From Candidatus Thorarchaeota archaeon (GTDB taxonomy: Archaea; Asgardarchaeota; Thorarchaeia; Thorarchaeales; Thorarchaeaceae), in assembly GCA_019057475.1 (NCBI GenBank), contig DXJO01000004.1, positions 1-64,000 of the forward strand: a stretch of 64,000 bases of DNA, read 5' to 3'. Position numbers and translations under genes: made by a program. Numbering within the stretch: position 1 is the first letter of the stretch; every line of letters begins with the position of its first letter. Below the pieces are notes generated by a model, which saw nothing but the letters and a program-made list of their open reading frames with translations, was not told the DNA's origin and did not search any database. Below are positions 1 to 64,000 of the stretch, piece after piece.

Positions 1-56
1 AAGTCATAGTGGTGGATGACTGCCATATCATAGGCCTGGTCGTACGACAGGGTCAT
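1..56 (-). CDS. N-terminal fragment of a protein running off the left edge
   Basis: An ATG at 56-54 opens a minus-strand frame that stays open to the window edge and starts MTLSYDQAYDMAVIHHYD. An in-frame TAA lies one codon upstream, so this ATG is the only start in the frame. Only 18 residues are visible and no family can be assigned. It is divergent from the gene at 191. Confidence 0.4.
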   Translation of the reverse strand, partial: MTLSYDQAYDMAVIHHYD

Positions 57-130
57 GGTTTATCAATGGCAGTCCCACCCCTCCCTCTCCTTGTACCCGA
101 GTATTACACAACTTATGCAACAGAGCCATC

Positions 131-140
131 AAATTAAAAA
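131..140 (+). promoter_or_regulatory. TATA-like box for the gene at 191
   Basis: The A/T run AAATTAAAAA lies about 50 bp ahead of the ATG at 191 and 34 bp ahead of its Shine-Dalgarno site. This spacing fits an archaeal TATA box with a short leader. Assignment is by position and composition only. Confidence 0.4.
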
Positions 141-190
141 TGTTTAATTATCCGCACTCGCTTGAGGCCTGTTAAGGAGGACACTGAACA

Positions 191-889
191 ATGAGTCGCA
201 AGTCAAAGAAGTGGAAACAACCTGACTTCGATAGGCTGGAGAATCTTCAGTTCGATCCAACTGGATTGGATTTGAAATGGAGTAAGAACCTCACCACCAC
301 AATCGATGCGTACCGCATCCATAGATGTTACGACTTAGGCTCCATCGAGCGGGCAATAGGGCAAGGTGAAATGCCCCGAAGTTTCGTCAAGCAGTGGAGG
401 ATGGTCCGGTCGGTGCTCCACAAGTTCGCTGCGGTGACCCCGAAAATATCAGGTATCGAGGAAATGATGAGGCGGCGACAAATCATTCAATTCACTGCAC
501 TGATCTTGCTGACTTTGGGAGCTCCCGCCATCATACTTACTTGGACACTCAAGCTTGACCATATCGCTTGGTTCACCTATCCGTTTGGCTTTTTCTCGGC
601 TGCGCTGTTCGCAGTGACTGCGATAGTTACAGCGTGGTATAATCGCGAAATCGCATGGACAATTCATGACTACGTAGAGGACAACCCCAACCTTCTCAAG
701 AGTGAGAAGGCACTTCTTCACGAGTGGTCTCAGAAATTAATTAGATACACTGCTAGATTGATTCGACGAGAAGGTTTGGATCTGGACAAGAATCTCCTGA
801 AGCTTTACAGCAACGACTATGACGGTATCACTTTCCTCAAGGAACCATCGAGGTTCAGGAAACACTACGTAGGCAGGTACAAAGCCTAA
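191..889 (+). CDS. two-TM membrane protein of unknown function
   Basis: A 232-residue protein not recognised as a known family. It has a basic, soluble N-terminal region of about 95 residues, two hydrophobic helices at roughly 98-119 and 126-149, and a charged C-terminal half with predicted helices. The two helices are joined by a short loop, so both long soluble parts should lie on the same side of the membrane, probably the cytoplasm. The start is well supported: AAGGAGG at 174-180 lies 10 bases before the ATG. It stands alone, convergent with the DUF917 gene downstream. Confidence 0.7.
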   Translation: MSRKSKKWKQPDFDRLENLQFDPTGLDLKWSKNLTTTIDAYRIHRCYDLGSIERAIGQGEMPRSFVKQWRMVRSVLHKFAAVTPKISGIEEMMRRRQIIQFTALILLTLGAPAIILTWTLKLDHIAWFTYPFGFFSAALFAVTAIVTAWYNREIAWTIHDYVEDNPNLLKSEKALLHEWSQKLIRYTARLIRREGLDLDKNLLKLYSNDYDGITFLKEPSRFRKHYVGRYKA

Positions 890-913
890 CCTTTATTTAC
901 ACGCCGCAGTTCC

Positions 914-2035
914 TTACTTCGTGACCAGCGACTCTATGGGCTTGTACTCTATGTCAAAGCCGAAATGCCTTGGACCAAGCACTTTCAGGCCCTCTGGTCC
1001 CCTAAACGTGGAGATGGCTTCCATACCAATGACACTCACCTTATCACCTGGCCTTATGTCCGTGTTAGTTATTGGCTCTCCAGTTGTAGACTCGATAATC
1101 TCTATGATATCGGGGCTGGCAATCCATGGTTTTCCGTCCAACCAAGTCACATGATTCTCATTCTTGAACCACACCCTGAGTTTGGAGCCCGGCCTGATGC
1201 CACTTCCTTTGATGAGCGTTTCACCCCACATGTATCCCTCCCGGTTCTCCCATTTCTTGTCGACGACTTCACCTTTGAAGAGAACCCAACCTCCAACTTT
1301 CTCGATAATCTTCTCCGCGGGATCATCTCCGGACTCCCTGCATTCGCGTATCATCTTGCCTACCTGGTGGCTCTTCGAGAGAGTCCCAGGAATAATGGCA
1401 TCCTTGAAGTCATTCCCCTGCACCGGGAATGAAACATTGCCTAGGCGACCCCACGCCACCTCGCTCAATGCCTTGGAGATGCGTTCTCCCATCTCGTAAT
1501 TAATCACATGAGGCACGATGTATTGGTTACCGAACCAGTCAACTAGGGCCATGGGTGTCATTGAGAAACCTTTGATACATACTGTATTCTGACATATCTC
1601 AGGAACTGCTCTTCCCGAGTAGTCACCATCAACGCAGGGGATTCCGTGTTTAACCGCAGTATCGATGGGCGCGGGTGTATTGACCCCACCTAGCTCAAAA
1701 GGTGCAGCAGCCGCGAATTTCACTCCCATGTATTCTTCAAGTATTGCAAACCCTGTGACCAGCTCCTTCTCAAAGAAGTCCCAAGGGTATCTTTTCCTTG
1801 CGGCTTCAATCTCTGGAGTAGGGGGGGCGATTGTACCAGAATAGAATGGGCATGCCACCCAGTCGTCGGCCTTGATTGTGTTCACATCAACGATCTTGAT
1901 CGTTTTTCCAGCGTCAACATGTGGGTACAACATCGCCAGGCCGATGTCTTTTGATCCGCCACCGCCAGTGCCAAAGAACATGCAACCAACAGTGAGATCC
2001 TCCACACCTGTCCTGCTCTTTAATATCAACACCAT
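914..2035 (-). CDS. DUF917 family protein (hydantoin-associated)
   Basis: A 373-residue DUF917 protein, a family often found beside hydantoinases and hydantoin racemases and annotated in part as S-methyl-thiohydantoin desulfurase. Supporting features are the N-terminal GTGGGG loop at residues 22-27, the PFELGGVNTP motif in the first third and a beta-rich C-terminal domain. It is a diverged paralogue of the DUF917 protein at 4198, which has the same motifs. The ATG is preceded by a GAGG site. The substrate is not known; a cytosolic role in opening or modifying a cyclic amide is a family-level guess. Confidence 0.85.
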   Translation of the reverse strand: MVLILKSRTGVEDLTVGCMFFGTGGGGSKDIGLAMLYPHVDAGKTIKIVDVNTIKADDWVACPFYSGTIAPPTPEIEAARKRYPWDFFEKELVTGFAILEEYMGVKFAAAAPFELGGVNTPAPIDTAVKHGIPCVDGDYSGRAVPEICQNTVCIKGFSMTPMALVDWFGNQYIVPHVINYEMGERISKALSEVAWGRLGNVSFPVQGNDFKDAIIPGTLSKSHQVGKMIRECRESGDDPAEKIIEKVGGWVLFKGEVVDKKWENREGYMWGETLIKGSGIRPGSKLRVWFKNENHVTWLDGKPWIASPDIIEIIESTTGEPITNTDIRPGDKVSVIGMEAISTFRGPEGLKVLGPRHFGFDIEYKPIESLVTK

Positions 2036-2076
2036 GCAAACAACCTCATTTAATAACGAAATAGATTAGGGAAACC

Positions 2077-2088
2077 ACTATTTAATTT
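2077..2088 (-). promoter_or_regulatory. TATA-like box for the DUF917 gene
   Basis: On the minus strand the A/T stretch AATTAAATA lies about 45 bp before the ATG at 2035. The 195 bp between the DUF917 gene and the phosphoesterase gene hold no other visible feature. Confidence 0.35.
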
Positions 2089-2230
2089 CATTGTGCCAGC
2101 GCATGCACTCCCAAGAAACCTATGCCGATAGAGTAGCTTGTCATTTGGCTGGACTTCAGACTGGTTGATGTCGAAGTGGAATGGGCTTGGGGGGCTTCTT
2201 TCATTCCCCGCTCAGTAGGATTCTTGCAAT

Positions 2231-3166
2231 CTAGAGTTCTACGCGCCCTGCCTGAACTTTGCCATCTTCAATAGTGATCAAGAATCCCTTCAGGATTCCC
2301 TCTCTGTACTCCGAGCCCGGGTTTACGCAGAGCGTCCGTCCGATATTTCTGAAACCTACAGACTCGTGGATGTGACCATGCATCCCCAGGAGCGGTTGGT
2401 ACTTCTCGATGACGGCTCTAATAGACTTGCTGCCCACAGGACCCAGAATCTCAAAGGCTCCGGATTTCGCTATAGAGTAGTCTTCCCTGAGTTGAGGTGC
2501 TGTGTCCAACCCCGAATCGAACGGAGGATCATGAAAGTTGCACAGCAAGTTGGCGTAATCATCCACTCTCGCGAATTCTTCTTCAAGCTTCTCCATTAGT
2601 TCCTCATCAGAACACTCGCGAGGTGTGTCCCACGGTGTATTGTTGACCCACTCACAACTGATTAGCGGATAACCATGCACATCAACGACTTTCTTGAGAG
2701 GGTAGATGATTCTTGAATGATTCTTGATTATGGGATCGATGACCCAGTCATCATCGTTACCTGGATTAACTATGACATCAACATCTGGCGATATCTTCTC
2801 TGCGGCCATGTCGAGCCATTCCTGCAATCTCTCTGACATCAGTTTTTGGAAGAGCTCCTTGATGGCCCCCTTCTTCTCCCTAAGTGCAGCCAACTCATCA
2901 GGCGTCATGATGTAGGGGTAAAAGCCGACATCCTTTTGGAAATTGAAAAAGCGGTCAACATCCTTCTGCTTCTTGAATGTCTTTCGCTTTCCATATGGTT
3001 GTGCGTACCACCGATCTTCTTTTTCTTGGATGATTGGCATGATTGCTTTGCCAGTCAAATCGCCGCACATCATCGCAACATCAGCCTTGAAGACTTTCGG
3101 AGCAATACACATCTTCTCCCAAGTCTGTTGGCTGCCATGTGGGTCGCATGCGTGGAAAATTCTCAT
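2231..3166 (-). CDS. calcineurin-like metallophosphoesterase
   Basis: A 311-residue metal-dependent phosphoesterase. The family motifs occur in order: D-x-H at residues 8-10 (ACDPHG), GDLTG at 35-39, GND at 136-138 (NPGNDDDW), a His in NFHDPP, and GHIHES near residue 260. Together these supply a full two-metal site. About 90 residues of helical insertion lie between the GD and GND motifs, longer than in minimal members. The substrate cannot be told from sequence; relatives hydrolyse phosphodiesters or phosphomonoesters in the cytosol. It is divergent from the nucleotidyltransferase-like gene, with 191 bp between them. Confidence 0.85.
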   Translation of the reverse strand: MRIFHACDPHGSQQTWEKMCIAPKVFKADVAMMCGDLTGKAIMPIIQEKEDRWYAQPYGKRKTFKKQKDVDRFFNFQKDVGFYPYIMTPDELAALREKKGAIKELFQKLMSERLQEWLDMAAEKISPDVDVIVNPGNDDDWVIDPIIKNHSRIIYPLKKVVDVHGYPLISCEWVNNTPWDTPRECSDEELMEKLEEEFARVDDYANLLCNFHDPPFDSGLDTAPQLREDYSIAKSGAFEILGPVGSKSIRAVIEKYQPLLGMHGHIHESVGFRNIGRTLCVNPGSEYREGILKGFLITIEDGKVQAGRVEL

Positions 3167-3357
3167 TTCAATACCTCAAGTCTTCATTTTACACTACCGC
3201 ATTGGATTACCCGCGAGGGATCAAAAGCGAGTTAAGAGTTTAATGGTTTGGCTGCTATTGGCCACTTTAACAAAGGCGCAGTCAGTCAGAAGATATTAAA
3301 GCCACACAGTTTTATTGCTGATATTGCCTCCCTTTCTGGAGATAGGAAACTGATCGG

Positions 3358-4152
3358 ATGTCAGGCAAGTATGGTGAAATGAAGGACGATTTTCTCGAAG
3401 AAGCCATGAGACTCGTAGCAGCCGCAGAAGAGAACGATGTGCCGTTACGAATCATAGGTTGCCTTGCGTTCAGAATCAAAGCGCCCGATTATGTTGACCT
3501 TCACAAGAAGATGGGTCGCGAGGTTACAGACATCGATTTCATGAGCTACTACAAACACCGGAAGAAGATAATCAATCTCTTCCGGGATGAGCTTGGCTAC
3601 CACTGGGTTCCTCCTAGCTTTGCGAGGGCCACAACGCTCAGAGACCTTTTCATTGACCAAGAGCGTCAGAGGAAGATCGATGTGTTCTATGACCATTTGG
3701 AATTCTGCCACAAGATTGACTTCAAGAAGAGGAAACGACTCGAGGAAGATAGACCCACGATTCCTTTAGCAGAGCTGTTCCTTGAGAAAACACAGATTGT
3801 TGAGATTAACGCGAAGGATTTGAAAGACCTCATAATAACGTTCCTTGCCCACGATATCAGCGAAACAGACGACGATAGCCAAGTCAACGGGTACTACATA
3901 GTGCAGCGCCTCCGTGATGATTGGGGCTTCCACTACACTGTGACAATTAATATCCAAAAGCTGATTGACTTCGTGCCCACAGTGGAACTCCTGACGCAGG
4001 AACAGAAGGACTTGGTTGTGTCCAGAGCCCAGAAGCTTAGGCAGATGATTGAGGACGAGCCAAAGTCCGGAGGCTGGAAGCGACGGGCGAAAATCGGGAC
4101 CAAGAAACGCTGGTACAAAATTGTCCATTCTATGGAAGGCGTTAGGACGTGA
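3358..4152 (+). CDS. nucleotidyltransferase-fold protein (AbiEii-like)
   Basis: A 264-residue protein resembling minimal nucleotidyltransferases. The segment IIGCLAFRIKAP followed by EVTDIDFMS (residues about 32-64) matches the 'GG-x-A' helix and the D-x-D metal site of that fold, and KIDVFYDHL near residue 105 fits the third acidic strand. The usual GG is reduced to GC here, so activity is uncertain. The C-terminal half is helical and charged. Relatives include toxin-type AbiEii proteins and stand-alone predicted transferases, but no antitoxin-like partner lies beside it. No strong Shine-Dalgarno precedes the ATG. Confidence 0.55.
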   Translation: MSGKYGEMKDDFLEEAMRLVAAAEENDVPLRIIGCLAFRIKAPDYVDLHKKMGREVTDIDFMSYYKHRKKIINLFRDELGYHWVPPSFARATTLRDLFIDQERQRKIDVFYDHLEFCHKIDFKKRKRLEEDRPTIPLAELFLEKTQIVEINAKDLKDLIITFLAHDISETDDDSQVNGYYIVQRLRDDWGFHYTVTINIQKLIDFVPTVELLTQEQKDLVVSRAQKLRQMIEDEPKSGGWKRRAKIGTKKRWYKIVHSMEGVRT

Positions 4153-4197
4153 AATAGCTCTAGATGCTGATTTGAATAGACATTGAAGTGATAACGC

Positions 4198-5316
4198 ATG
4201 AAGATGTCCAGACAGAATGCGTATGACATGCTGATTGGTGTGGGTATCCTGGGGACGGGTGGTGGGGGTGACCCCGTCGGTTTCGGGAAACCCATGGTTG
4301 AATGGGATTATCAAAGAGATAGAGTCTATGAGCTGACAAATCCCAAGGATGTGAAAGATGATGCATTCATCGTCTGTGGGGGCTACATGGGTTCCGTGAA
4401 CGCATTCACCTCCATAGGTGATATGCTTGAACAATGGGAAACCCGATACGAGCTCCACGAGGCAATGAAGATATCTGAGAAGATTGCCGGGAAAAAAGTC
4501 GACCACTTGGTTCCCTTTGAACTAGGGGGCACAAACACGACTGTGATGCTTTCCCTCGCGGCACGGACAGGGATTACCACAGTGGACGGAGATGGTCTCG
4601 GACGCTCGGCGCCGGAATCGCAAATGATCTCGTTTGTGGGATATGGTATCGAGCTGTGCCCAATGCCGGTTGTTTCCAAGGGCGGCAGCATTGTGATTGT
4701 GGAGAAGGCAACCAGTCCTGCACTCGCTGACGAAATCGGCAGATTCGCTGTGGTCAATGATGGTGGCACAGGTGCCAATAACCATTACCACCAAAGCGGT
4801 GCACAACTGAAGAAGAGCGTGATTCCAAACAGCATTAGCAAGTCCATTGAGCTAGGCGAGGCTGTGCGGGACGCCAATGAGAGTGGCAACTCACCTATCG
4901 ACGCTTTCCTAGATATTATGGGTGGCCAGAAACTGGCCATGGGCACTATTGGGGACGTCAAGGGAGAAGACCGCGCAGGCCATTGGCACGTCACAGTGAC
5001 CATCAAGCCTGAGGACATCAAGGGCAAGCTGAAGTTGACAGTTAAGAACGAATACATGATGGCGACTTGTGATGGTGAACCGGTTGTCATGTTTCCGGAC
5101 TTGATCTGCTTACACTATCCGGAGAATGGTCATGGCGTTATGAGTTCCGCATTGAAAGAAGGCATGAAGGTCGTGATTACGGCAGTGCCAGCTCACGAGC
5201 GGCTCCGCTATGCAGGGAGCACAAAGATTGGCAAGAAGGCATTCTCACCAGAGCGATATGGCCATCCTGAGCTCGAATACAAGCCTATGGAAGAAATAAT
5301 CGGCAATTTACACTAG
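4198..5316 (+). CDS. DUF917 family protein (hydantoin-associated)
   Basis: A 372-residue DUF917 protein, paralogous to the one at 914-2035. It has the GTGGGG loop at residues 19-24, PFELGGTNT near residue 104, and the same ending (YKPMEEI against YKPIESL). It lies 58 bp before a hydantoin/Asp-Glu racemase gene on the same strand. This is the family's usual neighbourhood and the best clue that it acts on hydantoins or related cyclic amino-acid derivatives. A pyrimidine-rich tract follows the stop at about 5320-5340. Exact chemistry unknown. Confidence 0.85.
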   Translation: MKMSRQNAYDMLIGVGILGTGGGGDPVGFGKPMVEWDYQRDRVYELTNPKDVKDDAFIVCGGYMGSVNAFTSIGDMLEQWETRYELHEAMKISEKIAGKKVDHLVPFELGGTNTTVMLSLAARTGITTVDGDGLGRSAPESQMISFVGYGIELCPMPVVSKGGSIVIVEKATSPALADEIGRFAVVNDGGTGANNHYHQSGAQLKKSVIPNSISKSIELGEAVRDANESGNSPIDAFLDIMGGQKLAMGTIGDVKGEDRAGHWHVTVTIKPEDIKGKLKLTVKNEYMMATCDGEPVVMFPDLICLHYPENGHGVMSSALKEGMKVVITAVPAHERLRYAGSTKIGKKAFSPERYGHPELEYKPMEEIIGNLH

Positions 5317-5374
5317 GCGTCATCTTTTTCTTTTCCCTCTCCCGTCCATCTTACAGTCGGACTGGTGAAGATTA

Positions 5375-6139
5375 TTGAAACGCATAGCGCTGATTGGTGC
5401 AACAGGCGTCGATTGGACGGTCGATGAAAAGAAGAAATCCTTTGTCAAGCTACACACCCCTCAAGGGTACAATATCGGACACTTTACGCCGCGCTACGGA
5501 ACTCACAGCGTTGAATCACTTGTTGATGAAGCCTATAATGCTCCATTCATCCTTGAGCAAGTGGCAAAGGCCTGCAAAGAAGGTTATGATGCGATAGTGA
5601 TTGACTGTGCATGCGATCCAATTCTTGACGCTGCGAGATCGGTTTCGAACATGCCAGTCGTAGGCCCTAGGAACGCCTCACTCCACCTTGCGTTAACACT
5701 TGGTACAAGATTCAGCATAATCACTGTCCAAGGTGACTCGCTCAAGAGATGCATGGAGGCAGGAGTCCGCAAGGAGGGACTGGAGCCATTCTGTGCAAGT
5801 GTGCGCTATCTAACTCTGCCTGTTCTTGATATCGCGAAACGTCCAGCTGATGCTCAGAAGGAGCTCCTAGAACTTAGCAGACAAGCCGTTGAGGAGGACG
5901 GCGCAGACGTCATTGTTCTGGGGTGCACAGCACTCTCTTACGAAATTGACCTTAAACCAATCATGCAGGAGGTTGACGTTCCGATTCTTGATCCATTCAT
6001 AGTGGCAATCAAGATAGCTCAGCTACTGATAGAGTCTGGACTCAGTCATAGCAAAGTAGCATACCCTCAACCTCCTCTGAAGGACGTAAACGAAGCCCCT
6101 TCACTCAAGGGGGCTTTTGATGGACTATTGAAATCCTGA
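5375..6139 (+). CDS. Asp/Glu/hydantoin racemase family protein
   Basis: A 254-residue member of the Asp/Glu/hydantoin racemase superfamily. The two catalytic cysteine loops are visible: DCACDPILDAAR with PVVGPRNAS in the N-terminal half, and VLGCTALSYE in the C-terminal half, as expected for a two-base racemase. The first loop resembles the hydantoin-racemase pattern. The start is TTG, preceded by GGTGA at 5364-5368. It probably forms a unit with the DUF917 gene upstream. Its function would be to equilibrate D and L forms of a hydantoin or amino acid in the cytosol. Maleate isomerase-like activity is the main alternative. Confidence 0.8.
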   Translation: MKRIALIGATGVDWTVDEKKKSFVKLHTPQGYNIGHFTPRYGTHSVESLVDEAYNAPFILEQVAKACKEGYDAIVIDCACDPILDAARSVSNMPVVGPRNASLHLALTLGTRFSIITVQGDSLKRCMEAGVRKEGLEPFCASVRYLTLPVLDIAKRPADAQKELLELSRQAVEEDGADVIVLGCTALSYEIDLKPIMQEVDVPILDPFIVAIKIAQLLIESGLSHSKVAYPQPPLKDVNEAPSLKGAFDGLLKS

Positions 6140-6153
6140 GTGTATTGGATCTC

Positions 6154-7410
6154 CTATTTCTTCGATCGTGAAAATAGTGGGACCATAACCAGAAGCGCTA
6201 CCAGTGACAACCCCGTGAGCATCAGATACGGCAGTGTTAATCCGAATCCCATGAGCCAACCTCCCACGATTGGCCCAATGAAGAGTCCAACTCCTCCCAT
6301 ACTCTCAACCAAGCCTGCGTATGATCCCTTCTCGAATTCGGTAGCAGACACAATGAGATAGAGGGCGCCAAGATAGCTAAATCCTACTGCCACGCCTGAA
6401 ATGACCATGGCCACAGTGAAAGTCCAGATATCCACGAACAGAAAGAGCATGATGCCTGAGATGGCTGAAAGAATAGCACCAAGCACAATCGCTTTGATCA
6501 TGTGCTTTTCTCCCATTCGTGCGGTCACGATGAAGCAGACTGTTCGAGCTGCGTTCCATATTAGAAGTAGATTCCCGAAGTCCTCTCTGACAAATGGATG
6601 CCCCAAAGCAATTAGAGTTTCAATGTACGTAGGGAAAAGAGCCAGGATTACTGTTGATACAACTCCCCAGAGAATCAAAGAGATGTAGGAGGCAATGAAT
6701 CTCAGACTGGTCTTCGAGTGTATCTGCTCTGGCTGCGAATCAACAGCCCCTCTATTGTCTGCACCTCCACTCTCTTGCGTGGGTGTCTTTCTCCTGTAGC
6801 CCTGAATGAAACTAGCGATAATAACTAGCGCCAGCAGCTCCACTGCGAAGATGATGTATATGCTTGAGAGTTCACCATAAGCCCCCGCCATGTAGGCGAT
6901 AATGAATGGAGGGAGTATCATTGATGCACTCCACGCTGTTGAGAAGTTACCAAGCGTGGCCGCCTGCGCTTCGGGATCAAGCTCTGCCACCATGCCTTCT
7001 ATTGTAGGGGCGATGAACCCGAAGACAAGTCCTTCAACGGCACGTATCACGATTAGATGAATTGGTGCGATAGAGGGGAGCAGGTAAAACGAGATAACCA
7101 CAAGGTAAGCAGCCGTTGATATGGTCAGTGTTTTTTTCCGCCCAATTCTGTCGGAAATTCGTCCTCCGATGATTGGAGAGAACATGTACATGAAACCGAA
7201 CATTCCCATTGCCAATCCTGACTCTAAGGATGTTCCTCCGAGGATTCCTGCATACCATGATGCGAAGACTTCTGTTGTTCCAAGCGTGAAAACGACTAGA
7301 AAGGACGCAATGTACCCGATAATCCTGTTTCTTTTCTTGGTTGTGTCTGGAAGATCGGGTTCCCCCTCTACATCGAGGCAAAATGGTTCGTAGGATTCCT
7401 GCTCGGTCAT
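6154..7410 (-). CDS. MFS transporter
   Basis: A 418-residue major facilitator with 12 hydrophobic segments. The loop 2-3 signature (GGRISDRIGRKKT, about residues 82-94) is intact and a charged central loop follows TM6 at about 200-230. About 30 polar residues precede TM1. It is the last gene of a minus-strand run (ferredoxin, aldehyde oxidoreductase, F420-type oxidoreductase, MFS), 41 bp after the oxidoreductase. That context suggests export or import of a substrate or product of those redox enzymes. Substrate unknown. Confidence 0.85.
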   Translation of the reverse strand: MTEQESYEPFCLDVEGEPDLPDTTKKRNRIIGYIASFLVVFTLGTTEVFASWYAGILGGTSLESGLAMGMFGFMYMFSPIIGGRISDRIGRKKTLTISTAAYLVVISFYLLPSIAPIHLIVIRAVEGLVFGFIAPTIEGMVAELDPEAQAATLGNFSTAWSASMILPPFIIAYMAGAYGELSSIYIIFAVELLALVIIASFIQGYRRKTPTQESGGADNRGAVDSQPEQIHSKTSLRFIASYISLILWGVVSTVILALFPTYIETLIALGHPFVREDFGNLLLIWNAARTVCFIVTARMGEKHMIKAIVLGAILSAISGIMLFLFVDIWTFTVAMVISGVAVGFSYLGALYLIVSATEFEKGSYAGLVESMGGVGLFIGPIVGGWLMGFGLTLPYLMLTGLSLVALLVMVPLFSRSKK

Positions 7411-7451
7411 CTGTTCCGACTCCGGGTCAAAGTCATACCGGTTTACTGAAC

Positions 7452-8465
7452 CTAGGTCAAGTGTGGTGCAATCTTCTCGCCGATAAGATTCGCTAAGACA
7501 ATCGGGTCCGTTCCGGGAACTGGAAATGCTACGGGCGTATTTGCCCCCGCGTTCACTATTTCTTGGATTCGTCTGATGCAGGACTCAACATCACCCACAA
7601 CGCAGAGCGCCTGTATTGCCTTGTCTGTTATTAGTTCGGCTACATCCTTTCCTTCTTCAGCTGCTTTCAGGTATGATGCCGTTTCTTCTACAGTCACACC
7701 TGCATACTCCATCAGAGGGCCGCCACCTTGCGAGTGTGGGAGATAGAGCTTTGCAAAATCCTTTGCAATTTTCATTGCCTTGTCAAGATCATCATTGATC
7801 ACTATGGGAAGATACGAAACCATCTCAAAGTCCTCGATACTTCGACCAGCTTTCTTAGCACCTACCTCTACTCGTTCCCAGGCGAATTTTACGTAGCTTG
7901 GTGTATTAAAGATGGAGAGTATAATCCCGTCACCAATTTCACCAGATAACTTGAGACCCATCTTGCCTTCGAAAGCGAGATAAATCGGGGCTTTCTTCCT
8001 CACTGGCTCGAAGATCAGTTTCACGTCCTTGGTGGTGAAGAATTTCCCTTCATGCGTTATGCTTTCACCCGTCATTATCTTGCGAACAACTTCAACGCAT
8101 TCACGTGTTCTTGACAGCGGTTTTTTGAAATCGAATCCCATTTGGGACATCCAGTAGGGCACACCGGATCCCAAGCCGAAAACCGCTCGCTTGTTACACA
8201 TCTCATCGATTGTTGCAAACTCCATGGCAATGAGCGCGGGATGCCTTGAGTAGGGATTCACGACTCCTAGGCCGATTCTGATTTTCTCAGTTGCCATCGA
8301 AGCGGCAGCCATATACGGAATCCCGCCGCGAAAGAAGTAATCCTCGGCGAACCAAACAGACCCCAAGCCCATTCGTTCGCTGGTCTTAGCCAGTTCAACG
8401 GCTTCTCTTACCGGGAAGACCCCGGTCATTGCTAATCCGAATTCCTTGTATCCTTTCATTTTCAA
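7452..8465 (-). CDS. LLM-class F420-dependent oxidoreductase
   Basis: A 337-residue luciferase-like TIM barrel of the type that includes methylenetetrahydromethanopterin reductase. Typical segments are the N-terminal FGLAMTGVFP, RIGLGVVNPYSRHPA near residue 65 and FGLGSGVPYW near residue 97. These are common in archaeal F420-dependent members, so F420 rather than FMN is the likely cofactor, although the sequence alone does not prove this. It lies between the aldehyde oxidoreductase gene (56 bp upstream) and the MFS gene. A role in moving hydride between F420H2 and an organic substrate linked to aldehyde oxidation is inferred. Confidence 0.85.
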   Translation of the reverse strand: MKMKGYKEFGLAMTGVFPVREAVELAKTSERMGLGSVWFAEDYFFRGGIPYMAAASMATEKIRIGLGVVNPYSRHPALIAMEFATIDEMCNKRAVFGLGSGVPYWMSQMGFDFKKPLSRTRECVEVVRKIMTGESITHEGKFFTTKDVKLIFEPVRKKAPIYLAFEGKMGLKLSGEIGDGIILSIFNTPSYVKFAWERVEVGAKKAGRSIEDFEMVSYLPIVINDDLDKAMKIAKDFAKLYLPHSQGGGPLMEYAGVTVEETASYLKAAEEGKDVAELITDKAIQALCVVGDVESCIRRIQEIVNAGANTPVAFPVPGTDPIVLANLIGEKIAPHLT

Positions 8466-8521
8466 ACCACCAGCGGTTCCTATGTCGAAAGAAATGGGGG
8501 GCGGGAAGCCGCCTTCCCTCT

Positions 8522-10441
8522 CTATGGCACTCTACCCATCTTGTCTAAGTAGTCGGCCACATCCTTAAGGCCAAGCTTTTCGTAGGTCTTTCGATACGGC
8601 CAGCTTGTCTTCAAATCCCATTCATGCTGCGCGTAGTATAGGTCAAGCATTCCATCAAGCTCTTCTTGGGAGTTCATTGCGCCTTTCAGTGGTCCTGAAG
8701 CTGCCCCCTCATTCATGAGTCGCCACGGCAAATTATCGTGTTCTCTTGTTGCTCCACGCGTGATATTGAATGCCTTCTCTAAAGTTACGACGCGACGTCC
8801 AGTGAACATCATCTCGTCTTCAGTCATTGATATTCCAGTGGCCGCATCGTAGAGTCTTGCCATATTGTCTGGATTCACACCGTAAGCTGCGGTGGATGTG
8901 AACACACAGAAGCCGAGTGCTTCAGTGATCTCGTAGCAATCTTCGTGCCACCGCACTATTTCTGCTCGGTGCTCTGTGAAGTGTGGCGCCGCCCACTTCT
9001 TATCGCCCGTGACCTTTTCTATGACCGCAACAGCCTCGGGGCTGGCACCAAATTCTGCAAACGTTTCAGTCATTAGATGGTCGTTGCCTCTGGGGTTGAC
9101 TGCAAACGCCAACGCGTACGCCTTGGCTGAACGCGTTTCAACATTGGACTGTTCGAGTCCTTTTGCATTCATGATTGCCCATTTGTAGGAGTCCTGACCC
9201 ACCTTCTTGGTGGCTATCTTGAGTCCATCTGCAAGCAGGTTTCCTAGCTTGCCCTTGCGAAGTGCTATGGCCTCGATTGTCTTCAGCAGCTCAGGAATCT
9301 TGCCCCAGCCGAGTTCAAGACCATCTGTATCGTCCTTGGTGAGAACACCTCTTTCATAACTCTCTATCGCCCACTGAGCCACACCGCCTGCAGTTATTGT
9401 GTCCATCCCTAAGCGATTGCAGAGTTCGTTTGCTAGAAGTACTCCTTCTGTGTCAATGACTCCTGGACCGTTTCCTAGAGCTCCGAAGGTTTCATACTCG
9501 GGGCCTCCGCTCGCGATTCCCGCATTCGGTCCGCTGTCTATCGTTGAGTAACGGTGGCATCCGATTGTACATCCAAAGCATGCCACTCTTCTCTTGAGGT
9601 AGCCCTTCTCAACCAAGCATTGCCCGCTTATCGGATACACGTTTTCTGTATAGCCTGTCTGCCAGTTCTTGCCTGGGAATGCATGCAGCTCATTTACGGC
9701 AGCAATTGACCCTGCAGTCCCAAATTGATGGAGGGACGCAGCACCACTATCAGCCTTCAACAGGTCTCTCATTTCCTTGGCAATCTCTGCGAATTTCTTG
9801 GGGTCTTTAACTCTCACAGGTTTGCTTCCTTTAACGCAGATTGCCTTCAGGTTCTTCTTACCCATGACCGCGGCCCCTCCTCCTCTTCCTGCGGCGTGGT
9901 ACAACGAACATTGGATGGACGCGCCTCTAACAAGCTTCTCTCCCGCTGGACCGATGTAGAGTCCTTTGGAGTCTTCTCCATGCCATTTCTTCAAGAGCGT
10001 ATCTGTCTGGATTATGTCCTTGCCCCATAGATCCTTAGCATCACGAATTTCCACTTGGTCGTTCTCTATGAGGATGTATGAGGGCTTGTCAGCTGCACCA
10101 TGCACAATTAGGTGGTCGTATCCTGCGAACTTCAGTTCAGCACCCCAGTGACCACCTGTATTCGTCTTCAGATACAGGCCTGTCGTACAACCGATAGTTG
10201 TCACTGATGTCCTACCTGAAGCAGGTGCCGTGGTACCAGTCACTGCTCCTGGAGCATAGACCAAAATGTTACGCGGGTCATCCCAAGTTATCTCAGGATC
10301 CTTGCAATAGTCCCAGAGGATTCGGGCATTTATGCCTCTTGAGCCCACGTACAGTTTTCTCCATTCTTCTGGCAAGTCTTGTGTCCAGATCTTATTCTTG
10401 CTTAGGTCCACATGTAGAATCTTACCTTGATGCCCGTACAT
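8522..10441 (-). CDS. aor: aldehyde:ferredoxin oxidoreductase (tungsten/molybdopterin type)
   Basis: A 639-residue AOR-family enzyme oxidising an aldehyde to a carboxylate with ferredoxin as acceptor. The N-terminus GKILHVDLS is typical. The [4Fe-4S] ligands are visible as CFGCTIGC around residues 287-294 and a fourth Cys in ALGFCVF in the C-terminal third. AAGRGGGAAVMGKKNLKA is the canonical pterin-binding stretch. Length is normal for the family. It lies 3 bp after the 16-Cys ferredoxin gene, which is its likely electron acceptor or subunit. The aldehyde substrate is not evident. Confidence 0.92.
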   Translation of the reverse strand: MYGHQGKILHVDLSKNKIWTQDLPEEWRKLYVGSRGINARILWDYCKDPEITWDDPRNILVYAPGAVTGTTAPASGRTSVTTIGCTTGLYLKTNTGGHWGAELKFAGYDHLIVHGAADKPSYILIENDQVEIRDAKDLWGKDIIQTDTLLKKWHGEDSKGLYIGPAGEKLVRGASIQCSLYHAAGRGGGAAVMGKKNLKAICVKGSKPVRVKDPKKFAEIAKEMRDLLKADSGAASLHQFGTAGSIAAVNELHAFPGKNWQTGYTENVYPISGQCLVEKGYLKRRVACFGCTIGCHRYSTIDSGPNAGIASGGPEYETFGALGNGPGVIDTEGVLLANELCNRLGMDTITAGGVAQWAIESYERGVLTKDDTDGLELGWGKIPELLKTIEAIALRKGKLGNLLADGLKIATKKVGQDSYKWAIMNAKGLEQSNVETRSAKAYALAFAVNPRGNDHLMTETFAEFGASPEAVAVIEKVTGDKKWAAPHFTEHRAEIVRWHEDCYEITEALGFCVFTSTAAYGVNPDNMARLYDAATGISMTEDEMMFTGRRVVTLEKAFNITRGATREHDNLPWRLMNEGAASGPLKGAMNSQEELDGMLDLYYAQHEWDLKTSWPYRKTYEKLGLKDVADYLDKMGRVP

Positions 10442-10444
10442 TTG

Positions 10445-10936
10445 CTAGGCAGCCTCCTTCTTCAGTTTATGATACATGGCCATTCTCGCAGATCGCAGTT
10501 TCTTCTTCCTCTTGACTGTGTCGTCTGTCTTATCCACCCACTCGAGCGCACCAGGCACGCAATGCTGCACACAGTATGGATCGCCACCACAGAGATCGCA
10601 TATCAATGCCTTTCCAGTCTCCGGATGCAACCGTATTCCATGGTATGTGCATGCTTCGACGCAAATGCCGCACTCAGTGCAAGTCTCTTCGTTGACTGTG
10701 ATTATTCCGGTTGTTTCGTTTCTGGTCAAAGCCCCTTCAGGGCATGAATTAATACATGGAAACGTATCACACTGCTCACAAAGAAGTGGAATCCCGAGAG
10801 CAATGTCCTCTTTCTTCAGAATCTTAATCCTGCCCCTCTTAGGGTCGAACAAGTCCTCCTTAGTGAGAGAACAGGCTAGGGAGCATTGCTTGCAGCCTGT
10901 GCATTTATCCATATCGACAAGTAGCACTTTCGCCAT
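10445..10936 (-). CDS. 4x[4Fe-4S] ferredoxin-like electron-transfer subunit
   Basis: A 163-residue iron-sulphur protein with 16 cysteines in four groups: CTGCKQCSLAC, CEQCDTFPCINSC, CTECGICVEAC and CDLCGGDPYCVQHC. This is the HycB/DmsB-type arrangement that carries four [4Fe-4S] clusters. The C-terminal 40 residues are basic. It is the first gene of the minus-strand unit and ends 3 bp before the aldehyde oxidoreductase gene, so it is probably that enzyme's dedicated electron carrier or small subunit. No signal peptide; cytosolic. Confidence 0.9.
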   Translation of the reverse strand: MAKVLLVDMDKCTGCKQCSLACSLTKEDLFDPKRGRIKILKKEDIALGIPLLCEQCDTFPCINSCPEGALTRNETTGIITVNEETCTECGICVEACTYHGIRLHPETGKALICDLCGGDPYCVQHCVPGALEWVDKTDDTVKRKKKLRSARMAMYHKLKKEAA

Positions 10937-11167
10937 CGATTTCTATCCCCTGTTGAATTGAATTGTTAAAGTAAACCTGATATGACTTGAACCTCCATTT
11001 TAATCATTCCCTGCATATACTTTAACACTGGATTCATTCTCGGGCTATTTTCGTTTCTCAAGGGCGGGAAGTCCCAAGAAGGACGCCCCCAAACTCCGAC
11101 CAATAATGAACAGGAGAAATCCTGAAAGACAACAGAGATAAACGATATGTTTCGATAAGGCCTTGAG

Positions 11168-11713
11168 GTGGAGCCCTTGGTGGATGCAGAAAAAAAAACA
11201 GAGCGCCCAGATGAGCTCGTGATAAACTTAGCATCATGGAGCCGCGGGGATGAAGTCAAGGAGAGTCTTCATACTCTAATTTCTCATCATCCGCCTTCTC
11301 ACTTCGGGCATTGTCTTAGGCTCTCTTTCATGGGCCGTTCAGTGTATTTCTGCAGTCGCTGCACCGGGATATATGGGGGATTAGCAATCGGGGTTGGTGT
11401 CATGGCTCTTGCAGGCATCAGCCTGGGCACAACGTGGGAAGAGACCTGGCTCTGGTTTCTCATAGCTTTGGCTTTGGGCTTCTCGACGGTTACTGACTGG
11501 GTGTCACAACGACTCACATCTCGCAAAACCACCAATTTCGTTAGGTTATCAACTGGTCTTCTCAGCGGGCTTGGGCTTGCCATTGTATTCGTTCTGGGCA
11601 ATCTCATGTACATGCTTGTAACATTGGCAGTGATGATGCTCTCGGTTGGGCTCGTGGGAATCATAGAAGCCCGGATGTATCGAGATCAGAGTTTCGATTC
11701 AGAAGATGAGTAG
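11168..11713 (+). CDS. DUF2085 family membrane protein
   Basis: A 181-residue protein with a polar N-terminus, the DUF2085-type motif HCLRLSFMGRSVYFCSRCTGIYGG (written here as its two halves around residues 48-70: the CLRLSF and CSRCTGIY parts), then four hydrophobic segments. The Cys-rich motif before the first membrane helix is the hallmark of this family of unknown function and may bind a metal. The start is GTG at 11168 after AAGG at 11157-11160; an in-frame GTG at 11180 is an alternative. It stands alone between divergent and codirectional genes. Confidence 0.7.
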   Translation: MEPLVDAEKKTERPDELVINLASWSRGDEVKESLHTLISHHPPSHFGHCLRLSFMGRSVYFCSRCTGIYGGLAIGVGVMALAGISLGTTWEETWLWFLIALALGFSTVTDWVSQRLTSRKTTNFVRLSTGLLSGLGLAIVFVLGNLMYMLVTLAVMMLSVGLVGIIEARMYRDQSFDSEDE

Positions 11714-11727
11714 GCCAAACGCCGATT

Positions 11728-11735
11728 CTTTATAC
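11728..11735 (+). promoter_or_regulatory. TATA-like box for the aminotransferase gene
   Basis: CTTTATAC lies about 90 bp before the start of the aminotransferase gene, in the short gap after the DUF2085 gene. The match to the archaeal TATA consensus is good and there is no competing gene on this strand. Confidence 0.4.
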
Positions 11736-11822
11736 AGATGCAACTGACCTTGCTATGATGCAGTATCTGTTCGATGACAAAATGTTATAACGACGCTGTC
11801 TACAGCGAGCTCAGTGACTAGC

Positions 11823-12959
11823 ATGATACCTTTTGCCAAACCCATTGTCGGAGATGAGGAAATCGAAGCCGTTAAGAGAGTGCTTAGGTCGGGCATGCTC
11901 GCGGAAGGTAAAATCGCCCGGCAGTTTGAGGGTGAGTTTGCCAAATACGTGGGTACAAAGTTTGCAACCGTAACGAGCAATGGTACGACCGCGTTAAGCA
12001 CGGCTCTCGAAGCACTAGGTCTCCAGCCGGGAGACGAAGTCATCACAAGTCCTTTCACCTTCATTGCTTCGGCGAATGCAATCGCAATGCTTGGAGCTGT
12101 CCCAATATTCGTGGACATCAAACGGGATACATACAACATAGATCCAGACCTGATTGAGGGCGCGATAACTGCCAGAACCAAGGCCATTATGCCCATTCAC
12201 ATATTTGGAATGCCTGCGGATATGAAGCGCATCATGGAGATTGCCAGCAAGCACGATCTGCTTGTAATCGAAGATGCATGTCAGGCGCATGGAGCTTCAA
12301 TTGATGACAAGATGGTTGGTTCGTTCGGCCACGCTGGAACATACTCATTCTATGCCACGAAGAACATGATGACCGGCGAGGGCGGGATGGTTACAACAAA
12401 TGATGAAGAGATGCTTGACCGGATGTTGAGCATCAAGAACCATGGGCGGGGTAAGCAAGGGGGCTACAGTCATTTCCGCGTTGGCTACAATAGTCGAATG
12501 TTAGACATGGTTGCCGCCATTGGCCTTGAGCAGCTGAAGAGAATGCCTGAAGTGGTCAGGAAGCGTCGAAAGACGGCACAAATGTACAACAATCTCTTCT
12601 CGGAGTATGATTCAGTCAGGCCTCAGGTAGCAGACAAGGGTTTTGAATCAGGTTATCACCTGTATGCCCCCCGACTGCACTCTGACAAGATGAGCCGCGA
12701 TCAGATGGTACAGACACTGCGAAACAACGGTGTCGGGTCCAGAGCAGTTTATGCTATCCCCTGTCACAAGCAAAATACATACTTGGATATCAGCGAGTGG
12801 CGTTGGGCCAAATACATCAACTATCCAGATTACTCGAAAGTAAGCCTGCCCATCTCAGAAGAAGTGGGTGCCACTCACTTCGATATTCCAGTTCATCCAA
12901 TGCTGACTGAGGATGAGATAGAATACATCTCCAGTGCGTTTCGAAAGATCCTGGACTGA
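11823..12959 (+). CDS. DegT/DnrJ/EryC1/StrS-family PLP aminotransferase
   Basis: A PLP enzyme of the sugar-aminotransferase family that adds an amino group to keto sugars. The PLP lysine lies in YATKNMMTGEGG (about residue 180), the cofactor-binding Asp in EDACQAHGA, and the substrate region in SNGTTAL. Length, about 378 residues, is normal. I prefer the ATG at 11823 because MIPFAKPIVG is the usual family N-terminus; an in-frame GTG lies at 11814. A role in making surface or S-layer glycans is likely from the family, but no glycosyltransferase or sugar-nucleotide gene lies nearby. Confidence 0.9.
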   Translation: MIPFAKPIVGDEEIEAVKRVLRSGMLAEGKIARQFEGEFAKYVGTKFATVTSNGTTALSTALEALGLQPGDEVITSPFTFIASANAIAMLGAVPIFVDIKRDTYNIDPDLIEGAITARTKAIMPIHIFGMPADMKRIMEIASKHDLLVIEDACQAHGASIDDKMVGSFGHAGTYSFYATKNMMTGEGGMVTTNDEEMLDRMLSIKNHGRGKQGGYSHFRVGYNSRMLDMVAAIGLEQLKRMPEVVRKRRKTAQMYNNLFSEYDSVRPQVADKGFESGYHLYAPRLHSDKMSRDQMVQTLRNNGVGSRAVYAIPCHKQNTYLDISEWRWAKYINYPDYSKVSLPISEEVGATHFDIPVHPMLTEDEIEYISSAFRKILD

Positions 12960-13042
12960 GCTCTCGAGCTGAGCATACGGAATCAAGCTCTGCAGCAGAA
13001 ACTATCTTATCACGCCCGTTGTCATTCTCTACTTGATTCCAC

Positions 13043-14194
13043 ATGAATGTCATCCGGAAGTCTGGCAAAGGAGTCATTAACAGAATCCGAAAGCCATCAG
13101 TTAACAAGCTGACAGACCGCGACCTTCCGTTCGAGGTTGGCCGGACTTCTCGACAGATTCTCAGAAAGCTGCTAGTTGTTTGCGGCAAGGTGGGTAAGGA
13201 AAACACTGAGCTCTATAAGAACAAGGCACGTGAGATAGGAGCTGACTTCGTTTCTGAAACTGAATCTTCCTGGGTTTCTACACACAAGACAATCAAGCAG
13301 AACTTCGAACCCGACAAACATGCTGGGATTCTGCTTCTAGGCAGCAATAAGCAGTTACCAGCTACGCCACTGACATACCAGGGAGTGTTCGGTTTCACTG
13401 ATTGGTTTCTACAGGACACGACCGGGGATGGAACCCCCGACTCTCCAGTAGGTAGGGTATTCGGTCCGCCTGACACTATCCTGTCTCACTTCGACCCCAT
13501 GATCATTGACAGCGACATAGCTATTCTCTTTGACTCTCAGCCCGATCGTTCAACGCGTCATGTCGAGAGTCTAGTTGACTTGGGCTTTGACGTGGAGATT
13601 CTGAAACGATTCAAACCAGAAGATGCGAAGCTGCTTGGAGTTACCGAGTTCATTTTACAATTCTCCGATGGCGTCTTTACTTCCCGCATTCACGGCACAC
13701 CTGAGAAATGGGTATCTCATAACTCTGTGATATTGAGCGCTCAGCAAGTATCGACCATTAAATTCCAGGGATATCCTGTAGTCTACTCGGAGGCGTGTAG
13801 TACTGCGCAAGAGGGTCCCCTGCTCAAAGCTTTCCTGAAACAATGTGCGTGCTATATAGGAGCAACGCTGGACACGATGAATAATACTGAGCCCTTTGAG
13901 AACTGGATGGACTGTGCTTTTAGCGACGGCTGGAAGTATGGTTTTCTTGACCTTCTGGACACACATGATCTCATTGGACAGGTCAAGACACAAGTGGACC
14001 GTGGATTGCACGAGCATCTAGATGCGAAATACAAACGCGAGATAGACAACATCAGGAACGGCAAGTCCAGTGAGCTAGAATCCAGTCAGGCTGTTTCAAC
14101 CGTAGAATGGGTGCTATTTGGCAATCCACTGAGACGTACCACCGTGGGTCCACACGCTGATTTCACGCCGGGCACCATTGTTGTGGATACCTGA
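13043..14194 (+). CDS. gingipain-like (clan CD, C25-type) cysteine peptidase
   Basis: A 383-residue protein that I read as a caspase-fold peptidase. GILLLGSNKQLPA (about 95-107) and TTGDGTPDSPVGRV (126-139) match the gingipain core, where a VGD-x-x-x-IP strand is followed by a D-x-DG-x-PD-x-x-VGR segment. The clan CD dyad is then placed as expected: SRIHGTPEKW with His217 after a beta strand, and VVYSEACST with Cys252 after the next strand. YIGAT (271-275) and LFGNPLRR (358-365) match the family's end. Unlike secreted gingipains it has no signal peptide or propeptide, suggesting a cytosolic enzyme. Substrate unknown. Confidence 0.65.
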   Translation: MNVIRKSGKGVINRIRKPSVNKLTDRDLPFEVGRTSRQILRKLLVVCGKVGKENTELYKNKAREIGADFVSETESSWVSTHKTIKQNFEPDKHAGILLLGSNKQLPATPLTYQGVFGFTDWFLQDTTGDGTPDSPVGRVFGPPDTILSHFDPMIIDSDIAILFDSQPDRSTRHVESLVDLGFDVEILKRFKPEDAKLLGVTEFILQFSDGVFTSRIHGTPEKWVSHNSVILSAQQVSTIKFQGYPVVYSEACSTAQEGPLLKAFLKQCACYIGATLDTMNNTEPFENWMDCAFSDGWKYGFLDLLDTHDLIGQVKTQVDRGLHEHLDAKYKREIDNIRNGKSSELESSQAVSTVEWVLFGNPLRRTTVGPHADFTPGTIVVDT

Positions 14195-14216
14195 AGTTGC
14201 ATCCACTACCTGAATA

Positions 14217-14612
14217 CTAAGCGTGTCTGCGTTTCAACTTGGATCCAAGCAGTCCCCCTGTTGCGCCAAGAACGGAGATAAGAGCTGCGGCGAGTATCAG
14301 AAGAAGATAGAACACCAGAATCATCTCTTGGATCTCAGTCATTGTCAAAGTTCCGCTCTGCACAAGATAGTCCATCAGTCCAGGCGCTGTCAGAATCTCA
14401 AGGGGTACAAAGGCTATGAATGCGCCCAGATAACCACCCAATACACCCCTCTTCGTAGATTCGACTAGAAACCCGCATACGATTCCCGCGATGAGAGGCG
14501 TCAGTATGTATGTTATTGGGAAGAGTCCGATGTTGAGAAATGCGGTGGCAAGAATCACCAAGCCATACCTGATTCCTCTCGCCATTGGATGATGCTGTGG
14601 GATTTGAATCAA
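14217..14612 (-). CDS. small four-TM membrane protein (DUF5518-like)
   Basis: A 131-residue protein with four hydrophobic segments and Gly-rich helix turns (IAGIVCGFL, GGYLGAFIAF, GATGGLLGSKL), ending in a basic tail. It resembles the DUF5518-type archaeal membrane proteins and the protein at 39832-40284, which has the same helix layout. The TTG at 14612 is supported by GAGGAGG seven bases upstream; an in-frame ATG at 14585 has no Shine-Dalgarno site. Function unknown. Confidence 0.65.
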   Translation of the reverse strand: MIQIPQHHPMARGIRYGLVILATAFLNIGLFPITYILTPLIAGIVCGFLVESTKRGVLGGYLGAFIAFVPLEILTAPGLMDYLVQSGTLTMTEIQEMILVFYLLLILAAALISVLGATGGLLGSKLKRRHA

Positions 14613-14761
14613 CTCTGGGCCTCCTCTGCGATTCTCGCTTATCCTGATATAATGCTGACGTTGTCTGAGCTTCGAGCAGTTACTCAGGAGCCAATCCCTT
14701 TTTCAGTCTCTGCCAATATTCAGACCCAAATCGGTTACCTATCAAGAGTGGATATTACAAC

Positions 14762-15715
14762 ATGAGGCTGACACTTCGAGTACCTGCTGGTTATGATCTT
14801 GTTTCCTCGGTCCATTCTTGGATATATCCTGATGTTCAGCCCGTCCCTGAGGTGACTTGGAAGCAAGGCGTGGGGCGAGTATTCACCTTTGGCAATGAAT
14901 CTGCAAGGGTTCTTGTTGGCCAGCTTCGACCAGGCGCCACACTGAAGGTTCTAGCTGAGTCCGCCAGTTTCAGCAGAGAGCAAATCCGAAATAAGATTCG
15001 CTGGGTTCTTGGACTTAAGGTAGATGTTAGTGATGCGCTCGCCGCAATGCAGGCTGATCCTATCATTTCAGATATCGCTCCATCGGTAGCAGGTATTCGA
15101 CCCTATGTGGCAAACAGTCTGTTTGAGGGTTTGGTCAAATCAATCATCCAACAACAGGTTTCTTACAGAGCTGCCAATGTGCTGACGAAAAGACTTGTTC
15201 TTGAACTGACCTGTGCGCACGAACTGGATGGCCGCAAGTTCTATCCCTTTCCGACTTCCTCGCAATTGTTTAGATCTGGTGAGGAGGGCCTCCGTGCTCT
15301 TGGACTTGGTTACAAGGCCAGCTACCTTGTCGAAATAGCCTCCTTGGATGTATCCGGAGAGGTTAACTTTGAAGGACTCCTAGGATGTTCTCAGGTAGAA
15401 GTCATGGACACATTGACTTCGATTCGTGGCGTGGGCGAATGGACCGTGCAGACTCTCATGATAGCAGGTCTTGGCGATTTCACTGTGTTTCCGTACGGGG
15501 ATCTGGGCATACAGAATCTGTTAGGAAATCTCTACCAACATGGCAAACGAATGACAAAGAATGAGGTCATTGAGAAAACCCATTCTTGGGGGAACGCTGG
15601 TCCAATGGTGCTATATCTTCTGATGTGTGCAGATGTGCTAGGTCTTGTCGGAACGAGTGGAAGGCCGAAAACGCATAAAAGGCCACCAAGAGTACGGACA
15701 CTATCGAAGGAGTGA
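14762..15715 (+). CDS. alkA: DNA-3-methyladenine glycosylase II (AlkA type, HhH-GPD)
   Basis: A 317-residue base-excision glycosylase removing alkylated purines. An AlkA-like N-terminal domain (1-110) is followed by the HhH-GPD core: SIIQQQVSYRAA (127-138), GLGYKASYL (181-189), the helix-hairpin-helix LTSIRGVGEWTVQ (218-230) and the catalytic Asp in FPYGDLG (Asp247). The absence of a C-terminal Fe-S cluster motif separates it from Nth/MutY. The ABC-2 permease gene follows after 6 bp, so the two may be cotranscribed. Confidence 0.9.
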   Translation: MRLTLRVPAGYDLVSSVHSWIYPDVQPVPEVTWKQGVGRVFTFGNESARVLVGQLRPGATLKVLAESASFSREQIRNKIRWVLGLKVDVSDALAAMQADPIISDIAPSVAGIRPYVANSLFEGLVKSIIQQQVSYRAANVLTKRLVLELTCAHELDGRKFYPFPTSSQLFRSGEEGLRALGLGYKASYLVEIASLDVSGEVNFEGLLGCSQVEVMDTLTSIRGVGEWTVQTLMIAGLGDFTVFPYGDLGIQNLLGNLYQHGKRMTKNEVIEKTHSWGNAGPMVLYLLMCADVLGLVGTSGRPKTHKRPPRVRTLSKE

Positions 15716-15721
15716 CATTCG

Positions 15722-16879
15722 TTGTCATTGGCGGGAACGAAGAAGAATACGAAACTATGGCGCATATGGTCCATGTTTCTTAAGGAGATCAGGCTCATTC
15801 AGAATGACCGGTACGCCCTGCTTCTCATCTTCGTACTTCCGGCAATGATCATGGGCACGATGTGGTTAGCGCTTGAACAGAGGAACTTGATACCTGCCCC
15901 TAACTCCGAGGGCAAGAGCGAAGATGCCCTGATAGTCGGTCTTGTGGATGATGACCCTACCTCTACCTATCCAGGTCAAGACCTCTCGGAAAACTTCACG
16001 TGGTATCTGCAAAACAGCCCTAACTTCATCATTACATTATATGACACTGAAGAAGAGGCTCTCATGGCTCTCTATCAGGACATAGTGAACGCCTATGCAG
16101 TCATTCCTTACGGTTTCGAGGGCAATATTACTAACAACATACCGTCGTTTGTTGAGGTTCACATAAGCAGCACGGACTTTGATAGTCAAGCGGCAGTGTT
16201 CTCTGCATTCAATGACGTAGTTATCCAGTTCAGGAATGATCATGGCTGGATTAGCCACGAAGTGCGCATAAGTCAGGTGAGAGAGTGGGAGCCCACAGGC
16301 AATTACTTTGCCGCGACCTTTGGAGTATTCCTATTAGTTTTCAGTATATTTATCGCGACATCAGCTACTGCAGCTCAAGCGATTGTTGGCGATGTTCCAC
16401 TAAGCAGAATGCTCCTAACACCCGCCACAAAGATGGAGGCAATCATCGCCAAAGTCATTGGCTATTTCATCGTTGGCATGATCCAAGCTCAGTTCATCTT
16501 GGTGCTTTGGATGGGGCTATTCGGGATTGTCCCAAACACAGACTATCTCACGTTGAACATTGTACTCGCACTGATGTCCTTCTCAGGCTCATCGCTAGGC
16601 GTCTTCATATCCACGATTGTTACAACGCGACTTCAAGCGAATCAGTCATTCCTATTTCTGTTATTCAGTTCGTTCATCGTGGGTACGGGCTTTATGGAGG
16701 TGGGGATTATCGATGAATATTGGCCATTGAACCTAGGCCGAGTAATGATATTCGACACCGCATTCAAGGGCGTTGACATCATGATCTTTAGCACTGAGAT
16801 TGCAAGGATTCTTGCCGTTTCAGTGGGAATGATGATCTTCGCTTGGATTGTCTTCTCGAAACGCAAGTCGCTCGCCTGA
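15722..16879 (+). CDS. ABC-2 type permease, lone
   Basis: A 385-residue export permease with the ABC-2/YhgE-like plan: one N-terminal TM helix (about 30-50), a large extracytoplasmic domain of about 150 residues, then five or six TM helices in the C-terminal half. The start is TTG, supported by AAGGAG at 15707-15712 inside the end of alkA. No ATP-binding gene is adjacent; the nearest exporter ATPase is at 29566 with its own permease. The partner ATPase must be elsewhere or shared. Substrate unknown. Confidence 0.8.
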   Translation: MSLAGTKKNTKLWRIWSMFLKEIRLIQNDRYALLLIFVLPAMIMGTMWLALEQRNLIPAPNSEGKSEDALIVGLVDDDPTSTYPGQDLSENFTWYLQNSPNFIITLYDTEEEALMALYQDIVNAYAVIPYGFEGNITNNIPSFVEVHISSTDFDSQAAVFSAFNDVVIQFRNDHGWISHEVRISQVREWEPTGNYFAATFGVFLLVFSIFIATSATAAQAIVGDVPLSRMLLTPATKMEAIIAKVIGYFIVGMIQAQFILVLWMGLFGIVPNTDYLTLNIVLALMSFSGSSLGVFISTIVTTRLQANQSFLFLLFSSFIVGTGFMEVGIIDEYWPLNLGRVMIFDTAFKGVDIMIFSTEIARILAVSVGMMIFAWIVFSKRKSLA

Positions 16880-16972
16880 TACTCATAAAATCACTCGAAT
16901 TCTATTCGACTATGGATAATATCCTTAAGCCGAACGAGCTATCAAAACTTCAATCCAATTGGAGGAAAAAAA

Positions 16973-17176
16973 ATGACAGTTGTTAAAATAATCGAGTTGC
17001 TCGGAGAGAGCGAAAAGAGCTGGGAAGACGCAGCGAAGAGTGCTTTGGATCAAGCTGCAAAGACTCTGCGTGGTATCGTGGGGTTGGATGTTGTCCACTT
17101 CACATGCAAGGTCGTGGACAATAAGATTGTACAATACAGAGCGAATGTCAAGTGCGCATTCAAGTATGAGAGTTAG
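16973..17176 (+). CDS. dodecin-family flavin-binding-like protein
   Basis: A 67-residue dodecin: KIIELLGESEKSWEDAAKSAL, KTLRGI and a C-terminal beta strand matching the family's usual order (split here to keep motifs short). Dodecins form hollow dodecamers that store riboflavin or FMN. The residue that stacks on the flavin in characterised members (Trp36 in Halobacterium, Trp38 in Thermus) falls at Gly37 here, so classical flavin stacking is doubtful. The start is firm: GGAGG lies seven or eight bases before the ATG. It is monocistronic, with an A/T-rich stretch at about 16912-16930 as a possible promoter. Confidence 0.85.
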   Translation: MTVVKIIELLGESEKSWEDAAKSALDQAAKTLRGIVGLDVVHFTCKVVDNKIVQYRANVKCAFKYES

Positions 17177-17305
17177 GATCCTGCAGATACTGGCAAGTAG
17201 CTGCCCAATAATCACAAGTTCATAATGCACGGGAGTAGGACACTCTCGCCCAGTCCGTTCCCGAGCTGTTTCTTTCGGGAATTGTGCTCATTAGTTGAGT
17301 CGCTA

Positions 17306-18112
17306 TCAGAATCCCATGCTGGTTAGGATTACAACTGCCGCGTTATTAAAGCCATGCGCAACAGTGGGACCGAGGATTGAGTATTTCCTCTTCTGTGCAA
17401 GATATCCCAAGAAGATACCAAGCATGAATCTAACGGGAAGTCCTATGAGATCCAAATGAACTGTTGCGAAGATGAAAGACGTAATGACTAGGGTCCAAAA
17501 CCGGTAATTCTTGTTCTTTGATCTGAAGTATATCTCCATTCTGCGCTGAAGGAAGCCTCTGAATAATAGCTCCTCAGAGAATCCAACGACTACAAACATC
17601 ACGACAACCCAGGCCACCAATTCCATTGGGTCTGACGCGAGGAACATATCCCCGGAACCATCGTCAGGGATACCAACTGTCGTGTTGATTATGTATGTAA
17701 CGATGAAGTTCAGTCCTAACATAACCCCGCCAACGAGAAGTCCCAATAATACGTCGATAACTGGGGAATCTGACTTAATCCCGATGTCTCCTAGGGGCAT
17801 GCTCCTTCTCCTTGCATCAAAGATTGGCGGCACGATGAAACCTAGCGATGCGATACTGAGTATCAAGAAAGTCCATGGGGCGAAGTAGATCGCAAAGGTG
17901 ACGAGGTCAATTGCAATAAGCCCTGCTGCAACCAGGAAAATCGCCATTACGAACGTGATTGCTATCACCAGGGCGAAACCAGCACCTGTGAGAAGCAGAA
18001 CACGGAATAGCCTATTCCCATCTACTTCTCGTTCTACTAGTGCCCCGGGTACGAAAATGTCGATACCTCGGTATTCACCTATCTCATAGATATCTGGGTC
18101 AGTGATAGCCAA
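17306..18112 (-). CDS. CPBP-family intramembrane metalloprotease
   Basis: A 268-residue protein with about eight hydrophobic segments and the CPBP (Rce1/Abi) catalytic motifs: GFSEELLFRGFLQR with Glu180, Glu181 and Arg185, FATVHLD with His219, and VAHGFNNA with His253 and Asn256/257. These make an intact intramembrane zinc site. The start is TTG at 18112 with AGAGGT upstream. Family roles include CAAX-type processing and bacteriocin immunity; the substrate here is unknown. A second CPBP protein is at 34946. Confidence 0.85.
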   Translation of the reverse strand: MAITDPDIYEIGEYRGIDIFVPGALVEREVDGNRLFRVLLLTGAGFALVIAITFVMAIFLVAAGLIAIDLVTFAIYFAPWTFLILSIASLGFIVPPIFDARRRSMPLGDIGIKSDSPVIDVLLGLLVGGVMLGLNFIVTYIINTTVGIPDDGSGDMFLASDPMELVAWVVVMFVVVGFSEELLFRGFLQRRMEIYFRSKNKNYRFWTLVITSFIFATVHLDLIGLPVRFMLGIFLGYLAQKRKYSILGPTVAHGFNNAAVVILTSMGF

Positions 18113-18200
18113 GCATGCGACCTCTCAAGTGGCTGCTTTGGAGCAGAGATAAGCATTTGGATGCCAGTCATCTATCTGCAGCTTGCTGGACTGTTGTTTT

Positions 18201-18599
18201 CTAAAGAAGCGGCGCTATCTTCTCACTTGCTGTCCTAGCGGCATACACAAGAAGTCCGGTCTTGACATTCTTGGAAGCAGCAAGTACCAGAATGGCCTTC
18301 TCACCAGCGCTCCTCATGATAATCAATCCCTTTTCATTAGTCATCAACACTTCTTCTAGAATCCCTTGGTCCATCCTCTCAGCCGCTAAGTCTGCCACTC
18401 CCAGAATCGATGCTGCCATAGCTGCAATTTCAGCTTCCTCCAAGCCTGCCGGCAGTGCTGATGCGATAGGCAAACCCTCTTTCGATAGGAGTATTGCTGC
18501 CTTGATTCCTGCAGCGGTCTGTGTAGCCTCTTCCATAATCTCCTTGATTTTCCCTTGAATCTGTTCGAAGTCCATATCGAACATGGCGGCCACACTCAC
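18201..18599 (-). CDS. roadblock/LC7-domain protein
   Basis: A 132-residue single roadblock/LC7 domain. Signs are the N-terminal helix (MDFEQIQGKIKEIMEE), GIKAAILLSKEGLPIAS, the central helix EEAEIAAMAASILGVADLAAE and a final strand-helix ILVLAASKNVKTGLLV. Such proteins bind and regulate Ras-like or MglA-type GTPases and are numerous in Asgard archaea. No GTPase gene is in this window, so the partner is elsewhere. It may be read with the CPBP gene 88 bp downstream. A TATA-like TTTTATAC lies about 15-25 bp upstream on the minus strand. Confidence 0.85.
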   Translation of the reverse strand: MSVAAMFDMDFEQIQGKIKEIMEEATQTAAGIKAAILLSKEGLPIASALPAGLEEAEIAAMAASILGVADLAAERMDQGILEEVLMTNEKGLIIMRSAGEKAILVLAASKNVKTGLLVYAARTASEKIAPLL

Positions 18600-18889
18600 A
18601 TCCCTAATCCTGAGTATAAAATCACCGTATTTATGCGCATTAATAAATCTATCACGGGGGGTATTCTCGGATGGATTAAGAGGGAGTTTCGCCCGCAGAT
18701 AGGGGTTCCAGAAATTTCAATCCAAGTTCGAATGGATCTTTACACGTTCACAGAATCTAACATAGCCCGCTACACCCAAACAAGTACACCCCAGTCGGGA
18801 TGCATGCTCGCAAGCCCATCGTTCTCTCGGTCCTGCAGGACATAGAAACACGCAAATGAAAGCAACAAGTATCACAGATGTGGAGCAAG

Positions 18890-19546
18890 ATGAACCAAGT
18901 ACACAAAATCGAACCGCTCGATTCCCCTAGAGATACGTCATCTTGGAAGAGGGGAACACGCGTGCTGGGTGTTGCTGAGAGCTTCAAGAAATCCGACAAG
19001 AAGGGCGTGGTTGCAGGGATTGTGATGCGTGGCGATATTCGAATTGATGGGACTGGGGTATGTCGTCCGACCGTTGGCGGGACCGATTCAACTGACGAGC
19101 TCATCTCGATGTATCATCGCCTTCGCCGGAGAGACATACGTGCCTGGATGCTGGGTGGTAGCGCCATATCGTGGTTCAACATCATAGACCTCGTTTCATT
19201 GCATGAGAATACGGGTGTGCCCATCGCCTGTGTGACCTACCATTCGTCAGAAGGCATCGAGAAATACCTCCGCGAATACTTTCCATCTGAGTGGGAGGAG
19301 CGCCTTGCGATATTGGAGCGTGCCGGAGAGCGAACTCTTGTTCCGTTGAGAAGTGGCTATTCGGTCTACATCAATAACATCGGAATGAGCTTGGAAAAGG
19401 CTCAGCGACTTGTGGATCTTTTCACACTGGATGGGAGAGTACCCGAGCCCATTCGAGTTGCACGTCTTCTTGCAGCCACATTGCGACAGGACTTGTATGA
19501 TACGGATCCTGAAGATATGGTTGGGTTGCGGGCTCTGCCTGATTAA
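18890..19546 (+). CDS. DUF99 family protein (endonuclease V-like fold)
   Basis: About 218 residues, a DUF99 protein widespread in archaea. Typical segments are RVLGVAESFKKSD, AGIVMRGDIRIDG, TVGGTDSTDELI, and ISWFNIIDL followed by PIACVTYHSSEG. DUF99 is related to endonuclease V in fold, but its activity is not established. I prefer the ATG at 18890, five bases after GGAG at 18882-18885, over the in-frame ATG at 18878. It is divergent from the roadblock gene, with about 290 bp between them. Confidence 0.85.
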   Translation: MNQVHKIEPLDSPRDTSSWKRGTRVLGVAESFKKSDKKGVVAGIVMRGDIRIDGTGVCRPTVGGTDSTDELISMYHRLRRRDIRAWMLGGSAISWFNIIDLVSLHENTGVPIACVTYHSSEGIEKYLREYFPSEWEERLAILERAGERTLVPLRSGYSVYINNIGMSLEKAQRLVDLFTLDGRVPEPIRVARLLAATLRQDLYDTDPEDMVGLRALPD

Positions 19547-19554
19547 GTTTCCAA

Positions 19555-20181
19555 TCAGGAATCGAGATTGATGCCCATCCTCTGTGCATTCGCTTCATGT
19601 TCTTTCAATAGAACTGTATAGACATCATCGAAGATAGGCACACTGAATGAATCAATTGCGCCTTGACTCGATACGAAGAATGGATGGAGCATCTTCGGGG
19701 ACACGCCGTTCCTCTCCATTGCAAGTGCGTGAACAAGCATATCAAATGTATCTGAAGCTCTAACAATCTGTGCCTCGATACTGTCAGGCGTGTTAAATTC
19801 CTCCCAGGCAGACTGTATCCTGTTTCCAGTCATTCCGAGCGGTTTCATCATGATGCCGAGCGCTTTTCTTTCTGCGTCTTGCTTGCCCCTCTTCATTGAC
19901 TCGCCGCCCAGCTGCAATGCTGTTTTCGGTATGTCCGATATCAGTGCTTCAGGCAAGTCGTGAACAATCGCTATCGTTAGCACTCGCGCCAGATCAACCT
20001 CTTTTCCATCACTCTTGAAACATTCGGCTAGGAGAAGCGAAATATGGGCAGTCCCCCACGCATGTGACGCGACAGATTCTCCATTGGAGTCCTGAACTCC
20101 CGCAAGTGCCCATCCAGTTCGTTTGAGATCTTTGAGCATTTCCCCTTGCAAAGACAGCGTTACGATATCTACAGCTTTCAT
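19555..20181 (-). CDS. HD-domain phosphohydrolase (YfbR/COG1896-like)
   Basis: About 208 residues with a full HD metal site: VASHAWGTAH (first His), VHDLPEALISDIP (HD) and a later Asp in RASDTFDML. It resembles YfbR-like 5'-deoxynucleotidases. I chose the ATG at 20181 because GGTGG lies six bases upstream and because a longer frame to 20238 would overlap the terminator hairpin of the gene behind it. Likely a cytosolic nucleotide phosphohydrolase; substrate not certain. Confidence 0.8.
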   Translation of the reverse strand: MKAVDIVTLSLQGEMLKDLKRTGWALAGVQDSNGESVASHAWGTAHISLLLAECFKSDGKEVDLARVLTIAIVHDLPEALISDIPKTALQLGGESMKRGKQDAERKALGIMMKPLGMTGNRIQSAWEEFNTPDSIEAQIVRASDTFDMLVHALAMERNGVSPKMLHPFFVSSQGAIDSFSVPIFDDVYTVLLKEHEANAQRMGINLDS

Positions 20182-20203
20182 GATTAGCCACCAGCTAGAA
20201 GGA

Positions 20204-20240
20204 AGAAAAAAGGGAGTTGAGGGGACATTTGCCCCCAACT
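20204..20240 (-). terminator. hairpin and T-run after the BMP-family gene
   Basis: On the minus strand, just after the stop at 20257, AGTTGGGGG pairs with CCCCTCAACT (one bulge, loop of about seven bases) and is followed within four bases by TTTTTTC. This is the form of an intrinsic terminator. It also separates the BMP gene from the HD gene on the same strand. Confidence 0.6.
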
Positions 20241-20256
20241 GAAGCCTGTGAAAATC

Positions 20257-21345
20257 TTATGGGAATGTGATTGTCCCATTGATTATAGCAGCTTGGTAAT
20301 CCTTGGTGGTGTTTGTCCACGACTCCATGATGTACGTGTTGCTGAACTGCAAATCCGTGATGTTAACGTACCCCGATTCTAGATTGTAATGGGTATGTGT
20401 TCCTCCTGGAAATTCATCCCACAGGGTCGAATTGATAAAATCATAGATTACGAAGTCGCTTCTCGGCATGACGCTTGTAGCAATCCAGGATCGGCCAAAG
20501 GCTATCTCTGGATTGGGTAGTCCATAGTAGTCCAGATTCATCTCTGCTGCAATTACGAGAGGCATCCTTTCGTTTTCCCCGTACAGCCTGGATCGGTTGG
20601 CGTCTTCCATCCCAAGGCGTACACCTAGCATGCTGGCTCTTACAGGAGTAAAGAGAATGCTTGCATCGTGAAAAATAAACGCACTGGAAACAAGAATTCT
20701 TGCGCGATCACTATTGTTGTAGCTCTCGATAGTCCAGGTATTGATGAGTGAAACGTCAAGATTGTACGTTGAATTGGCAGCCTCTACACCCATGAGGAAA
20801 CCATCAATCATTGCGTTGATATCATGGTCGTCCCTGACTGCCCGAATGATTCCAATGTTCTTCCTATCTTCATCATTTGCGGCGAGAAACGCAGCAAGAA
20901 CGCCTCCAAGAAAGGCTGCCTCTTCAATCGCGAATGTCGCTGATATTATGTTATCAGCATCAGCCTGACCACCTATGAGAGCAAACCTCTGTGTCGGAAA
21001 CGCACCAGCTACAGTCTGCAATGTAGAGGCCAACTCATCACCCAGAACCACGATGAGTTCATAATAGCCAGCTGCAGCATATTCCTCCATTAGAACACGT
21101 GCTTCTGCAACGGTTTCTGGAAACTCTTCGGGCGTCTGGATGTCCAAAGCCATATCGCCTGCAATCTCAAGCATGCCTTCCCATGCACTGTCTGCTACGC
21201 TCATATCACCTCTGCCGGGAGCTAAACTTACTAGCATGACATTATTTGGCCTGAAGGGGTTCGAAATCAAGAGAATTCCACCTACCGCTCCAAACACGAT
21301 TATTACGATTACCAAAGATGTCAGAAGGTTCACTCTTGAGCTCAC
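20257..21345 (-). CDS. BMP/PnrA-like substrate-binding protein, membrane anchored
   Basis: A 362-residue periplasmic-binding-type protein of the basic membrane protein family (Med, PnrA), which often binds nucleosides. A TM anchor at residues 9-27 is followed by SLAPGRGDMSVADSAWEGM, then ELIVVLGDELAS and FPTQRFALIGG, all in the family order, with AAFLGGVLAAFLA near 150. No lipobox Cys is present, so it is held by the TM helix. No transporter genes lie nearby; it may act as a solute receptor or with a distant ABC system. Confidence 0.8.
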   Translation of the reverse strand: MSSRVNLLTSLVIVIIVFGAVGGILLISNPFRPNNVMLVSLAPGRGDMSVADSAWEGMLEIAGDMALDIQTPEEFPETVAEARVLMEEYAAAGYYELIVVLGDELASTLQTVAGAFPTQRFALIGGQADADNIISATFAIEEAAFLGGVLAAFLAANDEDRKNIGIIRAVRDDHDINAMIDGFLMGVEAANSTYNLDVSLINTWTIESYNNSDRARILVSSAFIFHDASILFTPVRASMLGVRLGMEDANRSRLYGENERMPLVIAAEMNLDYYGLPNPEIAFGRSWIATSVMPRSDFVIYDFINSTLWDEFPGGTHTHYNLESGYVNITDLQFSNTYIMESWTNTTKDYQAAIINGTITFP

Positions 21346-21468
21346 ATTGCTATCTCCATAGGCATTGATGAACCACCGCTCGTGAGGCAGATTTAAACTT
21401 GTTGCTCATTGAAATCCGATTCGAGAGAATGTTGGACATTGATAGGGATTCAATCGCAGAAACATGAG

Positions 21469-21478
21469 CTATTTATAA
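21469..21478 (+). promoter_or_regulatory. TATA-like box for the tandem roadblock gene
   Basis: CTATTTATAA lies 46-55 bp before the GTG at 21524, at normal archaeal spacing for a leader of about 20 bases. The 178-bp gap between divergent genes holds nothing else that I can see. Confidence 0.5.
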
Positions 21479-21523
21479 CCGGGATGTGTACGGGCGAAAT
21501 AACGAAGGGAGCTGCTTCTAACA

Positions 21524-22240
21524 GTGGCCGCGAACACGCTAAGTGAGGTTGCAAACCTCCTCGAGGATGCATTGAACATCCATCAGTCAGTTAGACAGGT
21601 AGTGCTCTCTACCCAAGAAGGTGTGGTTGTTGCGTCCGTTTCCAAGGTTGAGGACAAGGACCCGCGACTGCTGGCAACTGTGTCAGCCGCCTTGCAATGG
21701 GCTGGTGCCACTACTCTGAGCTATATCGATAAAGGTAGGCCGACAGTCATGCTGCAATCCACGAGGATTGAACAGGTTCTAACTGTATTGCAGCCTCAGT
21801 ATCAATTGACGGTCGTATTGTCTAAAGGCGCTGATGCCGACCTTGATGTAGATGAAGTAATTCCTGCTTTCCAGTCCATAGCAACACGTATTCAACTCAT
21901 AATGGGGGCAAGCTCTGATTATAGTGGTGAGAGCATCCTAGGCAAGATCGTTGAGGCTATGCCAGAAGTGAGCCAAGCGATTCTTCTAACCATGGGTGGC
22001 CTGCCGCTTGGAGCAGTTGGATTTGAAAATCATATAGAGGTTGCCGCACTTGCCAGCTCCATGTTTGCCAATGGTTTGACATATTCGGACCACACAGACG
22101 CTATCATTGTAAGCACTGAGATGACTGACCTCTTAGTAGCAAAAGTGGACGATAAGAGATTGCTGCTGGTTGCTTGTCACGGATCTGACTCAGGTGAGCT
22201 ATGCCAACGCGTGAAAGAAATCCTGTTGTCCTACCCCTAG
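21524..22240 (+). CDS. tandem roadblock/LC7-domain protein
   Basis: A 238-residue protein with two roadblock-like domains in series. Domain 1 (about 1-115) has SVRQVVLSTQEGVVVASVS, then RLLATVSAALQWAG; domain 2 (about 130-238) has EVSQAILLTMGGLPLGAVG, then HIEVAALASSMFANG and RLLLVACHGS. Roadblock domains normally dimerise, so this gene encodes an internal pseudo-dimer, a platform for a small GTPase. The start is GTG with AAGGGAG at 21505-21511. Its stop shares the CTAG at 22237-22240 with the convergent regulator gene. Confidence 0.75.
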   Translation: MAANTLSEVANLLEDALNIHQSVRQVVLSTQEGVVVASVSKVEDKDPRLLATVSAALQWAGATTLSYIDKGRPTVMLQSTRIEQVLTVLQPQYQLTVVLSKGADADLDVDEVIPAFQSIATRIQLIMGASSDYSGESILGKIVEAMPEVSQAILLTMGGLPLGAVGFENHIEVAALASSMFANGLTYSDHTDAIIVSTEMTDLLVAKVDDKRLLLVACHGSDSGELCQRVKEILLSYP

Positions 22241-22944
22241 GTGCTCTCAATCTGTGCCCCTTCAGCGTCAATCGCTGTGTCGGGCTCCTCGTTCTCGAAG
22301 GTTTCGAACTGCCATTCTTTCAGGTTGATAGTGATGAAGCAATCCTTGCCGCGCTCTGGACAATCAATACGGATGGTGATGCGATCAGTAGTCTTCTCTC
22401 GCACTTCTGGGTTCATGCATCCATCTTCGAGCTTCTCCATGAGGAACAAAACGAAAGTTTCAGATATCATGTTGAGGCTTCCCTCTATCAGAGCTTGCCC
22501 AAGCTGGGCTAGATGATGACGTTTCTTGCGTCCCTCTTTCACAACTTTGACAAGACCTACTACTTCCATGCGTGAAACATGCCACCGGACCGTATCATGA
22601 TGGACACCCAATGCCTCTGCCATCTGCTCCTGATAGCAGCCGGGATTATTCACAACGAAAGCGAAGATTTTCTTGGCTGTATCACTCCGCATGGTGAGAT
22701 ACGCCATCTCTGCTTCTTGCGACCTGAGCATCTTCGGGAAGTAGAGTCTCTTGCCAGCGAACTTGATTGACTTGACGAGGCCCTCTCGTTCCAAAATCCT
22801 AAGGTGCCATGTCAACGTTCCAAGAGGTGACTCCAACATGTCTACGAGCTCAAGAAGATAGGTGCCGGGGTTCTCACAGAGGACTTGGAATAATTCCCTT
22901 CTGAACGGGTGAAGCAAGAGTGCTAGTCGTTTCTGCCTAGCCAT
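22237..22944 (-). CDS. two-domain winged-helix transcription regulator
   Basis: A 235-residue ArsR-like regulator with two winged helix-turn-helix domains. The first covers about 8-75 (HPFRRELFQVLCENPGTY, recognition helix GTLTWHLRILEREGLV) and the second about 88-150 (GVHHDTVRWHVSRMEVVGLV). The second half is less basic and may sense a ligand. Archaeal proteins of this plan act as DNA-binding repressors or activators. Its target is unknown; the divergent glmS gene, 174 bp away, is one possibility. Confidence 0.85.
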   Translation of the reverse strand: MARQKRLALLLHPFRRELFQVLCENPGTYLLELVDMLESPLGTLTWHLRILEREGLVKSIKFAGKRLYFPKMLRSQEAEMAYLTMRSDTAKKIFAFVVNNPGCYQEQMAEALGVHHDTVRWHVSRMEVVGLVKVVKEGRKKRHHLAQLGQALIEGSLNMISETFVLFLMEKLEDGCMNPEVREKTTDRITIRIDCPERGKDCFITINLKEWQFETFENEEPDTAIDAEGAQIEST

Positions 22945-23056
22945 TTCCCTATCCTCTCATGTGGCTCCTTGGTTGAGTTGAGCATTCCGCGATAAAAGGG
23001 CTTCGACAGGAACCATGAGCCGCTCAATTCCGTAGGGTAAATTCGTAATGATAGAA

Positions 23057-23066
23057 CCTTTTATTA
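23057..23066 (+). promoter_or_regulatory. TATA-like box for glmS
   Basis: CCTTTTATTA lies about 55 bp before the TTG start of glmS in the divergent gap. Position and composition fit an archaeal promoter; no operator is evident. Confidence 0.35.
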
Positions 23067-23118
23067 TGAACTGAAACCAACTTTGAGCGTCGAGTACTCA
23101 CGATTCTGAGGGAGCACC

Positions 23119-24951
23119 TTGTGTGGCATCACCGGTATAGTCAGTCGCAATCGCACTAACATAGGCGAGATTCTTGTAAAGTGCGGCAGGAAGCTAACCT
23201 ACAGAGGCTATGACTCAGTAGGCGTGGCAACTGTTCATAATGGCGTTGTGGACCTGAGGAAGGATGTAGGCACAATCGATGAGGTGAATACCCAGCTAGG
23301 TCTCTCAAAGATGCCCGGCGACCGTGGGATTACTCAGCTACGTTGGGCCACATATGGTGCTCCAACAAAAGTGAACGCGCAGCCCCACTTTGGTTGTGAT
23401 GAGGTTCTTTACGGTGCGCACAATGGCAATCTGCACAACTATTACGAATACAGACAGGAGCTAATCGATGCAGGTCACATCGTGAGGTCTGAGAATGATG
23501 GCGAGCTTTGTGTGCATGCAGTGGATAAGTACTTTGAAAAAACGGGCGACATGTTTGAAGCAGTTCGCCTTTCGACACACGATTTGAAGGGGGCTTTTGC
23601 ATATGCTGTTGGGAGGGCTGATACCAAGGAAGTATACGCAGTCAAGATGGGATCGTCTTTGGTTGCAGGAGTCGGCACGGATGAAACCATTGTATCCAGT
23701 GACCTACCTTCAATCCTTCCAGTTACCAACCGAGTGATTTACCTTCAGGATGGTGAGATGGTGGTTCTTAGACCTGAAGGAGTAAAGGTCTATAGAGTTG
23801 AGGACGGAAAAGAGCTCGATAGAACTCCAGAGGTTTCCAAAGTTGATGCCCACGCGGCGGAGAAGGGAGGATTCCCACACTTCATGCTCAAAGAGATAAA
23901 TGAACAACCAACAATCGTTCAAGATGTAATGGGACTGCTTCAAGGGGCCAAGTGTGATGAATGGCTCAGAATGATTGAGGACGCGAACCGGGTCTACTTG
24001 GTCGCCTGTGGTTCATCGCATAATGCAGGGATTGTTGGCACATACTACTTCAATCGGCTGGCAGGCCTTCCACTGATTCACGCTATCGGTGGACAGTTCG
24101 AGCCAATGTACGCAAACACACTTGATGATGACAGTCTGTGCGTTCTGGTGTCTCAAAGCGGTGAAACCAAGGATATTCTGAACACACTCAATCTCATCAG
24201 AAACGGAGGCCGAGGCAAGACACTGGGCGTTGTGAATGTTATTGGCAGCACCCTAATGTTTAACGCAGACTCCTACATCCCCATGGGATGCGGATACGAA
24301 GTCAGTGTGCCGGCAACAAAGACCTACTACTCACAAACAGTCATCTTCGCCTACTTGGCTGCCAAGCTTGGCGAGAGAAACGGCACTCTCGACCCGAAAG
24401 AGAGTAGAGCCGTAATCAATAGCCTAGCGAATGATTTGCCTTCAATGACACAGAAAACCATCGACGTAGCGGGCATCCAGACTAAGGAGCTTGCTAGGAC
24501 GCTGGTTGATGTATCTGATCTCTACTGCCTAGGATACGGCTTCACTGATGGCGTAGCGAGGGAAGGAGCTCTTAAGATCAAGGAGATCTGCTACAATCAT
24601 TGTGAAGGCATGTATAGTTCGGAGTTCAAGCATGGTCCACTCAGCATTGTAACGGATGGTTATCCTGTAATCTTCGTCACAACTCCTGAAGACAGCTGGA
24701 TGGTAATCAACCATATCAATGAAATAGCATGCCGGGGCGGGCGTACGATAATCGTCGGCGAGAGGGAAGAAAAACTTACTCCTTACGTGACAAGAAGCGT
24801 TGACTATCTGGAGGTTCCCAAAGCCGACCTCCTGCTAAATCCAATTCTTGACATTATTCCACTGCAGCTCTTGAGCTACTTCCTCTCAGTTGACAAAGGG
24901 ATCAATCCAGATCTTCCAAGGAATCTGTCTAAGACTCTTACTGTTGACTGA
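23119..24951 (+). CDS. glmS: glutamine--fructose-6-phosphate aminotransferase
   Basis: A 610-residue GlmS making glucosamine 6-phosphate from fructose 6-phosphate and glutamine, the first step of amino-sugar synthesis. The glutaminase domain starts at Cys2 (MCGITGIV), with RWATYGAP and HNGNLHNY. Two SIS domains follow: ACGSSHNAG and SQSGETKD near residues 296-350, and LGYGFTDGVAREGALKIKE with EFKHGPLS near 475-515. The end PRNLSKTLTVD is canonical. The start is TTG so that Cys2 becomes N-terminal; GAGGGAG lies just upstream. Normal length. Confidence 0.95.
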   Translation: MCGITGIVSRNRTNIGEILVKCGRKLTYRGYDSVGVATVHNGVVDLRKDVGTIDEVNTQLGLSKMPGDRGITQLRWATYGAPTKVNAQPHFGCDEVLYGAHNGNLHNYYEYRQELIDAGHIVRSENDGELCVHAVDKYFEKTGDMFEAVRLSTHDLKGAFAYAVGRADTKEVYAVKMGSSLVAGVGTDETIVSSDLPSILPVTNRVIYLQDGEMVVLRPEGVKVYRVEDGKELDRTPEVSKVDAHAAEKGGFPHFMLKEINEQPTIVQDVMGLLQGAKCDEWLRMIEDANRVYLVACGSSHNAGIVGTYYFNRLAGLPLIHAIGGQFEPMYANTLDDDSLCVLVSQSGETKDILNTLNLIRNGGRGKTLGVVNVIGSTLMFNADSYIPMGCGYEVSVPATKTYYSQTVIFAYLAAKLGERNGTLDPKESRAVINSLANDLPSMTQKTIDVAGIQTKELARTLVDVSDLYCLGYGFTDGVAREGALKIKEICYNHCEGMYSSEFKHGPLSIVTDGYPVIFVTTPEDSWMVINHINEIACRGGRTIIVGEREEKLTPYVTRSVDYLEVPKADLLLNPILDIIPLQLLSYFLSVDKGINPDLPRNLSKTLTVD

Positions 24952-24965
24952 TGAATCTACTAGAC

Positions 24966-25376
24966 TTACTCACTCTCGCCGCCAGTTTCACCGATTCGAA
25001 TCGCTCTCATCGCAGGTGATGTTACGTTTCCTGCATCGAAGCCGTTTCGGATATTCTTCACTTCTTCATGGTCAACTTTGAATACGCCGAGTAGTTCATT
25101 CTTGTCAGCCAAAGCCCACTGACCGTAGATATGAAGATCCGTTTTGGTTTCACATTCCAGCAGACCCATATTTCCAGACCTCGACCACCAGCTTAGACAA
25201 TTGATTGCATGGCCAAGCTCTGCCATGTGCTCTCTCCAAAGCTCATTGAGGCGTGTTGGACCATGACGATTTCTGAAGGTGATTAGGAATACACCTTCCT
25301 TTCCCTCAATCTTGTTCCTGATTGTGGCCAGCTCAGTTTCCGAGAATAGTGACATCTGCCTCAGTCTTGCAGACAT
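24966..25376 (-). CDS. conserved-looking protein of unknown function
   Basis: A 136-residue soluble protein not recognised. It begins with a helical segment (LFSETELATIRNKIEG), followed by an alternating strand-helix pattern with NCLSWWSRSGNMGLLECE in the middle and a charged C-terminus. No TM, signal or metal motif is visible. It is divergent from the ATP-grasp gene, with only 27 bp between the starts, which suggests a shared promoter region. Confidence 0.55.
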   Translation of the reverse strand: MSARLRQMSLFSETELATIRNKIEGKEGVFLITFRNRHGPTRLNELWREHMAELGHAINCLSWWSRSGNMGLLECETKTDLHIYGQWALADKNELLGVFKVDHEEVKNIRNGFDAGNVTSPAMRAIRIGETGGESE

Positions 25377-25403
25377 GGGTAACCCTGTTAAAAGCGCCTC
25401 GCT

Positions 25404-26348
25404 ATGGATAAAAGGAGGATATGGTCATTACCATACTGGTTAGTATCTTTGACACCTCAGCGCCTCTCAAGAATCGGTCTTTTCTCATCGGACCCCTCGT
25501 CAAAGAGAGAGCGTGGTCTACAAGACGCTCTAGTTCGCTACGGGGTCCAAGTAACTCAAGTCATTCCTTGGAAGGTGGCTCGGGTGGCAGCCACGCACAA
25601 GCATCAAATCCTCCTAGACGGGAAGGACCTCACTAAACTTGAGCGTCTCATCGTGTTGGACCTGGGCGCCAATGACATTGGGGCGTTTTTCAGCCGCGTT
25701 GGTCTCTTGTTTGCATTAGTGGAGTTGGGCGTTGAGGTCGTGAATTCGGTGCCATCCATCCTGGTCATGCGGAATAAGGCTGAAACAATGAGAAAGCTGG
25801 TTTCAGCAGGTCTGCCTGTGCCTCATACACTGATCACTGAATCCATTGAGGATGCGGCTCAATTCGTACGGAGCAACTTCCCGTGTGTTCTGAAGCCAAT
25901 CACAGGATTCGGCGGAATGGGTGTACAACTCATTGACAAGAAATTCGATCTGGAGAACATCTACGACTATTTGAAGTTCCACAGTCAGCTTTTTGGCAAG
26001 GGTGCTTTTCTGCTCCAAGAGTATGTACGTAGCCCTGGGTATGACGTCCGTGCGCTTGTTTTGAACAATGAGATGATTGCAAGCATGCAGAGGGTACCCC
26101 GCGAGGGCATCGTGAGCAATATCCATTCCGGGGGTATCGCTCGCCCGAATGATGTGGACGTTAGTAGCCTCGCTGTGCAAGCGGCAAAAGCTGTGCGAGG
26201 AATGCTTGTGGGCGTTGATATCATACCGGATAAGAAGGGCAACCTCTGGGTCCTTGAAGTGAACGCCACGCCTGGATGGACTGGATTGCAGTCTGTGACT
26301 GACTTTGACATCACTAAAAGGATAGCCGACGTTCTATCCGAAGCCTGA
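25404..26348 (+). CDS. RimK/MptN-type ATP-grasp ligase
   Basis: A roughly 300-residue ATP-grasp amide ligase of the RimK group, which adds amino acids (often Glu) to a carboxylate. The ATP-grasp signs are VLKPITGFGGMGVQ (Lys and Gly-rich loop, about 158-171), LLQEYVRS and VLEVNATPGW with metal-binding Glu and Asn near 285. RIGLFSSDPS near residue 23 resembles the true RimK N-terminus. MptN and CofF, which glutamylate methanopterin and F420, are in this group and fit an F420-using archaeon. The start is uncertain: ATG at 25404, or TTG at 25449 after AGGAGG at 25413-25418. Confidence 0.8.
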   Translation: MDKRRIWSLPYWLVSLTPQRLSRIGLFSSDPSSKRERGLQDALVRYGVQVTQVIPWKVARVAATHKHQILLDGKDLTKLERLIVLDLGANDIGAFFSRVGLLFALVELGVEVVNSVPSILVMRNKAETMRKLVSAGLPVPHTLITESIEDAAQFVRSNFPCVLKPITGFGGMGVQLIDKKFDLENIYDYLKFHSQLFGKGAFLLQEYVRSPGYDVRALVLNNEMIASMQRVPREGIVSNIHSGGIARPNDVDVSSLAVQAAKAVRGMLVGVDIIPDKKGNLWVLEVNATPGWTGLQSVTDFDITKRIADVLSEA

Positions 26349-26391
26349 TTACACAGTTCCTCGAGTCTGGGAGTGACTCGAACCGCGTCTT

Positions 26392-27873
26392 ATGCTAAGA
26401 TTTTTAAGAGTTCACAAGGCGCAAGAATTCACTCTTGGAATGAAACAGTTTCCCAGAGTAGAACGGAATCCGTCCTGCTTAGCAGGGCTAGTAAAACCAG
26501 TTCTGAGGTTTGATGATTTGACAGAAGCGGCAGAGAGCGCCCCAGAGAGTATTGAGTTCCTTCGGACAAGATTCAGGGAGCTAAAAGGACAAGCACGTGA
26601 GGACCTAGAGGTTCTTCGAAGAAACCGTGACAAGATGCGCGAATACAAGATGAATCGCGACGAGCACAACAAGGAAGTTCGTCGTCTCATCGAATCCGTA
26701 AAAGCCGAGCGGGAAGAGCGTGACCGCATCAACATGGACATCGGCGAGGCTAAGCGCAAGCGGACGGCCATACATGCCCAGATCAAGAGTGTGTATGATG
26801 AGATGAGCGAGCTTCGCGATCAGGTCGTCGGAAGTCCTTCCAATGATCAGCGCAGAATGATGCACCGAGTCAATGAGCTTGAGTGGCGTCAACAAACGGA
26901 GCAGCTCTCAATCGAAGATGAGCGGTTTCTGGTTGAGGAAATCGATTCTCTCGAGATGCAGCTGGTCAAGATTGGACTTGAGAAAGAGAAACAAGACAAG
27001 ATACATGAGCTGCGCAGAATGGCTCGACGACTAAAGGATGAAGCTTCAGATGCGCATCAGATTGTTATCGAGCTTTCAGAAAAGTCACAGATTCACCATC
27101 AAGAGGTAGTTAGGATACGACCAGAGCTTGAGGAATATAAGAAGGCCGCAGACACGGCACACAAAAACTTCGTCGAATGGCTGAAGAAGGTAAAGGATGG
27201 CGAGGACAAGCTCAAGATTGTTCGCACGGAAATCGATGAGATTTATGGCAAGCTTAGGAAGCTCGATGTCGGCGGCAGGGAAGCAGTGAAATCCGCCAAG
27301 AGGGCTGAGCAGAGGGAACAAGAACAGGAGCGTGTCGAAGCTGCTGTTGAAAAACTTCAGGCTGGCAAGCGGCTGACTTTCGATGAATTTATTCTGGCAC
27401 AGCGCGTGTCCTCGGACGATGGCAAGGGTCGAAGAGGGAAACCTAGAAGACGCGCTAGAAAGGAGTCATCTGTCGAAGAGGCACCAACTGAAGACGCGAA
27501 ATCTGTTGATGAACCTGCCAAAACCAAGAAGTCGGCTAAATTCAAGCGCAGCGTCAAGAAGAAATCATCTGTCGAAGAGGCACCAACTGAAGACACGAAA
27601 TCTGTTGATGAACCTGCCAAAACCAAGAAGCCGGTAAAATTCAAGCGCAGCGTCAAGAAGAAGTCATCCGTCGAAGAGGCACCAACTGAAGACGCGAAAT
27701 CTGTTGACGAACCTGCCAAAACCGAGCAGCAGGTGGAAATCATCGAAGAACCCAAGGCGACTGAGGAGCCTGTGGAATCAGGTATACCCGCTGAATCTAA
27801 AAAATCGGCAGACGTCATTGAAACAGATAAGGCGACCGAATCCACTGAAACGGAAACCGACGAATCCAAGTGA
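26392..27873 (+). CDS. COG1340-like coiled-coil protein with acidic/basic repeat tail
   Basis: A 493-residue protein. Residues about 55-330 form a long coiled coil rich in Arg, Lys and Glu, with the layout of the archaeal COG1340 proteins, whose function is unknown. The tail (about 355-493) holds 2.6 copies of a 33-residue repeat with the core SSVEEAPTEDAKSVDEPAKT followed by a basic KFKRSVKKK stretch, then an acidic Thr/Glu-rich end. This gives alternating acid and base patches. No TM or signal. It may be a scaffold or nucleic-acid-binding protein. Confidence 0.75.
   Translation: MLRFLRVHKAQEFTLGMKQFPRVERNPSCLAGLVKPVLRFDDLTEAAESAPESIEFLRTRFRELKGQAREDLEVLRRNRDKMREYKMNRDEHNKEVRRLIESVKAEREERDRINMDIGEAKRKRTAIHAQIKSVYDEMSELRDQVVGSPSNDQRRMMHRVNELEWRQQTEQLSIEDERFLVEEIDSLEMQLVKIGLEKEKQDKIHELRRMARRLKDEASDAHQIVIELSEKSQIHHQEVVRIRPELEEYKKAADTAHKNFVEWLKKVKDGEDKLKIVRTEIDEIYGKLRKLDVGGREAVKSAKRAEQREQEQERVEAAVEKLQAGKRLTFDEFILAQRVSSDDGKGRRGKPRRRARKESSVEEAPTEDAKSVDEPAKTKKSAKFKRSVKKKSSVEEAPTEDTKSVDEPAKTKKPVKFKRSVKKKSSVEEAPTEDAKSVDEPAKTEQQVEIIEEPKATEEPVESGIPAESKKSADVIETDKATESTETETDESK
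27466..27724 (+). repeat. 99-bp in-frame tandem repeat, 2.6 copies
   Basis: Copies begin at 27466, 27565 and 27664, exactly 99 bp (33 codons) apart. The first two are nearly identical; changes include GACGCG to GACACG and TCGGCT to CCGGTA. The third breaks off after AAAACC at about 27724. The near identity at the DNA level, including silent positions, points to recent duplication. Confidence 0.9.
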
Positions 27874-27937
27874 AAGATCATCCACGGAGAAGGGGCTATT
27901 AGGTTTCTTCTTCCTCAAATGATTTGGGAGTGATGCC

Positions 27938-29197
27938 ATGAGTAGTAGGAATCAGAGGCCAGTAGGAAGACGTTCTGCTACTTCCGTGTTTTATCTTCTG
28001 GCAATTGGTTCCGGTGTTATGAGAACTGTATCAGTGTCCTTCGATATCGTGGCTCTCAATACTATGATTTCGGATTCCATTGCATTCGGTTTCATGGCGC
28101 AGTGGTTGGCTCTTGCGGTTACAGTGGTTCTAGTTGCATTCCTTAGCATACCCCGAAAGCATAATGGACGGAAGCGGCCAATTGGCTATAGTCTGGATCC
28201 AGATTTCGGCAGGTTCAGACTTCTTCCGCGTCGACCAATGAAGTACTTGATTGCAGGTGGGCTTCTCGCTGGGGGCTCGACGTTCTTCTACTACTTGCTC
28301 GCAGGCCAAACAGACGCCTCAACGATTCTTCCGTACGGCCAGCTAGTCATTATCTACCTCCTGCTGGGCGACCTGCTTGCAGAGAAGGACATCCCGACAA
28401 TTATCGAAGTGCAATGCATCGTGTCAATAACATTGGGGGTTCTCCTTGTCGGTGTGACCCCCGGTGGATTTGATATCCCCTCACTTCTGATTGTGCTGGG
28501 GCCCATGAACATCTTCTCTGCGCTGTACACTTATCTGCAGAGGAGGGCTAAGAGGATGGAGATACGGCCGGGTCTCAGGGTTGACTCCCTCAACATGCGA
28601 CTTTGGACTTTGCTCTTCATGAACGTCTCGATGAGCTTGATGATGCTTCCACTTATGACGCCAGCAATCTGGACGCTAATACTTCAGACATTCGTGCCGC
28701 TCTTCTGGGTGCTGCTGGGCTCCGCACTTACTGCCTTCCTTGCAATGGTGATGTATGTCAGAGCGTTAGGAAAAGGTTCAATGGCAGTTGTCAACTCCCT
28801 TGCTGCTGTGTCAGTTGTGCTGGGGATTCCAATCACCCTTCTTGGAAACCTCCTCTTGCCAGGCGCCTTTGGAACGATTACATATGATGTGTTCCTCTGG
28901 GCGCTGAAGCTGTTTGGTGTCACCTTGGTTGTGGTTGGTGTTCTTGCTCTTCAGGCTGCAGACGTAAGGTCACTGGTCCTTGTAAGTGTAAATCCTCGAG
29001 CCGGGAGTCTAATCGATGCGCTCTTTGACATCAAGGGTGTAGAAACCGCTGCAGCTCTGGCTGGCAAGCACGACTACCTACTCCGCGTAAAGGGCAGGAG
29101 CTTGACCAAGACACGATCCGCGGTTCTGAAGAAAATACAGAAGGTGCCCGGTGTTGTAAGTGTACGAACCTTGATCGTACTTGCAGATTACAAATAA
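27938..29197 (+). CDS. EamA-type (DMT) transporter fused to a C-terminal RAM/AsnC ligand domain
   Basis: A 419-residue fusion. Residues about 15-345 have ten hydrophobic segments in the DMT/EamA pattern. A soluble stretch from about 350 (LVLVSVNPRAGSLIDALFDIKG ... KHDYLLRVKG ... IQKVPGVVSVRTLIVL) matches the Lrp/AsnC effector-binding (RAM) domain, which binds amino acids and oligomerises. The domain should lie in the cytoplasm and could gate transport by amino-acid level. A free RAM protein is encoded 34 bp downstream. This domain combination is unusual to my knowledge. Confidence 0.75.
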   Translation: MSSRNQRPVGRRSATSVFYLLAIGSGVMRTVSVSFDIVALNTMISDSIAFGFMAQWLALAVTVVLVAFLSIPRKHNGRKRPIGYSLDPDFGRFRLLPRRPMKYLIAGGLLAGGSTFFYYLLAGQTDASTILPYGQLVIIYLLLGDLLAEKDIPTIIEVQCIVSITLGVLLVGVTPGGFDIPSLLIVLGPMNIFSALYTYLQRRAKRMEIRPGLRVDSLNMRLWTLLFMNVSMSLMMLPLMTPAIWTLILQTFVPLFWVLLGSALTAFLAMVMYVRALGKGSMAVVNSLAAVSVVLGIPITLLGNLLLPGAFGTITYDVFLWALKLFGVTLVVVGVLALQAADVRSLVLVSVNPRAGSLIDALFDIKGVETAAALAGKHDYLLRVKGRSLTKTRSAVLKKIQKVPGVVSVRTLIVLADYK

Positions 29198-29231
29198 TGT
29201 ATATGGACAATTCAAAGGAAGTGGTTCAGAA

Positions 29232-29483
29232 ATGACTCGGATAATGGCATACATACTGATGGAGATTGAAATCGGACAGACTGATGAAGTGCTGCAGGAG
29301 CTTCGCAAGATTGAGGAAGCTACTAAGATATCTGTGACAACTGGTGAATATGACATCGTCGTGTTACTTGAGGTCCCCACTCTGGAATCTCTGTATGATA
29401 TAACGGTCAAGCGGATTCATGTGATTCCTGGCATCAAAGAAACCACAACTGCGGTAGTGGAGAAGATAATCACCAACACGTAA
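29232..29483 (+). CDS. stand-alone Lrp/AsnC ligand-binding (RAM) domain protein
   Basis: An 83-residue RAM/AsnC_trans_reg domain with no DNA-binding part: AYILMEIEIGQTDEVLQELRKIE, a TTGEYDIVVLLEV strand and RIHVIPGIKETTTAVV. Such small proteins form dimers or higher rings and bind amino acids. The ATG at 29232 is preceded by AAAGGAAG at 29214-29221. Its place after the EamA-RAM fusion suggests the two RAM domains associate. Confidence 0.85.
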   Translation: MTRIMAYILMEIEIGQTDEVLQELRKIEEATKISVTTGEYDIVVLLEVPTLESLYDITVKRIHVIPGIKETTTAVVEKIITNT

Positions 29484-29500
29484 ATGCAGAATTCAGTTCC

Positions 29501-29510
29501 TTTTTTATAG
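29501..29510 (+). promoter_or_regulatory. T-rich TATA-like element before the ABC exporter genes
   Basis: CTTTTTTATA lies 56-65 bp before the ATG at 29566 and 18 bp after the stop of the RAM gene. It may act as TATA box for the exporter pair, as a T-run terminator for the RAM gene, or both. Confidence 0.35.
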
Positions 29511-29565
29511 GTTGCGGCAATTATTGCGCTGAAACTTAGTGAGTCCCTGTCAAGCTTGATCAGAG

Positions 29566-30519
29566 ATGGTGCGTAAGGTGGGCGAGATTGTAACAGACCA
29601 GCTATCAAAGAGATTTGGCAAGATTAAAGCCGTGAATCGCGTGGACATCGTGGTGCCACAGGGTTCTGTGTTCGGGCTGCTTGGGCCTAATGGTGCGGGT
29701 AAGAGCACCACTACCAGACTTCTCTGCACGCTGCTTAAGCCATCATTTGGAACCGCGCAGGTGGGAGAGTTTGACATAATCGAGAATCCAGTGAAGGTGC
29801 GCGAGATAACCGGAGTGCTGCCTGAGGAAGGCAGTCATACACTCTATCCTTCTATGTCTGCGTACCAGAATCTTGAGTACTTCGCCAAGCTCTATGATGT
29901 CCCTGATGAAGAGATACCCGGACGAATAGAAGAACTCCTCACATTCATGGAACTATGGGAGAGAAAGAATGACAGAGCCGGCGAATTGAGCACAGGGAAC
30001 AGGCAGCGGCTTGCATTGTGTAGGGCTCTACTTCACAAACCCAAAGTTCTATTGCTCGATGAACCTACTTCTGCTCTGGATCCGGTAGCCGCAAAGCGAG
30101 TCCGAGAGCTAATCCTAAGCCTCGCAAAGAAGTACAAGCAGACCTTCTTCATCAATTCCCATAATCTTTCAGAAGTGCAGCGCATCTGTGACCGCATAGC
30201 AATCATCGACAAGGGGCAGATTCTTCTAACCGGGACAACAGCAGAACTTCGCGAGCAGCTTCACGCGAAGCAAGAGTACATGATACGCGTTACTGGAGAT
30301 ATCGAGAAGGCCAAATCTATCGCGGAATCTCAGCACTTTGTTGAATCTGTTAAGGTTGGAGTTGATTCTTTAATTGTCACTATCGACAACCCATTTGAGA
30401 ATAACTCGCAACTCATGCAGGGTCTGCTAGCTGCGGGTGTGAATATCATCGAGTTTGCAGAAGAGGAAGCAAGCCTCGAAGACCTCTATCTTGAGGTTCT
30501 GAATGGAGGTGGCGACTAG
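29566..30519 (+). CDS. ABC exporter ATP-binding protein
   Basis: A 317-residue ATPase of the drug/Nat-type exporter group. It has Walker A GPNGAGKST (about 43-51), signature LSTGNRQR (about 143-150), Walker B LLLDEPTSALDP and the H-loop INSHNL. The signature is LSTGN rather than LSGGQ, seen in some functional exporters. A C-terminal domain of about 90 residues follows the ATPase core. The TAG stop overlaps the GTG of the permease gene by one base, showing translational coupling. Confidence 0.92.
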   Translation: MVRKVGEIVTDQLSKRFGKIKAVNRVDIVVPQGSVFGLLGPNGAGKSTTTRLLCTLLKPSFGTAQVGEFDIIENPVKVREITGVLPEEGSHTLYPSMSAYQNLEYFAKLYDVPDEEIPGRIEELLTFMELWERKNDRAGELSTGNRQRLALCRALLHKPKVLLLDEPTSALDPVAAKRVRELILSLAKKYKQTFFINSHNLSEVQRICDRIAIIDKGQILLTGTTAELREQLHAKQEYMIRVTGDIEKAKSIAESQHFVESVKVGVDSLIVTIDNPFENNSQLMQGLLAAGVNIIEFAEEEASLEDLYLEVLNGGGD

Positions 30520-31277
30520 TGGCGCGAAGCAAGTCGATGATTGTGGCCCTTGCGGACATCAGGATGGCCCTCAAGCTGAGGATGGTAAAGATGGGTCTGG
30601 TTGTAAGCGCAGCCTTTGGTCCTCTCATGACCATAGTGCTCGTAGCCGGTCCGTCTCTTGTTTTCACAGGTCCAGAATTGGAAATGATTGCGTCATTCCT
30701 CGTGCCAATGGCTGCTGCAATGCTTGCGATGTTTTCTGTCATTCCTGCTACAATGATTTCTGCCAACGCTCTAGTTGGAGAGCGTGAACAAAGCACGCTG
30801 GAACCGCTTCTCTGCACGCCTATGACCGACCGTGAGCTGCTTTGGGGCAAAACGCTAAGCTCAGTCCTGATTTGCAGTGCCATCCTCGTACTAGGTACAC
30901 TTGCTTCCACAATTGGCATCGCTGCAATACTGTTAGGATCTGGCAAGCAATTGATTGTTTTCCCTGATTTGCCTGGGCTTTTCATGCTTGCAGTGGTTGC
31001 TCCAATTGTACTATTCGCTGTGGTGTCGCTCATGATTATCATAAGCGGGAGAGTACAACGTGTCTACGAGGCGTATCAGATGAGTGGTTTCATCATAATG
31101 ATCTTCATGATACCAATGATGGCGCCTATCGTATCCATGCAATCAGGAGCCGCGGACCCCTCTGCGATTTGGATGTGGAACTTCGTTTCTTTCTTACTCG
31201 CAGTGGTCATAGCAGTTATCACGTGGGCGGTGGCCATCAAGCAGTTCAATCGCGACAAGATGGTTTCTCTTGTCTAG
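30519..31277 (+). CDS. ABC-2 type exporter permease
   Basis: A 252-residue membrane protein with six hydrophobic segments and the ABC-2 motif ISANALVGEREQSTLEPLL near residue 90, where the coupling helix contacts the ATPase. It starts with GTG overlapping the stop of the ATPase gene by one base, so the two form one exporter. Substrate unknown. Its TAG stop shares CTAG at 31274-31277 with the convergent hexapeptide-repeat gene. Confidence 0.9.
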   Translation: MARSKSMIVALADIRMALKLRMVKMGLVVSAAFGPLMTIVLVAGPSLVFTGPELEMIASFLVPMAAAMLAMFSVIPATMISANALVGEREQSTLEPLLCTPMTDRELLWGKTLSSVLICSAILVLGTLASTIGIAAILLGSGKQLIVFPDLPGLFMLAVVAPIVLFAVVSLMIIISGRVQRVYEAYQMSGFIIMIFMIPMMAPIVSMQSGAADPSAIWMWNFVSFLLAVVIAVITWAVAIKQFNRDKMVSLV

Positions 31278-31801
31278 TCTATGATTTTCTTGAGGCCGTC
31301 AGGATACCTCACGGCGAGATCACGATAGATGGCTTTGAACTTGATCAGCTCTTCCTTATGCTGAGCTTTCACGTCAGCAATCACCTTCGCAGGAACACCT
31401 ACTGCTATCTTCTCGTCTGGCACCTCAAAGCTCTGTTTGACAACGGCTCCCTCTCCAATAATCGCCCACCGACCAACCACTGCATAATCAGATACGATGG
31501 CTCCCATGCCAATAACAGCCTCATCTTTGATGACCGCATTATGAACAATGCAGCCGTGTCCCAATGTCACGTTGTTGCCAATGACGGTTAATTCCCCTGG
31601 CCTTGCATGAACGACTACGTTGTCTTGAACGCTAACGCCATCACCAATCCTAATCTCTCCGTAGTCACCCTTCACCACAGCGCCAGGAGCGACATAGCAT
31701 TCCTTACCGATGGTCACAAGTCCAATGACCGATGCTGAGTGACTGATGTAGGTATTCTTCCCTATCTTCGGAACCCGGTTTTCAAACTCATAGACCGCCA
31801 T
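31274..31801 (-). CDS. gamma-carbonic-anhydrase-like hexapeptide-repeat protein
   Basis: About 175 residues forming a left-handed beta helix of hexapeptide repeats, followed by a C-terminal helix, as in gamma-class carbonic anhydrase, PaaY and CaiE. The three zinc-ligand histidines appear in place: VVVHARPG and LGHGCIVHN. The acidic loop carrying the proton-shuttle Glu of Cam is absent, as in most Caia/PaaY-type members, so carbonic anhydrase or thioesterase activity cannot be settled. MAVYEFENRVP at 31801 looks like the family start; a GTG at 31810 is better placed relative to GGAGG at 31822-31826. Confidence 0.85.
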   Translation of the reverse strand: MAVYEFENRVPKIGKNTYISHSASVIGLVTIGKECYVAPGAVVKGDYGEIRIGDGVSVQDNVVVHARPGELTVIGNNVTLGHGCIVHNAVIKDEAVIGMGAIVSDYAVVGRWAIIGEGAVVKQSFEVPDEKIAVGVPAKVIADVKAQHKEELIKFKAIYRDLAVRYPDGLKKIID

Positions 31802-31934
31802 TGCTGACACATCGTCGTTATCCTCCAAAACGCCGTTATTATAAGTACACCGTCAGCTGTCCGAAACGTTAAAGACACTGACGGTAGAATGTTTGAACAG
31901 GATGTTCTCCGAGCCAACGCGGAGGTAATGCAGT

Positions 31935-32330
31935 GTGACGGATGGCCCAAATGAGCATAATGACATTCAATTTCCAATCCTTCGAGGTGAATCTGTGGGG
32001 GAGAGTGGTGAGTTCAGTGGCGTGGCTGTCATCGTTACAACCCCTGATGAACTGAATAGAGAGTGGGCTTCGAACGAGATTGCAGTATTGAAGCAAGACC
32101 TTGAGTTGCACTTTGTATCAAATCCTGGCGACCTTGATGTTCTGTTCACGAATGTCGCAGCTGTTCTTGCGGAGTTTGGAGAACCAATAGGTGAGTTCGC
32201 CGCGGTTGCATATTCTCGGGAAGCCATAGGTGTCGTAAAGGTGGATGACGCTACAAACGTCCTTGAGGCGGATATGCACATCAGGGTAGTGGCGATGGAG
32301 AATCTTGGTGAAGTGTTTTTCATCGACTAA
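31935..32330 (+). CDS. stand-alone swivelling (PEP-utiliser mobile-like) domain protein
   Basis: A 131-residue protein that aligns by eye with the mobile phosphohistidine domain of PEP-utilising enzymes: GESVGESGEFSGVAVIV at the start, EIAVLKQD strand, AVLAEFGEPIGEFAAVAY at the active loop, and an end GEVFFID matching the usual G-x-V. In active enzymes the loop reads GG-x-x-SH-x-A and holds the catalytic His. Here that position is Glu, so phosphotransfer is not expected. The start is GTG after GGAGGT at 31921-31926. Assignment is moderate. Confidence 0.5.
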   Translation: MTDGPNEHNDIQFPILRGESVGESGEFSGVAVIVTTPDELNREWASNEIAVLKQDLELHFVSNPGDLDVLFTNVAAVLAEFGEPIGEFAAVAYSREAIGVVKVDDATNVLEADMHIRVVAMENLGEVFFID

Positions 32331-32560
32331 TCCACATTTAATATCGTGATGGATTCCTTAAGATTGGTGGCGGATGCCGTTTCTCTTATTCTAGGTTTCG
32401 ATGGTGTTCAATAGCCTCTTTGTTTCCGTGCTTGCTTCCAGCGATATGCATAAGTGCACAGGAGGAACGACCAGATAAGCGTCCAGAGATATTGCTTGAC
32501 ACACTTCGCTGATTGTCTGTGGACACTGTCAACAATGTGAACAGGAGAACATGCTCTATC

Positions 32561-33889
32561 ATGAAAGTCAGATTCAAGGTGGACGATCAATGGCTCGAAG
32601 TCGAGAGGAAGAGCATGAAGAAGATGAAACGTGACTACGAGTCTTGGGCTGAAAGCACTTTGAAGAAGGCCAAGGATGCTCAAGATCTCAGAGCTCTGCG
32701 CGAAGTGTTCTACCAACTCGGAGATAGATGGGAGTGGGACCAAGCAACCGGGGCTTGGTTATCAAGTGGTGACCCTCTAGATGCGGTTGCATTCATCCTT
32801 CGATTGCCTGGCCTCCAGCCCAACAAGGAACGCTACATTGTCTATGCGGTGATGGCCTACAGCAAGGGTTTCACGGACCAATTTGACCATCTTGGAGACA
32901 AGGAACGAATAATCATAGAGCGCGACTTGGATACCAACACAATGCTGAGCTGGTCAACGACTGGACACGGTGCTATGGACCTGGTGCCCACTGACCTAAG
33001 CAGCTATGAGGGGCTTGAAGATGCGCTTCAGTCCAATTTTCTTGTTGCACAACCGGGCGACCATGCTCTAAGGATTGAAGTACCTCCATCCGGTAGCCTA
33101 GTGAGTACGCTTCTTCAGAGCCTGTGGGCGGTAGCTGGAGGCAATAAATCCTACACAGTCAAGGGAATTGAGATTCTCAGTGCCTCTGACATTGAGGACT
33201 CACTTGACTTCAAGTTTTACAGATATGCTAAGGCGGTCATTGATTTGGAGCGTCTTTGGAGCGAGCTAAAGGGAGGAGCAGTATCAAAGGCTCTAGAGGT
33301 GGTAGTAGATCAGATCCCAGCGCACATTGAGGATAGGAACAGGGAAACTTTGAGAAGAATCGAGGGTCTACTTCACATCCTTTGGTTTAAACCACCAAAA
33401 GCGCAGATTGATGTCATCCGACGAGTGTACGATAAACTGCGAACGGAACCCACTCCAACTGAGGTTCAGAGCAAGCTTCTTCCGTCTCTTGGGGAGCTTG
33501 CATACAGCTTGAACGATGTCATAGAGAAAGCCCAGTACCTGAAGTGGAAGAGCGTCATTGACCAAAAACGCTTCAGTGAGAGCGATGTCTTCCAAGGGCT
33601 CTCTCTCTCACGGATGGCCAAGGAAGCATTCGCTGTGGCTCTCGATGATATTCTTCGAGAACACACCCTCTCATACATTGGCTACCCTGAGCGGGGAACG
33701 GTGATGGACAAGGCTCTTCGAATCGTGTTTGGCATTATCGTGCTACCTACACGACTTAGTTCCGCTTTCATGGGGAGTATAATGAACACACTAGCAAGGT
33801 TAACCAGGCGTTTCAGAAGCCAAGAAACCAGCTCGGAATTGGATTCGGTATCCGAAGAAACTGCGGACGAACATTCTCCACAGCTATGA
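32561..33889 (+). CDS. large protein of unknown function
   Basis: About 442 residues, not recognised. The N-terminal 60 residues are charged and helical; the middle mixes strands and helices (LRIEVPPSGSLVSTLLQSLWAVAGG); the C-terminal third is helical, with a hydrophobic segment IVFGIIVLPTRLSSAFMGSI near the end that could be one membrane or amphipathic helix. I prefer the ATG at 32561 (AGGAG at 32543-32547) to the upstream TTG at 32513. It ends overlapping the convergent HAD gene by six bases. Confidence 0.6.
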   Translation: MKVRFKVDDQWLEVERKSMKKMKRDYESWAESTLKKAKDAQDLRALREVFYQLGDRWEWDQATGAWLSSGDPLDAVAFILRLPGLQPNKERYIVYAVMAYSKGFTDQFDHLGDKERIIIERDLDTNTMLSWSTTGHGAMDLVPTDLSSYEGLEDALQSNFLVAQPGDHALRIEVPPSGSLVSTLLQSLWAVAGGNKSYTVKGIEILSASDIEDSLDFKFYRYAKAVIDLERLWSELKGGAVSKALEVVVDQIPAHIEDRNRETLRRIEGLLHILWFKPPKAQIDVIRRVYDKLRTEPTPTEVQSKLLPSLGELAYSLNDVIEKAQYLKWKSVIDQKRFSESDVFQGLSLSRMAKEAFAVALDDILREHTLSYIGYPERGTVMDKALRIVFGIIVLPTRLSSAFMGSIMNTLARLTRRFRSQETSSELDSVSEETADEHSPQL

Positions 33890-34630
33890 GCTGACTTGCG
33901 AGCCCTTGAACGTATGGAGCAGCTCCAACAAGGATTCAATCACAATTGTATCCTTTGGTGCCTTTTCAGCTTCCTTGGGGTCAGCCCATGTCACAAGTAT
34001 CGGGACCATCTCAGCTCTGGTCGCGGCACCGACGTCCGCATCCACCAAATTTCCAACGTAAGCACACAGTTTTGGGTTCACACCGATATCATCTGCAGCC
34101 ATGATTAGGCTGTAAGGATTTGGCTTCGCGTATCCTCGTACCCCCGTCCATCTCACTGTGGAGAAAAGATCGTACAATCCTGCTTTCTTGAGGAACGCAA
34201 TCGGACTAACGTGGCGTCTTGTGACGAGCCCAAGCATATAGCCGCGGGCGTGAAGCTCCTTCAGAACCGTTATGGCGTCATCCGTGAAGGTTTCATAATC
34301 GCCTTCCGTTATCTCCTTTTTCCACGCTCGCTCAATTTGCAGAATTGTGGAATCGCTTAGATCCAGGATGCCAAGTGATTCGAACACTCTTCTATCAAAA
34401 CTAATCCATTGCTCTGGTTTAGCTCCCCAAAGTGGACCAACATTGTGTTCCAGCTGAAACTGGTCCATCTGAGCATCCATTCTCGTTATGGCCATATCGA
34501 AGTTCTCGTGAGAGAATTTACTAGTATCGATCCCATGATTCTCGGATACTCTCTTGAACATTGAAAATGGAGGTTCTCGTGTCCTTGCGAGGGTGTGATG
34601 CAGGTCAAACAGGATAGCCCTAATATTCAA
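33884..34630 (-). CDS. HAD-superfamily hydrolase with variant motif I
   Basis: A 248-residue HAD protein with a helical cap after motif I, like phosphoglycolate phosphatase. Motif I is FDLHHTL: nucleophile Asp9 is present but the general acid/base Asp two residues later is His11. Motif II is LVTRR, motif III Lys is in AKPNPY, and motif IV is YVGNLVDADVGAA. The usual D-x-D-x-T phosphatase pattern is therefore altered, so activity may be low or of another kind. The start is TTG with AAGGAAG upstream. Confidence 0.8.
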   Translation of the reverse strand: MNIRAILFDLHHTLARTREPPFSMFKRVSENHGIDTSKFSHENFDMAITRMDAQMDQFQLEHNVGPLWGAKPEQWISFDRRVFESLGILDLSDSTILQIERAWKKEITEGDYETFTDDAITVLKELHARGYMLGLVTRRHVSPIAFLKKAGLYDLFSTVRWTGVRGYAKPNPYSLIMAADDIGVNPKLCAYVGNLVDADVGAATRAEMVPILVTWADPKEAEKAPKDTIVIESLLELLHTFKGSQVSS

Positions 34631-34894
34631 GCGAGAATACTTCCTTAGTCCATTGAAACCCTGATGGTCGTTTTTATGTTAATGGTTTTTGCTACGGCCG
34701 CCCTCGGACCTGAAGCAGTGAGGGCCTAACGCTCTAAGCAGCAGCTGATAGCACAAAGAGGCCTTCAAATCCTTTCGAAGTGCTTAATCATCCGTCTTCT
34801 TGAGCACATAGGATTTCTGTTGGCGACTCCTTAGATACATCAAAGGCGCGAAATCTGTGAAACCCGATACTATCCGTCCTGCTATTGTTCAGGA

Positions 34895-34902
34895 CTTTAA
34901 AT
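34895..34902 (+). promoter_or_regulatory. TATA-like box for the CPBP protease gene
   Basis: CTTTAAAT lies 44-51 bp before the ATG at 34946 and is preceded by a purine-rich AGGA that could be a BRE. The rest of the 315-bp divergent gap holds an A/T-rich CATAAAAA at about 34671-34678 on the minus strand, likely the promoter of the HAD gene, and no gene. Confidence 0.45.
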
Positions 34903-34945
34903 TGCATTGCGCTCGAGCTGAATTGATACAAGACGGTGTTTCACA

Positions 34946-36529
34946 ATGCAGATTATCACGGACGTATCCTTCATCCTGGAACTTCTTGCGATAGCGGTTT
35001 CTATTGTACTCGCATCCTATCTTATCCTGACCTGGTACCGGCAGGCGAACAGGTTGCTAACAGATCTTCCTCTGATGTTTGGGATTATCTTCATAGGGCA
35101 TGCCATAAACCAGATCCTGCTCAAGCTCCCACTGCTTGGGATACTGGAGGAATCATTGGAATTATTCCGAGTCAGGTCTTTTGTGGTTGGCTGCATTGCT
35201 TTGCCGCTTGTCGGTGTGCTTCTACATATCTGGTTGCCCCAACTCAGGAGGCATCACCTTCGAATCATGGGAGTAGTCACGCTCTACTGGATAATTGTGG
35301 CTCTGTTTGGTCCCACAATGGAAATTATTATACTCATGCATCTCCCCATCGTAATCACATTCATGCTTGGGATGGTTATAACATTCGCAGTGACTTGGAA
35401 AACAGGCAGGCTCAAGGAAGTGCGGAGTGACCTCATGGTGTTCTCCACGATTATGGGGCTCATCAGTCAGGTTGGAATGGTGCCGCTAATGAATGCGGGG
35501 CTCGGATTCGTGCCTGGCATCTTCATGGCGATAGGGACTCTATTTGCCACACTGGCTCTAGCAAACCCATGGTACCATTCGGAAAAGCAGGCTATTCAGA
35601 GTGGAGCCAGCGAGGCAATTGCGCCCGTGGCCACTGAGAGCGAAGTCAAGAAAGCCTCGTTCTGGTCGAGAGTGGGCCTAATCCCACTAGGGATACTACT
35701 GCTGACAATCGGCGTTATCTGGCGGAATGTGGATGTCTTTATCCTTGGTCTCAGCGAATCCTGGCTTAACATATTGCCATGCAAGCTCTTTCCCTTGCTG
35801 TTAATCGTCGGGGTCTTTTGGAAGTACCGACGAAGCGAGGTTGGATCAGTACTGGGCTTGCGCAGAAGCCGCATGAGAAGTCACTTGGTCATAGGAGTTT
35901 CAATGGGCGTGCTCTTCTACTTTCTTGGCAATGTCCTACCCACTATGATCTACTGGGCCTTCTTTGACTCTTCTTTTGATATCCAACTCGTAATCGTCAA
36001 TATGGACCTGTTGTGGTACAGCGCGTTTTTCTTCCTTGTGAACGCGATCTATGAAGAAGTGCTCTTCAGGGGTCTCCTGCAGAATGGTTTTAGGAGTCGA
36101 TTAACGCCCAATAAGGCCATCCTGCTGTCCGCTTCTATCTTCGGCGTTTATCACCTGATTTGGCCCATCTACCACGCCGCATCAGGCATTCTATCAATGT
36201 CACATATCTTCGTGTACGTGGTCTTCTCTGCTTTTCTTGCTGTAGTATTCGGAGTTTACTATGAAAAGTTCAGTGGCCGACGTACGCTTGCTGGTCCCAT
36301 TGCAGCGCACTGGCTCATCAATCTCCTGAATGAGAATTTCAAAATGTCATTTGATCAGGTGATAGAAGGTCCTGATGTCCTCCTTGTTGGTTCCACACAG
36401 ATGATCATTGCATTAACCTTGGTCGCGCTTGCATTCACAACTCTGATGCTTGTTTCGTGGAATCTACGTGTAGAGCAGGTTGAATCGTGGGCGGCCCGTC
36501 ACTTGGGACGACTGCCCCAACTTACCTAG
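34946..36529 (+). CDS. large CPBP-family intramembrane metalloprotease
   Basis: A 527-residue membrane protein in two parts. Residues 1-210 hold about seven TM helices of unknown type. Residues about 235-500 hold the CPBP protease: AIYEEVLFRGLLQ with Glu370, Glu371 and Arg375, FGVYHLIWP with the next His, and PIAAHWLINLLNE with the last His and Asn. All zinc ligands are present. The extra N-terminal half is absent from the CPBP protein at 17306 and may select substrates. Its stop shares CTAG at 36526-36529 with the convergent gene. Confidence 0.8.
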   Translation: MQIITDVSFILELLAIAVSIVLASYLILTWYRQANRLLTDLPLMFGIIFIGHAINQILLKLPLLGILEESLELFRVRSFVVGCIALPLVGVLLHIWLPQLRRHHLRIMGVVTLYWIIVALFGPTMEIIILMHLPIVITFMLGMVITFAVTWKTGRLKEVRSDLMVFSTIMGLISQVGMVPLMNAGLGFVPGIFMAIGTLFATLALANPWYHSEKQAIQSGASEAIAPVATESEVKKASFWSRVGLIPLGILLLTIGVIWRNVDVFILGLSESWLNILPCKLFPLLLIVGVFWKYRRSEVGSVLGLRRSRMRSHLVIGVSMGVLFYFLGNVLPTMIYWAFFDSSFDIQLVIVNMDLLWYSAFFFLVNAIYEEVLFRGLLQNGFRSRLTPNKAILLSASIFGVYHLIWPIYHAASGILSMSHIFVYVVFSAFLAVVFGVYYEKFSGRRTLAGPIAAHWLINLLNENFKMSFDQVIEGPDVLLVGSTQMIIALTLVALAFTTLMLVSWNLRVEQVESWAARHLGRLPQLT

Positions 36530-37047
36530 TGGGGGGGCCGCCACAAGGAGCCAGCATCCTCAGACCTGCCTGTCTTGTCATAGATCAACGCAAGATGAAC
36601 AAGCGCATCTGGATTGAGGGCTTCCAACGCCAGTGACATAACAAGAGCCTCCTCGCCTTTCTTCCTCATCGAGGCTGTCCAGCCGTGTGATACCGGAGGG
36701 TATAGATCGTCGGATAGTTGCTCTACCCGTGCTGAGTAAGGCCTCTTCGTCACCTCAATAGGTTTCAACATGATTCTTGCCGCTTTCTTGAGGGGGATAT
36801 GTTTCGAAAATCCAGTTTCGTCTACAACGATTTCATTATAGACTTCGTAAGAGTAGTCCTTAGTTTCGCCTGAGAACAATTCACCTGATTCCAAAGTGAT
36901 GTGGGGACCTATTTCATTCCAAGTTAGTTGACCTAAGACGCAGTCACCTGCAGGCGTGAACACCTTGACGGCGATTCCACCGCGCTTTGGTGACATAAAA
37001 TCAATTCCTTCTCGGGATTGATTCAACAAGGTAATAGCCTTGTCCAT
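36526..37047 (-). CDS. protein of unknown function with TPR-like end
   Basis: About 173 residues, not recognised. The first 110 residues look beta-rich (GGIAVKVFTPAGDCVLGQL, EIVVDETGF). The last 45 form two helices, GEEALVMSLALEALNPDALVHLALIYDKTG (described by position 135-165), in the style of a TPR unit. The ATG at 37047 is preferred over a TTG at 37059. No signal or TM. Confidence 0.5.
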   Translation of the reverse strand: MDKAITLLNQSREGIDFMSPKRGGIAVKVFTPAGDCVLGQLTWNEIGPHITLESGELFSGETKDYSYEVYNEIVVDETGFSKHIPLKKAARIMLKPIEVTKRPYSARVEQLSDDLYPPVSHGWTASMRKKGEEALVMSLALEALNPDALVHLALIYDKTGRSEDAGSLWRPPH

Positions 37048-37145
37048 TGGTGGCTGCAATTGGACTTACGGCATCATAATCTGTTGCCCGTCCGTGTAAC
37101 TGCTTTCCCATGGATCAACTCGATAGTAAAAGTGCCAAGAAAGAG

Positions 37146-37210
37146 AAAAAAAGATGATGCAGAGCATGGAAACCTTTGCGATATGTACCGCTTGAGTGTT
37201 CTATGCTCTG
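37146..37210 (-). terminator. hairpin and T-run with no gene in front of it
   Basis: On the minus strand, CAGAGCAT (37210-37203) pairs with ATGCTCTG (37167-37160) and is followed seven bases later by seven T residues (37152-37146). The loop is 35 bases. It resembles the terminators after the rubrerythrin and BMP genes, but the nearest upstream minus-strand gene already has its own terminator 430 bases away. Confidence 0.4.
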
Positions 37211-37407
37211 AAGTGTTGCTTATGCACTCCATGGCTCGGGTCGTGGCCGTGAAGGCTCTGTCATCTCATACAGTCTGGTCATGTTAATCATGGTCAAGTA
37301 GTCGCGAACACTCAATTATCACCCCGACGGCTGGTGTGACAAGTTCGGATCAATTCCGAGCTATCACCGTGCCCTGCTCACATTTCTCAAGCTCTGTTTT
37401 TTATGAG

Positions 37408-37415
37408 CTTAAATA
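37408..37415 (+). promoter_or_regulatory. orphan TATA-like box
   Basis: CTTAAATA, identical to the box before the oligopeptide permease operon, lies in a gene-free stretch. Read on the other strand it gives TATTTAAG, so direction is open. Confidence 0.3.
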
Positions 37416-37641
37416 CAATCTCGAACAAACAGTTATTGGCATCTGCCGCCTTTGCAGAGTGAATAACACACAGTCTAAAATCTGGGCTAGGAACTCTGAA
37501 ATCGTTGAGTGGAGAGTCATCAGAACAGCGGGCTAATTTCTCAACACAACCCTTCACACCCCCCAATTTCCCTCCCATAGATACCTGCTGACTCTGCTCT
37601 CCGCTCACACCCCAATCTGGTTTTGATCAGCGAACCGCGGG

Positions 37642-37677
37642 AAAAAAGGAATGTCACTTGGCCTAGCGGACCAAGTG
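37642..37677 (-). terminator. rubrerythrin gene terminator
   Basis: Fifteen bases after the rubrerythrin stop on the minus strand, CACTTGG and CCAAGTG form a perfect 7-bp stem with a 9-base loop, followed by ACATTCC and six T residues. This is an intrinsic-type terminator. Confidence 0.65.
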
Positions 37678-37691
37678 TTGAATTGTTCGAT

Positions 37692-38276
37692 CTAGAAGAC
37701 TGCTTGGTGGACCATGAAGTAGCTCCTGGCATGGTCGCAAGCTGGGCATTTCTCGGGCGGGGACTCACTTTCGTGAATGTAGCCGCAGTTCTGACATCGC
37801 CACTTGATCTTCTTCTCTCGCTTGAAAACACGGTCCTTGGCAATGTTGTCAGCAAGCTCGATGAACCGGGCGTGATGCCAGGTTTCTGCCATGGCAATCA
37901 TTCTGAAGACGACTGCTATCTTTGAGAAACCCTCCTTCTCCGCGACTTCGGCGAAGCCAGGGTACATTTCTGTGAATTCGTATTTCTCGCCGGCTGCGGC
38001 TGCCCTTAGATTCTCCTCGGTGCCACCAAGAGGACCAGTCGGAAATCCAGCTTCGATTTTGAGCTCAGGAGTGGCTCCACCTTCCTTCAGTAGCTTGAAG
38101 AGCCGCTCTGCATGTTCCTTTTCGTGACCTGCAGTCTCCTTGAAGACTTCGCTGATCTGAACATACCCCTCCTTCTTGGCAATGCTGGCATCGAATGTGT
38201 AGCGATTCCTTGCTTGGGACTCGCCAGCGAAAGCAGTGAGGAGGCTAATCTCTGTTTTTGTACCTTCCAATTTCAT
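37692..38276 (-). CDS. rbr: rubrerythrin
   Basis: A 194-residue rubrerythrin that reduces hydrogen peroxide to water using a di-iron site. The ferritin-like four-helix domain (1-150) shows the ligands in AGESQARNRYTF, ETAGHEKEHAE and MAETWHHARF. The C-terminal rubredoxin domain has CQNCGYIH and CPACDHA as four Fe ligands. Order and length are standard. The gene has its own terminator and lies 128 bp before the end of the FprA gene; both serve oxygen defence in anaerobes. Confidence 0.95.
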   Translation of the reverse strand: MKLEGTKTEISLLTAFAGESQARNRYTFDASIAKKEGYVQISEVFKETAGHEKEHAERLFKLLKEGGATPELKIEAGFPTGPLGGTEENLRAAAAGEKYEFTEMYPGFAEVAEKEGFSKIAVVFRMIAMAETWHHARFIELADNIAKDRVFKREKKIKWRCQNCGYIHESESPPEKCPACDHARSYFMVHQAVF

Positions 38277-38404
38277 TGTTCTACCTCCATTCTCTCATAG
38301 GACGGCGAACGCATACATCACTCACCGCCTCGGAGTCAAGATACGGCGATTCGAGGCTGGTCTCTAATAAGGGATTGCTTAGGCCAGTCTAACTTGATGG
38401 ACGG

Positions 38405-39604
38405 TCACTTGAGTCTATCAGCAATTACCTGAGCGAGCTTCTTGCAATCCTCGATCTCTTGTTCGTTGGCCCTACCTCGCACGCGCACAACTGGCTCAAG
38501 TACCTCGCATTTCATGGCCTCAATCATCTTGCGCAGTTTGAAGACGCCACCACCGCCCCAACCAAAAGTACCGAAGAGAGCGATTGGTCGCTTCATGAAG
38601 CGTTTGCCTTGCATCTCGTTGACGAAGCTCCAGACCTTAGGAAATGGATACGCATCGTACGTGGGTGTTCCAATCACAAGGATGCCCGCACGCATGGTGT
38701 CTGTGATGACCTTGCTCAACTCGCTATATGACAGGTTGTGCAGTTTCACCTCAACGCCTAGGTTCATGAGTTCCTTCTTCAGATTGACCGCGAGTCGGTG
38801 AGTCATGCCGTACATAGTACCATAGACGATAACGGCGTTCTTCTCCAGCTCGGGGCTGCTCCATTCAAGGTACTTCTTGACAATCCACATTGGGTCCTTG
38901 CGGTATATCGGTCCATGGCTTGGAGCAATCATCTTTATTCCGATGCCGAGGTCTTGCACTTTTGCTATGCCCCTCTGCACGAATTTCAGATAGCTCGTGA
39001 TAATCGCTGAAACGTAGCGTCGACTTTCGGATTCAACCATCCGCATGTCAATCTCGTCATCGAAGATTTTTCCGTTCAATGCACCGAATGAACCAAATGC
39101 ATCACAAGAGAATACAATCTCATCCTCAACCAGGTATGTCAACATAGTCTCTGGCCAGTGTAGGAATTGGGCATGCACGAATTTGAGAGTCTTCTCGCCG
39201 AGTGATAGTTCCTCAAGGTCCTCTACTATCTTCTCCTTAAGCGGAACATCATAGAATGATTTCTGCATTGGTGCAGCCTTGGCAGTGTAGACCATAGTTG
39301 CGTTCTTGGCAATCTTGGCTAGGTCTGGAAGAGCACTCGTGTGGTCCGGCTCCATGTGATTCATAACAATGTAGTCGATCTTGGCTGGGTCCACTATTTC
39401 TCTGATGTTGTCGAGCAACTCGTCTACCCACGGATCCTTCACGCCTTCTATGAGGGCTATCTTCTCGTCGACAATTAGATAGCTGTTGTACGAAACACCG
39501 AACGGTAGTTCCCACAGACCCTCGAACAGTTCTGTATGGTGATCGTCGACTCCAACGTAGTATACTCCCTTGGCGATTTCTTTGTGCATTGTTTTGGGCT
39601 CCAA
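38405..39604 (-). CDS. fprA: FprA-type flavodiiron protein (F420H2 oxidase-like)
   Basis: A 399-residue A-type flavoprotein. The N-terminal metallo-beta-lactamase domain (1-250) has the di-iron motif HMEPDHTSALP (residues about 82-92), a later His in HWPETML and an Asp in FSCDAFG. The C-terminal flavodoxin domain (about 255-399) starts with VIVYGTMYGMTHRLA, the FMN phosphate loop, and has GTPTYDAYPFP. In methanogens this enzyme reduces oxygen to water with F420H2, which fits the F420-type enzyme in this window. Normal length. Confidence 0.95.
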   Translation of the reverse strand: MEPKTMHKEIAKGVYYVGVDDHHTELFEGLWELPFGVSYNSYLIVDEKIALIEGVKDPWVDELLDNIREIVDPAKIDYIVMNHMEPDHTSALPDLAKIAKNATMVYTAKAAPMQKSFYDVPLKEKIVEDLEELSLGEKTLKFVHAQFLHWPETMLTYLVEDEIVFSCDAFGSFGALNGKIFDDEIDMRMVESESRRYVSAIITSYLKFVQRGIAKVQDLGIGIKMIAPSHGPIYRKDPMWIVKKYLEWSSPELEKNAVIVYGTMYGMTHRLAVNLKKELMNLGVEVKLHNLSYSELSKVITDTMRAGILVIGTPTYDAYPFPKVWSFVNEMQGKRFMKRPIALFGTFGWGGGGVFKLRKMIEAMKCEVLEPVVRVRGRANEQEIEDCKKLAQVIADRLK

Positions 39605-39743
39605 TTCAATATAGTTATTTTTTGAACGCTCTTCAAACGAGCGCCTTGGTTAAAAGGTCTGCTATCGGTCTCAAGTAGAATGCTTCCAACATTGGATGGC
39701 ACACCGCATTGTTATACATGCATTGGCCGGATGCGTCATTGTC

Positions 39744-39761
39744 TTGGAACACGTGTTCCAA
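39744..39761. promoter_or_regulatory. 18-bp perfect palindrome upstream of fprA
   Basis: TTGGAACACGTGTTCCAA is an exact palindrome with no spacer, 140 bp before the fprA start and 71 bp after the end of the gene at 39832. A dyad of this length suits a dimeric DNA-binding regulator. Binding and regulation are inferred. Confidence 0.4.
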
Positions 39762-39831
39762 CAATTGCGCCGTGAAAACACGTACGCGCAAATGGATCGA
39801 TCAGTTCGATTCTATTCTCTTTCAGCATAGG

Positions 39832-40284
39832 TCAAGCTTCAGGCTCGGACTCCGACTGTTCTTCTTGGACGGGAGCCGCCTCACTGCTTGTTTCGGGAGG
39901 TATCAGCTCATCTACCAGTTCAACTACTGACCTTCCAAGCAAGCCGCCGAAGCCACCAAGAAGTGCACCAAGAATGACGCTGATCACGATGACGAGCCAA
40001 CCCAGTCCCGAAAGCCCCAGCAGACCAATGAAGAACTCCGCTATCGCCATTGTCTGCGCCGTCAACGATAGGTATACGAAGATAGCAGACCACGCGATTG
40101 CCACGCCGATGAAACCAGCGAAGAATGCTGTCCGATGTCTTCTTGCAAGCAATGCGCCCAGTGCACCGGCAATGAGCATTGTCACCCATGCTCCGCTCAA
40201 CTGCAGTGCGATGGCAATCACTGTTACAACGAGAATCAGTTTCAGGAAGTTGAAATGTGGGAACATATCATCGAGCTTTTTCAT
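39832..40284 (-). CDS. small four-TM membrane protein (DUF5518-like)
   Basis: A 150-residue protein with four hydrophobic segments, glycine-rich helix ends (GLLGLSGLGWL, GALLGGFGGLLG) and an acidic C-terminal tail of about 25 residues. The layout matches the protein at 14217-14612. It starts 11 bp after the stop of the penicillin-acylase gene, so the two are likely cotranscribed. Function unknown. Confidence 0.7.
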   Translation of the reverse strand: MKKLDDMFPHFNFLKLILVVTVIAIALQLSGAWVTMLIAGALGALLARRHRTAFFAGFIGVAIAWSAIFVYLSLTAQTMAIAEFFIGLLGLSGLGWLVIVISVILGALLGGFGGLLGRSVVELVDELIPPETSSEAAPVQEEQSESEPEA

Positions 40285-40295
40285 GCAATCTCCTC

Positions 40296-42893
40296 CTATG
40301 GTACAAACGTAATCATTCTCTCTACAAAGTGTTCACTGAGGTCAGCATCGCCAATCAACGTGAGAGTCGGATAGAAGCGCATCAGATGATATCCATACTG
40401 TTCTGTTTCCTCATCGTAGGCGTACCAGAGGTCGAAGATGTCATCCCAATGCTGGCTAAACATGTTGCCACTCTGGCCGCCGGTGTATACCCCGACTGCA
40501 TGCTCGATGTCGCCCATGTCTATGACCATCCGCCATGATGGTCCATGGGTTACTCTCCACTGCCCAGACTCATCATCCCACGAGCTCACTGCTCGATTGA
40601 GTGTGTTCCAACCGCGATGGGGGCCTCCACCTATCACTGTGAGGCTGGCTAAATGGTTAAAGTAGGTGACGTGGAAATTGCCGTAGTACCAATCCGTCAT
40701 ATTGCTCCCAAGCTTTAAGATCATCTCGTCCAGAGCGCGAAATAATGCGCGTGCGAGAATCTCATCACGGGTTTCCACGTCGCCGGTGGAGTGGTCATCC
40801 AAGTAGTAATTCTCATTTTCTCTGATTACTCTCTCCAGCACGGGGGTGGATGGCGTCCGCAAGTTGGCGTCAAGCGTTACACGTAGCTCGTCGAAAATCT
40901 CGTACTTTAATGCGTCAACAAGGAACCTCCATAGCGTAGGCGCCTGAATGTCTGTTTCCATCGAAAAGTCCCAATCAGACAACCAATCAACCGCAAGCTG
41001 AACAGTGGCATTGCCGTCCCCGGCCGCGTTCCATGCATCGATGACGTAAGGCACAATCCATTGAGCTGAAACATCCACAGAGTCGGCCTGCCATCTTTTC
41101 ATATCATCCATTGAAACGCTAGAGCTAGTGTTCAGTAGGTAGTTGATCCGACGTCCTCTGTATCCTGTGGCGTACGGCCCAATCACATCCCACCCGTAGG
41201 TTTCGGGATCGTAACTCCTCTGGTTCGCAGACTGCAGGTATCCCTGTGCCGGGTCAACTGACCTCGGTATGTAGGCATACGGGATGTTGGAGAGCATACC
41301 CACAGAGTCATTCAGTGCTTGAATTGGGAGGTCTCCTAGGTAGCCAGTTCTCAATGGATACCGACCTGCTGCTGTTATAGCGATGTGTCCTTCATCATCA
41401 GCATAGATGAAGTTGTGTGGCGGCGAGTCCCACCAGTACAGGGCGTCGTAGTAATCCTCTATGTTCTTAGCTTTGTTGAGAAGCGAGAGGGCCAGTAGCT
41501 CGTGAGTGATATCCAATCCAGTCCAGTTCATCGCAATGTTGGGCGTCTGAGTGCTGTCAAGATTGTATGTCCCCATCACCGAATCGATGCAAGGTCCATG
41601 TACCGAACACTTCACGTCAAAGGCGATGTCTCCCGCATCTTTCGTGTGAATCGTTTCATCGACAACCTCGAATGCACGCCATGCACCATTGTACCAGTAC
41701 TGGGAATCGTTGTCGGGGTTCACTTGCTCAACGAAGAAGTCCATGACATCATAGGCAGCCGACGTCATACCCCAAGCAATGTGGTCGCCGTGGCCAAGCA
41801 CGAATCCTGGAGTGCCTGGGAATGAGACCCCCATGACATCTATTCCTGGGGCCACAATGTGTGCTTCATACCACAGGGACGGTGCTTGGAGTGGCAGATG
41901 AGGATCATTGGCAAGGATCGAAGAACCCGTTTCTGAGAGGGAACCGCTCACTGCCCAACTGTTGCTGCCCATCGCTTCTCTTAGTTCGACGGGCAAAATG
42001 ACATCATCAATGATACTCAGCAAAGTCTTCAGCTTGTCAGCTGGTATCAAATCCTCAGATAGACTTGCTAGGTTTGCAGTAGGCGGAGGCGTTGGATCAG
42101 CTGGAAAGCCTCCGGCTGAGTTAGGATACTCGGCCAGACTGAGATTGTGCTGCTCTGGCATTATCGGCACGTTGTAAGGCATCAAGTCAGGAAAGAGATC
42201 ATTGTACATCGTGTCGTTAGCCATAGTGGTTCTGGCATATTCTCTATAGAGATCGTCAGCCCCTGACGCAAGACTCCAGCTCATCATCTTGGTCCAGATG
42301 AATACATCTACCGGTCTCCAATGTTGAGGCGTGAATCCCAATATCTTGAACTCAATTGGTGTCGTGGAGCTCGTCATTGAATCAATGAACGCGTTCACTC
42401 CTGCTACTTCCGCGTCTAAGATATCGAGGACGTAAGCAACATCTTCGTTCGTGTTTCTATTCTTAAGATACCATTGGTATGTTTCTTCAGCACCTCTTGC
42501 GAGACCGATTGCACGGTAGTATTTGTCCGAGCTGACTGCGTAGGACCCGACAATCTCGCAGATTCTACCTGCAGCCAAGTAGTTCTGCATCACCATCTGG
42601 AAAAGGCGTTCCTTGGCGTGAAGATAGCCAAGCGCCATGTAGGCGTCTGTCACCGCGTCAGCGTAGATGTGTGGGATACCCCACTCGTCAAAAAAGACTT
42701 CTACGTTAGCATCTAGACCTGGAAGATTGATTGTCTGTAAGGCGGGCTCTGGATACCCAACATCGAATATCCCGCCAGTTGGGGCGATTATTCCAAGGCC
42801 GCCAGAGAGCGGACCGATTGGCATTGTCAGCATAACAACCAGTGCAATGGGCCCTACCAAGGAGAGGCCCAGATTCAGAATCTTTCTCTTCAT
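40296..42893 (-). CDS. penicillin-acylase-family Ntn hydrolase
   Basis: An 865-residue amidase of the penicillin G acylase/AHL acylase family. A signal or TM anchor (about 8-30) precedes the alpha-chain motif EWGIPHIYADAVTDAY and GYLHAKERLFQM. The autocatalytic nucleophile is Ser310 in MGSNSWAVSG, followed by ILANDPHLPL, exactly the family pattern. Cleavage before Ser310 would release a beta chain of about 556 residues. The enzyme should act outside the cytoplasmic membrane on N-acyl amides. The substrate is unknown. The small membrane protein gene follows after 11 bp. Confidence 0.9.
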   Translation of the reverse strand: MKRKILNLGLSLVGPIALVVMLTMPIGPLSGGLGIIAPTGGIFDVGYPEPALQTINLPGLDANVEVFFDEWGIPHIYADAVTDAYMALGYLHAKERLFQMVMQNYLAAGRICEIVGSYAVSSDKYYRAIGLARGAEETYQWYLKNRNTNEDVAYVLDILDAEVAGVNAFIDSMTSSTTPIEFKILGFTPQHWRPVDVFIWTKMMSWSLASGADDLYREYARTTMANDTMYNDLFPDLMPYNVPIMPEQHNLSLAEYPNSAGGFPADPTPPPTANLASLSEDLIPADKLKTLLSIIDDVILPVELREAMGSNSWAVSGSLSETGSSILANDPHLPLQAPSLWYEAHIVAPGIDVMGVSFPGTPGFVLGHGDHIAWGMTSAAYDVMDFFVEQVNPDNDSQYWYNGAWRAFEVVDETIHTKDAGDIAFDVKCSVHGPCIDSVMGTYNLDSTQTPNIAMNWTGLDITHELLALSLLNKAKNIEDYYDALYWWDSPPHNFIYADDEGHIAITAAGRYPLRTGYLGDLPIQALNDSVGMLSNIPYAYIPRSVDPAQGYLQSANQRSYDPETYGWDVIGPYATGYRGRRINYLLNTSSSVSMDDMKRWQADSVDVSAQWIVPYVIDAWNAAGDGNATVQLAVDWLSDWDFSMETDIQAPTLWRFLVDALKYEIFDELRVTLDANLRTPSTPVLERVIRENENYYLDDHSTGDVETRDEILARALFRALDEMILKLGSNMTDWYYGNFHVTYFNHLASLTVIGGGPHRGWNTLNRAVSSWDDESGQWRVTHGPSWRMVIDMGDIEHAVGVYTGGQSGNMFSQHWDDIFDLWYAYDEETEQYGYHLMRFYPTLTLIGDADLSEHFVERMITFVP

Positions 42894-43026
42894 ATCTCAT
42901 CAGCGCCCGGAGTGCGATTCCACACAGTTACTCTTCCCTCCCTTTAAGCATTAGGTGCAAGCCGAATTGTCAGGTTGGCAAGCTTTTTCTGTGAGATGAG
43001 ACGCGATGTGGAGGTAGTGAGCGACA

Positions 43027-44073
43027 ATGGTAAAGACGGAAACATTTCGCGGTAGAGATTTCATAACACTCCTTGATTATACTAAAGAGGAGGTCGAGAC
43101 AATTCTTGACGTTGCCATAGACCTCAAGAAGAAGTTTGCAATAGGAGAGCCTCACAAGCTGCTTGATGCTAAGACGCTCTTCATGATATTTTACAACCAG
43201 TCCTTAAGGACGCGTAATTCGTTCGAGGCTGGAATGACTCAGTTAGGTGGTCATGCGCATTTTCTGGACCCGAGTAAGATATATGCTCCCGCTCTGGAGG
43301 GCGATGAGGTAGCTTATGCAACTGAGAGAGTGTCCGACGTTGCACGAGTTCTGGCCCGAATGGGGCATGGAATAGCTATTCGGTGCTACGGAGACCCAGT
43401 AGGATGGCAGTACGGCCGAGCAAATGAGATCATCAATAACTTCGCGCACTGGTCACACATTCCCATAATCAACATGGAGGATGACAAGTATCATCCATGT
43501 CAAGGATTAGCTGACGTGATGACGGTGAAGGAAAAGTTCGGGACCTTCAAGGATGTCAAATTCGTCATGAGCTGGGCGTATTCTCCCTCAGTTCACAAAC
43601 CCCTGGCCGTGCCGCAGAGCGCAGTGATTGCTGCGAGCAAAATGGGTTGTGAAACCGTCCTTGCACATCCAAAGGGATTGGAGCTGGATGATGAGGTCAT
43701 CAAACAGTGCAAGGTATACGCAGAAGAGAACAACGCCAGCTTCGAGATCATGAATGACATGGAGGAAGCGTTTGAGGGAGCACATGTCGTCTACCCGAAG
43801 GCATGGACCTGTAGGGACTTCATGCCACCTTGGAACGACAAACCTGAGCTCGAGAAGTCACAGGAATTATTTGACAAGAACAAGCACTGGATATGCGATG
43901 ATGATAAGATGAAGATTGCTGGTCCTAGGGCGTACTACATGCACTGCTTGCCTTGTGACCGCGGTTTCGAGGTTTCCAACAGTGTTATTGATGGGCCTCA
44001 GTCTATTGCATTCGACCAGGCCGAGAACAGACTACATGGCCAGAAGGCAGTCATGGCATTGACCATGCGTTAG
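43027..44073 (+). CDS. N-acetylornithine-carbamoyltransferase-like protein (copy 1)
   Basis: A 348-residue transcarbamylase closest by eye to knotted N-acetyl/N-succinylornithine carbamoyltransferases and YgeW. The carbamoyl-phosphate loop is FYNQSLRTRNSFEAG (residues about 57-71), then GGHAHFL, the HPCQGLADVM motif near 158 and MHCLPCDRGFE near 305. The end RLHGQKAVMALTM is also typical. All carbamoyl-phosphate residues are present, so it is probably active. GGAGGT lies at about 43010-43015. A paralogue follows 54 bp downstream. Confidence 0.85.
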   Translation: MVKTETFRGRDFITLLDYTKEEVETILDVAIDLKKKFAIGEPHKLLDAKTLFMIFYNQSLRTRNSFEAGMTQLGGHAHFLDPSKIYAPALEGDEVAYATERVSDVARVLARMGHGIAIRCYGDPVGWQYGRANEIINNFAHWSHIPIINMEDDKYHPCQGLADVMTVKEKFGTFKDVKFVMSWAYSPSVHKPLAVPQSAVIAASKMGCETVLAHPKGLELDDEVIKQCKVYAEENNASFEIMNDMEEAFEGAHVVYPKAWTCRDFMPPWNDKPELEKSQELFDKNKHWICDDDKMKIAGPRAYYMHCLPCDRGFEVSNSVIDGPQSIAFDQAENRLHGQKAVMALTMR

Positions 44074-44127
44074 TGACTAGCTCCTCGGCTATCAGGGGTC
44101 CATGTTGGAAACAGTCAAGGATTCAGC

Positions 44128-45216
44128 ATGGCCCCTCCGATAGACCTTAAAACAGCCCTCTCTGTTGCAGAGATTGTGAACAAGATGAACAGTTTCTACG
44201 GACGCGACCTACTATGCACGCAAGATTGGAGCATTGACGAACTCGAGAAGACACTCGACCTGTCATTTGAGTTCAAGGCTAATCGTTTTGACCATGCACT
44301 GAACAACTGTCTTGACCGCCGGACATTTTTCATGTTCTTCTACAATCCAAGTGTCCGCACCAGGCAGTCGTTCGAAGCAGCAGCGACGGAGCTTGGCGGC
44401 CACGCTCAGTTCCTTGAGCCAAAGAGCATGCGACTTAAGTCCGCCAAATCCGCAGGAGAAACCATTGAGGATGCAGCCAATGTCATGAGTAGATACGCTT
44501 GTGGAATAGGAATCAGAATCTTAGAAACCGCCCTTGAATACTACGGCCAGGGTCATGAGATGCTTCAGGAGTACGCTAAGTATGCAAGTATCCCAATCGT
44601 ATCAATGGCGCACGATCGCTTCCACCCCTGCCAAGGGTTGGCTGATGTGATGGGCATGAGGATGCATGCCGGCAAGAACCTGAAGGGGAAGAAGATTCTG
44701 CAGGTTTGGGGCAAGGGAGCGCTTGTGCGTTCATGGTGTTCCGTGCAGGAAAGCATCTTGATCAATAGTCGGCTAGGCATGGATGTCACACTCGCACATC
44801 CTGAGGGATATGACCTTGATCCAGAGGTCATCAAATGGTGCGAGGAGAACGCTGCAGCTTCCGGTGGCAACTTTGAGGTTGTTCATGATATCGAGGAGGG
44901 CTACAAAGGAGCGGACTTTGTCTACTCACGCAACTGGATGACATCCGGTTTCTACGGAATAACCCAGAGCAAGGGAGCTGATGCTGCCAAGAAGAAGGAG
45001 ATTGAGCTTGCATCCAAGCACGACGAGTGGATCACGACCAGTGACTGGATGTCCAAGACAAATGATGCGTTCTTTACACACTGCGGACCAGTCGATAGGA
45101 ATGCAGAGGTAACCGATGAGGTCTGTGATGGTCCGAAGTCCATAGTGTACGATGTTGCCGAGAACCGACTGCACGTTCAGAAGGCGATTATGGCCCTAAC
45201 AATGGCGAAGCTGTAA
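44128..45216 (+). CDS. N-acetylornithine-carbamoyltransferase-like protein (copy 2)
   Basis: A 362-residue paralogue of the protein at 43027. It has FYNPSVRTRQSFEAA near residue 70, GGHAQFLEP, RFHPCQGLADVMG near 167 and the end RLHVQKAIMALTMAKL. The C-terminal substrate motif reads THCGPVDRN, where the first copy and most relatives have HCLP. Loss of that Leu alters the carbamoyl-phosphate and amine pocket, so this copy may use another amine or form a mixed oligomer with copy 1. No other arginine-pathway gene is in the window. Confidence 0.85.
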   Translation: MAPPIDLKTALSVAEIVNKMNSFYGRDLLCTQDWSIDELEKTLDLSFEFKANRFDHALNNCLDRRTFFMFFYNPSVRTRQSFEAAATELGGHAQFLEPKSMRLKSAKSAGETIEDAANVMSRYACGIGIRILETALEYYGQGHEMLQEYAKYASIPIVSMAHDRFHPCQGLADVMGMRMHAGKNLKGKKILQVWGKGALVRSWCSVQESILINSRLGMDVTLAHPEGYDLDPEVIKWCEENAAASGGNFEVVHDIEEGYKGADFVYSRNWMTSGFYGITQSKGADAAKKKEIELASKHDEWITTSDWMSKTNDAFFTHCGPVDRNAEVTDEVCDGPKSIVYDVAENRLHVQKAIMALTMAKL

Positions 45217-45225
45217 GCGACTAAT

Positions 45226-46116
45226 TTACCACGCACCCTCGGTTTCATCGAATGCTCGCATCAGGAACATAATGCTGACTGCCATCAGTATGAGAATGAT
45301 GATGAATGCGCCTATAAACGTGCCAGCAGTCAGGGGATTCCCCCATGGAGTAGTACGACTAAATAAGTCACTCCAGTACAATCCCCCTGTTGCCCTAGCA
45401 AACTCGGTCAGGATGAAGGGGACACTGACGAATGTTGCAATCGCGAGCATTATGTAACCTGCGCGTTTGAGCCAAACTTGTTTCGCAGTTTTTGTTTCCA
45501 TTGTTTTTTCCTCTATTCTCTCATCATTCAACGGCGCAACATCCTTGTTTTTCTTTGGGTCTGTCCCTCTTGTAATCAGATGGTCATGCACTCGGTTGTA
45601 CTTGTGTCTACAATAACTCTTGAATCCTTTGATAGATATGTCCCTATCCCGTGCCAATAGCTTCTCGGAAAAGAAGTAAGACACTAGGGCGACCAGTGCC
45701 CCCCAGAAAACCGGTTCTGGATTACCATAGAACAAGGTCACGTTATAGAGGGCTGCTCCAACTCTCAGACCCACAAGTCCCGAGAGCCAACTGGTATGGT
45801 TCTCGAAAATACTCCTTCTGGTATGGAGGTAATAAGATCCTGCAATCATTGCAAACAGGACGAAAGAAGCGATGTCCGCTACAATCCATATAACCCCCCA
45901 GTAGGTCGTCAGTGCAAAACGTACAATGGGGTTGTACTCGTAATCGGCACCATGCGCCTGGAACAAGAGGACGGTGTAAACCGCGTCAATCAACCCAATG
46001 GGCGAAATTGCCAATACAAGCCCTCGAACCCACTTCTCCTGCCACCAGAGAGAGAACATCTGACGAGAACTCATCGTAGATAGCGTGGGCTTTTGTCGCT
46101 TGACACCCATCGACAC
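45226..46116 (-). CDS. multi-TM protein of unknown function (DUF5658-like part)
   Basis: A 296-residue membrane protein not firmly recognised. The N-terminal two thirds have three or four TM helices with IDAVYTVLLFQAHGADYEYNPIV (about 42-64), which recalls the D-x-x-x-T ... E-x-NP pattern of DUF5658-like proteins. A charged linker (about 175-215) leads to two more TM helices at about 220-240 and 265-287. It is convergent with the transcarbamylase pair, 9 bp from the second stop. Confidence 0.55.
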   Translation of the reverse strand: MSMGVKRQKPTLSTMSSRQMFSLWWQEKWVRGLVLAISPIGLIDAVYTVLLFQAHGADYEYNPIVRFALTTYWGVIWIVADIASFVLFAMIAGSYYLHTRRSIFENHTSWLSGLVGLRVGAALYNVTLFYGNPEPVFWGALVALVSYFFSEKLLARDRDISIKGFKSYCRHKYNRVHDHLITRGTDPKKNKDVAPLNDERIEEKTMETKTAKQVWLKRAGYIMLAIATFVSVPFILTEFARATGGLYWSDLFSRTTPWGNPLTAGTFIGAFIIILILMAVSIMFLMRAFDETEGAW

Positions 46117-46204
46117 GTTTCACCAAGCGCAATGTCTGCGGGTATTGTCTTTAAGTTCTACTAATTGCGCTATGTTCGACCTTTCTACTGCAGGTCTTAG
46201 AATG

Positions 46205-46241
46205 AAAAAAGAGAGGGGCGCAGAGAGTCAGACTCTCTGCG
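46205..46241 (-). terminator. terminator of the oligopeptide-binding protein gene
   Basis: Twenty-six bases after the stop at 46267, the minus strand has an exact inverted repeat (46219-46241) with 11-bp arms CGCAGAGAGTC / GACTCTCTGCG and one central base, then CCCCTCTC and six T residues. This is the strongest terminator-like structure in the window. Confidence 0.7.
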
Positions 46242-46266
46242 TTCTAACTTGTATACCCTTTGGCTT

Positions 46267-48135
46267 CTACCCAGTTATATGGACGTGGTAGAAGTAGCAC
46301 TGGTGCATCGGGTTGCACGCATACTGGGCGTTGTACACATTGTGGCGAACGACGAGAAGGCTAGTTGCCTGATAGACCCAGATGTATCCAGCATGCTCAA
46401 TGATTGCATCTTGGACTAGGCCGTAGAGACGCTCTCGCTCCGCGATATCCGTTTCAACCGCAGCATCGTCAATCCAACCGTCGACTTGCGCTGCATTCCA
46501 GCCCGCTGACTCACCCAATCGTGCCCAGTACCCGTATGTACCAGTACTCTTCACGTATGGGGAAGCGTAGTTGTCTGGATCAGCGTAATCTGGAGCCCAG
46601 CCAATCATCCAACAACCCACTGTGCCATCAATGGCCGCACCGATGTAGCTTGACCATTCCATTCCCACAACGTCAATTGTGAGGGTCTCAGTGGGTTGAA
46701 TGGCACCATCCACTTCCAGCATGGCCATAATGCCATCCTTCAGAAGCAGCTGGCACTTCCGGCGAACCTCGTTACCAGTGTTGTAGTACAACACAAGGTG
46801 ATACGAGTTGTTGTTCAGAATAGCCTGAAAGCCGTCATCGTTCATCGCAGCATTCCAAGAATCCTTGGCCTTTTCAAGGTCATATGGATACTGGTACGCA
46901 GAGTAGTTGTGGGCAAACATCCCCTGCGGGATTGGTCCCTGTCCTTGGACACCAAAGCCGTTGATAACAGTGTCAATGGCAGTCTGGTAGTCGAACGCGT
47001 AGCTGAAGCACTGCCTGACGTTCTTGAGCCGGTATGGATTCTCGATAGTCTTACCTAGCGTGGCTTCGTTTATAATGTCGGACATCGTGAAGTGGATGTC
47101 TGCTATGCTGAAGGTTGGGTATTTCGCCCATATCTTGATGGCGGGATTAAGACTTTGATATGTCCCAGTGTTGGCCGCAAAAACAGGGGGCGACACGTTG
47201 TTGTAGAGTTCGTAAGCATGAGTCGCCGGCAAGTAAATGCCCAGCGAATCTCCAGTCAGGATGTTCTCAAGTCTGCTGGTGACTTCCTCATTTGTCTTGA
47301 TGATGACCGTGTCAATCGTACCTGCGTATGGGAACAAGGTCTTGGCATCATCTGCTCGCCAGTAGTCTTCGTACCTCCGCAAGACGACTCTCTCGTCCAT
47401 CACCCATTCTGTCATCATGTACGGTCCAGTGCCGCAAGTGTGCAAATCAATGTAGGTAGTGTGAGAACCGACGATAATACCCATGTGGGCTTCCACCCAT
47501 GTTGGGCTGATCATGGCGCCAACTTCATAGGTGATTGCAGCCAAGAATGGTGTGTAGGCATAGGCCAGCTTGATCACGATTTCGTATTCACTAGTCACAG
47601 TCAAAGCGCCAGTGCCTGCATCGTTTTGGGCTTTCCACGCAGTGTAGTTGCCTACGTGGTCCGCATGGGTACCTCCGAAGACAGCATCTTCAATTGCTTG
47701 ACCTCCGTAGATAGGCTCTGCAACCATCCATACAGGACCACTCGGGTCAAATGTTGCCAACATCCTCTCGAAGTTGTACTTGACACACGAAGCGTTGAAT
47801 GGTGTTCCATCATGGAATGTGACTCCTTCACGAAGGGTGAAGGTGTATTCCAACCCGTCGCTTGAGATGCTCAAGTCTGACGCCAGAAGTGGAACAACTG
47901 GGTCAGTTCTGAGACTATCCCATTCGTAGGTGTATAGTGTTTCATAGACGTTGTAGTGGACATGAGATCCGCGCGTTTCATAATTGGCGTGCGGGTCCAT
48001 ATACTTGGGATTGCCTATGGTTTCCGTGACTATTGTCTGGCCAGTAAGCACTGGTGGAGTCATCAAAATATATGCTCCAACAGACCCAACTATAACAACG
48101 ACCACTACAATCGCTATTAATTGATTTCGTTCCAA
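46267..48135 (-). CDS. oligopeptide/dipeptide ABC transporter substrate-binding protein
   Basis: A 622-residue family 5 solute-binding protein. It has an N-terminal TM anchor (about 7-27) without lipobox Cys, then the family core: PKYMDPHANYETRG, YEFTFTLREGVTFHDGTPFNA-type segment near 100-120 (here LEYTFTLREGVTFHDG) and the C-terminal NNSYHLVLYYNTG and PDYADPDNYASPYV stretches. It binds peptides outside the membrane and feeds the divergent permease-ATPase operon. GAGG lies before the ATG. The gene ends in its own terminator. Confidence 0.9.
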   Translation of the reverse strand: MERNQLIAIVVVVVIVGSVGAYILMTPPVLTGQTIVTETIGNPKYMDPHANYETRGSHVHYNVYETLYTYEWDSLRTDPVVPLLASDLSISSDGLEYTFTLREGVTFHDGTPFNASCVKYNFERMLATFDPSGPVWMVAEPIYGGQAIEDAVFGGTHADHVGNYTAWKAQNDAGTGALTVTSEYEIVIKLAYAYTPFLAAITYEVGAMISPTWVEAHMGIIVGSHTTYIDLHTCGTGPYMMTEWVMDERVVLRRYEDYWRADDAKTLFPYAGTIDTVIIKTNEEVTSRLENILTGDSLGIYLPATHAYELYNNVSPPVFAANTGTYQSLNPAIKIWAKYPTFSIADIHFTMSDIINEATLGKTIENPYRLKNVRQCFSYAFDYQTAIDTVINGFGVQGQGPIPQGMFAHNYSAYQYPYDLEKAKDSWNAAMNDDGFQAILNNNSYHLVLYYNTGNEVRRKCQLLLKDGIMAMLEVDGAIQPTETLTIDVVGMEWSSYIGAAIDGTVGCWMIGWAPDYADPDNYASPYVKSTGTYGYWARLGESAGWNAAQVDGWIDDAAVETDIAERERLYGLVQDAIIEHAGYIWVYQATSLLVVRHNVYNAQYACNPMHQCYFYHVHITG

Positions 48136-48345
48136 TGTTATCTTCCTCTAATATATTAGCGAATGCCATTAGCATCCTGCTTTCTGCACTCGTTCTTCGC
48201 ATGCGCGAATGAGTCTTGTTTACAGATGGTTCTAATATAGCTTGCGCCTTATCTGACATTAGAGAATGGGCCAGTCGTTTCAAGTTCCAAGTTGCCAGTA
48301 AACAAGAAATATCTAAGCGCTACTTCTGTTGCTTATCCCTAAATC

Positions 48346-48353
48346 CTTAAATA
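48346..48353 (+). promoter_or_regulatory. TATA box of the oligopeptide permease operon
   Basis: CTTAAATA lies about 82 bp before the ATG at 48435, in the 299-bp divergent gap with the binding-protein gene. This is one of the best TATA matches in the window. The rest of the gap shows no gene; CTATATTAGA at about 48232-48241 on the minus strand may serve the binding-protein gene. Confidence 0.5.
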
Positions 48354-48434
48354 CGGCCACAATTGAACACGCTCCAACGAGCCGAGTGAGAACGACCAGA
48401 CCTTGAGTTCAATACAACCTACGGAGGCATTCGG

Positions 48435-49469
48435 ATGAAGCTTAGGGATTTCATATTGAGAAGGTTAATTTTGGCAATACCAGTTGTGTTTGGGGTTATG
48501 ACGATGACATGGTTTCTATCGTATATCATTGGGAATCCTGTCGCAATGTATATCAACACAAACACCCCTGCTAGCGCCATTCCTGCCATAAGACGAGCAC
48601 ACGGCTTTGACGAGCCCCTTTATGTTCAATACTTCTTGTACCTATCTGGTTTATTCCAAGGAGACTGGGGAATCAGCACATCGACTTCCTTTAGGCCAGT
48701 CACTGAGATCATCCTACTGAAATTTCCGGCGACGATAGAGCTTTCCATGATTGCAATGATTTTCGCGATTGTCCTAGGCATCCCTCTTGGGATTCTCTCG
48801 GCCACACACAAGGACCAGAAAATCGATCATATCATGAGGATCTTTGCACTCGCAGGAGTTTCTATGCCTATCTTCTGGTTTGCGCTGATGTTGAAGCATG
48901 TCCTATATTTCCAGCTCGCTATCGCGGGGTTGCCCCATTTGCCTGGGGGTGAGAGATATACCCTCATCCGATATTTGAGCTTTAAATATACGACCGGGTT
49001 CCTCCTGATTGATTCCTTGTTTTTCTACGGCGACTTTACACTCTTCGTTGATGCTCTGTTGCATTTGGCGATGCCGGGATTCTGTCTTGGCTATCTCACA
49101 ATCGCAATCATAACAAGAATGATGCGCTCAAGTATGCTGGAGGTTCTGAGGGAAGATTACATCACATTAGCAAGATCAAAGGGCCTGACTGAGCGAGTTG
49201 TCATCTACAGGCATGCACTCAGGAATGCAATGATTCCGACCGTTACAGTCATCGGTCTGGCGTTTGGCAGTCTAATAACTGGCGCTGTGCTGACTGAAAC
49301 AATCTTTAACTGGCCTGGCCTGGGAAAGTGGGCTGTAAGAGCGATTTTTAGTTCCGATTTAGCTGCGATAAATGGATTCACGCTGTTGGTGGCTTTCATA
49401 TTCGTCACTGCGAACTTGGTCGTAGACCTGATCTATGGAGTGCTAGACCCAAGGATACGATTCGGATAG
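48435..49469 (+). CDS. dppB: oligopeptide ABC transporter permease (DppB type)
   Basis: A 344-residue permease with six TM helices and the DppB N-terminal pattern FILRRLILAIPVVFGVMT. The EAA loop that contacts the ATPases is in MLEVLREDYITLARSKGLTER (described by its core DYITLARSKG, near residue 240). GGAGG at 48423-48427 lies seven bases before the ATG. It is the first gene of a four-gene operon, with 4 bp to the next. Confidence 0.92.
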   Translation: MKLRDFILRRLILAIPVVFGVMTMTWFLSYIIGNPVAMYINTNTPASAIPAIRRAHGFDEPLYVQYFLYLSGLFQGDWGISTSTSFRPVTEIILLKFPATIELSMIAMIFAIVLGIPLGILSATHKDQKIDHIMRIFALAGVSMPIFWFALMLKHVLYFQLAIAGLPHLPGGERYTLIRYLSFKYTTGFLLIDSLFFYGDFTLFVDALLHLAMPGFCLGYLTIAIITRMMRSSMLEVLREDYITLARSKGLTERVVIYRHALRNAMIPTVTVIGLAFGSLITGAVLTETIFNWPGLGKWAVRAIFSSDLAAINGFTLLVAFIFVTANLVVDLIYGVLDPRIRFG

Positions 49470-49473
49470 GAGA

Positions 49474-50808
49474 GTGGCATATGTAATGTCGTCAGAATCG
49501 ATTCAAGCAATGGCGGAAGGAAGCAATGACATGGAGGGACGTGGAACACAGTTTCAGATACTGGCACTAATCCAGCTTATAGTGTCCATGATGGGTTTCA
49601 TGTTCGGTGGAACGGTCGTACTCGGAAGTCTTGCAGTAATGATGGGTGGACTGGAGGCAGGTTCTTGGTTGTTTTTGACCGCTTGGTTTGTGCAATCAAT
49701 CATCATCCTAATTCTGAGCTACATGCTGCTGCGGATAGGAATCGCCCTTTTGAATCGCGATATGTGGGCGTTCTCAGCCGCACTCTACCTGAACCTTTTG
49801 CTTGTCCTCGTATTCCTTACAATCGGCGGTGCCGGAACAATATTCGCGACCGCAGCCATTGTTCCAGTCGTTGTTCTCTTCTTGCCTGATGTGAAAAAGT
49901 ACTGGTACCCGAGCTTTTACGAGGACACAGTGCCGCGCATCAAGGAGTTGCGCCACGCTCTGTATCTAATTCGCAAGAGTCCCCTTGTGGTTGCAGGCAT
50001 CGTGATACTGGTCTGCTTTGTTGCAATTGCACTGCTCGCTCCATTCATCACTACCTACGGCCCGGAGCAGAGAATCTGGGCTGATTCCAATCTTCCCCCA
50101 GGCTCTCCGAGTTCCGTGGAGGGCATGCCTGATCATATCTGGGGAACCGATGATTCCGGTGGGGACATATACAGTCGGCTTATCTGGGCTGCACAAGTTG
50201 ACCTAAGGATTTCTCTTTCGGTAGTCATAGTTGCAGTAATGATTGGCACATTCATTGGTGCGGTGGCAGGGTACTACGGTGGCAAGATAGACGAACTCGT
50301 CATGCGCGTCACCGACGTGTTTTTCGCCTTTCCAGGTCTAATACTGTGTATGGCCATCGTCATGGCGTTGGGAGAGAAAAGCCTCGACACTATATCCATT
50401 GCATTGATGGTGGTTTGGTGGCCTACATATGCTCGTCTTGTGAGAGGTCAGGTTCTTGCAGAGCGAGAGAAGCTCTATGTCGAAGCAGCTCGCTCTATTG
50501 GAGCTAGCGATGGTCGGATTCTGCTCTTCCATATTATCCCCAACACGATTCAGCCATTGATTGTCCAGTCCACAATGGACGTGGGTTCGGTCCTTCTGAC
50601 AGCTGCTGGTCTTGCTTTCATAGGATTCGGTCCTCCTGCTGGAGCTGCAGAATGGGGTCTGATGATTGCGATTGCTCAGCTGTATTTCTCGATGAATCAG
50701 TATGCAATTTTCTTCCCTGGGATGGCAATCCTGTTAACAGCATTGGCATCAAACTTGGTGGGTGACGGGTTACGTGATATTCTTGACCCCAAGCTAAGGA
50801 GGAGATAG
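49474..50808 (+). CDS. dppC: oligopeptide ABC transporter permease (DppC type), with extra N-terminal membrane domain
   Basis: A 444-residue DppC permease. The normal part starts near residue 150 (LRHALYLIRKSPLVVAGIVI) and includes WGTDDSGGDIYSRLIWA and the EAA loop EREKLYVEAARSIGASDG near 330. Usual DppC proteins are about 280-300 residues; here about 140 residues with four extra TM helices come first. The start is GTG at 49474 or, better spaced from AGGAG at 49468-49472, ATG at 49486. Confidence 0.9.
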   Translation: MAYVMSSESIQAMAEGSNDMEGRGTQFQILALIQLIVSMMGFMFGGTVVLGSLAVMMGGLEAGSWLFLTAWFVQSIIILILSYMLLRIGIALLNRDMWAFSAALYLNLLLVLVFLTIGGAGTIFATAAIVPVVVLFLPDVKKYWYPSFYEDTVPRIKELRHALYLIRKSPLVVAGIVILVCFVAIALLAPFITTYGPEQRIWADSNLPPGSPSSVEGMPDHIWGTDDSGGDIYSRLIWAAQVDLRISLSVVIVAVMIGTFIGAVAGYYGGKIDELVMRVTDVFFAFPGLILCMAIVMALGEKSLDTISIALMVVWWPTYARLVRGQVLAEREKLYVEAARSIGASDGRILLFHIIPNTIQPLIVQSTMDVGSVLLTAAGLAFIGFGPPAGAAEWGLMIAIAQLYFSMNQYAIFFPGMAILLTALASNLVGDGLRDILDPKLRRR

Positions 50809-50812
50809 ATCA

Positions 50813-51964
50813 ATGGCAACAGAAGAACTTGTGCTGAAGATAACGGGGCTCAAGACCAACTTCTATACCTACGAAGGTGTTGTTCTGGCGTTAGACGGCG
50901 TTGAGCTGTTTCTAAGGCGCGGCGACACGATGGGTCTGGTGGGCGAAACGGGCTGCGGGAAATCGGTCACGGCCAGATCAATTCTGAGGCTTGTTGAGCC
51001 GCCAGGAAAAATAGAGGAAGGTGAGATCATCTTCTTCGATTCGGATGACCGGTCCGGAAAGATTACACCAATCGATCTTCTCCAACTACACCCGGAAGAA
51101 ATGCTTCATGTTCGCGGAAAGAGAATTTCCATTGTATTCCAGGATCCGGCAACTTTTCCCAATCCAGTCTTTCGCATCGGCACTCAGATTGCTGAATCCG
51201 TCTTGCTTCATCAGGACCTCTCACGTGAAGTGGTTGAGATGAAGATTGGCGAGATGAGGAATTCCCTAACTGGCGATTTGCCCGAGGAACGCCGTAGTCA
51301 GGTAGTGGAAAAAATTAGGTACTATGAGCAGCAGCTTGATGAGCCTCCGGAACCTGATGACAAGGACAAGAAGAAAGCCGCACAGATCGTTGCTGAAGAA
51401 ATGCTGAAGCTTGTGAAAATGCCATCACCTTCTTCAGTGATGATGCAGTACCCCCATGAGCTGTCTGGTGGGATGAGGCAAAGAGCATTGATTGCAATGG
51501 CTCTTGTCTGTAATCCGGAGATCTTGATTTGTGACGAGGCCACAACAGCTCTGGATGTGACGGTTCAAGCACAAGTGCTCAATCTGTTAAACGAGCTGAA
51601 GAAGGAGATTGGGGCTTCAATAATAATAATAACACACGACATGGGTGTTGTGGCTGAAACCTGCAACTGGGTGAGCGTAATGTATGCAGGGACGACCGTA
51701 GAGTCCTGTGCAACCGTTGACCTTTTTGCAAATCCTGTTCACCCATACACTGCAGGCCTTCTGACTGCAGTTCCCAAACTACATGATACGAGGGAACGCT
51801 TCCCCCAGATACGGGGAACGGTGCCAAACCTAATTACACCCCCCTCAGGATGCCGATTTCATCCTCGATGTGACTATTGTACTGAGATATGCAAGAAGGA
51901 GAAACCCGAGCTCAAAGAGCATCGCCCAGGTCATTGGGTGGCATGTCACAACCCGTTGAGCTGA
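50813..51964 (+). CDS. dppD: oligopeptide ABC transporter ATP-binding protein (DppD type)
   Basis: A 383-residue Opp/Dpp ATPase. Walker A is GETGCGKSV near residue 44, the Q-loop is VFQDPA, the signature LSGGMRQR, Walker B LICDEATTALDV and the H-loop ITHDMGVV. The C-terminal Fe-S type motif CRFHPRCDYCTEIC is present, as in many family ATPases. A charged insertion of about 55 residues (near 140-195, EERRSQVVEKIRYYEQQ) lies before the signature and looks like a coiled hairpin. AAGGAGG lies in the end of dppC. Confidence 0.92.
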   Translation: MATEELVLKITGLKTNFYTYEGVVLALDGVELFLRRGDTMGLVGETGCGKSVTARSILRLVEPPGKIEEGEIIFFDSDDRSGKITPIDLLQLHPEEMLHVRGKRISIVFQDPATFPNPVFRIGTQIAESVLLHQDLSREVVEMKIGEMRNSLTGDLPEERRSQVVEKIRYYEQQLDEPPEPDDKDKKKAAQIVAEEMLKLVKMPSPSSVMMQYPHELSGGMRQRALIAMALVCNPEILICDEATTALDVTVQAQVLNLLNELKKEIGASIIIITHDMGVVAETCNWVSVMYAGTTVESCATVDLFANPVHPYTAGLLTAVPKLHDTRERFPQIRGTVPNLITPPSGCRFHPRCDYCTEICKKEKPELKEHRPGHWVACHNPLS

Positions 51965-51981
51965 ACAGTGGAGGTTATGGA

Positions 51982-53007
51982 ATGTCTGACGACATATTAG
52001 TCAAAACTCGTGGACTCAAAAAGTACTTCCCCCTCACAGGTGGAGTATTCCGAAAGGTCATAGGGAAGGTTCATGCTGTCGATGGCGTAGATTTGGATAT
52101 CGCAAGAGGGGAGACCCTAGGCGTTGTGGGCGAGTCAGGCTGCGGCAAGACGACATTGGGCAGAACCATACTTCGATTACTCACCCCCACAGATGGCACT
52201 ATCGAGTTCGACGGGGTCGATATCACGGAGATTAAAGGTAGGGAACTCAGAGAAACTCGTAGGAACATGCAGATTATCTTTCAAGACCCGATGGCTTCTC
52301 TGAACCCCCGAGTCACTGTGAAGAACTCTGTAGGCGAACCATTTATTGTAAATAGAATCGCTAGAGGTCCGAGGATGCGAGATCTGGTGTTGGCCCTCTT
52401 TCTGAAGGTCGGACTCACGGAAGATCACTTGAATCGATTCCCACACGAGTTCAGCGGCGGCCAGCGTCAGCGAATTTGCATCGCAAGGGCTCTTGCACTG
52501 AACCCAAAGTTCATTGTGATGGACGAACCTACATCTAGTACCGATGTGTCAGTGCAAGCACAGACGCTCAATCTGATGAAGGACCTCCAAGATGAGTTCA
52601 AACTCACATACATGTTCATTTCACACAATCTTAGTGTTGTGAAGCATATGAGTGATCGCTTGGCGGTAATGTACCTAGGCAAGATTGTAGAGCTCACTCC
52701 TGGAGACATCTTCAGGGAAGCGCAGCATCCATACACGTTTGCACTGGTTTCGGCAGTTCCCATTCCTGACCCCAAGTTCGCTGGAAGAGCGCAGCTCCTC
52801 AAAGGGGAAGTGCCTAGCCCCATCAATCCTCCACGTGGCTGTCGTTTCCATCCAAGATGCATCTTCTGCAGGGATATCTGTACGCGTGAGGAGCCTGAGC
52901 TTAGGGACGTGGGCGATGGCCATCTGGTTGCATGCCATTTTGCTGGGGAGTTGGACTTCGGCGAGAGTGTTCAGCAAGAATACGCTGTTGCCTTGGCGGA
53001 TATGTAG
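51982..53007 (+). CDS. dppF: oligopeptide ABC transporter ATP-binding protein (DppF type)
   Basis: About 341 residues, partner of DppD. Walker [11 protein letters not shown]-loop [11 protein letters not shown], signature FSGGQRQR, Walker [13 protein letters not shown] and H-loop SHNLSVV are all intact. The end has the cysteine motif [15 protein letters not shown] chose the ATG at 51982, six bases after GGAGGT at 51970-51975; a longer frame from 51889 would overlap dppD by 76 bases. Confidence 0.92.
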
Positions 53008-53066
53008 TTCACGACCCAATCGAGCCATTAATGAACTCTACTCTCAATAATGGAGAGTGGTTAGCC

Positions 53067-53285
53067 ATGAGTTCGGAATTCACCCAACAGGACGAAAACG
53101 ATAACGAAGATGTGCCTTGGGATGATATCGTATACTATGAAGAGCAACAGGACCAGACCATTTACTTGGAAGCAACCGATTATGTCGCTCTATTCATTGC
53201 CGCCCTTCAAACGATTTTCCTGCCTTGTGTTATCTTGATGATAGTATTTGGGGCACTTGCGATTTTCCTCACCCTCATATTCTAG
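53067..53285 (+). CDS. small acidic single-TM protein
   Basis: A 72-residue protein with an acidic N-terminal half (QQDENDNEDVPWDD) and one C-terminal TM helix (about 45-70). It is tail-anchored in form, with the acidic part likely in the cytoplasm. The ATG at 53067 follows GGAGAGTGG; an ATG at 53031 is in frame. It lies 59 bp after dppF and 18 bp before the next small membrane protein, so it may belong to the transport operon. Confidence 0.6.
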   Translation: MSSEFTQQDENDNEDVPWDDIVYYEEQQDQTIYLEATDYVALFIAALQTIFLPCVILMIVFGALAIFLTLIF

Positions 53286-53303
53286 GCTTCAGCAGGTGGT
53301 ACC

Positions 53304-53642
53304 GTGAGTAGCAGGAAACACTTCATTCTAGGAGCAATGACCCTTGCGAGTGTGTTGGCTGTCTTGGATATTCTTCTTGCTCTCCTGCTTCTGGCAGCAT
53401 TTGGCAATGTTTCTGTATTCCACATGGCTTCGAATTTCTTGTTTATGGAGTTTGCAGGGATGCTCATCATTGGGGGCTGTCTTATGGCAAGAGAACCTCT
53501 TGAGGATAGTAAACGATATGATGACAATGGCAACCCTGTGATGTCATGGAGAGCTGCTCTTAAGGGAAGAAAGCTCCTAGGCGCTTCATTCTTCGTGCTG
53601 GTTATGTGTGGGCTCTTTGTAGTCATAGGGAACTACATTTAG
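53304..53642 (+). CDS. small three-TM membrane protein
   Basis: A 112-residue protein with three hydrophobic segments (about 9-31, 36-57, 91-110) and a charged loop between the second and third. Not recognised. The start is GTG at 53304 after AGGTGG. It follows the acidic single-TM gene and overlaps the convergent gene below by 57 bases at its 3' end. Confidence 0.6.
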   Translation: MSSRKHFILGAMTLASVLAVLDILLALLLLAAFGNVSVFHMASNFLFMEFAGMLIIGGCLMAREPLEDSKRYDDNGNPVMSWRAALKGRKLLGASFFVLVMCGLFVVIGNYI

Positions 53643-54446
53643 CCGCTTACCATCCTGAATGTCGGACGGTTTCCTATTTTGTATCCTACGCCTTCGCAAT
53701 GAAGCGATAATGACCTTGGGGATGATGTAGATTAAGAGAACTGACATCGTAATCAGGTAGAAGAAGGCGAGTGGGAACCACAGATCATTTGCTACAAGTG
53801 CTGGGTCAAACAGAAGCGTGTTAGAAAACGTGACAACCAGCCATGCAAGCATTGCAGGCAAGTCTTCTCCAAGGGGTGAGATTACTATGAAGGATATGCC
53901 TATTAATCCGGAGATGCGAAGCCATCTCCCAATGGATCTGACCGCTAGGCTCACGTAGACATAATCCCCTTGATTCAGTTGCGAGAATTCCTGCTCGCTA
54001 ACTTTGGCAAGAAGCAGCTCTGATATCTTCGCTTCTCCTGGACCCATGATTACAAGCGCTCCGACTAGGAACACAATCGCTGCAGGCCCGAATGCAATGA
54101 GCGACGCCATAAAGAATACTACCACAATCAATAACGAAAGAGATACTACAATGCCAATCCCCATTACGGCAAACAAGGTCTTGCCCATCAGGAGCTCCTG
54201 AAGATATCTTCCGAGTCTGCCATGAGGGGTCCTGATTACATTCTCGGTGACCCAAGCGTGGGAGAAACAGTCTGTGTACTCGGTCTTCCCTGACAGGTCC
54301 ACTTCCGAGGTGTCAAAAAAGCCTTCCATTCTCTCTTGAAGACGAATATGGCCTGCGGTTCGGTGATAACGCCGGAGTGTCGCAGCGACGATGATGACCC
54401 CAGTGAAAAACAAGGTGAGGATAAGTTCCATATCATTCAACCGCAT
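53586..54446 (-). CDS. multi-TM protein of unknown function
   Basis: A 286-residue membrane protein with about six TM helices: one at 7-26, two adjacent at about 88-140, and the rest at about 175-260. A soluble loop between the first and second helices (about 27-85) carries ERMEGFFDTSEVDLSG. The C-terminus is basic then acidic. Not recognised. Its last 57 bases overlap the convergent small membrane gene, the longest overlap in the window. Confidence 0.6.
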   Translation of the reverse strand: MRLNDMELILTLFFTGVIIVAATLRRYHRTAGHIRLQERMEGFFDTSEVDLSGKTEYTDCFSHAWVTENVIRTPHGRLGRYLQELLMGKTLFAVMGIGIVVSLSLLIVVVFFMASLIAFGPAAIVFLVGALVIMGPGEAKISELLLAKVSEQEFSQLNQGDYVYVSLAVRSIGRWLRISGLIGISFIVISPLGEDLPAMLAWLVVTFSNTLLFDPALVANDLWFPLAFFYLITMSVLLIYIIPKVIIASLRRRRIQNRKPSDIQDGKRLNVVPYDYKEPTHNQHEE

Positions 54447-54506
54447 TCATAGTTAGATGCTTGGCATAATTCCCTCAATTGAAACAAGCGTTAGAATTGT
54501 TTGTGT

Positions 54507-55442
54507 TCATTTACAGGTGACCGCCTTGTACAAAGTGTTCAGCCAGATGTGATGTGACAGCAGATCATCGCGTGCTTCAGTACCTGAGCCTGGTCCACCT
54601 ATGAAGATTCTGACTTCCCCTCGGAGTTGTGACTCTCGTCTGTTGCCAACACGTAGCCTGACATTGCTTCCGTCTGTCCTAAGTAACAATCCATGTTCAA
54701 AATACGCTCTTGGGCTTTCACAGAAAGTGTAGTCGAGCTCCTTCTGAGGTCGCGGATATATATCAGCGTCAAGGTGGCCAATCGATACACTCACAGCAAC
54801 TGGCAGACTTTCATAGTGCGGAACAGGTTTCGTTTGCCCCGGAAACTCGGGGGCAACTGCTCGCCACCTGGAATATTCAGTCTGCGTGATGCGGCCCTCA
54901 ACGATGCCGCTGAAGTCACCCCCGTTTCCACTGATTACAAGCAAGGAGTTCTTCGGGTCCATCCGGACCTTGCCATCAGACGGCCCAAGTCTCGTAACGC
55001 CCCAAGGGTTACTTGGGGACTCCGCTTTCTCCTCCCAAAGGAACCAGGGAATTGTGGTCATTGGAAGCATTCTTTCGGGGTTCTTCTCCTTTTTCTCCAT
55101 CAACTTCCAAGTGTCATCATTAATGACAAACAGTGACATACTCACGCCTGGTTTACGGGGATGGAAACGCTCGATGATGTCAGGAAGTGAGTCCCCCCCT
55201 GCTAAAAGCTCCTGTACTAGCTGAACGAGTTGACTGTGTTGTAGCTTTGTCTTCCCACTATCATCCATATCGATGCGTTGCTCAGGCGTCAGAGGGACCT
55301 CGATCATTTGCTTTCTCTCAAAGGATTCGATAGCCTCACGAGTAAAATCACAATGGGTTGACACAAGAGTGACTTTGGATGGACTGGGATAGGCTTTTCG
55401 GTCCGTGCCATCGCGACTGAGCAAATAGCTTGAAAAAGACAC
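54507..55442 (-). CDS. soluble protein of unknown function
   Basis: A 311-residue protein with no recognised family, TM or signal. Segments that may help comparison are SLFVINDDTWKLMEKKEKNPE, NSLLVISGNGGDFSGIVEGR and VAVSVSIGHLDADIYPRP. The N-terminal 100 residues include an acidic helix. It is divergent from the GNAT-like gene with 25 bp between the starts, so they may share control. Confidence 0.5.
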   Translation of the reverse strand: MSFSSYLLSRDGTDRKAYPSPSKVTLVSTHCDFTREAIESFERKQMIEVPLTPEQRIDMDDSGKTKLQHSQLVQLVQELLAGGDSLPDIIERFHPRKPGVSMSLFVINDDTWKLMEKKEKNPERMLPMTTIPWFLWEEKAESPSNPWGVTRLGPSDGKVRMDPKNSLLVISGNGGDFSGIVEGRITQTEYSRWRAVAPEFPGQTKPVPHYESLPVAVSVSIGHLDADIYPRPQKELDYTFCESPRAYFEHGLLLRTDGSNVRLRVGNRRESQLRGEVRIFIGGPGSGTEARDDLLSHHIWLNTLYKAVTCK

Positions 55443-55467
55443 AGCAGTTCGTGACGCCGAGCTAATC

Positions 55468-56352
55468 TTGAAGAAGTGTACTGTGCAGGAGCTCTCTTCC
55501 GAGAACCTCGATGATTGGGTTAGGGTTTACAATCAAGGTCATCAGAGGTATAAGGGGTTTGTGCCATTCACTGAGGGTGATTTGACACATATGCTTCGCA
55601 ACAAGACCATAGACGGCGCATCGATGTACTTGGCACTGGAGGGAGTAAGGCCCGCCGCAACAGGTTGTCTCTGTTTTCCATCTCGGTCAGACACGGCGAT
55701 TCTTACAGACTTCAGCATTGTCCCAGGGTTGAATCTTGCTGCAAGTGCACTAATCGAGCACTGCTTGAAGCTTTCCAGAGAGAAGCACGCCCGTGCGCTT
55801 GTGAACTGGGTCCCTGAGGTAGCAGTTGCAGCTTCGGATGCCCTTGGTGACTTCACATTCGAGCCTTATCAAGTTCATCTCATTATGAGAAATGTTCTGT
55901 TACTAAAGCCGGAGCACACACCAGTGACTGGTATCACTGTCAAAGAAATGACTTCTTGTGAGAAGAATCCCGCAATCCCTGAGTTGCGCCAGCTTCTTCG
56001 CGAATGTCTTGACCTTCGAGAGATCCGTGATGTCAAGGCAAAGCATTGGCTACCACGTGTCATAGCGGTTGACGACGCCACCCCCAATCTTACGCTTATT
56101 GGTTTCGTATCGAAATCGAACAGGCGTGAAGCATGGATGCAGCTCATGGATTCGGAAGGTGCTGGCTTCCCGGACATTCCTCCATCGGAGGGCTTAATCC
56201 AGGAAGTGCTTGCTGTCTTGTTCAAGAAAGGAGTTCGCGATGTCAAGACGGAGATCCGATCGGAATTTCGCGTGAAGTCGCCTTTCATGTCAGCGGACTT
56301 TGAGGTCATGGAAACGGTTTACGAACTAATTCTTCCTCTTTCACATGCATAG
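55468..56352 (+). CDS. GNAT-like acetyltransferase, possibly two domains
   Basis: A 294-residue protein that looks like a GNAT fold repeated. The first half has LALEGVRPAATGCLC then TDFSIVPGLNLAASALIEHCL, the beta4-beta5 and helix 3 region where acetyl-CoA binds. The second half repeats a similar strand pattern with a C-terminal FRVKSPFMSADFEVMETVYEL. The Q/R-x-x-G-x-G/A loop is poorly conserved, so acyl-CoA binding is uncertain. The start is TTG at 55468. No close neighbour on the same strand. Confidence 0.5.
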   Translation: MKKCTVQELSSENLDDWVRVYNQGHQRYKGFVPFTEGDLTHMLRNKTIDGASMYLALEGVRPAATGCLCFPSRSDTAILTDFSIVPGLNLAASALIEHCLKLSREKHARALVNWVPEVAVAASDALGDFTFEPYQVHLIMRNVLLLKPEHTPVTGITVKEMTSCEKNPAIPELRQLLRECLDLREIRDVKAKHWLPRVIAVDDATPNLTLIGFVSKSNRREAWMQLMDSEGAGFPDIPPSEGLIQEVLAVLFKKGVRDVKTEIRSEFRVKSPFMSADFEVMETVYELILPLSHA

Positions 56353-56559
56353 CATACGGTTTCGCGCCTTAGATTTTACGCGAAGAAATACTGGGCAAGA
56401 TTATAATACTAGGGTAATACGTCGTCGAGCTCGTCTTTTGCCGGGAGGATAAGACACACGAGCCGCGAGGACACACCAGACAAACGCGGACATTCATCCG
56501 AGAATCGGATTGGTAACAGGAAACCCCTTTCGTGGGCGTCCGAGTTGGGCGCTCACCCC
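56353..56559. other. gap between convergent genes, nothing firm
   Basis: These 207 bases separate two convergent stops. The first part holds TTCGCG and CGCGAA arms 12 bases apart (about 56363-56388), which could end the GNAT-like transcript. The rest shows only short imperfect inverted repeats. No ORF or tRNA seen. Confidence 0.4.
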
Positions 56560-57657
56560 TTATTCTTCTTCTATGTCACCCCAGCGATGACAACGAATCC
56601 AATGGTCGGTTTCAACTTCACGGTACTCTGGTATTTCCTCCTTGCAGATATCGATGGCAAATCTGCACCTTGGATGAAATGGACAGCCCTCCGGGAGGTT
56701 GGTAGGATCGGGCGGGTCTCCAGGAATCCCTCGCAGAGTAGGACGTTCGCCCCCAGCAGCCATTCTCATCATGGCGATTGTAGGGAAGCTTGACATGAGT
56801 CCCATGGTGTAGGGGTGACCCGGTTTGTGGAACATCTGGACTGCAGGACCTAGCTCCATGAACTTCCCTGCGTACATCACCGCCACTCTGTCAGACAGTT
56901 CTGCGACAACCCCTGCATCATGACTTATCAGAAGCAACGAAACATCAAACTCGTCACGAACCATTCGGAGTACATCTAGAATCTGTCGCTGGATTGTCAC
57001 GTCGAGAGCGGATGTTGGCTCATCTGCTATGACGAAACATGGTCCAGCTATGAGAGACATTGCAATGAGTATGCGCTGCGCTTCTCCTCCGCTGAAACAA
57101 CTTGGGTCCATTACAAAACGAGTACCAGAGTCAGCAAGCTTTACCAGATCAAGAAACTCGAGGACCTTCCTCTTCAACTGTATGAGTTTGAGATTACTTT
57201 CATGGACCTCCACGGGTTCTCCGGTTTGCATTCCGACGCTGAATTGAGGGTTCAGTGCATGGGCAAGCCCTTGGGGCATCATTGATATCTGGGAACCTCG
57301 AAGCTTCGTGAACTCCTCTTCAGGCAGCCCCGTCAGCTCGATGCCCTTGAAGTATACATGTCCACGAACCCCCGGCCGTTCTTCCTCCTCATGGACGCGT
57401 TTGTTGAACTGTTTACGTAGTCCGGGAATGTTTGAGCTCCCTGCTGCATACCGTGCAATTCTCTCGAAAAGGCCCATTATTGCCAAGGCCATGCTACTCT
57501 TGCCGCATCCTGATTCACCGAGCAACCCGACGCACTCTCCCTTTCTAATTTCAAAGGTTACATCATCCACTGCTTTGACGATTCCTCTTTTCGAGGTATG
57601 GTATGCCTTTAGATTTTCAACAACGAGTAATGCGTCACCTTCGGGCATGGCAATCAC
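56560..57657 (-). CDS. Opp-type ABC ATPase without adjacent permease (canonical copy)
   Basis: A 365-residue Dpp/Opp-class ATPase. Walker A GESGCGKSS, Q-loop SMMPQG, signature FSGGEAQR, Walker B VIADEPTSALDV and H-loop LISHDAGVV are all usable. The C-terminal CPFHPRCRFAIDIC motif is present. About 40 extra residues (YAAGSSNIPGLRKQF onward) follow Walker A, as in the second orphan ATPase. No permease or binding protein is near. It probably pairs with the protein at 58950. Confidence 0.88.
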   Translation of the reverse strand: MIAMPEGDALLVVENLKAYHTSKRGIVKAVDDVTFEIRKGECVGLLGESGCGKSSMALAIMGLFERIARYAAGSSNIPGLRKQFNKRVHEEEERPGVRGHVYFKGIELTGLPEEEFTKLRGSQISMMPQGLAHALNPQFSVGMQTGEPVEVHESNLKLIQLKRKVLEFLDLVKLADSGTRFVMDPSCFSGGEAQRILIAMSLIAGPCFVIADEPTSALDVTIQRQILDVLRMVRDEFDVSLLLISHDAGVVAELSDRVAVMYAGKFMELGPAVQMFHKPGHPYTMGLMSSFPTIAMMRMAAGGERPTLRGIPGDPPDPTNLPEGCPFHPRCRFAIDICKEEIPEYREVETDHWIRCHRWGDIEEE

Positions 57658-57875
57658 GAGGGCCGAACAATCCTTCCCAGTATTAAACCGTCGGTTTCAC
57701 GTAACGCTATGAAAAGAAAAAGAGAGCAGGGAATGGATTCGTAGTGTTATTGCGATGATCGAACCGGAACCGGGCAATTCCTGATGCTTTGTATGCGCAG
57801 CCATCCAAGATGAACTAATAAGATTCGGCACCAGATGATTGCATCCTTCATCTCTCGTGGAGGATTGAATAAGCA

Positions 57876-58052
57876 ATGCCGGTTTTCGAGTCCAGTGGTT
57901 TGGTGCGGGACATCATCCTAGTGCTACATTTCGGCGTTATTTTTTACACGGTCCTCTTCGCCGCAGTGTTAATGGGAGATGGGCGCGGGACCCGAAACGG
58001 GCTTTACTCGATATTCGGTTTGCATGGGGAATCTTCCTTTTGGGTATGTGCT
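57876..58052 (+). pseudogene. N-terminal part of the multi-TM/longin-like gene, out of frame
   Basis: The ATG at 57876, 12 bases after GGAGG, opens MPVFESSGLVRDIILVLHF followed by a TM helix VIFYTVLFAAVLMG. This frame ends at 58052. From about 57998 the next frame (that of 58040-58930) reads as another TM helix, LLDIRFAWGIFLLGMC, without a start codon of its own until a TTG. A one-base slip between about 57975 and 58010 would join the two into one protein. Either a sequencing indel or a real frameshift. Confidence 0.6.
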
Positions 58053-58930
58053 TGAATACAATCGCGTTCGCAATTGGGGATTTCTATTTCAATATAGCCC
58101 CATTTCACTTACTCTGGATAAAAGCTGGTTACATTGCAATGATACTGGCATTAGTTGCATTTTACTTTGCCATGGAACGAGTGCTGCCCTATCCCACTCA
58201 TCACGCTTTCTCGATATCTGGAATCATAACTGCCGCTCTAATCATCGTGTCGCCAAGTCACCTCATGGTGTATCTTGCTCTGGCAATGACCTTGGTTACT
58301 CTCTTTGGTCTCATTCTGTTCTTCATTCATTCAAGGAGGGGTACAACTGGCGAGGTGAGAAGAGACATAAATCGCATGACTATTGGCTTTCTTGTAGCCA
58401 TTATTGGGTTCATGGGGCGAGCTGACTTCTTTTACTACAACATTGGCGAATTCGTCTATCTAGCTGGGGCCGCGTTGCTTGTTACTGGGTTAGCAGTCTT
58501 CGGGTATGTGATGATTGGTTCTCCGGCCATGGCGGAACTTGACTGGAGGACGCATCTAACTAGGCTCTATGTCATAAACAAGGGTGGTGTCCTTATTTAC
58601 TATCATCACTTTGTGGATGTCCAATTTAAAGCTCAAGAGCTCACGGCCGCCGGGATTTCAGGGATACAATCACTCATGCAAGAAACAATGCAAAGCGATG
58701 CGGGACTGAACCATCTGTCGATCGGAAACTACGAAATCCTATTTGCTTATAGCGATTATTCAACTTGCATCCTTCTCTGCACGAAACCTTACCGAGTACT
58801 ACTCGACAAAGTGATCGAGTTTTCCAATCGATTCCAAAATTTGTTTGGCCCGGAACTTCGCAGCTTTGGAGGCGACATTACGCCCTTCAAATCAGCATTA
58901 GAAATAGTCGATGCTCTATTTCTAGAATGA
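58040..58930 (+). CDS. multi-TM protein with C-terminal longin/roadblock-like sensor domain
   Basis: A 296-residue reading frame with six hydrophobic helices (about 1-165) and a soluble domain from about 178: LYVINKGGVLIYYHHF, GISGIQSLMQETM, YEILFAYSDYSTCILLC and LLDKVIEFSNRFQNLFG. The domain has the beta-beta-helix-beta-beta-beta-helix plan of longin/roadblock-like domains that are common in Asgard archaea. The first helix begins before the TTG at 58040 in the same frame, and an out-of-frame upstream part supplies a further helix, giving seven TM in all. A membrane sensor or GTPase receptor is a plausible role. Confidence 0.7.
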   Translation: MGMCLNTIAFAIGDFYFNIAPFHLLWIKAGYIAMILALVAFYFAMERVLPYPTHHAFSISGIITAALIIVSPSHLMVYLALAMTLVTLFGLILFFIHSRRGTTGEVRRDINRMTIGFLVAIIGFMGRADFFYYNIGEFVYLAGAALLVTGLAVFGYVMIGSPAMAELDWRTHLTRLYVINKGGVLIYYHHFVDVQFKAQELTAAGISGIQSLMQETMQSDAGLNHLSIGNYEILFAYSDYSTCILLCTKPYRVLLDKVIEFSNRFQNLFGPELRSFGGDITPFKSALEIVDALFLE

Positions 58931-58949
58931 TATGACATCCATCGTGCCG

Positions 58950-60095
58950 TCAGAACTTCGGTAGTTCTTCGTACCTATGACAGAAAATCCAATGGCTTGG
59001 CTCTACTTCCCTGTATTCGGGGATTTGCTCTCTGCAGATGTCCTGAGCGTAATCACAACGTGGGCTAAACGGGCAACCTGGGGGCAGGTTCGTCATGTCC
59101 GGGGGTTTGCCGGGTATGCCTCGGATGCGAAACCCCTTCTCCCGTATCTTCCTGATGGTTTCCATCGAAGGATTGCTCATTATCAAGGCCCTAGTGAATG
59201 GGTGTCCGGGACTCATGAGCACAGTCTTGACGTCACCAAACTCCATTATTCTTCCCGCTGACATCACCGCTACACTATCGCAGGTTTGTGCAATCACACC
59301 TTGGTCGTTGCTTATGATCAAGAAGGCAATCTTCAGTTTATCGCGAACGAGCATGATTGCATCCAAGACTCTGCGTTGCACTCCAACATCAACTGCTGTG
59401 GTTGGCTCGTCTGCAATCATCAGCACTGGGTTTGTAATGATTGCCATCGCTATGAGGATTCTTTGGTCCTCTCCCATGCTGAATTGGCTTGGTTTCAGAT
59501 TCTTTCTGATGTCGGGGTCTGCCAATTCAACCAGGTCCAGCGCTTCCAAGACTAGTCTCGCTACTTCATGCTCCCACAAGATGGAGTCTTCATCATGAGT
59601 CCAGACCGCCTCGGCGATTTGAAGCGAAATCTTGCTGTATGGATTGAGCGACATTGCTGTTCCTTGAGGCACATATGTAATCTCGTTTCCCCGAATCTTG
59701 CGGTACTCCTTCTCATCAAGCGCAACTAGGTCATTGCCTCTGTACCATATGTGACCCTCAACTCCAGGCAACTCAATGTCCATCTCCGCCGATGCAAGGC
59801 CCTTCTTCTTGGCCTTATCTCTCAATGCCCAGAGTTGCTGGTTCTCTTTGTCCCCTGAGGTACTAGCATAATATCGTGACATTCTGTCAAAGATGCCAAG
59901 AATTGAGAGTGCGACAGATGTCTTTCCAGAGCCTGACTCACCAAAAAGCCCAACAGCCTCTCCCTCCTTAATCTCAAATGTAACATCGTTGACAGCTCTC
60001 ACAAGGCCTCTCTTCGACGTGAAGAATGCGCGAAGGTTTTCAACTCTCAGAATGGATTTATCCTTGCTGTCGGACATAGGTGAAGGACTAACCAT
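58950..60095 (-). CDS. Opp-type ABC ATPase without adjacent permease (degenerate copy)
   Basis: A 381-residue paralogue of the ATPase at 56560. Walker A GESGSGKTS and Walker B MIADEPTTAVDV are intact, but the signature is FSMGEDQR instead of (L/F)SGGQ and the H-loop His is replaced by Asn in LIISNDQGV. It has the same long insertion after Walker A and the end CPFSPRCDYAQDIC. In a heterodimer with the other copy one ATP site would be weakened, as in asymmetric ABC transporters. No permease nearby. Confidence 0.85.
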   Translation of the reverse strand: MVSPSPMSDSKDKSILRVENLRAFFTSKRGLVRAVNDVTFEIKEGEAVGLFGESGSGKTSVALSILGIFDRMSRYYASTSGDKENQQLWALRDKAKKKGLASAEMDIELPGVEGHIWYRGNDLVALDEKEYRKIRGNEITYVPQGTAMSLNPYSKISLQIAEAVWTHDEDSILWEHEVARLVLEALDLVELADPDIRKNLKPSQFSMGEDQRILIAMAIITNPVLMIADEPTTAVDVGVQRRVLDAIMLVRDKLKIAFLIISNDQGVIAQTCDSVAVMSAGRIMEFGDVKTVLMSPGHPFTRALIMSNPSMETIRKIREKGFRIRGIPGKPPDMTNLPPGCPFSPRCDYAQDICREQIPEYREVEPSHWIFCHRYEELPKF

Positions 60096-60177
60096 CTTCC
60101 CACAAATAGTCTGCGGCTAAGGCATAAGGTCATGACAAGAAGATGATTATAGTGGCTCATACCTTGTGTGCTTAGCG

Positions 60178-60954
60178 ATGGGACGGATACAAGTACGGTA
60201 CACAACAGCTAACGGACGTAAGGAAACTGAGGAGTTTGGCACAAGTGACCACGTCCTTAAACTAAGCTTCAGAAATATCGCTGCAATTGATCTCTCTCCG
60301 TTAGGCCTGTGCAGCGATTTGAAACTGCTTGACCTATCGAACAACGAGCTTGAGTGTCTTGATGTATCTCCATTGAAGCATTGCTTTAACTTGCAGTTTA
60401 TTCGGTGTCAACAGAACCGCCTGGAAGATATAGATCTGTCACCCCTTAGTCAGTGTGTCCGTCTTGAACTGCTGAATTTCTCAGGGAATTTGTTACAATG
60501 CGTTGCATTTCCAGACCTTGGGCATGACTGTAATCTCAAAGAGATATTTCTCTCGAATAACCAACTCGAAGGTATTGACCTCTCACAGTTGAGTCAATGC
60601 TCGCGGCTGAAGTGGCTCAAGATCGCGCATAACCGTCTACCGAATATTGATCTCTCAGCGCTCAGTAACTGTTCCTCTCTGGAGGAGCTTGACCTAAGCG
60701 CGAATAGACTTGAAGAATTGAATGTTGAACCTCTTGGCCTGTGCCCGGCTCTCCGCGAATTGTGGCTTCATGACAACGGGATGCAGAGTCTTGACGTGTC
60801 AGCGCTGTTCGAATGTCCTCAGCTGGCAACACTTCAAACCGAAGCACCAACATCGCAATTTGCACTAACTCTGAGAGCAGATGAGCAGCTAAGTAGCAGG
60901 ACACGCATCCCACCTGCTTTGGAAGACCTTCGAAGCCGAATTCATTGGGTCTAG
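60178..60954 (+). CDS. leucine-rich-repeat protein
   Basis: About 258 residues. After a 30-residue N-terminus, seven or eight LRR units of 22-24 residues run from about 35 to 215, with the form LKLLDLSNNELECLDVSPL then KHC. The asparagine ladder and the recurrent C before each unit are regular. It has no signal peptide, so it should be cytosolic and act in protein binding. The ATG at 60178 gives the shorter, better start; a GTG at 60166 is in frame. It follows the degenerate ATPase gene divergently. Confidence 0.85.
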   Translation: MGRIQVRYTTANGRKETEEFGTSDHVLKLSFRNIAAIDLSPLGLCSDLKLLDLSNNELECLDVSPLKHCFNLQFIRCQQNRLEDIDLSPLSQCVRLELLNFSGNLLQCVAFPDLGHDCNLKEIFLSNNQLEGIDLSQLSQCSRLKWLKIAHNRLPNIDLSALSNCSSLEELDLSANRLEELNVEPLGLCPALRELWLHDNGMQSLDVSALFECPQLATLQTEAPTSQFALTLRADEQLSSRTRIPPALEDLRSRIHWV

Positions 60955-61139
60955 GATTGCTTTCCAACTGTATCCGTTTCAATAGCTCTTTGAGGTAGAT
61001 TGCATACTCCAGACTCTGCTTGAAGAATAGGTGAGAAGAAGGTGCTTCTTGCCTGGCGAAGAGATGGCCGTCACTGGCATCAACCAGAATGGTTAATATC
61101 CGCTAAGTTTCGGTACACTGCTAACCGAGCGATTTCTAC

Positions 61140-62363
61140 ATGAGACCTCTGAACAACACCTCTCTGCCAGTCTACGTCGCCTATGCCCTTCACTCACTTG
61201 GGTTGGCGATATCATGGCAGTTTGTCACGCATTTCATCAAGTGGGAGCTTGATGTGCCATCAGAGTTCCTTCTTACTGTGGCTCTCGCCCTTCCCGCACT
61301 TGTCACAATGCTTTCTGTTAATGTCTGGGGCGCGTTGTCAGACAGGATCAACAAAAGGCGGCCCTTCATGGTGCTTGGTTTCTTCAGCTATGCGACAACC
61401 TTCATGTTCACATCTTTTGTTTCTAGTTACGCGCAATACCTGATTGTGGTTTCTATTGGAGCTGCCTTCTCGTCGGCAGCATTGCCAATGGGACAAGCGT
61501 ATCTCACGGACAGGACATCAAAAAAGGGGGAAACTCTTGGCTACTTCTTGATGGCCCAGTCCGCAGGCTGGTTCTTTGGAGCCCTATTCAGTGGGCTTAT
61601 TTACACTCCGGAAATGATGTTCATCCTCTACAGGGTAGCCGCTCTACTTAGTGGCGGAGCTGCAATTAGTAGCATCTTCTTTGTCAAGGAGCAGCCTTTG
61701 GAACGCCTGAAAGATGAATCTCATACAGGATTCTTAGCCCTGCTGAAACGCCGCGGCATGATTATTTTGGTTATAGCAGCTGCAGTCAGCGCCCTTGGAA
61801 TGCACTCAATCGCTGGACTCATGGCAATTATGATCACGGATGAGCTTGGAGGCCCGTTCGCATACGTGGGATATGCCAATGCTGCAGCAACCCTGATAGC
61901 GGTCCTGATTACGGGCTACGTTGGAAAAATCGTTGACAAACGCGGCCCAGTACAGGTGCTTGTGGTTGCCTATTTCTCCTACATACTGTTCGCAATTGGT
62001 TTCGCTATGGCAACAAGTCCGGAAATTGCTTTAATTCTGTGGGCACTGCCAATCTATCCATTGTCTTCAACCGCCGCATTTGCCTTGGGAGCGCGGATTT
62101 CCGGAGAGCGTGAGCGTGGTCGCGCGATGTCGCTGGTAAATGGTGCGCAGAATCTCGGCATGGTGCTTGGCCCTCTCATCGGGGGATTCTTTGCCGAACT
62201 GATGAATCGGGTTCAACCGGTTTCGTGGGCCAACGTGGCTTTCAATTTTCTCGCTCTCTTCTTGGCACTAGGCCTAGTGCGTCGATTAGGGTGGAGAACT
62301 GAAAGAATCAGCCAGACTGACCAACACTTTGAAATAACGGAGCAGCCTCCTGCAAGCATATGA
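61140..62363 (+). CDS. MFS transporter
   Basis: A 407-residue major facilitator with 12 TM helices, the loop signature GALSDRINKRRPF near residue 66 and a second-half counterpart KIVDKRGPVQV near 262. A short cytoplasmic loop separates the halves. Its TGA overlaps the ATG of the next gene in ATGA at 62360-62363. With the Ntn hydrolase and DapA-like gene it probably forms an uptake-and-breakdown operon for an amide or sugar-acid compound. TTAATATC at about 61093-61100 may be its promoter. Confidence 0.88.
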   Translation: MRPLNNTSLPVYVAYALHSLGLAISWQFVTHFIKWELDVPSEFLLTVALALPALVTMLSVNVWGALSDRINKRRPFMVLGFFSYATTFMFTSFVSSYAQYLIVVSIGAAFSSAALPMGQAYLTDRTSKKGETLGYFLMAQSAGWFFGALFSGLIYTPEMMFILYRVAALLSGGAAISSIFFVKEQPLERLKDESHTGFLALLKRRGMIILVIAAAVSALGMHSIAGLMAIMITDELGGPFAYVGYANAAATLIAVLITGYVGKIVDKRGPVQVLVVAYFSYILFAIGFAMATSPEIALILWALPIYPLSSTAAFALGARISGERERGRAMSLVNGAQNLGMVLGPLIGGFFAELMNRVQPVSWANVAFNFLALFLALGLVRRLGWRTERISQTDQHFEITEQPPASI

Positions 62364-63196
62364 CTGGTGATTGCACAATCGGAGCCAAGATTGTTGGTGA
62401 CAGATACCTCCTTTTCAAGAATCGAGACCTTGTCTATGAAGATTACAAAGACCAATGCATCTTTGAGGATGACATCTTCGCGGTGATTGGCATTAAGATT
62501 GGTGCGGGTATTGACATGGGCGCGTCTATTGGTGTCAACCGATGGGGTCTTGCTGCCTGCAACTCAACCGTTCTAATTAATTCTGAAGAAGCGTATGACG
62601 TTCTCATGGAGCGCTTGCTACGAAGAGCCAAGACCCTCGATGAGGCCTATGACATCGTGGTGAAATCCCTCGACAGTGGGGAAAGATATCAGTGGGGGAA
62701 TTTTGTAATTGCGACGCCCGATGAGGTTGGAGCAATTGAAATCGGCGATGGCGTGTATGAAATCGAGCGTGGCTCAGATTCGATTGCTCGTACGAATCAT
62801 CATCTCGTCCTCTCAACAAGGGACGCCCTGCTCAGAGCATCGCCTGAGGAGCGCGAAGCTGGAGGGCCTCTCAGCGCGAGTCAGAACAGAAGGCAGATTG
62901 CAGCAAGGATGCTTGAATCCGCAAGGTCCACCCAAGATATAATCGAGATACTCAGTACACACGCCAAGGGAAAGGGCTATGATTCGATATGTCGGCACAG
63001 AACTGGCGTGCGGGGTGAAGACCCGTGGTTGGGTGAAACCTCCTATAGCTATATCATTGAGGTCGAAACGAAGCCGCTTGACTTCCGCATTCATGTTGCA
63101 CCTGGGAACCCTTGCAGTACTACGTACCACGAGGTGCAACTAGACTTCAAAACTTCCAGTGAAGCAAAAGGACAACTAATTCGCGATTTTCCATGA
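62360..63196 (+). CDS. Ntn hydrolase of the acyltransferase/C45-C59 type
   Basis: A 278-residue Ntn hydrolase like acyl-CoA:6-aminopenicillanate acyltransferase and choloylglycine hydrolase. The expected N-terminal nucleophile is Cys5 (MTGDCTIGAK), exposed after short trimming, followed by YLLFKNRDLVYED, GVNRWGLAACNSTV and a later ARTNHHLVLS segment that fit the fold. It cleaves an amide or transfers an acyl group; the substrate is unknown. Translation is coupled to the MFS gene by ATGA, and the DapA-like gene follows after 24 bp. Confidence 0.75.
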   Translation: MTGDCTIGAKIVGDRYLLFKNRDLVYEDYKDQCIFEDDIFAVIGIKIGAGIDMGASIGVNRWGLAACNSTVLINSEEAYDVLMERLLRRAKTLDEAYDIVVKSLDSGERYQWGNFVIATPDEVGAIEIGDGVYEIERGSDSIARTNHHLVLSTRDALLRASPEEREAGGPLSASQNRRQIAARMLESARSTQDIIEILSTHAKGKGYDSICRHRTGVRGEDPWLGETSYSYIIEVETKPLDFRIHVAPGNPCSTTYHEVQLDFKTSSEAKGQLIRDFP

Positions 63197-63220
63197 ACAC
63201 GTGGAACAGCTGGTGATCTG

Positions 63221-64000
63221 ATGGACCTCACACGACTTCAACAAGCACTGCAAGGAGTTGCCATAACGACAGCCACTCCTTTTTCTAAAGACCTCCGCTC
63301 AGTAGATCTAGATGCATTGACTGGAAACATGAAGTATCTATTGAGGGCGGACGGGAAGTTACTTGTTCCCTGTGGCAACACCGGAGAGTTCTACGCACTT
63401 ATGTTCGATGAATGGAAGCAGGTGTTGAGAACTACCCTTGATGTTGTTGCTGACAAGATGATAGTGACTGTGGGCATCGGTCACTCCATTGGCACTGCCC
63501 TCGAAATGATCCGGTACGCTGAGACTGAAGGGGCAGATGGAGTAATGGTGATGTACCCTCGGCATGTATTCAGCTCTGAGGAAGGCGTCCTGAACTACTA
63601 TCGAAGAATCATAGATGCGGCAAAGGAAGTTGGCGTAGTCCTGTACAAGAAGGGTCCGCTCTTGACGGATGAAGTCTTGAGTAAGTTACTAGAGAGCGGC
63701 AAAGTCGCAGGCGTGAAGTATGCTTACGGCCGAATAGTCAACTTCGCCAGGACGGTATACACACTTGGAGAAGATGTGATTTGGTCTTGCGGCGTCGCAG
63801 AGAGGTTCGCTCCATTCTATTGGCTCGCAGGCGCAAGAGGCCTCACGACTGGTCTTGGCAACTTTGCACCAAAGGTTTCACTTGGGATGTTCGATGCTCT
63901 GGTCAGGAGTGATTGGACTGAAGCAATGCGTATTCACAAGATGATAACTCCTCTTGAGGACTTGCGTGAGGGGCGAGGTAGTGCAAATAATGTTCCTGTG
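63221..64000 (+). CDS. DapA/KDG-dehydratase-family aldolase, partial at right edge
   Basis: The first 260 residues of a class I aldolase-type TIM barrel, open at the window edge. Signs are TTATPFSKD near residue 17, the loop CGNTGEFYAL near 51 (GNTGEF recalls keto-deoxyglucarate dehydratases rather than DapA's GTTGE), VLYKKG near 142 with the active Tyr, and GVKYAYGR near 165 with the Schiff-base Lys. It would cleave or dehydrate a keto acid. The ATG is preceded by GGTGA at 63212-63216. It is the third gene of the MFS-Ntn unit. Confidence 0.88.
   Translation, partial: MDLTRLQQALQGVAITTATPFSKDLRSVDLDALTGNMKYLLRADGKLLVPCGNTGEFYALMFDEWKQVLRTTLDVVADKMIVTVGIGHSIGTALEMIRYAETEGADGVMVMYPRHVFSSEEGVLNYYRRIIDAAKEVGVVLYKKGPLLTDEVLSKLLESGKVAGVKYAYGRIVNFARTVYTLGEDVIWSCGVAERFAPFYWLAGARGLTTGLGNFAPKVSLGMFDALVRSDWTEAMRIHKMITPLEDLREGRGSANNVPV

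Follow-up and report, generated by a model that had tools for sequence, protein, structure and literature searches.

A predicted intracellular cysteine peptidase of the gingipain family (C25) in Thorarchaeota

Gingipains are secreted enzymes that cut at Arg or Lys and serve in digestion or virulence, and archaeal C25 genes are normally taken to encode extracellular protein degraders. A signal-less C25-like gene in the Asgard archaea, a lineage closely related to eukaryotes, raises the question of whether intracellular regulated proteolysis by caspase-fold enzymes evolved in this group outside the caspase/metacaspase family. The gene lies in the window, the whole stretch of 64,000 nucleotides analysed here, which belongs to a 3.34-Mb Candidatus Thorarchaeota genome. 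Its product, a single protein of 383 aa with a candidate catalytic dyad and candidate S1 residues, is a defined target for that question. The reading preferred here, at a probability of about 0.6, is an intracellular C25 cysteine peptidase of narrow specificity, in which activity, specificity and substrate are all predicted. The features on which the argument draws are collected in table 1.

Table 1. Features of the C25-like gene. Positions are those of the window; residue numbers are those of the predicted protein.
Feature	Residues	Position	Strand	Basis
Intracellular C25-like (gingipain-family) cysteine peptidase gene (predicted)	383 aa	13043..14194	+	ATG start, homology and conservation
Flexible basic N-terminal tail (MNxIxK...INxIxK)	1-30	13043..13132	+	predicted disordered
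N-terminal subdomain	31-150	13133..13492	+	strand order as in gingipain subdomain A / NSD
C25 D-x-x-PE/PD-x-x-VGR core, DTTGDGTPDSPVGR	125-138	13415..13456	+	profile alignment
DSQPDRS, start of helix alpha1	164-170	13532..13552	+	family alignment; PMC4626109
SDG, end of predicted core strand 203-207	208-210	13664..13672	+	model and alignment
HGTPEKW, candidate catalytic His217	217-223	13691..13711	+	HG-x4-W spacing as in gingipain R
EAC, candidate catalytic Cys252	250-252	13790..13798	+	conservation and profile alignment
NN...W..C...DG.K subfamily signature, after fifth core strand	280-298	13880..13936	+	alignment
LFGNP, counterpart of LFGDP ending canonical C25 domains	358-362	14114..14128	+	alignment

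Membership of peptidase family C25

A preliminary description of the locus had recognized His217 in SRIHG, Cys252 in SEACS and a final LFGNP in the open reading frame, and the translation bears out all of these positions. The longer core motif that it gave, D-x-DG-x-PD-x-x-VGR, holds except at its start: DGTPDSPVGR is present as aa 129-138, and the first Asp is absent, the window copy having T127 at a position where 25 of 42 relatives carry Asp.

From the window copy alone the C25 claim is weak, because it scores below threshold against Pfam C25 (E = 0.016; 14.9 bits, below the cut-off of 23) and a PDB sequence search gives no match. The assignment is carried by the relatives, which comprise 29 close homologues, or 42 members when distant homologues are included. 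PF01364 (C25) is matched by 28 of the 29 aligned close members (best E 2.2e-9), and in a Pfam scan of the 29 no second family was hit by two or more of them. Profile-profile comparison of the 42 members with 27 canonical Asgard C25 domains gives a probability of 98.2% and an E value of 4e-14 at roughly 20% identity between the two profiles. Control profiles run with the same program reach 0.1% (reversed C25), 0.9% (C14) and 0.4% (C11). In the alignment H217 falls on H227 and C252 on C259, the invariant catalytic residues of canonical C25, and the VGR cores coincide. A global profile alignment spans nearly the whole domain and lays LFGNP on LFGDP. A plain HMM built from the canonical domains only, with no family member included, recovers all 42 members, with E values that refer to this 42-sequence set; it too pairs H217 with the catalytic His. 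Searched against PDB sequences, the family HMM finds only de novo designs and chance matches. The chain to the solved gingipains is closed by the canonical Asgard C25 set, whose own PDB matches, at 1e-28 to 1e-52, include gingipain R, gingipain K and PorU. Taken together, the profile-profile and HMM matches, the empty controls and this chain identify the 383-aa protein, almost certainly, as a divergent member of family C25, and the gingipain relationship first proposed from motifs is upheld.

Canonical Asgard C25 proteins such as L038 share with the window family the catalytic His and Cys, the D-x-x-PE/PD-x-x-VGR core, the terminal LFGDP/LFGNP and, as predicted, the order of the two subdomains. 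Most of them also have a signal peptide and, at the start of helix alpha1, an acidic residue, and a long N-terminal region and a hydrophobic anchor at the C-terminus are frequent; the window family shows none of these features. Gingipains R and K (MEROPS C25; PDB 1cvr, 4ief, 4rbm) are alike in the clan CD His/Cys pair and the HG-x4-W motif. The window protein differs from them in lacking the 229-residue prodomain, the Ig-like domain and a counterpart of Asp163, and in an apparent insertion before the His. The His-Cys spacing is similar, 33 in RgpB and 35 here.

Predicted fold, catalytic pair and substrate pocket

AF2 models built from 29 and from 42 sequences have a mean pLDDT of 85-87 and a pTM of 0.87-0.88. 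They predict a four-strand N-terminal unit followed by core strands at 159-163, 183-187, 203-206, 246-249, 270-274 and 356-359, an order that fits the two subdomains of gingipain as described (PMC4357240). The catalytic core of the model starts at about aa 31. The tail ahead of it keeps its start position across the Thorarchaeota members, and its dN/dS of 0.3-0.5 shows faster evolution than in the core. A short pseudo-repeat seems to lie within the tail at aa 1-19 (13043-13100), where NVIRK ... INRIRK is kept in the Thorarchaeota members.

Conservation of the candidate pair, proposed at the outset as a check on the motifs, is nearly complete. Both residues are present in all 29 close homologues; with the distant ones included, His217 is found in 41 of 42 sequences and Cys252 in 42 of 42, and HG-x4-W is kept in 41. 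The further statement that each block follows a hydrophobic strand is accurate for Cys252, which directly follows predicted strand 246-249, and does not hold in the AF2 models for His217, where SDGVFTSRI (208-216) intervenes. The predicted core strand there ends at 206-207, about 7-10 residues ahead of His217, in the part of the model that is least certain. S208 and G210 are invariant in the 42 sequences and D209 is present in 41. Residues 211-216 are not strand-like: their mean hydropathy is 0.29 against 2.03 for 203-207, and pLDDT is below 50 in part. To judge from the models, SDG may occupy the usual site of the catalytic His. The sequence profiles align SDG differently, with the INxG that precedes the canonical strand. 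Two accounts fit: a longer loop that displaces H217, or mis-threading of the AF2 model at 208-216.

The most serious rival reading takes its footing from this region. It holds that the protein has the C25 fold without ordinary peptidase activity, as a pseudoenzyme, a binding protein or another hydrolase, with Asp209 at the place of the catalytic His and His217 conserved for some other reason. Both AF2 models lend it weight by setting the strand at 203-206 and so SDG at the usual His-Gly position, as do the poor strand character and low confidence of 211-216. It also gains from one distant homologue (L072:788-1942), in which Arg replaces His217 (DKVRGNAKEW) and the Cys is kept; this sequence is possibly a natural pseudoenzyme or an assembly error. 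The rival has to contend, however, with the near-invariance of His217 and Cys252, with an HG-x4-W spacing as in gingipain R and with two profile methods that both place H217 on the catalytic His, and it is considered unlikely. Catalytic competence is the probable state of the protein on this evidence.

The substrate pocket appears to be unlike that of gingipain. At the start of helix alpha1, gingipain R Asp163 and caspase-3 Arg64 hold equivalent places (PMC4626109). Arg169 of the window protein stands where gingipain R has its Arg-selecting Asp163, and thus at the place of the Asp-selecting Arg64 of caspase-3. Position 169 is Arg in 40 of the 42 members, Lys in one and Asp in one; D164 is kept in 41. 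The alignment of the 42 members contains no conserved acid at this S1-selector site; canonical Asgard C25 sequences have acidic residues at the start of the helix. The position two residues before the catalytic Cys, which contacts P1 in caspase-3 and MALT1 (PMC4626109), is E250 in 41 of 42. The lone sequence with Asp169 appears in the alignment to be L071; position 250 of that sequence is Gln, a single case. The aa 280-298 signature, placed by analogy with RgpB, would fall in the region in which Gln282 and Trp284 of gingipain R lie (PMC4357240) and is probably a wall of the substrate pocket. As the S1 site differs from that of gingipain, cleavage after Arg or Lys is not to be assumed. The altered S1 site is the testable surprise of the locus.

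A bolder account of these residues can be given, in which a C25 protease moved to the Asgard cytosol and had its S1 charge reversed (Asp163 to Arg169). It would have become a dedicated processing protease with a non-gingipain, possibly acidic, P1 preference, and regulated proteolysis of the caspase kind would then have arisen from C25, independently of C14. In a linked version, the catalytic His would have shifted by some seven residues within its loop, leaving Asp209 in the old place. This account is doubtful.

A metal site may also be retained. D129 and D133 lie nine and five residues ahead of the VGR Arg, the same spacing as Asp103 and Glu107 of RgpB, which are reported Ca2+ site residues (PMC4357240). 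The match makes Ca2+ dependence plausible in the Thorarchaeota members; two distant members lack both residues.

Distribution, gene context and cellular location

Of 228 genomes of the phylum searched by profile, 44 carry the gene: 39 of the 47 in the window's own family, and five spread over three further Asgard families. Among named records, the closest homologues come exclusively from Candidatus Thorarchaeota MAGs. Both well-completed genomes of the sister genus g11 (96% and 99%) are without the gene, so its loss is tolerated and it is not universally essential. It occurs in single copy, the only genome with two matches (G003) having a gene split between contigs. Within the genus dN/dS is 0.15-0.19, which marks a functional, vertically kept gene. 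A mobile element was rejected as an explanation, a search of viral contigs and plasmids having found no relatives. A defence system was likewise rejected; the one weak PADLOC match (E 0.0014) is to a 36-residue helical stretch.

Gene order around the peptidase is conserved across the family. The neighbours encode a DUF2085 protein, a DegT aminotransferase, a DUF5518 protein, an HhH-GPD glycosylase, an ABC-2 permease, an Rce1-like protease and a Roadblock protein. The set is mixed and contexts differ in the other Asgard families, so that none of these genes was taken as an operon partner; no partner or operon recurs from one Asgard family to another, and the neighbours form no evident pathway. 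In the window only 83 bases (12960-13042) separate the aminotransferase from the peptidase. At this site many relatives (e.g. L040, L043, L046-L048, L052, L053, L055) carry a further gene, of about 215-225 codons. Read by eye, it looks like a HAD-type phosphatase on the opposite strand, and it was dropped as a candidate partner. The Rce1-like CAAX protease gene (17306-18112) adjoins the strongly conserved Roadblock/LC7 gene (18201-18599; dN/dS 0.05), and both are syntenic with the peptidase family-wide. In both genomes of f25, another Asgard family, the homologue lies upstream of the rRNA dimethylase gene ksgA, by 14 bp (L070:6892-8001) and 3 bp (L072:788-1942). An Mtq2/HemK-like methyltransferase gene follows ksgA, and Pus10 is nearby in L070. 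This is a translation-related, housekeeping setting. The f15 homologue (L069:7042-8163) overlaps an upstream gene for a 193-aa protein, itself overlapping a zinc-ribbon/TPR gene, possibly as an operon.

Such a neighbourhood offers little to the idea that the protein is a processing enzyme or transpeptidase like PorU, the C25 sortase of the Por secretion system (PDB 6za2). PorU shares the C25 catalytic domain, the canonical C25 profile matches it, and the narrow conservation of the window family would be compatible with one dedicated substrate. PorU is, however, a secretion-system protein with a chain of 1156 residues, against a lone 383-aa core here. The conserved neighbourhood contains neither secretion machinery nor a gene with a sorting signal, the protein itself has no export signals, and the idea is improbable.

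The claim that the protein has neither signal nor membrane helix has stood up well. The maximal 15-residue Kyte-Doolittle mean of the window protein is 0.70 in the first 60 aa and 1.14 overall; it does not exceed 1.42 in any of the 42 members, and none comes near an N-terminal signal. Where the ends are complete, most canonical Asgard C25 proteins have N-terminal hydrophobic segments at 2.3-2.9, often with a C-terminal one as well. The hydropathy scan showed no signal peptide or membrane helix in any of the 42 members, and no member has a prodomain. The window genome also carries a signal-bearing canonical C25, a 2671-aa open frame (L038). These sequence properties make it very likely that the 383-aa protein is intracellular. 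Export by an unrecognized route, for which the basic N-terminal tail and the exported, digestive canonical C25 proteins of sediment archaea (PMC6752024, PMC6461988) might be cited, is a shade less probable even than the transpeptidase, given a conserved start codon position, a hydrophobic segment in 0 of 42 members and the lack of the C-terminal anchor that most canonical C25 proteins have. Intracellular C25 is not unique to the window family: some Thermoprofundales (MBG-D) C25 peptidases are tabulated as intracellular, as archaeal entries without predicted secretion that appear in the table only, with no follow-up of the family there (PMC6461988). In another Asgard family, L078 is a C25 protein of 613 aa with a long N-terminal region and no recognizable signal or anchor.

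The intracellular peptidase preferred here would work as follows. The enzyme would be a C25 endopeptidase pared down to a catalytic core of two subdomains, with the chemistry usual in clan CD: His217 would serve as the general base and Cys252 as the nucleophile that attacks the peptide bond. Since signal peptide, prodomain and C-terminal anchor are all lacking, action would be in the cytosol. Single copy, purifying selection and a pocket unlike that of gingipain make a few specific cuts the most likely mode, that is, limited and regulated proteolysis of a few cellular proteins rather than digestion of peptides. The basic tail at the N-terminus, or Ca2+ at D129/D133, might regulate the enzyme. 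A conserved, single-copy C25 core without a signal, probably in the Asgard cytosol, is a warning that not every C25 gene encodes an exported digestive enzyme.

Relation to other caspase-fold enzymes

Structural comparison, proposed in the preliminary description as a check on the fold, gave a divided answer. The AF2 strand order agrees with gingipain, and Foldseek against the PDB places no gingipain among the 50 matches listed. The top matches of the two AF2 models are Rossmann-like proteins (TM about 0.2, rmsd 12-19 A) and were judged spurious. The only coherent match among those listed is the Caenorhabditis elegans separase-securin complex 5mz6 (probability 1.00, rmsd 4.4 A over 258 columns, E 3.1e-3). 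This match supports the clan fold of the model, not a separase relationship. Separase (C50) is alike in its clan CD fold; the window protein has no sequence-profile relation to it and no helical-repeat region. An independent clan CD branch nearer to separase or the caspases than to C25, for which the 5mz6 match is the argument, is highly improbable when that match, at its modest E value, reflects a fold common to the whole clan, the C14 and C11 profiles are empty where C25 is strongly matched, and a Pfam search of the 29 members at E<=10 finds neither C14 nor separase PF03568.

The suggested bearing on the origin of eukaryotic caspases and separase, beyond shared clan membership, fares poorly in the light of the same profiles, which find C25 and not C14 or C11. 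Three Asgard PF03568 matches (L142, L143, L144) were rejected as separases; by eye they are clan CD domains of the CHAT type, and two have TPR-like N-termini. C14 caspase-type domains (L104-L123), none of them in the window's own genome, occur in 15 of the 59 genomes searched around the window.
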